A DNA stretch of 21,570 nucleotides from a virus. The stretch spans positions 1 to 21,570 of the IMG/VR virus record IMGVR_UViG_3300046005_001994; one strand, written 5' to 3'. The position numbers and the translations under genes were made by a program. The notes below the pieces were generated by a model. The model was given only the letters and a program-made list of their open reading frames with translations, made no database searches and had not been told where the DNA came from. Each line of letters opens with the position of its first letter. The first letter of the stretch is position 1. Below, piece after piece: positions 1 to 21,570 of this stretch.

Positions 1-104
1 ATAGGCATATTATAGATGGTATCCCAATCATAGCCACCATTCCCGTGAAATACTATTTCATGAATTTGAGAAAATAGGTAAAGTCTATATTCTTGCGTCA
101 GGCC
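1..104 (-). CDS. Frameshift extension of the gp26-type protein, or separate overlapping ORF (partial, runs off window)
   Basis: Reading the minus strand in the +1 frame relative to the gp26-type gene, codons stay open from base 104 to the window edge (about 34 codons). The peptide begins GLTQEYRLYLFSQIHEIVF and continues with a GNGGYDWDTIYNMP-type stretch, which looks like real protein (amphipathic helix, then aromatic residues). The frame is closed upstream by a TAA at about 132-134, and between that stop and the window edge there is no ATG, GTG or TTG until an ATG almost at the edge. The ORF therefore lacks its own usable start. A run of seven T immediately before it would let a ribosome reading the upstream gene slip by +1. 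Many tail-assembly chaperones of long-tailed phages are made this way; that role here is inference. The alternative is a one-base assembly error in the homopolymer. Confidence 0.55.
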
Positions 105-843
105 AAAAAAAGCTAATCCCCATAGGGATAGTTAAGCCCTCCTCTAAGCCATTTGGACCTTCAAAATCAAACTTCATATCAATATCGGGTTGGATTGACT
201 TAATATATTCTCGAAGTGATCTAGTATCTTTAGCTAAAAAATAATTATCAACGAATTCTCTGATTGTTTTTGTTGTGCTGTCTCCATTAACTGATGTAAT
301 CATATATTTAAACCTAGTAGATGATTCTGGTGAAGCGTTTTTATTAATTTTCTTTAACCCCTGAAGTTCTTGATTGATTTTATTTTCATCACTATGAGTT
401 AATAACTTAAAGGTAATTTTAGTACCTGAAGCCGGTAATTCATATTCGAATTCGTTTTTACCAGGAGTAAATAAGCTTTCGTCAATGGGTTTAGGTTCTA
501 ATGTACTTAAATCTACAGTTACATTTTCTCCTTTGTAAGTAAATTCGTAATCTTTTCCATATCCTAAAACACGGGCTGCTATTAGTAATGCATTTTTATC
601 ACCAACTATAATATCTCCATAATTAATCTTTGATACTATGAGGGATTCAATCAATTTATCCAAAACAGTACCGTTTTGAATATAACTTTGGTTCGTTAAA
701 ATATCTTCATGAGCAGCAGTCATATATTTCATTTCAATTTTTCCACTTGAAAGTGGATTTGTTGATGGATAGACTAAACCTTTAGAAGGTAATTCAACTA
801 TTTCAGTTGGGAATGGGGATTTGTTTGTAACTTCGTTTGACAT
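85..843 (-). CDS. gp26: T4 gp26-like baseplate (hub) assembly protein
   Basis: The 252-residue product resembles the T4_baseplate family (T4 gp26 and its marine phage relatives). The family's N-terminal signature is visible: an ELPSKGLVYP segment at residues 17-26, then KIEMKYMTAAHEDILTNQSY at about 35-54, and a GDKNALLIAARVLGYGKDYE block at 81-100. T4 gp26 is about 208 residues and takes part in baseplate hub assembly. The start is ATG at 841-843, with no Shine-Dalgarno but an A-rich leader (AATAAAATAAAATCTATG). An ATATTTATAA motif lies 13 bases upstream, just after the tail-tube terminator, so the gene probably has its own promoter. The C-terminus ISFFWPDARI ends on a T-run where a +1 frameshift may extend it. 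Family assignment is from memory of the signature; the exact role is less certain. Confidence 0.75.
   Translation of the reverse strand: MSNEVTNKSPFPTEIVELPSKGLVYPSTNPLSSGKIEMKYMTAAHEDILTNQSYIQNGTVLDKLIESLIVSKINYGDIIVGDKNALLIAARVLGYGKDYEFTYKGENVTVDLSTLEPKPIDESLFTPGKNEFEYELPASGTKITFKLLTHSDENKINQELQGLKKINKNASPESSTRFKYMITSVNGDSTTKTIREFVDNYFLAKDTRSLREYIKSIQPDIDMKFDFEGPNGLEEGLTIPMGISFFWPDARI
105..111 (-). promoter_or_regulatory. Putative +1 ribosomal frameshift site (T7 run)
   Basis: On the coding strand the end of the gp26-type gene reads AGC TTT TTT TGG CCT, a run of seven T. A TTT codon in the ribosomal P site can move forward one base and still pair perfectly with TTT, after which the next codon is GGC and the open +1 frame follows. 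The zero frame stops at TAG only eight codons after the second TTT codon. A -1 shift would hit TGA within three codons, so only +1 (or -2) is productive. Confidence 0.5.
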
Positions 844-856
844 AGATTTTATTTTA

Positions 857-866
857 TTATAAATAT
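857..866 (-). promoter_or_regulatory. Intergenic ATATTTATAA motif, putative late promoter of the gp26-type gene
   Basis: The coding strand reads TATATATTTATAATAAAA, 13 bases before the ATG. It lies directly downstream of the tail-tube terminator, where a new transcript would have to start. The same core occurs before seven other genes in this window. Confidence 0.5.
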
Positions 867-886
867 ATACAGATATTACTTTTGAT

Positions 887-919
887 AAAAAATCCTCCTA
901 CTTTTTTAAGATAGGAGGA
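887..919 (-). terminator. Rho-independent terminator after the tail tube gene
   Basis: On the minus strand an 8-bp perfect stem TCCTCCTA / TAGGAGGA (912-919 with 893-900) encloses an 11-base loop and is followed by six T (887-892). It lies 32 bases beyond the stop of gp19 and would end the sheath-tube transcript. Confidence 0.85.
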
Positions 920-950
920 CAATAATTGTCGATTTGTATATAAGTATATC

Positions 951-1439
951 TTAGTAGTTGAGAACTGCGTAATCCATTGCGACTTCCAGTGTTAAGTTTT
1001 GTGCTGCAGATTCATTATCCCAGCTATACTCACCAAAGTTGGCATTTACAATTAAAGCACCTTTAATAATCCATTCACTTACGATATCACCTACTGGGCC
1101 TAATACGTTCATAGTTAAATCTTTCTTATAAAAGTCAGAATAACCATCTCTACCAGTTACTGATTCGTGATGTAAACGTACCCACTCCATTACTGCTTGA
1201 GCTCCGGAAGGTGTGATTGGGTCAAAAAGAGTCATTGTAATGTTACTCCATTTTGATTTTCCTTTTACTTTACGTAAAATGTTAATGTGGTTCAATACTA
1301 CTTCGTCTTGAGTTAAAGTAATTGCGCTTATTCCTTTAATAGTATATGATGGAATACCATCAACATACATAATAAATCTATTTTGTTGTTTCGGCTCAAA
1401 TGCCGTAAAAAATATTTCGTTGGGGTTTAATACTGCCAT
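951..1439 (-). CDS. gp19: Tail tube protein, T4 gp19-like
   Basis: The 162-residue product matches T4 gp19 (163 residues) in length and layout. This protein stacks as hexameric rings to form the inner tube of a contractile tail. Visible features are the N-terminal FEPKQQNRFIMYVDGIPSYTI segment (about 15-35), a central KSKWSNITMTLFDPI strand pair (about 61-75), and the EYSWDNESAAQNLTLEVAMDYA C-terminal strand typical of tube proteins of the Phage_T4_gp19 family. It follows the sheath gene directly, as in T4. The start is ATG at 1437-1439, with no Shine-Dalgarno; the leader AATAAACAAATAAAAACCC is A-rich. An ATATTTATAA motif lies about 17 bases upstream, suggesting transcription additional to read-through from the sheath. 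A strong terminator follows. Confidence 0.93.
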   Translation of the reverse strand: MAVLNPNEIFFTAFEPKQQNRFIMYVDGIPSYTIKGISAITLTQDEVVLNHINILRKVKGKSKWSNITMTLFDPITPSGAQAVMEWVRLHHESVTGRDGYSDFYKKDLTMNVLGPVGDIVSEWIIKGALIVNANFGEYSWDNESAAQNLTLEVAMDYAVLNY

Positions 1440-1456
1440 GGGTTTTTATTTGTTTA

Positions 1457-1466
1457 TTATAAATAT
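1457..1466 (-). promoter_or_regulatory. Intergenic ATATTTATAA motif upstream of tail tube
   Basis: The coding strand reads GATTATATTTATAATAAA in the 45-bp gap between the sheath stop and the tube ATG, 17 bases from the ATG. It may give extra tube transcripts on top of read-through from the sheath gene. Confidence 0.5.
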
Positions 1467-1484
1467 AATCAATTTCTATTTTTA

Positions 1485-3221
1485 TTAACTAAATGCTACA
1501 CCAGTTGGCATAATGTTAAAGTTCAAATATATAAATTCAGCTGTTCTAGTAGGTTGAATATAAATCGCTCCGACTAACTGATTTCTGTCAATAACATCAG
1601 CAGTATTATTACTCTCATCCATTACTACTTTAAATGCATATAAACCTTGTCTTTGTTGTACTGACTGTAAATATGGATTTACTTGAGCTAGGAATTGGTT
1701 TCTTGTTGCTAATGTATTTTGTTCGAATACTAAAGCGTTTGCAGTTTGACCAATGTATGATTTAAGAGAAATTAATAATCTTCTAACGTTTACTCTATCT
1801 AAAGCAGATGCTTGAGTTTGTAATGTTTTCTGACCGTATGCTACTACTCCTTGTCCTGGGAAAGTTGCTATTGGATTTACTTTACCTTGATATAATGTAT
1901 CTCTATCTGATTGAGTTAGTTTTTGTTCTGCTCTAATTACGCTTGTCAATCCTCCTCTGTTAATACCTGCAGGTGCAAACCAAGGCTCTGCTACTTTATC
2001 GTTATATGCAAACACACCAGCCATTAAAGTTGAAGCTGGAACCCAAACATTTCTACCTGAATCTGGATCTTGAGTTTGGACCCAAGGCCAATATGAAGCT
2101 GCGTATGAATTATTTCTTGAAGCTGCTTGTCCAGTAACTGCTGTTGTGGTTGAATTGTAAGGTACTAAATCTAAAACATATAAGTTATCACCTCTATTTG
2201 CTGTGTTACTAATAATTGAAGTACATTGTGTAGTATGAAGAGAATCACATAAACCTGGAGTTAACAATAAATTAAATTTATAATCATCTGTATTAGATAA
2301 TAGATTAATCATATTAGTATAATCAGTTCCAACTAAACCTTGAGTTTGTGCCGCTATAGTATCATAATATTTTGCAAATGCACCCGGGGTTATACCAAAT
2401 AATGCTCCTACTCCTCCACTAAATGAACCACTAGCTACTAATGGAATGGAACCTGTAAATGCAGCTTTTGGAACACCTGAGTTATCGAAATAATTTGGGG
2501 TTGTTAAAAGAACTGATTTTACTCTTACATATCTTGATGCATTTGGATATGAACCAGTTAATTCAATTTGATTTTTAGTTGAATTATATGCATATGTGTA
2601 ATCACCAATTACGCTTGAAACGTAATTTGGAGAAAATGGATCTAATGATAAATTGGTCCATGTTTCTAAAATTGTTGGAGTTAATGTATTGTCATTTCCT
2701 CTTCTAACTAATAAGTTAAATGTACCTGAACTTGTATTGGAGTTTACGATTTCCCATCTAACGTTATCCGCAGATCCACTAGCAAGAGCACCTGCTGTGT
2801 CCATACTACTTGAGGAATTCATAATAACACCTTTGGATAGTGCTTCAAGAACAAATACTTCTCTGTTTTCAAGAATACTTTTAATAGCACTATTACCTGC
2901 TGAAGCAGTTGCTGTAGTTGCAAATGTCCAAGCACTACTTGCACTTGCTACTCTTGCTACTAATAATGATTCACCACCATTGTTAAAGTAATTGTAAGCT
3001 GCAATCGATGTAAAATAAGTATAAACATCACTACCACTTACAAATGTAGTACCAAATTTATTTTGGTAATCACTGTATGATGTTACTACTGTAGGGATTT
3101 CTAAAGGACCTTTTACTGCTGGACCTATAATAGCGGCACCTACAGTAACTGGTTGTTGACGTACTTGTGATGTATCATTCTCAATGGAGATTACACCGGG
3201 AGAAATTAGGGTTGTTGCCAT
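1485..3221 (-). CDS. gp18: Tail sheath protein, T4 gp18-like
   Basis: This 578-residue contractile sheath subunit polymerises around the tube and shortens on infection. The N-terminus MATTLISPGVISIENDTSQV is the classic sheath opening, whose arm links neighbouring subunits. The C-terminal domain is also clear: NVRRLLISLKSYIGQTANAL (about residues 475-494), a FEQNT...RNQFLAQVNPYL segment, a LYAFKVVMDESNN segment, and an end in YIQPTRTAEFIYLNFNI. T4 gp18 is 659 residues, so the variable outer domains are somewhat smaller here. The start is ATG at 3219-3221, with leader CATAATATAAAAC and no Shine-Dalgarno. The upstream gap holds a 28-bp motif shared only with the scaffold gene, presumably a promoter. 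The tube gene follows after 45 bp. Confidence 0.95.
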   Translation of the reverse strand: MATTLISPGVISIENDTSQVRQQPVTVGAAIIGPAVKGPLEIPTVVTSYSDYQNKFGTTFVSGSDVYTYFTSIAAYNYFNNGGESLLVARVASASSAWTFATTATASAGNSAIKSILENREVFVLEALSKGVIMNSSSSMDTAGALASGSADNVRWEIVNSNTSSGTFNLLVRRGNDNTLTPTILETWTNLSLDPFSPNYVSSVIGDYTYAYNSTKNQIELTGSYPNASRYVRVKSVLLTTPNYFDNSGVPKAAFTGSIPLVASGSFSGGVGALFGITPGAFAKYYDTIAAQTQGLVGTDYTNMINLLSNTDDYKFNLLLTPGLCDSLHTTQCTSIISNTANRGDNLYVLDLVPYNSTTTAVTGQAASRNNSYAASYWPWVQTQDPDSGRNVWVPASTLMAGVFAYNDKVAEPWFAPAGINRGGLTSVIRAEQKLTQSDRDTLYQGKVNPIATFPGQGVVAYGQKTLQTQASALDRVNVRRLLISLKSYIGQTANALVFEQNTLATRNQFLAQVNPYLQSVQQRQGLYAFKVVMDESNNTADVIDRNQLVGAIYIQPTRTAEFIYLNFNIMPTGVAFS

Positions 3222-3240
3222 GTTTTATATTATGTTTTGA

Positions 3241-3268
3241 TATAAATATGACACATTTTTGTCAAAGT
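3241..3268 (-). promoter_or_regulatory. 28-bp shared promoter-like element upstream of tail sheath (copy 1)
   Basis: On the coding strand it starts ACTTTGACAAAAATGTGTCA and ends TATTTATA. It matches 24 of 28 bases with 13213-13240 upstream of the scaffold gene. It contains a -35-like TTGACA, or a Bacteroidota-like TTTG followed 20 bases later by TATC. The final part also contains an ATATTTATA variant (3240-3249) of the commoner intergenic motif. A weak TGACA/TGTCA inverted repeat is present in this copy only. Confidence 0.5.
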
Positions 3269-3519
3269 TAAATACTACTAACAAATTCTCCCTTTTCTAT
3301 ATCTATAGTTCCACTCCCATATTTTTCTTGCAGTTCTTGGCCAACTTTTACCTCTCTTTTTTTAAGAGATGATAATTTTTCTTTTAAGTCTTGCTTAATC
3401 ATTTCATATTCTTGGATAAGAATTTCAATTTCACCAAACTGATCCGTTATTTCTGATCTTTCTTGTCTAATGGTTTTAATTGTTTGTACTTCTTCGGGTG
3501 TTAATTGTTTAGTTTCCAT
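3268..3519 (-). CDS. Small coiled-coil protein of unknown function between gp15 and sheath
   Basis: This 83-residue charged protein is predicted to be almost wholly helical. Residues about 8-68 hold a heptad-like pattern of I/L/V among E, K, R and Q (TIKTIRQERSEITDQFGEIE, then LIQEYEMIKQDLKEKLSSLK), followed by a short GSGTIDIEKGEF tail. There is no signal peptide or membrane segment. The start is ATG at 3517-3519, 13 bases after the stop of gp15, with the A-rich leader AATAAATAATAGTT and no separate promoter motif, so it is probably transcribed with the neck genes. I do not recognise the family. Its position between the tail terminator and the sheath suggests a small tail-assembly or sheath-interacting factor, but that is only context. 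Confidence 0.75.
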   Translation of the reverse strand: METKQLTPEEVQTIKTIRQERSEITDQFGEIEILIQEYEMIKQDLKEKLSSLKKREVKVGQELQEKYGSGTIDIEKGEFVSSI

Positions 3520-3532
3520 AACTATTATTTAT

Positions 3533-4393
3533 TTAAATTTTATTTACTACTTCGGTTGTGAATACTAATTTTGATTTATTAGTAAACTTTTTTATTGCGT
3601 TAATATCTTTCTGAGGGACATCCGGAACTATATGTCCATTTAATTTAATACTAAATGTGGTTTTTACTACTCTTTCTTTATCATCTGATAATTCATGTAT
3701 TCTATCAAATGAATCTATCCTTGCTTGAAATTTAAATTTTTCAGGATCTCCCCAATATGAATCAGAAGCGTATTCTACTGCTTCTATAATTTTATTTAAT
3801 TGTTCTACATAATAAGTCATTATAGCACATGAATAAGTTACTGTTAAGTAATCAGGTACAACTGTAGCATAAAATGTTTGTTCAGGAACAACATTATTTA
3901 AAACTGAAAATTGATCATATGTGTTTTTTTGAGAATACTTTTTAGTAAATACTCCAAAATTGTTAGGCATATTAGCATCCAATTTATTTGCTACCGTTCT
4001 ATTCTTAGAAATTGAATCTAATTTAAACATTATCATAGGTGCCATTATTCTACCTTGAGCATCTCTATAATATCCGTCTTTTTGAAATGATTTCCACTTT
4101 TCAGGAGAACCATAAATTATTGGAACTGCTAGTCTTTCTCCGTTTTGAATTACAAATGGTTGAATGACATTTTTAAAATAATACATTACAGCTTCATCAA
4201 TATCTTGAATACCAATACTAAATGGTTTTACATCATCTCCATCAAATGAAGTTTGTTGTGCTCTATTAGGGACAACTACATCATTTGGATTTCCCACAGG
4301 CTGGAACCCTACTCCTCTTTGTTCAGTAGGAGTCTGTAAAGAAATAGATATTTCCTTTTGTGTTTTAGGTGTTGGGTTATTTTTTCTAGCCAT
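3533..4393 (-). CDS. gp15: Tail sheath stabiliser and completion protein, T4 gp15-like
   Basis: The 286-residue product aligns by eye with T4 gp15 (272 residues), the hexameric tail terminator that caps tube and sheath and joins tail to neck. Shared blocks are AVMYYFKNVIQPFVIQNGER (about 68-87), VPIIYGSPEKW, APMIMFKLDSIS, then a VVPDYLTVTYSCAIMTYYVE block near 175-195 and the FSIKLNGHIVPDVPQ strand near the C-terminus (T4 has FEVNGWMYPPV there). The first 55 residues are polar and probably disordered. The ATG at 4391-4393 is only 6 bases from an ATATTTATAA motif that itself abuts the gp14 stop. The order gp13-gp14-gp15 is the same as in T4. Confidence 0.85.
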   Translation of the reverse strand: MARKNNPTPKTQKEISISLQTPTEQRGVGFQPVGNPNDVVVPNRAQQTSFDGDDVKPFSIGIQDIDEAVMYYFKNVIQPFVIQNGERLAVPIIYGSPEKWKSFQKDGYYRDAQGRIMAPMIMFKLDSISKNRTVANKLDANMPNNFGVFTKKYSQKNTYDQFSVLNNVVPEQTFYATVVPDYLTVTYSCAIMTYYVEQLNKIIEAVEYASDSYWGDPEKFKFQARIDSFDRIHELSDDKERVVKTTFSIKLNGHIVPDVPQKDINAIKKFTNKSKLVFTTEVVNKI

Positions 4394-4399
4394 TTTTTA

Positions 4400-4409
4400 T
4401 TATAAATAT
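4400..4409 (-). promoter_or_regulatory. Intergenic ATATTTATAA motif upstream of gp15
   Basis: The coding strand reads TATAATATTTATAATAAA. It overlaps the last base of the gp14 stop codon and lies 6 bases before the gp15 ATG. If it is a promoter with a start site just downstream, the transcript would be nearly leaderless for gp15, which makes this copy the most informative one to map. Confidence 0.45.
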
Positions 4410-4918
4410 TATAATCGAGTTTTAGAAATCCCGATTCTGTCTGAGGGAACATAGTGACAAGAACATACTACTGAAACATTATATCCAAATTCGGATAATC
4501 CGGGATTTAATGGATTATTTTCATAAGGATAGTCAGGATCTTTACCAGCCCAAAACTGTGTAAAAACTGTGTTATCTATTTCAAAATAACTTTCTTGATA
4601 TAATATAATATCTCCTACTTCAGGATGGACATTCGCTTCTACTAAATCATCTCTTAATAATGCTACTGTAATACTCCAATCAAAATCTACTCCAAAATCA
4701 TTTGTTGGACTTGTATTGTCTCCAATGTTAATTAATGAATTAAATAATATAGGTCCAGAATAATACTTTCCACCTGCTGATTCTCCATATATATTAGTAT
4801 TTGTTTTTTCAAGTTCGTACTTATAAAAAGCACACTGTTGATTTACTATATTATGTAATAATTCTTTATTTAAATGTCTTACTAAAGACACGTCTCGACT
4901 AGATCCAAATAATGCCAT
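4409..4918 (-). CDS. gp14: Neck protein, T4 gp14-like
   Basis: This 169-residue protein is related to the gp14 neck proteins of T4-like phages (T4 gp14 is 256 residues, so this is a short form). Recognisable blocks are AFYKYELEKTNTNIYGES (about 30-47), VDFDWSITVALLRDDL and NVHPEVGDIILYQESYFEID (about 97-116), the pattern seen in marine T4-like neck proteins. In T4, gp14 joins gp13 at the base of the portal after DNA packaging and forms the site where the tail docks. The start is ATG at 4916-4918, 10 bases after the gp13 stop, in an AATAAATAAATC leader, with no separate motif. It is likely co-transcribed with gp13. Confidence 0.8.
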   Translation of the reverse strand: MALFGSSRDVSLVRHLNKELLHNIVNQQCAFYKYELEKTNTNIYGESAGGKYYSGPILFNSLINIGDNTSPTNDFGVDFDWSITVALLRDDLVEANVHPEVGDIILYQESYFEIDNTVFTQFWAGKDPDYPYENNPLNPGLSEFGYNVSVVCSCHYVPSDRIGISKTRL

Positions 4919-4928
4919 GATTTATTTA

Positions 4929-6074
4929 TTAAGCTATGTAAATTACGAATGGAATCTTATTTAACTCAGTTTGCATAGCATCACTTTCGGCTCCTCTTCT
5001 TTCTAAAAGTTTTTGTCTTGATGTATCATCAAAGAATAATCTTAATTTTTCAACTAACGCTATTTTTTCAGATGTTGCTGCTGTTACTAAATCCCCATAA
5101 TTTAAAGTTAAATTATCATTTGGTATAGGAATATTAGTGTATTTTCCTCTAACATATCCTAATATTTCTTTAACTAATGCTAAAGTATATTCAAATATCC
5201 ATTGTCTTCCTATTGAGTTTATTGATGTATATGTTGGGTTAGTATAAGGAACGTTTGATACATTACTTACATTACCTCCACTATTTGCATCAATTGAACC
5301 TGCTATTCTTTCAGATTTAAGAATATATTCAAACCAAATCATACCATCGTTTCTAGGAATGGGGAATATTCTTAACACATTATTGTGCATTTCAAATGAG
5401 AAGTTAGATTTACGGACCATATCGTTCATTTCAATGGCCTGTATTTTTTGTAGGTCATAACTTAAAGGCATTATCAGGAAGTTGATAGCCGGACTGTATC
5501 CTCCCCATCCAAATGAGTCCATTAAATTAATCATACCAGTACCTGTACCTGCATATGGGTCAAAGAATCTAACAATTGCTGGGGACTGTTCCCAAAATAT
5601 TCTTTTAATCTCAATATCGTTATTACTATAACTTTGAGAAATTGCCCATTCATTTAAGTCATAATCTTGAACTCCTGATGATGCTGAGATTGCTGATTTA
5701 TACCAAGGAACATTACCTCCGGCTCCGGCTTCTGCAGCATACATTTCAGATACTTTAATTAAATTTCCTAAATTTGGAGTTATAATAGCATCGTTAATAG
5801 TAGTACTTGTAGATGCTCCTTCTAAAGACAAGTAATTATCTCTAACTCTAAAGGCATATAATTCATTACCATAAGTAGTAACTGCTTCTTCGAATGCAGC
5901 ATAAAAATTTATGTCTTGTAACTCAATATCTATAATTGGATATCCTAATCTTCTAGCACAAAATAGTGTTACTTTATCAGCATCTACCTGAAATTGATAG
6001 TCTAAATCATAAAATCCGAAGGGGGTGTTACCAGGAAAAAATGATGATGAACCAGGATATATTGGAATGTTCAT
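4929..6074 (-). CDS. gp13: Neck protein, T4 gp13-like
   Basis: The 381-residue product is a head-completion (neck) protein of the T4 gp13 type (T4 gp13 is 309 residues). The N-terminal domain carries LFCARRLGYPIIDIELQDIN and FYAAFEEAVTTYGNELYAFR (about residues 37-77), the helical head-to-tail connector signature found in gp13-like proteins. The middle has a FFDPYAGTGTGMINLMDSFG segment and FEMHNNVLRIFPIPR; the end is helical (LLERRGAESDAMQTELNKIP). In T4, gp13 binds the portal once packaging ends. The start is ATG at 6072-6074, with leader CATATAAATCC and an ATATTTATAA motif 15-16 bases upstream. gp14 and gp15 follow in the T4 order. Confidence 0.82.
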   Translation of the reverse strand: MNIPIYPGSSSFFPGNTPFGFYDLDYQFQVDADKVTLFCARRLGYPIIDIELQDINFYAAFEEAVTTYGNELYAFRVRDNYLSLEGASTSTTINDAIITPNLGNLIKVSEMYAAEAGAGGNVPWYKSAISASSGVQDYDLNEWAISQSYSNNDIEIKRIFWEQSPAIVRFFDPYAGTGTGMINLMDSFGWGGYSPAINFLIMPLSYDLQKIQAIEMNDMVRKSNFSFEMHNNVLRIFPIPRNDGMIWFEYILKSERIAGSIDANSGGNVSNVSNVPYTNPTYTSINSIGRQWIFEYTLALVKEILGYVRGKYTNIPIPNDNLTLNYGDLVTAATSEKIALVEKLRLFFDDTSRQKLLERRGAESDAMQTELNKIPFVIYIA

Positions 6075-6089
6075 GGATTTATATGTTTG

Positions 6090-6099
6090 TTATAAATAT
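6090..6099 (-). promoter_or_regulatory. Intergenic ATATTTATAA motif upstream of gp13
   Basis: The coding strand reads TATAATATTTATAACAAA. It overlaps by one base the stop codon of the 67-residue gene and lies about 15 bases before the gp13 ATG. It would start the neck gene unit gp13-gp14-gp15. Confidence 0.5.
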
Positions 6100-6302
6100 T
6101 ATAGAGATAAACTGTCTAATTTCTTTTTTAATTCTATTAATTGTTCTATAGTTAAGCTATTAATATCAATTGAAGTGGTGGGTTCAGGAATATCTTCAGT
6201 TATGGTTTCGCTTAAGGTTATGTATTGTTCTCTACCATTGTTATCTAATATAGGTTGACCATATTCGTCTTCTACTCTTTGTATTACTCTATTTATTGCC
6301 AT
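6099..6302 (-). CDS. Small acidic protein of unknown function
   Basis: This 67-residue ORF opens MAINRVIQRVEDEYGQPILD, continues with a polar linker rich in T, E and P, and ends in a helix LTIEQLIELKKKLDSLSL. It has no signal peptide, membrane segment or cysteine. The start is ATG at 6300-6302, 11 bases after the fibre gene stop, with leader AAATAAATAATA and no promoter motif, so it is probably expressed by read-through from the fibre gene. The spacing, the leader and the tight packing between two real genes support it being coding. I do not recognise it. A short helical C-terminus and its place beside the fibre and neck genes are compatible with a small virion or assembly factor. Confidence 0.65.
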   Translation of the reverse strand: MAINRVIQRVEDEYGQPILDNNGREQYITLSETITEDIPEPTTSIDINSLTIEQLIELKKKLDSLSL

Positions 6303-6313
6303 TATTATTTATT

Positions 6314-9109
6314 TTATACTACTGAACCTGTTATTTTTAATATTGGGAACCCCTTCATGTTAGTAGTTGATAATAATGCTATAGATGAAGTGTTTGCTGG
6401 GTTAGGTAATGCTGCTCCACCATCTGCAGTAACAGATAGTCCAATATAAGAGGCTACGGTAGTAGTAGATGGGATAATACCAAAATAATCACTCCATGCC
6501 GTAGCATTAGATGGGCCAAGTGCTTGAGTTGTGCTTCCTGAAGGAGATATTGCTAACCAATATATTTCTCCTTTTTTTAAAGTTGGTCTATTAATATCAG
6601 ATATTGCTATTTGTACAAATGCCTGGGATGTTGATATTTGACTTATTAATCCATAATCTGCTAATAATGTTCCAGGGAGTGCAGTAGATCCTTGTGCTAA
6701 TAGTACTGATGCTTCTGTGCTATTATATATTCCCAATCTATATGAACCTGTATTAGCAGCTAATGTACCTCTTACAAGTGCGCCTATAGAAGATATTAAT
6801 GTATCTCTTGATAATTGTATAGGATAATACCTTATATTTGCGGAAGTATCTGTAGTAGAGGATCCTGCTAAACTAATTATTGGAGTAGTTAATTTTGCAG
6901 GGATTATGTAGTTATTGGGCCACCCAGCTGATAGAGGTTTTCCTTCAAATTGAACTGATTGAGCTAAAGAAGCGGTTACAGCATAAGAAGCACTCACTAC
7001 ACTTCCTAATAGTGTTTGAGCAGTTAAAGCGTATGATGATGTAGTTGCAAAGCTTGAACTTAGTACATAAGAAGCGCTTACTGCATTTAAAACATAAGAT
7101 GCACTTTGTGCATTTTGGACGTATGATGCTGTTGTTGCAGTACCTTGTAGCGATCCAGAAAAGGATGTTGCGTTTAAGCTTCCAGTAATTGCATATGAAC
7201 CTGTTAATTGTTTTGAGTTAACCCAAACACTACCACTTCTAATAAGTAAGTCTCCAGATGATAGAGATCCAGTATTTATTGCAACATTGTGTAATTCATC
7301 TAACTCATACCCATTATCTACCTTAACAAAAATCTTACCTTGATTAATGTGAGCATATTCAACATACCCAACAATAACCATATGTTGGGGTGCTTGTGGT
7401 TTTATATTTGTAAGATGTCCTGGTGTGGTTGGGGACAGATATAATAGATCGCCATCTACCCATGTCTCTCCTTGCAGTGTGCCCGTTGTGTTTATATTTC
7501 GTACTTGACCTGAAAGGGTTATAAATCCTTCTTGATTGTTATCTATATTTTCAGTGACAACTCCTAAGGTAGTTGCTGAGTTGGCATCATTATTAGCTTG
7601 TGCTAACACTACTGCTAATCGCTGACCTTGAGCTCCTCCTTCAGCAACCGATCTAACGCGAACAACATAGTAATCAGCTTCCAATAGATTGGCTCCTGTT
7701 TTATTTACAACTCTAGCTACTTCTTCTTGTCCAATTTGTAGTGTAACATTACCTCCTTTTAATCCTATATCTAAAGTTCCATCAGTATCATTCCATTTTA
7801 ACCTACCAACTGCTCCTGCGTTTGATGCGGTTGTATCAAAATCAACATAGTCTACACCTGATATAAAGGATGAACCAGACATTAAGATTGATCCAGTTAT
7901 TATTTGATTACCTATAAATGTATTTGAGCCTGTAGTTGCAAATATAGTACTATCTTTTCCGTCTAGTAAATCTGCATTTAATGCATAAGAAGAGGTTGAT
8001 GAGTAAGAAGCACTTACTACACTTCCTAATAATGTTTGGGCAGTTAAAGCGTATGATGATGTAGTTGCAAATGAACTGCTTATTGCTTGCAATACATAAG
8101 ATGCACTTTGTGCATTTTGGACGTATGAAGCAGTTTGAGCATTTAATACGTAAGAAGCAGTAGTTGAAAAGGATGAACTTACGGCATTCAGTACATAGGA
8201 TGATGTTGTAGCATAAGATGATGTTCCTTGTAATGATCCGGTTATACCATTATTTACGATTAATTTATTATCAATTGTTACTCCTGAGCTTGATATTATT
8301 AATGTTGGGTTTCCATAATTAGCATTTGTGTAAATGTAAAGTGGTTTATTAATCTCTGTGCCTATGCTTGCTTCACCAGTATTATCTACAAAACCAGCTA
8401 ATACTGATTGAGTTGGATTATAAGTATCGTTGTATATTCCAAAAGCCCAGGGTTCAGCGTTAGCTCCATGTACTTGTAATATGGTGTTTATTCCTGATCC
8501 TGATATTATTTGGTTTCCTTTAAAGTTATTTGATCCGGTTGTTGCAAATGAACCTGTATCAATAGAAGAACCACCACCACCATTTAAAGCAAATGATGCT
8601 GTTATCGCATAGCTAGAAGTTCCAAGTAATGAACCTGTAAATCCTTGTGTTGATGTTACACTACCACTAAAAATAGCAGGTCCTATATTTGTAAAAGTAG
8701 AAGACCCGGAAACTGTAAATGAACCTGTAATTTGAATACTACTTGTTGTATTCCAAATATTTCCTCCAACATATGTAAATGGAGCAGATGAACCTGAAGG
8801 GCCTTGCGATCCTGAAGGACCTTGTGAACCTGATGGTCCTTGGGAACCTGAAAGACCTTGTGATCCTGAAGGACCTTGTGAACCGGAAGGCCCCTGTGAA
8901 CCGGAAGGACCTTGCGATCCTGAAGGTCCAGTGTTTCCTGTTGAACCTAATGGACCAGTTAATATCTGAACGACGCTAGTAATAGGTTGCTCAACACTAA
9001 CCGTTTTACAGCAATCATTATCTATTATCTTGATAGTATTATTAGTGTTTACTATCTTAACAGTATTATTATTCGGAATAATATTTATTGGTTTTGCACA
9101 ATCTGCCAT
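6314..9109 (-). CDS. Large fibre-like structural protein with collagen-like stem and S/A/Y repeats
   Basis: The 931-residue protein has a short N-terminal domain (1-51, with C4, C33 and C34), then 19 uninterrupted Gly-X-Y triplets (52-108, mostly GPS GSQ) as in trimeric phage collagen stems. Long stretches of S/T/A/Y-rich repeats follow (units like TASYVLNAQ, SSSFATTSSYALTAQTLLGS). They are interrupted by a beta-rich domain containing EEVARVVNKTGANLLEADYY, WVDGDLLYLS and APQHMVIVGYVEYAH. The C-terminal part (from about VQFEGKPLSAGWPNNY) looks like a separate beta domain. There is no signal peptide. The start ATG overlaps the stop of the upstream gene (TAATG), implying translational coupling. 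It probably forms a fibre or whisker on the head, neck or tail for host binding. Which structure it joins cannot be told from sequence. Confidence 0.8.
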   Translation of the reverse strand: MADCAKPINIIPNNNTVKIVNTNNTIKIIDNDCCKTVSVEQPITSVVQILTGPLGSTGNTGPSGSQGPSGSQGPSGSQGPSGSQGLSGSQGPSGSQGPSGSQGPSGSSAPFTYVGGNIWNTTSSIQITGSFTVSGSSTFTNIGPAIFSGSVTSTQGFTGSLLGTSSYAITASFALNGGGGSSIDTGSFATTGSNNFKGNQIISGSGINTILQVHGANAEPWAFGIYNDTYNPTQSVLAGFVDNTGEASIGTEINKPLYIYTNANYGNPTLIISSSGVTIDNKLIVNNGITGSLQGTSSYATTSSYVLNAVSSSFSTTASYVLNAQTASYVQNAQSASYVLQAISSSFATTSSYALTAQTLLGSVVSASYSSTSSYALNADLLDGKDSTIFATTGSNTFIGNQIITGSILMSGSSFISGVDYVDFDTTASNAGAVGRLKWNDTDGTLDIGLKGGNVTLQIGQEEVARVVNKTGANLLEADYYVVRVRSVAEGGAQGQRLAVVLAQANNDANSATTLGVVTENIDNNQEGFITLSGQVRNINTTGTLQGETWVDGDLLYLSPTTPGHLTNIKPQAPQHMVIVGYVEYAHINQGKIFVKVDNGYELDELHNVAINTGSLSSGDLLIRSGSVWVNSKQLTGSYAITGSLNATSFSGSLQGTATTASYVQNAQSASYVLNAVSASYVLSSSFATTSSYALTAQTLLGSVVSASYAVTASLAQSVQFEGKPLSAGWPNNYIIPAKLTTPIISLAGSSTTDTSANIRYYPIQLSRDTLISSIGALVRGTLAANTGSYRLGIYNSTEASVLLAQGSTALPGTLLADYGLISQISTSQAFVQIAISDINRPTLKKGEIYWLAISPSGSTTQALGPSNATAWSDYFGIIPSTTTVASYIGLSVTADGGAALPNPANTSSIALLSTTNMKGFPILKITGSVV
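6984..7050 (-). repeat. Long direct repeat within fibre gene, copy A (pair at 8004-8070)
   Basis: The 67-base segment matches 8004-8070 at 64 positions, exactly 1020 bases (340 codons) apart and in frame. Both encode the same LTAQTLLGSVVSASY-type segment. A second pair of 35 identical bases follows at 7092-7126 and 8094-8128. These exact matches could allow recombination that deletes the domain between them. Confidence 0.85.
8004..8070 (-). repeat. Long direct repeat within fibre gene, copy B
   Basis: Partner of 6984-7050, with 3 mismatches in 67 bases and the same reading frame. The two copies flank the beta-rich middle domain of the fibre protein. Confidence 0.85.
8786..8956 (-). repeat. 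18-bp tandem repeats encoding collagen-like GPSGSQ units
   Basis: The DNA is a degenerate 18-base tandem array (plus-strand unit like CCTGAAGGACCTTGTGAA) encoding the hexapeptide GPSGSQ. Third codon positions vary (ggt/gga, gat/gaa) while the protein is almost constant, with one GLS variant. Selection therefore acts on the triplet protein pattern rather than recent DNA duplication alone. Confidence 0.9.
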
Positions 9110-9495
9110 TATCTAGTTACTTCTTTTGATAATTTTACTTGTCCTTCTAAAATTCTTGTTACTATACTACCTGATGTAATTTCTAAATCGTATAAAGCAG
9201 TATCAAACGTAAGTAACGACGAAGTATCGGCTGATATAAATACCCCAATTGAACCTGAAGCCGTTGGAGTAGAGCCGTTAGATCCACTGAAGTTTAGTCC
9301 CGTTCCATCTGCTTGGAGGGAGCTACTTAATGTAAGATATATTGTAGGGGAATTATCGGCATAATTTGATTTAATTTGCATTTTACCACCATATCCTGAT
9401 AAGTTTATAGCGCTGCCACTTGAGTTTTTGTATTGTAATTCAAAATTTAATGTTGAGCCTTGCTCAATTGTAAAAGAGTACCTACCTGCAGCCAT
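9109..9495 (-). CDS. Small beta-rich structural-type protein coupled to the fibre gene
   Basis: The 128-residue product opens MAAGRYSFTIEQGSTLNFEL and continues with INLSGYGGKMQIKSNY, a Ser/Gly-rich middle, and the end ALYDLEITSGSIVTRILEGQ followed by VKLSKEVTR. This 'FTIEQGST ... DLTGY ... YDLELTSG ... G.V.LS.EVTR' layout is common in small hypothetical structural proteins of marine T4-like phages and resembles the N-terminal Ig-like domain of receptor-binding attachment proteins such as BppU; I recall this rather than having searched it. The stop TAA overlaps the ATG of the fibre gene by one base, so the two are probably made in fixed proportion and interact. The ATG is at 9493-9495, with leader CAATAAATAAACA and an ATATTTATAA motif 18 bases upstream. 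Confidence 0.75.
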   Translation of the reverse strand: MAAGRYSFTIEQGSTLNFELQYKNSSGSAINLSGYGGKMQIKSNYADNSPTIYLTLSSSLQADGTGLNFSGSNGSTPTASGSIGVFISADTSSLLTFDTALYDLEITSGSIVTRILEGQVKLSKEVTR

Positions 9496-9513
9496 TGTTT
9501 ATTTATTGGTTCG

Positions 9514-9523
9514 TTATAAATAT
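9514..9523 (-). promoter_or_regulatory. Intergenic ATATTTATAA motif upstream of the fibre pair
   Basis: The coding strand reads TATAATATTTATAACGAA, 18 bases before the ATG of the 128-residue gene and 9 bases after the PhoH stop codon. It would start the unit made of the small structural protein, the fibre and the 67-residue gene. Confidence 0.5.
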
Positions 9524-9531
9524 TATAAAAT

Positions 9532-10230
9532 TTAATTTCTATATTCATTATACACATCTAATATTTTATCTACTATTGGATGTCTATGATTTTGTTTTAA
9601 ACTTATGATTTTGATTTGATCTACATTAGTTTCTAGTCTTGTAAAGAAATCAAATCCTGATGATTTTTTATCTTTTAAGTCACATTGAGACATATCACCA
9701 CAAAATATCATTTTACTATTTAATCCTAATCTTCCTAACATTAACTCTATTTGACCATGAGTTGCGTTTTGTGCTTCATCTATTATAACATAGCAAGATG
9801 AGAATGTATTTCCCCTAAGAAAACCGAATGGAGCTATAATTATTTTCCCTTCTGCTACTAAACTTTCTGTTTTCTGTATCCCAATTAGGTCGTGCATTAT
9901 ATTATATATAGGAGCTGTTAAGTATGCTAATTTTTCATCCACACCTCCAGGTAAAAATCCTATATCTTCTCCAGCCGTAATATATGGTCTAGCTATTATT
10001 ATTTTATCTACTTCTTTTTGAAATAATAAGTCTAGTCCTATTTGAATTGCTGTAAGAGTTTTTCCAGATCCTGCTTTACCTTTAAGTACAGATACTGTAT
10101 TATCTAGAATGATTTTTTTACCCTCTTTTTGTTCTTCATTTAATGAAATTCCGAATTTAATAGGAGTTTTTGGTTTAGTTTTATTTTTAAAAACTTCTTG
10201 TGCTTCTTTGGATTTGTTGTAATCAGACAT
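9532..10230 (-). CDS. phoH: PhoH-family P-loop ATPase
   Basis: The 232-residue product has all the PhoH hallmarks. The Walker A motif GKAGSGKT is at 51-58 and the Walker B motif VIIDEAQN at 148-155. A GDMSQCD sensor-like motif is at 178-184 and LKQNHRHPIVDKIL at 211-224 carries a likely arginine finger. The RPYITAGEDIGFLPGGVDEK block (81-100) is diagnostic of the family, related to the ATPase half of superfamily-1 RNA helicases. PhoH-like genes are frequent in marine and gut phages; their role in infection is unsettled (phosphate response, RNA or nucleotide metabolism have been proposed). It is the one clear non-structural gene here, set between the capsid terminator and the fibre genes. The ATG is at 10228-10230, with an ATATTTATAA motif 11 bases upstream. 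Confidence 0.93.
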   Translation of the reverse strand: MSDYNKSKEAQEVFKNKTKPKTPIKFGISLNEEQKEGKKIILDNTVSVLKGKAGSGKTLTAIQIGLDLLFQKEVDKIIIARPYITAGEDIGFLPGGVDEKLAYLTAPIYNIMHDLIGIQKTESLVAEGKIIIAPFGFLRGNTFSSCYVIIDEAQNATHGQIELMLGRLGLNSKMIFCGDMSQCDLKDKKSSGFDFFTRLETNVDQIKIISLKQNHRHPIVDKILDVYNEYRN

Positions 10231-10241
10231 AAGTATTTTTA

Positions 10242-10251
10242 TTATAAATAT
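10242..10251 (-). promoter_or_regulatory. Intergenic ATATTTATAA motif upstream of phoH
   Basis: The coding strand reads CTATATATTTATAATAAA. It lies between the capsid gene terminator and the phoH ATG (11 bases away), so a promoter is required here unless the terminator is leaky. Confidence 0.55.
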
Positions 10252-10270
10252 ATAGATTAATTTTGAGGAT

Positions 10271-10297
10271 AAAAAAAGCCGAGCTTTTGCTCGGCTT
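10271..10297 (-). terminator. Strong rho-independent terminator after the major capsid gene
   Basis: On the minus strand a perfect 9-bp GC-rich stem AAGCCGAGC / GCTCGGCTT with an AAAA loop runs straight into seven T (10271-10277). It is 22 bases past the capsid stop codon and is the strongest terminator in the window. Confidence 0.95.
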
Positions 10298-10319
10298 AAT
10301 TTAAAAAGTAAGGTTATTA

Positions 10320-11960
10320 CTATAGAGTATTTAAACCTGAAATTTGGATTTTTGCATAAAATTCTGGACGAACCATTTTTTTAGCATATCTAGTCAATAG
10401 ACCTTTGTTAGGAGTAAATGTAGTTGGATCGTACACTAACGGAGTCATGATCAATGGAATGTATGGAGCAAAAACGGCACCTGTTTCCAAGAATTGTTGA
10501 CCTCTGTAACCCATCAATACAGTGTTTTCTGTCATGTATGGATTTTTGTATACTTGATATCTACCATTCAATTGACCCATTTTTTGTACACCAAATGCAT
10601 AAGTCATTTTTGAAGCTTCACCATCAGAAGTACTTGCAAAACCTGGGATTGATTCCAAGATAGTTGCTACTGTTGGAGAACAAACGATGAAATTTGCACC
10701 ACCTCTTAATGTTCTTTGGTGAATTGCGTTTGACAATTTTTGGATTTTTGTTCCCAATGTTTGGAACCATTGTCCTTGTGTGTTATAGAAACCTAAAGAT
10801 GGGTTGTTAGTTACAGTAGTACCACTTACACTTAAACTTTGGTTATTTACTGCTGACCAATATTCAGTACCTGCAGCTGCAGTTTCGATCAACATATCCA
10901 AAATTTCTAAGTCAATTTCTAAACTGATATATTCACTCATGATGCTAGTTAATTCTGCTTCAGCATCCAATGCATGGTATGCATTTAAATCTTGAGCAAA
11001 TTCCGGAGTCCATGCTGCTTTTAATTTTCTTGTTTTAGCAACAATCGCTTCAGATCTCATTTGAACGTTGATTTGAGGAATTGTAATTGAACTGTTATTT
11101 GCGTTCAAAGCAGTGTTAGCATCTTCAAAATCACCTCTGTATCTATCAGTTGGTTGTAATGAATATGAACAAGTAAATACAGAAGTTGTTGACCAAGGAA
11201 CCAATAATGAACCAGTAATAACAAAAGTTACAGTACTATTTGCTGTACTAAAATTAGTAAATGCTGGTAAGTTATCTGTTACTGTAATTGCACCTGTTCC
11301 AGAACCTGAAGTAAGTGTGAATGATCTAGCTGCTAAGAAATCAGCTACTGATCCTATACCTACAGTTACAGTTTTCCAAGAACCTGCTGCTGCTGAAGCT
11401 GAATAATCACTATCTAAACCGAAAGTAGCCCAAGTAGCTGAACCAGTAGTTGTAACTTGGAATGATGAAGTGTTGTTAATTGAGTAACCAAATCTACCAG
11501 CGCCATATAAACCACCAGCATTTGTGTTACCGAAGTTAGAACCAGTATCACCATACATTGATTTACCTGCTGTAAATGGATTTTTAGATGTACCATATTG
11601 GAAATCTAAGAAAAACACTAGACCTGAAGGTAAGTTCATTGGTTGAACACTAACGAATTCTTTTGATGCAATTTGACCGAAGATCTTACGAACTAACGGA
11701 AGGGCTACACCTGCCCATTGTTCACCAACACCTGCTGTAAAAGTAGCTGTTGAAGAAGTACCACCTCCTGTTTGAGAGGCTTCAATTACCAATTGTTTTG
11801 CTTGGTTTTCAAGGATCATAGACATATTGTTTTTCTCGGTTTCATTTTTGATACCTTCTAACAATCCTGTTCTACCCCATTTGTTTGCTAATCTAGCCGC
11901 GTCACCTTGTAGTGATTTATACGGGTTAGCTGATTCGAGTAAGTTTTGAATGTTTGCCAT
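10320..11960 (-). CDS. gp23: Major capsid protein, T4 gp23-like
   Basis: This 546-residue HK97-fold capsid protein (T4 gp23 is 521) is clear from several blocks. FVSVQPMNLPSGLVFFLDFQ YG at about 103-124 matches T4 VQPMNSPTGQVFALRAVYG. The segment from EAIVAKTRKLKAAWTPEFAQ on through DLNAYHALDAEAEL matches T4 SRQLKAAYSIELAQDLRAVHGMDADAEL. FIVCSPTVATILESIPGF and YQVYKNPYMTENTVLMGYRG are also present. The first ~60 residues resemble the propeptide that gp21 removes in T4 (FLTE|AEIGG there; LVIE60|A61 here, followed by a TGGGT arm). The ATG is at 11958-11960 behind a long CAAA-rich leader without Shine-Dalgarno. It follows the scaffold gene by 37 bp and ends in a strong terminator. Confidence 0.96.
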   Translation of the reverse strand: MANIQNLLESANPYKSLQGDAARLANKWGRTGLLEGIKNETEKNNMSMILENQAKQLVIEASQTGGGTSSTATFTAGVGEQWAGVALPLVRKIFGQIASKEFVSVQPMNLPSGLVFFLDFQYGTSKNPFTAGKSMYGDTGSNFGNTNAGGLYGAGRFGYSINNTSSFQVTTTGSATWATFGLDSDYSASAAAGSWKTVTVGIGSVADFLAARSFTLTSGSGTGAITVTDNLPAFTNFSTANSTVTFVITGSLLVPWSTTSVFTCSYSLQPTDRYRGDFEDANTALNANNSSITIPQINVQMRSEAIVAKTRKLKAAWTPEFAQDLNAYHALDAEAELTSIMSEYISLEIDLEILDMLIETAAAGTEYWSAVNNQSLSVSGTTVTNNPSLGFYNTQGQWFQTLGTKIQKLSNAIHQRTLRGGANFIVCSPTVATILESIPGFASTSDGEASKMTYAFGVQKMGQLNGRYQVYKNPYMTENTVLMGYRGQQFLETGAVFAPYIPLIMTPLVYDPTTFTPNKGLLTRYAKKMVRPEFYAKIQISGLNTL

Positions 11961-11997
11961 TTTTTCTGTTGTTTTTGTTTTTGTTTGTTTGTTTGTT
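11961..11997 (-). promoter_or_regulatory. CAAA-repeat 5' leader of the major capsid gene
   Basis: The 37 bases between the scaffold stop and the capsid ATG consist on the coding strand of repeated AAACAAAC and AAAAACA units ending CAGAAAAAATG, with no G except in CAG. It has no Shine-Dalgarno, cannot fold and has no ATATTTATAA motif. Unstructured A-rich leaders are known to favour translation initiation in Bacteroidota; here it probably drives high capsid synthesis. Confidence 0.5.
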
Positions 11998-13113
11998 TTA
12001 AATAATACCTGCTAATTTTTGGAACCTTGCTATCATATCATTAGATTCAATAATAGGTTGTTTTGTTTGAGGAACAGTTATTGACTTGGAAGCTCTACCT
12101 AAATTTTCTTGAATGTTTCTTGTTGGTGTTTTTAAGTTACTTAACAATGATTCATATACAAGTTTAGCTTCTTTTGTTGTTGTTGCTCTATCAAAAGCAC
12201 CTAATACATTAATCTTTTGAGATTCAGTTAAGCTCTTACCTCTGAAGATTTTGTTAGTGTAAAGTAGTTTTGCGTTTAGTAAGTTAACTTCGTTAATGTC
12301 TTTTTTCATTGATCTAATAACGCTGTATGCTTCTTCTAATTCTTTGCTTGATTTTAATTTTGCAGCTTTTGATGCTTTACTTTCTTTTAGGTCTTTACAC
12401 AGTTCATTTTTTGGAAATCTGTTGCACACCAAAGATAAAATTTCTTCATCCGTTAATTTAAGAGCGTCCTCAGTTGATATTGGATGCTCGAATTGACCAT
12501 ATTCTTTAAGATCATCACCTTCCATTTCGTTTAAGAACTCATCAATACTTTCACCTTCTTCTTCTTCTTCTTCTTCGGATTCTTCTTCGTGACCAGCTTC
12601 AATTTCTCCAGCTTCAACCATGTCTTTAATTACGCTTTCAATGAAATCTTTTAAATCTCCTTCAGACATGTCTTCAATACTCATTTCTTCCTCAGTTTCT
12701 TCTTCGGCTTCCATTAAAGCATCATCTGACATTCCTCCAGAAGCTATATTACCGTGAGCTTCAAAACGTTTAGGATTATTAACTTCTTCTTCCATTTCGT
12801 CTTTTTCTAATTCAGACATGAGTTCTTCTAGATTAATTTCGTCTTCGTCTTCATCTAAATAGAATTCTTTAACAACCTTTTCATTTTCTCCACCTCTTTT
12901 TTTGGCTTCGTTTTGCTCTATGTTTTCGTCATTGTAATCCATATCTTCATCCATATCTTCCTCTTCCATCTCGTTGATTTTAGCGGAGAACATAGATTTT
13001 AAATGTGGAGTAAATGCTTCTTCAAGAGCCATTTTTGCGTTTGCAATTGCTGTGTCTTTTACTGCTTTAGCGTCAGCGATCGCTTCTTTTAATAAATCTC
13101 TGTTTGTTGACAT
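11998..13113 (-). CDS. gp22: Prohead core scaffolding protein, T4 gp22-like
   Basis: This 371-residue, extremely acidic protein sits directly before the major capsid gene, as gp22 does in T4 (269 residues there). Residues 47-200 are dominated by E and D (for example EEESEEEEEEEGES at 176-189, encoded by a GAA-rich tract). The C-terminal third is helical and basic, with the gp22-type KLLYTNKIF...SLTESQKINVLGAFDRA block at about 282-310. Potential gp21 cleavage motifs (L/I-x-E) recur: LKE at 8-10, LKE at 242-244 and IIE at 354-356; T4 gp22 is likewise cut to small peptides. The ATG is at 13111-13113. Its leader TTTAAGGAAA holds the only plausible Shine-Dalgarno (AAGGA) among the main structural genes. 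Capsid gp23 follows 37 bp later. Confidence 0.87.
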   Translation of the reverse strand: MSTNRDLLKEAIADAKAVKDTAIANAKMALEEAFTPHLKSMFSAKINEMEEEDMDEDMDYNDENIEQNEAKKRGGENEKVVKEFYLDEDEDEINLEELMSELEKDEMEEEVNNPKRFEAHGNIASGGMSDDALMEAEEETEEEMSIEDMSEGDLKDFIESVIKDMVEAGEIEAGHEEESEEEEEEEGESIDEFLNEMEGDDLKEYGQFEHPISTEDALKLTDEEILSLVCNRFPKNELCKDLKESKASKAAKLKSSKELEEAYSVIRSMKKDINEVNLLNAKLLYTNKIFRGKSLTESQKINVLGAFDRATTTKEAKLVYESLLSNLKTPTRNIQENLGRASKSITVPQTKQPIIESNDMIARFQKLAGII

Positions 13114-13212
13114 TTTCCTTAAATTTGTTTTGGAAATACAATTATTAGTAATTGTAATTGGGGTTATGATTGTTTGGTACTATATAGTAGAATGAAAATA
13201 GTACATTATAGC

Positions 13213-13240
13213 TATACGTATGCCACATTTTTATCAAAGT
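13213..13240 (-). promoter_or_regulatory. 28-bp shared promoter-like element upstream of scaffold/capsid genes (copy 2)
   Basis: The coding strand starts ACTTTGATAAAAATGTGGCA and ends TACGTATA. It agrees with the copy upstream of the tail sheath at 24 of 28 bases. It lies just after the gp21 terminator and about 100 bases before the gp22 ATG. It can be read as TTTG, 20 bases, then TAGCTATA, close to the Bacteroidota -33/-7 promoter pattern (TTTG / TAnnTTTG). Confidence 0.5.
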
Positions 13241-13250
13241 CGCATTTTAC

Positions 13251-13282
13251 AAAAAGAAATGTCTCCTTTTTAGGGGAGACAT
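13251..13282 (-). terminator. Rho-independent terminator after the prohead protease gene
   Basis: On the minus strand the 8-bp stem ATGTCTCC / GGAGACAT (13275-13282 with 13259-13266) encloses an eight-base loop and is followed by TTTCTTTTTG. It is 31 bases past the gp21 stop and separates the portal-protease unit from the scaffold-capsid unit. Confidence 0.8.
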
Positions 13283-13312
13283 CAGTTCTAAAATATTATT
13301 TTATGATAGATT

Positions 13313-13933
13313 TTAAATTATTGGGCAAGTGCCGTGAGCGCATAATATTTCAAAAAGAATAGAATTTACTTTAGAATACTTATTTGTTTTAGTTGATTGT
13401 AAACCTTCGTTCATCATTCCATTTATTGGGTGCATCCAGCTACCTGGATTAGAAGGAGTAGATACAAAATCCCAACACGTTAATGTAAAATCATCTTGTA
13501 CTTCCATTAAGTCACCTTCTTGTTTTAAACTACCCATACCTCTTGAAGATACTCCTACTGAGATATTACTTTCTATAAGTGCTTTAAGGATATTACCTGA
13601 TGGGGTAGGTAGAATTTCGATTTTACCTATAATATTATCTCCGTCCCACCAAATATCTTTGATAGCATGGGATACGTTTTTTAGATTGATAACTTCAGTA
13701 CTAGGATGGTCTAATTCTCCAGTTGCACGATTTTCCTTAATGCTCTGCATGTATGTTTCTAATTCCCTTTCCCATAATTCTCTCTTGTAGTATCTTCCGT
13801 TTCCGTTTTTTACTTCCACTGTAGCTAAAATGCCTTCTACTAATGGGTTTCCTGAAGATCCTTTAGTTCCTTCAACAAGCTGCATTGGATTAACTTGGAA
13901 TGGTCTAGTTTCTATTAGAAGTTGTTTATTCAT
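13313..13933 (-). CDS. gp21: Prohead core protease, T4 gp21-like
   Basis: This 206-residue serine protease (T4 gp21 is 212) processes capsid and core proteins inside the prohead. The assemblin-like catalytic elements are visible: GELDHPST with His76, and SVGVSSRGMGSL with Ser129 or Ser130 as nucleophile. The preceding NGNGRYYKRELWERELETY block (43-61) is also typical. Candidate self-cleavage motifs occur near the N-terminus (LIE at 6-8, LVE at 19-21). The C-terminus is unusual in carrying two cysteines (ILCAHGTCPII). The ATG is at 13931-13933, one base after the stop of the 491-residue gene (TAAAATG), so translation is coupled. The order portal, core genes, protease, scaffold, capsid matches T4. 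A terminator follows. Confidence 0.9.
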   Translation of the reverse strand: MNKQLLIETRPFQVNPMQLVEGTKGSSGNPLVEGILATVEVKNGNGRYYKRELWERELETYMQSIKENRATGELDHPSTEVINLKNVSHAIKDIWWDGDNIIGKIEILPTPSGNILKALIESNISVGVSSRGMGSLKQEGDLMEVQDDFTLTCWDFVSTPSNPGSWMHPINGMMNEGLQSTKTNKYSKVNSILFEILCAHGTCPII

Positions 13934-13934
13934 T

Positions 13935-15410
13935 TTATTTAATTTTCTTAAGTCTTCTAAGAATAGATTCTACTATTTTATCAACTACTGATTCTTTTAA
14001 TTGTCTGTCTTTTGGAGCCATTGAATTGTAGATTTTTTTACCTTCATCTCCCATTTTACTTACTAAATCCATAATTTCCTTTTCGGATCTTTTACCGGGT
14101 GCGTATTTTTTACTGTCGTCACTCATTTCAAAATACCAATCATGTTTTGATAATAGATTTTTCAATGAATCTTTATTTGCTGATTCTTTTAATTGTCTGT
14201 CTTTTGGGGCCATTGAGTTGTAAATTTCTTTACCTTTAGCTCCCATTCTATTTACTAAATCCATAACTTTCTTTTCAGATGCTTGACCGTCTTTGTATTT
14301 ATTATTATCGTCACTCATTTCAAAATACCAGTCATGTCTTGATATTAAGTCTTTTAATATATCTTCGTTAGATTCTTGATTTTCTTCTAACTTTCTACTA
14401 CTTATAATTTTATCAACAGCATTCTTAGTTCCTCCAAAACCTTTTACACCTTTACCACTTAATATGTATCTTAATTCTTCATCGGATATTTCAGGATCAT
14501 TAATTTGCTTATTATATCTCATTCGTAAAATGTTTTCAGATCTACCATCTGTCTCTTTATTCAACTCTTCAGGTGATCGTTCTAAAGGTGTTATGTCAGG
14601 ATTTGATAAAGGTCTTGATAATATATCTCTATCATAAATACCTTCTTTTAATTCCATTTTAATTGTTTTTGGTTTACCTGGAGTGGTCATTTTTTGTACA
14701 CCTTTAGAAGATTGAGCTTTCATATCCATTTCTTTTACTTTCTTAGGCATACCCGTTTTGTATTCACTTTTACCTGAATCTTTAACGTTTGATTTTGGAG
14801 CTGTTTGTTTATTATCTAAATCACCATACCCACTAGACTTATATTTACCTTTTGCTTCTTTAGGCTTACCTAAACCTGGAGCATCTTCAGTATATCCCAC
14901 TCCTTCTGTTCCAAATTGGCCGTTTTTAATGTAGTATAACGGGTCTTTAGATATGTTTTTAGTGACGATGTCCATTAATTGATCCTTCGTTTTATCTGCG
15001 TTTTTAGGCGCTTTTAATTCGGTATAAAATCCATTAAGTACTTCTTGACCACTTAAGTTATCGATATTTTTACGATTTTTGTTATCAAAACTATGAGCAT
15101 CAGTATCTTCTACATATTTGGATACTTTTTTAGTATCAGCTTTAACTTTTTCTTCTTCCATTTCAGATAAGAAATTTTTAAATGCTATTTCATAGTCTTG
15201 TTTTGGAGATGGTTCCCAATCGTTAATGGGTCGTAATCCAACAAAATTCTCGTTAATTACCCCTCTATTTTTAAGGATTTTTTCGGTTTGTTCAAAATCA
15301 GAAAAATTAGTTATCATATCCGGATAAAGCGATTTTGCTTCCTTTAAAAATATATGTTTACTTCCTTTTCCTTCTTTAATAAGATTATATTGTGTTTGTA
15401 AAGTTTTCAT
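13935..15410 (-). CDS. Putative prohead core or internal head protein with duplicated C-terminal domain
   Basis: This 491-residue hydrophilic, lysine-rich protein is not a family I can name. The N-terminal ~90 residues are helical; residues about 170-260 are low-complexity and probably disordered. A tandem pair of 57-residue domains occupies 354-410 and 418-474; both copies contain HDWYFEMSDD, a K/R-rich linker, a helical MDLVxxMG segment and the identical YNSMAPKDRQLKES. It contains many sites of the gp21 type (L/I-x-E followed by a small residue): IKE at 11-13, LKE at 22-24, an LKE|G in the middle, LKE|S after each repeat and IVE|S near the end. Together with its place just before the protease gene, where T4 has core genes 67/68, this suggests a protein packed in the prohead core and cut during maturation. 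The ATG is at 15408-15410, with leader AATAAACA. Confidence 0.75.
   Translation of the reverse strand: MKTLQTQYNLIKEGKGSKHIFLKEAKSLYPDMITNFSDFEQTEKILKNRGVINENFVGLRPINDWEPSPKQDYEIAFKNFLSEMEEEKVKADTKKVSKYVEDTDAHSFDNKNRKNIDNLSGQEVLNGFYTELKAPKNADKTKDQLMDIVTKNISKDPLYYIKNGQFGTEGVGYTEDAPGLGKPKEAKGKYKSSGYGDLDNKQTAPKSNVKDSGKSEYKTGMPKKVKEMDMKAQSSKGVQKMTTPGKPKTIKMELKEGIYDRDILSRPLSNPDITPLERSPEELNKETDGRSENILRMRYNKQINDPEISDEELRYILSGKGVKGFGGTKNAVDKIISSRKLEENQESNEDILKDLISRHDWYFEMSDDNNKYKDGQASEKKVMDLVNRMGAKGKEIYNSMAPKDRQLKESANKDSLKNLLSKHDWYFEMSDDSKKYAPGKRSEKEIMDLVSKMGDEGKKIYNSMAPKDRQLKESVVDKIVESILRRLKKIK
13989..14159 (-). repeat. Intragenic tandem domain repeat, unit 2
   Basis: It encodes residues 418-474 of the 491-residue core-type protein. 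It is a diverged copy of 14181-14351, offset by 192 bases (64 codons), with long near-identical ends and a variable centre. Confidence 0.85.
14181..14351 (-). repeat. Intragenic tandem domain repeat, unit 1
   Basis: It encodes residues 354-410 and is the partner of 13989-14159. The ends (HDWYFEMSDD and YNSMAPKDRQLKES) are conserved at the protein level, while the middle differs. Confidence 0.85.
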
Positions 15411-15423
15411 TGTTTATTTAAAA

Positions 15424-15702
15424 TTATGAATATAAAAATACGGGAGCACTATTTGCTGCTAAACTACAAGAAGTTATGACCATTGGGAATGTAGTTCCAG
15501 GAGCCATTGTAAACGATACACCTGTTGCTTCTGTAATTGTATTGTTAGTAAAAGAAGAACCATATTTAATACCTGAAATAATTGAGCCTGTTATTCCGGT
15601 TCCTGATCCTATTCCTAAACATATCATTCCTGAAAATGCTCCAGTAATTGATTGACTGGCTGTTAAAAATGTTCCTCCTAAATTTACTGGGATATTTACC
15701 AT
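15424..15702 (-). CDS. Small Gly/Ser/Thr-rich beta protein, possible capsid decoration protein
   Basis: This 92-residue ORF has little charge: MVNIPVNLGGTFLTASQSIT at the start, GAFSGMICLGIGSGTGITGS in the middle, and VSFTMAPGTTFPMVITSCSL near the end, finishing PVFLYS. The alternating hydrophobic and small residues suggest a compact beta sandwich. It has no signal peptide, no long helix and only two cysteines (C27 and C78). The start is ATG at 15700-15702, 7 bases after the stop of the 79-residue gene, with an A-rich leader AAAAATAAAAACA. The family is not recognised. A beta fold with short exposed loops inside a head-gene cluster is compatible with a decoration or fibre-knob type protein, but that is only suggested by composition and context. 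Confidence 0.65.
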   Translation of the reverse strand: MVNIPVNLGGTFLTASQSITGAFSGMICLGIGSGTGITGSIISGIKYGSSFTNNTITEATGVSFTMAPGTTFPMVITSCSLAANSAPVFLYS

Positions 15703-15709
15703 GTTGTTT

Positions 15710-15949
15710 TTATTTTTTTAATATTTTTGTTATATCTAATAAGTAATCTTTTATTAAATCCGTACCATATACTACATCATAGGACTCAGGATTATTATTA
15801 TAGTATTCTATTGTTTTTTGCCTAGCTTCTTTTAAAAGAGGTTGTATTTGTCCTATTAAATCTATAACTTCATCAAATCCATTTAACCGGGTTTGTTGAT
15901 ATTGTTTAGGAGTTTGTGGTGTTTCTTCTTTTAATTTATATCTATACAT
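15710..15949 (-). CDS. Small helical protein of unknown function, positional counterpart of T4 core genes
   Basis: This 79-residue protein opens MYRYKLKEETPQTPKQYQQT and is otherwise predicted helical (GFDEVIDLIGQIQPLLKEAR, then IEYYNNNPESYDVVY and LIKDYLLDITKILKK). It carries LKE at residues 6-8 and again at 39-41, matching gp21-type cleavage motifs. The start is ATG at 15947-15949, four bases after the stop of the 136-residue gene (TAATAATATG), so the two are tightly linked. T4 encodes the 80-residue core protein gp67 at the equivalent place between portal and protease. The similar size and position are suggestive, but I see no direct sequence match. Confidence 0.65.
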   Translation of the reverse strand: MYRYKLKEETPQTPKQYQQTRLNGFDEVIDLIGQIQPLLKEARQKTIEYYNNNPESYDVVYGTDLIKDYLLDITKILKK

Positions 15950-15953
15950 ATTA

Positions 15954-16364
15954 TTATTTGTATGTTTTTCCCCATAAATCTTTATAATCTACAGCTTTAG
16001 AAGCATCAGCTTGTTTTTTACGATTAACTACTTTGTAACCGAACGCCTTTACATAATAATTATCTTCTACTCCATGTTCTGTTGCTTTTGGACCAGGTCC
16101 TAAATTTCCAGTTCCATATGTAGATTTATTGGTTTCAGTTACTTGATTTGGTGCTAATTTATATCCTAATTTATAGTAATAATTACTAGCTGTACCTTTA
16201 GCTTTTTTATTTGAATTAAAGGCAAATGGTGTAGCATATTGTTCTCCAGTACCTGTAGTCATTCCAGCACTACTAGCTGTTCCACCACCTGTTGTAGATT
16301 CTTCTTTTAATTTTTTAAGATATTCTTGACATATCTTTTTGATTTTGACTTTTAAATTATCCAT
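15954..16364 (-). CDS. Small head-type protein sharing the capsid protein's cleavage-site/N-arm motif
   Basis: The first 21 residues of this 136-residue protein form a basic helix ending LKKLKE. The next 23 residues align without gaps to the major capsid protein from its predicted cleavage glutamate: E21-A44 here and E60-A83 in gp23 share 15 of 24 residues, including TGGGT and GEQ. The rest is a Tyr/Lys/Gly-rich tail (SNYYYKLGYKLAPNQ, DNYYVKAFGYKVVNRKK). A short helix ending in L-x-E recalls the capsid-targeting peptides that gp21 removes from T4 internal head proteins. I infer a minor capsid or internal head protein. The ATG at 16362-16364 overlaps the upstream stop by 8 bases (ATGGATAA), so translation is coupled. 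Confidence 0.75.
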   Translation of the reverse strand: MDNLKVKIKKICQEYLKKLKEESTTGGGTASSAGMTTGTGEQYATPFAFNSNKKAKGTASNYYYKLGYKLAPNQVTETNKSTYGTGNLGPGPKATEHGVEDNYYVKAFGYKVVNRKKQADASKAVDYKDLWGKTYK

Positions 16365-17205
16365 TAGTATGTTTTAATTCTTCTAAAAGCTCAAAATATT
16401 GAAGTAAATCAACCAAATTGTTTGTTTTAACTTTTTGATTTTTGTCAATCTCAGTCAATAGTTTACCTACTTCCTCTAGTTTAATTTTAACAACAACATC
16501 TTCTGTTTTGGTGATTTGAGTTTTTATTTCTGATTTGATTTCGTTTATCTTATCATTGTAAAATCTCATTAGTTTTGGGGCTGAGTCTATTGAATTAATA
16601 AATTCTTTTAATACTGTTTTTTGGTTTTCATTTAAATGAGCGTGTTTAGTATTAAATTTATCAAGTAAAATCTTATAAGTTAAAATACGTAAATCTTTAT
16701 CATATGTTTGAAATTCCTCAATAATTGTTTGGGTGTGTTCTTTTTCTCTTTTAGGTTTTGTTAAATATTCTAAAAGTGTAGTTTTATTATTTATAGTAAT
16801 CTGTGGATTTGAATATGTTGGATCACTATGTACTTCAAATAAAACATATATAGATGCTAATTCTTTGTAGTTTGAAACTTTAGTTTTAAAAAATTCGTCT
16901 AGGTTATAATGGTCTTTTATTTCCTTGATTAAATTGTATTTTTGTTTTCTTAAAGATGTACGATTTAATTTTTTAGAAGATTCTAATACCGTGTTTATAA
17001 CCATATTAGCTTTAGCTTCGCTAACAAAGTTATTTTTAAAAATAGACTCATATAACTTGTATTCTTTTCCTAATTCAGTATTAACAAAATGAGATTTAAT
17101 TATTTTTGATGCAGGCGAATCTTTACCTGATAAAATATCTGAAGTGATTTGTCTTGTTAATAATTCAAATAGTATACCTGTATTTTTTGTCCTATTATGT
17201 TTCAT
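16357..17205 (-). CDS. Conserved-looking helical protein of unknown function downstream of portal
   Basis: This 282-residue protein begins MKHNRTKNTGILFELLTRQI and is charged and almost wholly helical (for example YKLYESIFKNNFVSEAKANM, LVDLLQYFELLEELKHTNG at the end). It has no signal peptide or membrane segment. A TTG codon lies directly before the ATG (17206-17208), but I prefer the ATG at 17203-17205. The gene lies between the portal and the small core genes, has an ATATTTATAA motif upstream, and overlaps the next start by 8 bases. I recall similar 'NTGILFELL' proteins next to portals of other marine T4-like phages, without known function. It may belong to the prohead core or portal assembly; this is inferred from context alone. 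Confidence 0.75.
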   Translation of the reverse strand: MKHNRTKNTGILFELLTRQITSDILSGKDSPASKIIKSHFVNTELGKEYKLYESIFKNNFVSEAKANMVINTVLESSKKLNRTSLRKQKYNLIKEIKDHYNLDEFFKTKVSNYKELASIYVLFEVHSDPTYSNPQITINNKTTLLEYLTKPKREKEHTQTIIEEFQTYDKDLRILTYKILLDKFNTKHAHLNENQKTVLKEFINSIDSAPKLMRFYNDKINEIKSEIKTQITKTEDVVVKIKLEEVGKLLTEIDKNQKVKTNNLVDLLQYFELLEELKHTNG

Positions 17206-17216
17206 CAATGTATTTT

Positions 17217-17226
17217 TTATAAATAT
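17217..17226 (-). promoter_or_regulatory. Intergenic ATATTTATAA motif upstream of the core-gene cluster
   Basis: The coding strand reads TATATATTTATAAAAAAT, 11 bases before the ATG of the 282-residue gene and 10 bases after the portal stop codon. It would start the core-protease unit that ends at the terminator near 13251. Confidence 0.5.
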
Positions 17227-17235
17227 ATATAAGTG

Positions 17236-19137
17236 TTAGTCTCGTAACTGGGAAGCGTCTAGTAATGACTCTTTATTTTTATCTGATTCGAAAATCATTA
17301 CTTTACGTTCTACTTTCATATTCTCTAATAATTTTTTATTTTGAAAATATGATTTTTTAGATCCTTCTAGCGCTAGAGGTGAACCACCTTTATAATTGGT
17401 TTTACCGAATGATGGTTGATCATCTTTTTTCATAGCAGCAACCCCTAATCTATCTCTACCAAAAGCATTACCCTGAGTATTTATATCTGAGGCCTTTTCC
17501 TCAGGGCGTCCTAAAGTAGCTTTCTCATTGTACCCAGCAGGAACATCAGATGTATTATCATATCTTCCAGTACCATATAATGTTGCTAAATCGTGAGGTG
17601 TACCATATGATTTACCTGTTTCTAATGGATCATTTCCTTCCTCTGATATTTGTTTTAGTCTGAATCTACGTTTTGCGTCTTCCACATTTAAATCTCTCAT
17701 TTCACCAAATTCACTTTCACTTAAATGGAATACGTTAGTGTAAACCCAATCAGATGGTAAAACATCATTTTCAAAAATAGTTACAGCTAAATCTACTTTT
17801 TCTTTTAAAAGAGATAAACGTTCTTGATCGTATATAATTGAAGGAGTAGTAAGAGATAATTTAAAATTAGTTAATTGTTCACCATCATATCCCTGTGTAT
17901 ATAAATGGATTAAAGCAATTTTTTCAAGTTCGGATAATATTATTCTCTGTATTCTATCAATTGTACGAGCAAATCTAATATCTTCAGCTGCTAGTGTGGC
18001 TTTTCCAGTTAAATCTTTTTCATAACCCATAAAAGCTTTTGGAACTTTTAAGGCAGCAAACATTTTATCTCTTAAATACTCAACATCCTTAATACCATCA
18101 TACTCTAAACCTTTTGAAGTATCAATTTTAGTAGTTGCATCATTTCCACGAACTGGAATGTAGAAATCTTCCATCATATTCTGCATGTTGTACTTCAAAT
18201 TATACTCTCCAGTTTCAGGATCAATATATGGAGTACGTTTCATGGCAGAAATTGTTTTCTGCATAAATGTTTCTACTTCATTAGGTGGAATGCCTCCAAT
18301 ATTAATGTAAAATACCCGTTTTTCCGGCGCTCTAACTATTCTATGGATAAGCATGCTATCTTCCATTAAAGAGTATTGTTTATATAATTTACGCGCTGGT
18401 TCAATATATGCTCTTCCGTAAGGTAAATAATTTACATCTGATAACAACCTAAAGTGGGCCATTTCATAATTATCAAAATAAATTCGATTTGAATTAGTAG
18501 GTTGATTTGGTAAGTTATAATAACCATAACTGCCTCCAGCAAAACCATCAGGTGAAAATGCATACCTTATAGATGCAGGACTTGCTTTATCATATCCTTC
18601 TTGTCTTTCAATATGATATGCAGTGTATGGAATAATATTATATACTCCAAATTTATCAGCTATTTCTAGTTTTAGGAAAAAGTCACCATATTTACACATT
18701 TGTCTTACCCATGACCACATATTAAATTCTATATTTAATACATCATAAAATAAGTTATATAATATTTTCTGAACGTCTTCATCACTACTTACAATTTGTA
18801 ATACTTCTCCTTGTTCATTTTTTAATGTACTTTCATCTGCAATAATATCTAGAGCAGAGGCTATAATAGCATCAGTATCCATAACATCATATTCAGAATA
18901 CATTTGTGTTCTTAAATATTGATAATTAAGATTGAATTGAGCTCCATATAAAGATGATGGGTTTGTGCTGCTATATATTCGATTAAATCTATCTTGGAGT
19001 GAATTAGTTTCAATTTCTCCAGTAGTTTGGATGTGATTAACATCTATTACACGAACGTTATTTCCTCCTTGGTTCCTAATGATTACATCCGAAGAAAATA
19101 ACCTCTTTAATCTTGTAAATACACTTTTATCTGCCAT
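17236..19137 (-). CDS. gp20: Portal protein, T4 gp20-like
   Basis: The 633-residue product is a T4-type portal (T4 gp20 is 524), the dodecameric ring at the packaging vertex on which the prohead starts and through which DNA enters. Clear gp20 blocks are RTQMYSEYDVMDTDAIIASA with LDIIADEST (about 76-105), the MWSWVRQMCKYGDFFLKLEI segment (about 139-158), PYGRAYIEPARKLYKQYSLM and EDSMLIHRIVRAPEKRVFYI (about 236-275), and APKAFMGYE-like VPKAFMGYEKDLTGKATLA. The C-terminal ~110 residues are hydrophilic and longer than in T4, with DDQPSFGKTNYKGGS. The ATG is at 19135-19137, with leader AAATAAACAAAA and 11 bases from the terminase stop. No promoter motif separates them, so it is co-transcribed with terL. 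Confidence 0.94.
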   Translation of the reverse strand: MADKSVFTRLKRLFSSDVIIRNQGGNNVRVIDVNHIQTTGEIETNSLQDRFNRIYSSTNPSSLYGAQFNLNYQYLRTQMYSEYDVMDTDAIIASALDIIADESTLKNEQGEVLQIVSSDEDVQKILYNLFYDVLNIEFNMWSWVRQMCKYGDFFLKLEIADKFGVYNIIPYTAYHIERQEGYDKASPASIRYAFSPDGFAGGSYGYYNLPNQPTNSNRIYFDNYEMAHFRLLSDVNYLPYGRAYIEPARKLYKQYSLMEDSMLIHRIVRAPEKRVFYINIGGIPPNEVETFMQKTISAMKRTPYIDPETGEYNLKYNMQNMMEDFYIPVRGNDATTKIDTSKGLEYDGIKDVEYLRDKMFAALKVPKAFMGYEKDLTGKATLAAEDIRFARTIDRIQRIILSELEKIALIHLYTQGYDGEQLTNFKLSLTTPSIIYDQERLSLLKEKVDLAVTIFENDVLPSDWVYTNVFHLSESEFGEMRDLNVEDAKRRFRLKQISEEGNDPLETGKSYGTPHDLATLYGTGRYDNTSDVPAGYNEKATLGRPEEKASDINTQGNAFGRDRLGVAAMKKDDQPSFGKTNYKGGSPLALEGSKKSYFQNKKLLENMKVERKVMIFESDKNKESLLDASQLRD

Positions 19138-19148
19138 TTTTGTTTATT

Positions 19149-20729
19149 TTATCTTGTTAACCATGTTAAATCTTCGCTTTGGCCCTTTATATTCATAGAA
19201 TATGGATTATCTGTTCCTCTTGCGAAATATGCTCCTTGGTATTGACTTTTCCCGGTTGAAAAATTATTTAATGCAGTTCTAGTTAAATCTAGACCTTGTT
19301 GTTTAAATTTAAATGCTGTATCTCTTAAAAACATAGCAATAGAAAATGATGTAATTAAATCATCATTATATCCTTGTTGAGCTTCAGCTCTACCATTTTT
19401 CCAAACAAATACTTTCATTTCTTCTAATAATCTTTTAGATTGAATAATTACAGATCTGTCACCAACATATTCTTGAAATTTACCTATTACCATAGGTCTT
19501 GTTCTTAAAGACATTGTAAATCCAGCTACTGTTTTACTCGAATCCATAAATTGATCAAAATATGAATCAGCTGTAATTTCCCCATTCTTTGGAGAATAAT
19601 ATAGATTAGCATAGTTTCTTTCTTGAATGGTTTGTAATGTACTCCATCCTATATTTGCATTTTCTACTACTAATAAAGCATTATTATATTCAGTAGCTAC
19701 TCCTACTAATAAATACCCGAATTCTCTAGTTCCAATTTGCCCTTTATATTCAGCTACTTGTGTATTGGTTTCTACATCAATAACGTGAAATGCTGAGAAA
19801 TCTTTTCCATCACCTCGAGCTACATCCGCTACTACTAAATACTGACGAGTATAATCTGGAGATTCCCATACCCATAAGTTACGATCAACTCCTCGCCTCT
19901 CCAACGGTTCCTTAATATAAGTTTCTTCGTAGTATTTTATATATTCAGGATGTAATACAGTATCTCCTGAATTTGAAAAGTCGCAATCACACTCTTGTGC
20001 TGCTAATCTTGGATCTCCTAATAAGTCATTTTGTTTATCTCTCCATGCCTGGTCTCTTTCAGGATGAACATACCATGGAAGTCTGATAGGTAAGAAATCA
20101 TTTTCAGATGATTCTGCTTTAACCCATGTTTGGTGAAACCAGTTTCCAGTTCCATATGGAGTACTAAGAACAATTGCTCCTCCTCCCGTTGCTAATGTTT
20201 GCTGAGCTGATGCCCAAATCTCTCCGATATTCTCAATAAAAGCGGCCTCATCTACTAATAGTAAGGACACAGCTTCTGATCTACCTGCATCGCTCGAGGC
20301 AGACGTTGCTTTAATTTGAGAGCCGTTATTTAGTTTGAGAGTTAGTTTATTGTCTTCTAAGGGTTTACCTTTTTCTTTTAACCATGAAGGTAAATTATCG
20401 TACATAAATTTTACCTTAGTAACCATATTCTTAGCTGTATCCTGTTTAGTTGCGATACATAAAATATTCTTGTCTTTATGGAATAACATTAACCATAAAG
20501 CATACCCACCAGCTAATGTAGATATACCTAACTGACGAGATTTAAGTATTATAGAGTATGGATTTTTTTGGAATAAACCTAATACCTTTTCTTGAAATGG
20601 ATATAAGTGAAACATAATTCTTCCTCTTTGAGGATGACTAATGTAACAATATTTTTTCATAAAATGGGCAGGATCTTGGAGACACTTTATGTACTCCTGC
20701 CTCATTATATCTTTTATTTGATGTTCCAA
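19149..20729 (-). CDS. gp17 (terL): Terminase large subunit, T4 gp17-like DNA packaging motor
   Basis: This 526-residue protein carries both TerL domains. ATPase: Walker A SRQLGIST at 64-71, Walker B LLLVDEA at 156-162 with catalytic E161, coupling motif STPYGTG at 189-195. RNase H-like nuclease: VADVARGDGKD with D302, VVEN with E356, and NDDLI with D456/D457, the expected acidic triad. An adaptor-like HLYPFQEKVL (Q-motif region) precedes Walker A. T4 gp17 is 610 residues; this shorter form lacks most of the N-terminal extension. The longest frame starts at TTG 20727-20729, three bases after the previous stop. An ATG at 20703-20705 (MRQEYIKCLQ, giving 518 residues) follows an A-rich leader and is equally plausible. 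The portal gene follows after 11 bp. Confidence 0.95.
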   Translation of the reverse strand: MEHQIKDIMRQEYIKCLQDPAHFMKKYCYISHPQRGRIMFHLYPFQEKVLGLFQKNPYSIILKSRQLGISTLAGGYALWLMLFHKDKNILCIATKQDTAKNMVTKVKFMYDNLPSWLKEKGKPLEDNKLTLKLNNGSQIKATSASSDAGRSEAVSLLLVDEAAFIENIGEIWASAQQTLATGGGAIVLSTPYGTGNWFHQTWVKAESSENDFLPIRLPWYVHPERDQAWRDKQNDLLGDPRLAAQECDCDFSNSGDTVLHPEYIKYYEETYIKEPLERRGVDRNLWVWESPDYTRQYLVVADVARGDGKDFSAFHVIDVETNTQVAEYKGQIGTREFGYLLVGVATEYNNALLVVENANIGWSTLQTIQERNYANLYYSPKNGEITADSYFDQFMDSSKTVAGFTMSLRTRPMVIGKFQEYVGDRSVIIQSKRLLEEMKVFVWKNGRAEAQQGYNDDLITSFSIAMFLRDTAFKFKQQGLDLTRTALNNFSTGKSQYQGAYFARGTDNPYSMNIKGQSEDLTWLTR

Positions 20730-20732
20730 AAC

Positions 20733-21395
20733 TTATTTTTTTAATTTAATTTTAAAAAGCATTCCTCCTTGTATACTAACGGTTTTAGCGTTGCTATAAC
20801 CTATACCAAAAGAGTATAAATAGTCTTTTTTACTTTTAAATATGAATGAAGGACCTGCAAAATTTACTATGTTTGTTTTATCAAATCCAAGGGTTGCACC
20901 TAAGAAAAACTGATTTTTAGGTAATTCAGTTACTATTATAGTTTCCTTAATAACTGGATATACTATATGAGAGCTAAATTTTCTCGATTCTATTTTATTT
21001 TTTGCTATAGTATCATTAATAACAACAAACGACAATGAATCTAATGTAAGTGTATCTTTATATAGTCTACTTGTATAATAATCTTTAATTATCGCTGATG
21101 TATCTATATTTAGAGGAATATAAATTGGGATTTCTTTTTCAATAGTAATGTCTTTACCTTTACGATATATGACTGTATTTTTTGAAATGTATGTAGTATC
21201 AATCGTATGTTTAAGTACGCTATATTTTTTCCCGTCAATTTTAATAATTTTTTTAGGTATAGGTGGGTGATTACCTCCACATCCTTTAATAAATAAAATT
21301 ATCAGGATTAGTACTATGATTAATAAAGATTTAAAATCTAATTTTTTTAGAAATACTAAAACATTTTTTAATACACCTAATATTATACTATACAT
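20733..21395 (-). CDS. Single-pass membrane protein with beta-rich C-terminus, unknown function
   Basis: This 220-residue protein begins MYSIILGVLKNVLVFLKKLD and has a strongly hydrophobic segment SLLIIVLILIILFIKGCGG at about 23-41, consistent with an inner-membrane anchor. A Cys near the end of the segment is a poor lipobox match (Lys two residues before it). The central part is polar (TIDTTYISKNTVIYRKGKDI, then DTLTLDSLSF). The end has alternating hydrophobic strands: NQFFLGATLGFDKTNIV, SFGIGYSNAKTVSIQGGMLF, resembling C-terminal strands of outer-membrane beta proteins. The ATG at 21393-21395 overlaps the upstream stop by 8 bases; a TTG at 21402-21404 would add three residues. It sits directly before terL. 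An envelope-spanning or lysis-related role is conceivable, but nothing shows it. Confidence 0.7.
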   Translation of the reverse strand: MYSIILGVLKNVLVFLKKLDFKSLLIIVLILIILFIKGCGGNHPPIPKKIIKIDGKKYSVLKHTIDTTYISKNTVIYRKGKDITIEKEIPIYIPLNIDTSAIIKDYYTSRLYKDTLTLDSLSFVVINDTIAKNKIESRKFSSHIVYPVIKETIIVTELPKNQFFLGATLGFDKTNIVNFAGPSFIFKSKKDYLYSFGIGYSNAKTVSIQGGMLFKIKLKK

Positions 21396-21570
21396 ATTTT
21401 TCAAGTTGTTCTATTTTTTTCTCTAATTCCTTTTTAGCGGCAGTTTTAACTTTTAATGAACGTAAAATTTCATCTTTATCAGATCCTTCAGCTTCTCTAT
21501 ATTCAGCAGCTAAGTCTTGCATATCTTTAGATAATGTTTTTAATTCTTTTTGAAATTTTAAAAGCCTTGT
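21388..21570 (-). CDS. C-terminal part of a coiled-coil protein (partial, enters from window edge)
   Basis: On the minus strand the frame beginning exactly at base 21570 is open for 60 codons and ends in TAG at 21388-21390. The peptide is charged and helical: TRLLKFQKELKTLSKDMQDL, then AAEYREAEGSDKDEILRSLK, ending KELEKKIEQLEKYV, with heptad-like spacing of L and I. Its stop overlaps the ATG of the membrane-protein gene by 8 bases (ATGTATAG), as is common in this operon. In T4 the small terminase subunit gp16, which has a central coiled coil, precedes gp17. Here a membrane-protein gene intervenes, so identity with TerS is only a possibility. Confidence 0.65.
   Translation of the reverse strand, partial: TRLLKFQKELKTLSKDMQDLAAEYREAEGSDKDEILRSLKVKTAAKKELEKKIEQLEKYV

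Follow-up and report, generated by a model that had tools for sequence, protein, structure and literature searches.

Near one end of the virus record analysed here lies a gp26-type gene that closes with an ordinary stop codon, and a second reading frame without a start codon runs on past it. How is this second frame translated? The window, meaning the whole stretch of 21,570 bases, carries the T4-like structural genes terminase, portal gp20, capsid gp23, sheath and tube. The virus is T4-like, and its host probably belongs to the Flavobacterium-type bacteria. Two repeats were observed elsewhere in the window. An 18/54-base tandem repeat at 8789-8926 encodes collagen-like GPSGSQ repeats in a 931-aa ORF (9109..6314), and a 192-base repeat present twice, 86% alike, at 13988-14344 forms a duplicated protein segment inside ORF 15410..13935. 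The features at the locus are as follows.

85..843, minus strand: gp26-type gene, short tail assembly chaperone form (TAC-N), 252 aa, assigned by phrog_150 and similarity to Immuto
87-85, minus strand: stop codon TAG of the gp26-type gene
105..111, minus strand: T7 slippery run, with zero-frame TTT (111-109), TTT (108-106) and TGG (105-103)
132..134, minus strand: TAA closing the +1 frame upstream
1..104, minus strand: start of the +1-frame extension (T domain, GLTQEYR...YNMP), which runs off the window
136..144, minus strand: Shine-Dalgarno (SD)-like element GAGGAGGGC (GAGGAGG), 25-33 nt upstream of the T run, identified by anti-SD energies and shuffles
951..1439, minus strand: tail tube gene, upstream context
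1485..3221, minus strand: tail sheath gene, upstream context

The minus-strand ORF 843..85 ends in ...PMGISFFWPDARI and then the stop (ISFFWPDARI). In mRNA sense the gene end reads ATT AGC TTT TTT TGG CCT GAC GCA AGA ATA TAG. Both the coordinates and the translation agreed with the first-pass annotation, which had described this ending and the seven T (105-111) over the FF codons. Across the 22 genes of the window (6,877 codons), a T7 run occurs on the coding strand only once, at this site. The +1 frame translates as FF-GLTQEYRLYLFSQIHEIVFHGNGGYDWDTIYNMP, with no stop as far as base 1. Since the TAA at 132-134 closes this frame upstream, the extension lacks a start codon: no ATG, GTG or TTG was found in the window +1 frame between that TAA and mid-domain, and the first ATG lies at 8-6, near the window edge, as had been claimed. 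YUU_UGG is found in frame at two further places in the window with no sign of shifting there, so this tetramer cannot be enough by itself. UGG, the zero-frame codon in the A site, is used no less often than GGC, the shifted codon (9.0 vs 3.3 per 1000).

The sequence below base 1 was obtained from a near-identical contig, L009, which matches the first 900 window bases at 899 of 900 nt. It contains the complete extension at 3740-4030, which spans 97 codons past the shift (GLTQEYRLYLFSQIHEIVFHGNGGYDWDTIYNMPIWLRKFTFNKIKEYY...), and the next ORF comes after it. In L009 a single N-domain ORF precedes the startless extension, unlike the separate gp26 and gp51 genes of T4. The large gene annotated next codes for the tape measure protein in both Flavobacterium phage Immuto and Listeria phage LIS04. 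In these isolates the overlapping ORFs thus lie directly upstream of the tape measure gene, as in G/GT-type pairs. At the end of the L009 extension (GGCATCGCGAAAGTGATGCCTTTT) we observed a hairpin with T's behind it that resembles an intrinsic terminator. It overlaps the extension stop codon and precedes the next ORF. Similar hairpins lie behind the extension ORF in L011 and L014.

We examined which family the two parts belong to. The gp26-type protein matched phrog_150 (baseplate hub) with an E value of 1.4e-11, which bears out its first assignment as gp26-type, and it was 63% identical to the product of an Immuto gene. Both T4 gp26 and T4 gp51 are members of phrog_150. Pfam PF12322, which covers the whole of gp26 and residues 1-201 of gp51, gave no direct match for the window protein; the relative SP-15 matched it with an E value of 1.5e-28. 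Once the extension was fused, the phrog_150 match grew from 233 to 265 of 282 positions. An extension of the Mel-JY01-like clade matched phrog_634 (the gp51 family, E 0.0046), and when the extension profile was aligned to gp51 C-termini with hhalign, the probability was 88.8 and the E value 2.5e-6. The first-pass annotation had listed a lack of any homology for the extension among the findings that would count against it. The signal in single-profile searches was weak: the similarity of the extension to T4 gp51 was not significant, hmmsearch with the N and T profiles against T4 gp26/gp51 gave nothing significant, and no match for the extension or the site was found in Pfam, NCBIfam or Rfam. 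Homology to gp26/gp51 is drawn from phrog_150, from PF12322 via SP-15 and from hhalign. By profile comparison the extension resembles the gp51 C-terminal domain. Because of the fused phrog_150 match and the comparison with gp51 C-termini, the short form corresponds to gp26 and the proposed frameshift product to gp51.

AlphaFold2, run on the T domain without the two rows that came from phage records, predicted three helices for the extension, with block pLDDT of 81-92 over residues 1-60. The predicted structure had no significant match in BFVD or PDB. In the near relatives L009-L014, pN/pS of the extension in its own frame was 0.14-0.42 where synonymous changes exist, and mostly 0.6 or more in its other two frames. 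The extension evolves as a protein under purifying selection in these near relatives. Over distant pairs the median dN/dS of 0.47-0.52 is saturated and uninformative. A Phe-codon statistic was given no weight, since it takes no account of phylogeny and its rows had been chosen by pattern.

Relatives were collected from phages and viral contigs and confirmed by tblastn. The slippery T-run followed by the +1 ORF, the pattern that the first-pass annotation had proposed to look for, recurred in 161 related loci (108 after dereplication), with an ORF of 67-116 residues, counting FF. The conserved forms of the site are TTTTTTTGG, TTTCTTTGG and CTTTTTTGG, and TGG is rarely replaced by TAC or TTC. Among the dereplicated loci, TTTTTTTGGCCT was present in 94, TTTCTTTGGCCT in 7 and CTTTTTTGGCCT in 3; the remaining four had TTTTTTTACCCT (two), TTTCTTTACCCT (one) and TTTTTTTGGAAT (one, Rhodothermus phage RM378). 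TTTCTTTGG (TTTCTTT) accounts for 8 dereplicated loci when the TAC form is counted in. The site and the same +1 ORF were also found in eight bacterial MAG contigs, several of them labelled Flavobacteriales, one of which has the form TTTTTTTTC. In the loci with the site, the zero-frame stop follows 15-24 nt after the start of the run, with a single exception at 39 nt.

Homopolymers are prone to error, and an assembly error or a decaying gene could produce two broken frames of this kind. The same site was found in many metagenomes, however, and no fused in-frame version exists in any of the 161 loci, while the extension is under selection. An assembly indel is also unlikely because T7 is present in all five near relatives, which come from different metagenomes, and the site or a variant of it is present in separately sequenced cultured phages (Immutovirus, Mel-JY01 and RM378). 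We regard the probability of an artefact or decay as negligible. Existing annotations miss the full extension in the isolates examined.

The site variants bear on how the frame is changed. The form TTCTTTTGG, TTC TTT_TGG, occurs in L185-L194 and L196-L199, GXN1 has TTCTTTCGT (TTCTTTC), TTC TTT_CGT, and L004 has TTTCTATTC, TTT_CTA. In SP-15 (TTT TTT_CAC) and LIS04 (TTT_TTT AGT) the run is T6. YUU_Y is retained in all interrupted variants, and both CUU_U and UUU_C occur. The seven-base homopolymer in the window and most relatives would suit transcriptional slippage, in which RNA polymerase drops one or adds two bases in T7 and creates one continuous ORF. The two-ORF layout is nevertheless kept where the homopolymer is broken (TTTCTTT, TTCTTTTGG, TTCTTTC and the T6 of SP-15 and LIS04), and YUU_Y is the constant feature, which makes slippage of the polymerase very improbable. 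A -2 ribosomal frameshift, a type reported for phage Mu, would reach the same frame, and on a pure T7 the P-site tRNA could re-pair. The codons that it would need in TTTCTTTGG, TTCTTTTGG and TTCTTTCGT (TTC, TCT and TCT) misfit the P-site tRNA, whereas the +1 codons fit, and we consider a -2 shift very improbable. The TTTCTATTC of L004 also interrupts the homopolymer and leaves no room for -2 re-pairing. Because broken homopolymers keep YUU_Y, the divergent relatives, which discriminate better than the window itself, argue against both of these readings. A +1 re-pairing is taken as the mechanism since the variants keep YUU followed by U or C and CUU_U is the prfB site. The first-pass annotation had proposed slippage of TTT onto TTT; this stands for UUU, and the general rule is YUU_Y instead.

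We then considered whether the extension could be a separate protein, made by re-initiation or from a non-canonical start. In its favour, annotations treat the gp51 of cyanophages as a short gene in its own right, the site is preceded by an SD-like element, and two relatives, L195 and L200, carry the domain in a different frame, where it begins with an ATG close after the gp26 stop. Ordinary starts in relatives had been named beforehand as evidence against a frameshift. They do speak against it in L195 and L200 themselves; both nest inside the +1 clade, where the shift was lost secondarily. Within the window no ATG, GTG or TTG stands in the +1 frame from its stop to mid-domain, and 45 of the 108 relatives also lack one up to and including 21 nt past the shift. 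In the other 63 an NTG codon is present somewhere upstream in the +1 frame, at scattered positions, and with separate initiation the T run would have no reason for conservation. As in G/GT-type pairs, the slippery site is conserved and the second ORF has no conserved start. Independent synthesis of the extension is thus very improbable in the window.

The SD-like element was compared with the rest of the genes. An element at the same offset is conserved in many relatives beyond codon constraint and is absent in a good part of them. The mean best anti-SD energy was -8.9 kcal/mol at the element vs -4.3 kcal/mol elsewhere in these genes. At -36..-24, the anti-SD energy was -6.7 vs -3.4 in synonymous shuffles, with a mean rank of 0.26; at -12..0, the prfB spacing, there was no excess over synonymous shuffles (rank 0.52). 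The window element is built on two GAG codons in a gene set that uses GAG at 7 and GAA at 54 per 1000. There is no conserved start codon behind it. The spacing of GAGGAGG fits neither prfB nor dnaX. The element could be a new kind of distant +1 stimulator, with a spacing unlike those two systems, that makes UUU_UGG a programmed site, but we consider this unlikely. Downstream of the site no consensus RNA fold was found (alifold energy 0, mean z -0.7).

These results suggest, with high confidence, a +1 frameshift at UUU into a startless C-terminal extension, which would yield a T4-type tail chaperone pair from one gene. The probable programmed +1 frameshift of the first-pass annotation is supported by the conserved site, the selected extension, the missing conserved start, the homology to gp26/gp51 and the location ahead of the tape measure gene in isolates. 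Most ribosomes would make the short gp26-like form ending in FFWPDARI, and a fraction would shift +1 at UUU_UUU_UGG. There, P-site tRNA-Phe (tRNA-Leu where the codon is CUU) would re-pair from YUU to the overlapping UUY, and decoding would resume at GGC. The shift product would carry about 97 additional residues that form a helical C-terminal domain like that of gp51. We infer that it is the ribosome that shifts, how efficiently it does so, and that the products act as chaperones. By analogy, the pair may act like lambda gpG/gpGT, with the short form coating the tape measure protein and the long form recruiting tail tube subunits.

The site resembles that of prfB, in which P-site CUU or UUU is followed by U and moves to UUU (YUU_U). 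In prfB, however, the stop codon UGA is in the A site, where the window clade has the sense codon UGG, and the SD lies 3 nt upstream, in contrast to the SD-like element at -33..-25 here. The lambda gpG/gpGT-type tail chaperone frameshift was reportedly described by Xu, Hendrix and Duda in 2004 and is reviewed in PMC5009743. Lambda shares the two overlapping ORFs before the tape measure gene and an extension reached by the shift only; its shift is -1, on a different slippery site, and the likeness is one of layout, with no sequence similarity claimed. According to PMC10885494, the codons that slip +1 most readily ahead of a stop are CUU, CCC and UUU. The chaperone frameshift has been described as conserved 'except T4', with HSTV-2 very likely using +1 (PMC5009743), and PMC3004832 lists T4 gp26 and gp51 among the chaperones of hub assembly.

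T4 itself shares with the window clade the N-terminal family, the gp51-like C-terminal domain and the short and long forms; it encodes them in two separate genes, whereas the window clade would use one gene with a +1 shift. Cyanophages and other T4-like phages share the junction and the poly-T run, and their gp51 domain likewise follows the stop immediately in a different frame; that frame is -1, the opposite direction. In 10 isolates, comprising cyanophages and phages of Vibrio, Stenotrophomonas, Sinorhizobium, Pseudomonas and Aeromonas, we found this -1 arrangement of the gp51 domain immediately after gp26. T_TTT_TTC was present in eight of them, T_TTT_TTT in phiN3 and a shorter run in K475. 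Atu_ph07 has a -1 ORF at TTTTTTC. In S-PM2 and P-SSM2, GGAGGG lies about 10 nt upstream of the -1 site. The cyanophage 'short gp51' was observed in the gp26 -1 frame behind T_TTT_TTC in L175 (3150-3200), L176, L177 and others, and is probably made by a -1 frameshift, although annotations give it a gene to itself.

The first-pass annotation knew of no established case in the T4 gp26 family. This did not hold for the family as a whole: PMC10885494 and PMC12846349 cite Vladimirov, Gautam and Davidson (2022) for identifying the chaperones of tail assembly in T4-like phages, and PMC12846349 credits them with poly-T -1 signals. By these citations, gp26/gp51 are already known as tail assembly chaperones, and frameshifting in T4-like relatives has been mentioned in the literature. 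The conserved +1 version is apparently new; no description of it or of the switch in direction was found in the literature searched, which left most subscription papers outside.

On an N-domain tree of 50 rows, in which the long branches of RM378 and T4 leave some placements unsure, the states +1, -1 and separate need three changes, compared with about 16 in shuffles. One orthologous gene pair would thus deliver the same two products in four ways: by a -1 shift in cyanophages and others (inferred), by a +1 shift in the window clade, from two genes in T4 and from a separate ATG in L195 and L200. Because the tree states need only three changes, the family offers a natural experiment on the evolution of recoding direction. 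A 'short gp51' that is the -1 extension of gp26 would also explain why cyanophage gp51 lacks its first ~200 residues, a puzzle raised in PMC3037559.

Follow-up and report, generated by a model that had tools for sequence, protein, structure and literature searches.

The window, the whole 21,570-nucleotide stretch of DNA analysed here, belongs to a marine T4-like phage. Its head genes follow a T4-like order of terminase, portal, a 283-aa protein, a 136-aa small protein, a 92-aa protein, a 491-aa protein, gp21-type protease, gp22-like scaffold and gp23 (Table 1). The ORF of the small protein runs from 16364 to 15954 on the minus strand, where the plus strand is full of stops, and its product has no Pfam or PHROG match at E up to 1; nothing usable came from searching Pfam, PHROG and PDB with the protein and with its family. 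In T4 the gene order is 20-67-68-21, the genes for gp67 and gp68 lying between genes 20 and 21 as the small protein's gene lies here. Membership of the gp67/gp68 family was considered and rejected on the lack of a Pfam or PHROG match at E up to 1. A gp23 paralogue or gp24 vertex protein was likewise rejected, because the Gp23 (HK97-fold) domain is missing from the 136 residues, PF07068 being found on the capsid protein only. No separate gp24 was found, since each of the long records (4/4) holds a single Gp23-family protein. Elsewhere in the window, at 6314-9109 between phoH and the neck genes, lies a 931-aa protein with collagen-like GPSGSQ repeats and ASYVxNAxSASY-like stretches.

Table 1. 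Head-cluster genes of the window and the parts of the small protein and gp23
Feature	Position	Strand	Basis or remark
gp23 major capsid protein	10320..11960	minus	546 aa; PF07068 E 1.2e-77
gp23 arm, residues 61-83, at the place of the T4 N-fist	11712..11780	minus	phmmer alignment to T4 gp23*
gp23 leader, residues 1-60, ends VIE60	11781..11960	minus	helix 40-62 in low-confidence model
gp22-like scaffold	11998..13113	minus	position and acidic composition; no family match
gp21-type prohead protease, presumed processing enzyme	13313..13933	minus	Peptidase_S77 E 3.1e-29; phrog_207
491-aa head-cluster protein, function unassigned	13935..15410	minus	synteny
92-aa protein	15424..15702	minus	seen mainly in nearer relatives
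Small head-cluster protein	15954..16364	minus	ORF, ATG start, 136 aa; family by tblastn and HMM
Lys-rich stretch and small C-terminal part, residues 45-136, varies among phages	15957..16232	minus	alignment, AF2
YATPFAF, residues 43-49, family hallmark kept in both arm classes	16218..16238	minus	alignment
gp23-like arm ESTTGGGTASSAGMTTGTGEQYA, residues 22-44 of small protein	16233..16301	minus	predicted disordered on its own
Leader of small protein, residues 1-21, ends LKE21, putative prohead-protease cut after E21	16302..16364	minus	AF2 helix
283-aa protein, function unassigned	16357..17208	minus	adjoins small protein in inspected relatives (synteny)
gp20 portal	17236..19137	minus	Portal_T4 E 1.7e-64

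The arm shared with gp23

Residues 21-44 of the small protein (EESTTGGGTASSAGMTTGTGEQYA) align without gaps to residues 60-83 of gp23 (EASQTGGGTSSTATFTAGVGEQWA) with 15 of 24 identities, an alignment that the first-pass annotation had pointed out and that our comparison confirmed. The glutamates opening the two segments also stand as described there, E21 being aligned to E60, with L-K before it in the small protein (LKE21) and V-I before its counterpart in gp23 (VIE60). The arm match is far above chance: in 200,000 shuffles of both segments the best pair reached 13 identities, and none of 2,000 whole-protein shuffles (highest 70) reached the local score of 78 between the small protein and gp23, which compares with 25-45 between the small protein and the 18 other window proteins used. 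Because [LIV]xE triplets are frequent in these proteins, the site alone is little proof; what counts is its fixed place before a conserved arm. The site is called protease-like with reference to the T4 gp21 consensus.

According to the structural accounts cited, a 65-residue leader is removed from T4 gp23 by cleavage, and residues 66-91 form the N-fist, which touches four subunits and shifts from the inside to the outside on expansion (PMC9958956, PMC7136217); it is ordered through inter-capsomer contacts and disordered where it faces the portal (PMC7136217). Residues 68-133 of the window gp23 are aligned by phmmer to residues 12-75 of mature T4 gp23*, which places the window arm at the N-fist, and this arm probably folds as the N-fist does. 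The small-protein arm is alike in place and sequence to the N-fist region of gp23 in one of the two arm classes described below, class A, only. Usually, the arms by which capsid subunits are locked together belong to the capsid protein itself. The feature in common with T4 gp23* is a segment some 25 residues long that gp21 cleavage uncovers, to which the window gp23 aligns (PMC7136217, PMC9958956); what differs is that here a second, otherwise unrelated small protein bears such a stretch.

The arm is restricted to these two proteins. A profile of eight small-protein N-termini, with gp23 excluded, was run on the 1,931 ORFs of at least 40 codons in two long contigs and found the small protein (E 1e-29 and 5e-24) and gp23 (E 1e-8 and 7e-6), the next match standing at 0.16. 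In 11 further long records a similar profile found the small protein in 11 of 11, gp23 in eight of 11 (recognised by frame length, and by place where checked) and nothing else at E up to 1, so that over the 13 long records together the family profile finds only the small protein and, in 10, gp23. The proposal that the element could be used to find further packaged proteins was accordingly not borne out in the long records searched.

Leader, putative cut site and two arm classes in the family

The family is unnamed and is situated by the portal and prohead-protease genes in many uncultured T4-like phages. With the window protein as query, 14 loci were found in contigs of uncultured viruses; an alignment of N-termini used as query brought up 154 relatives (80 of 154 kept), two further scans gave 507 and 434 (80 kept from each), and a scan starting from gp23 gave 599 loci (80 of 599 kept). 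Gene order around the small protein is conserved in the inspected loci. Two cultured phages were found to carry members, Flavobacterium phage immuto (gp072) and Microcystis phage Mel-JY01 (WWT39308.1), each labelled hypothetical. Searched by tblastn against phage records, the window protein itself had no match at E up to 1; the two cultured relatives came to light only by way of gp23 and of remoter members of the family. Around gp23 of Rhodothermus phage RM378 we recognised no arm protein. Two neighbouring annotations in the cultured phages deserve mention: immuto KNV73_gp067 (L107:8225-9466) is annotated 'DNA polymerase phi-like protein', and its place and acidic composition suggest a gp22-like scaffold; Mel-JY01 WWT39311.1 (L108:6688-6915), inside the head cluster between the protease and capsid genes, is annotated ribosomal protein S21.

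Family members share a plan of a leader of about 10 to more than 200 residues, [LIV]xE, a Gly-rich arm, (Y)xTPxAF and a variable Lys-rich body, Y43, T45, P46, A48 and F49 each being present in at least 90% of 38 alignment rows. As scripted, [LIVM]xE directly precedes the arm in 90 of 93 distinct relatives (background 2.4% per position), a figure to be read knowing that the set had been preselected for [LIVMTFK]x[ED] at the site; one of the three exceptions, L088, actually has LSE and was misplaced by the script. In a set found by HMM and free of the site filter, Glu stands at the site in every distinct row, as judged by eye. The AF2 models are poor, with mean pLDDT 58 for the small protein and 47 for gp23. 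For the small protein they predict a helix at residues 2-22 (block pLDDT 78 and 74), in agreement with the helical leader proposed at first pass, draw the arm at 23-50 as disordered (block pLDDT near 42) and assign moderate confidence to the C-terminal third (block pLDDT 65-77 from residue 91; pTM 0.25).

Several relatives vary the plan. In L174 (4040-4588) a single ORF joins the small protein in frame to MYKYKLSKKLNE-ADPARINF, which adds another leader-like peptide with an LxE; other loci encode this second part as an ORF of its own beginning MYKYKLxE. One clade (L049:9608-10705, L072:7829-8728, L096:627-1481) has an N-terminal region of about 130 residues replacing the short leader, with the same site and arm. 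In L065:3675-4040 (DYLDE then MQVATPHAF) and L071:3967-4323 (DFLDE then MHYGTPHAF) the hallmark is repeated in shortened form behind a second site, as though a single precursor were divided into two units.

Two arm classes are found. In class A the arm is long and gp23-like (for example STTGGGASFTPGSGEQYATPFAF). The short arm of class B, STSGGAGAYLTPYAF, resembles that of class A minus about eight middle residues and is without the gp23-like stretch. Of the 51 loci from the gp23-first scan at which all neighbours were present, class A accounts for 17 and class B for 32, two fitting neither; immuto and Mel-JY01, the sole cultured relatives found, are both class B. Gp072 of the former (vB_FspM_immuto_2-6A; YP_010114611.1, hypothetical) has the gene place of the small protein and is 71% identical to the class A relative L103, and differs in its short arm STTGAVGGYLTKNAF, from which the GxGEQ part is missing; its putative cut would follow LEE16. 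Mapped on a tree of gp23 bodies from 77 phages, arm class must have changed at least eight times on the best tree, and well-supported branches force at least six of these changes. Arm class is also associated with the type of gp23 arm (Fisher p 3e-6, distinct pairs), a comparison in which ancestry is uncontrolled and which is not relied on. Many class B phages have a longer arm form in gp23 itself, with SQTxVNxGGQW replacing GxGEQW (L128-L138). Conservation in relatives, which the first-pass annotation set against general low complexity, thus holds in part: the arm is kept across relatives and is more than mere low complexity, while its gp23-like portion is absent from 32 of the 51 loci, so that the family in general can do without it.

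Correlated change of the two arms

The small-protein and gp23 arms resemble each other more within than between phages, a relation that is new here and holds over 85 distinct pairs. Pairs from single phages include SLSGGGVAGGTF and SLSGGGVAGGSF (L155), SATNQGGASF and SATNQGGGTF (L181), STTGTGASFTPGSGEQ and SSTGTGAFFTPGQGEQ (L014), and ANVTGGGASFTPGEGEQ and ANVTGAGGSFSAGEGEQ (L325). For 57 class A pairs the mean score was higher with a phage's own partner than with the partners of other phages, whichever clustering level was applied; among 20 representatives below 70% gp23-body identity the means were 63.2 and 46.6 (p 5e-5, the minimum of the test), and the own partner had a mean rank of 2.8 of 20. 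Since relatives are not independent, path-disjoint pairs were compared on the gp23-body tree. With 43 phages the contrasts were 9.1 positive and 4.0 negative (sign p 0.27, Wilcoxon 0.015); this being only partly significant, more loci were gathered and the test was repeated. Merging of identical arm pairs reduced 114 paired loci to 85 distinct pairs, L107 being dropped for its short arm. On a FastTree tree, unsupported branches included, these gave about 33 phylogenetically independent contrasts, 20.0 positive and 7.3 negative, with p values over random pairings of median 0.019 and maximum 0.25 (sign test), median 0.0029 and maximum 0.089 (Wilcoxon) and median 0.0006 and maximum 0.017 (sign-flip). 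When the letters of the small-protein arm were shuffled, the mean contrast D fell from 8.67 to 0.71 (sd 1.27, maximum 4.28; 0 of 300 as high). The functional element that had been proposed from the shared arm gains by this result, the two arms not only being alike but changing together within phages.

The effect is modest, with a mean arm identity of 0.58 within phages vs 0.49 between them, and a single-site test of correlated change on the tree met too few independent changes. The modest effect and the low complexity of the arms are what could be said for a chance likeness of two Gly/Ser/Thr-rich linkers, whose correlation would reflect phage-wide composition and shared ancestry. That explanation is largely refuted already by the shuffled control and is very improbable in view of the segment, whole-protein and arm-letter shuffles taken together with the independent contrasts over 85 pairs and the specificity of the profile. 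Recent gene conversion was also rejected: in 41 representatives the same codon is used at 271 of 552 identical arm residues, below the 306.5 expected from codon usage, which indicates that the likeness is kept at the protein level.

Correlation along the arm bears on a further explanation, in which the arm is an extended primed-side recognition site for the gp21 protease and the small protein merely a gp21 substrate. Such a site would account for arms that start right after [LIV]xE in both proteins and for first six arm residues that follow the partner (p 0.019), and a primed-side preference, with Ser at P1', is described for the SPN3US protease in the part of the source relevant here (PMC10052503). 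We nevertheless consider it improbable: other likely gp21 substrates in the same genomes are without the arm, and the explanation is weakened by class B, in which the site is retained though the middle of the arm is gone, and by the last six arm residues, which track the partner as well (10 positive, 4 negative, p 0.034) and lie far from the cut.

Proposed docking in the shell and other possible roles

The small protein has partial counterparts among known head proteins. T4 IPI-III have a short N-terminal leader and a presumed gp21 cut, features that small head-cluster proteins in some relatives may have in common, and differ in that no capsid-like arm is mentioned for them in the passages cited (PMC3012670, PMC9958956). 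T4 gp67 and gp68 are described as prohead core proteins processed by gp21 (PMC9958956, in its account of the core) and differ in being degraded to small peptides in T4. From the SPN3US head proteins gp45 and gp225 the prohead protease removes leaders of 20 and 24 residues; there the protease motif is AxE, and the cited passages mention no capsid-protein arm on either (PMC10052503).

Another view is that the small protein is an internal or prohead-core protein in the manner of a T4 IP or gp68, its leader targeting the core, gp21 trimming it, and its arm binding a partner common with gp23 (scaffold or protease) and not the N-fist site. The gene lies between portal and protease, the leader ranges from about 10 to more than 200 residues and the body is Lys-rich. 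An M-x-YKYKL-type N-terminus, comparable to the shared T4 internal-protein targeting sequence as that source describes it (PMC3012670), occurs on both the arm protein and a second ORF in 11 of 318 loci, and no near relative of the window is among these. By itself, however, a core role predicts neither the correlated change along the whole arm, to its last six residues, nor the restriction to gp23 and the small protein among all ORFs. We judge it rather unlikely, and a common assembly partner of both arms remains a serious rival.

The tendency of the arms to change together across phages suggests that the small protein plugs into the shell as the capsid protein does. The reading we favour, which we regard as quite plausible without calling it probable, is that a small structural head protein is cut by gp21 and that in class A phages its mature arm docks in the N-fist-like site of gp23. 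The cleavable leader may help to bring the small protein into the prohead core, by analogy with the T4 targeting sequence, and gp21 would cut after LKE21. The freed arm, residues 22-44, would then copy the N-fist-like arm of mature gp23 and, in class A, compete for or fill the N-fist-type site between gp23 subunits, so anchoring the small Lys-rich body to the shell and presumably making the protein part of the virion. The likeliest docking places would be near the portal or the vertices, wherever a gp23 arm is absent or not in use. In class B the small protein would likewise be processed, and attached in some other way. The frequency of class B (32/51) counts against docking as a strict rule, and the modest effect size and weaker tests (sign p up to 0.25) were also counted against docking, as were the class B arms of both cultured relatives and the poor AF2 models.

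It is possible, if doubtful, that docking of this kind amounts to mimicry of the phage's own capsid throughout a widespread T4-like group, the two arms being kept matched by selection and the small protein filling arm sites left free by gp23 in the surroundings of portal and vertex, with the trait gained or lost several times. Titles and abstracts in the open-access library searched listed no report of an arm-copying head protein, and searches of that library turned up nothing on Mel-JY01 and no immuto virion data.

If the docking reading is true, it would show one way in which minor head proteins are recruited, by imitation of the lock that the shell itself uses. This would help to annotate a family that is 'hypothetical' in the two cultured phages found and that, as represented in the window, has no Pfam or PHROG match; the arm would also serve as a natural tag, 20 residues long, for coupling cargo to T4-like capsids. 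For phages never brought into culture, the correlated change of the arms offers a way to approach a capsid interface from sequence only.
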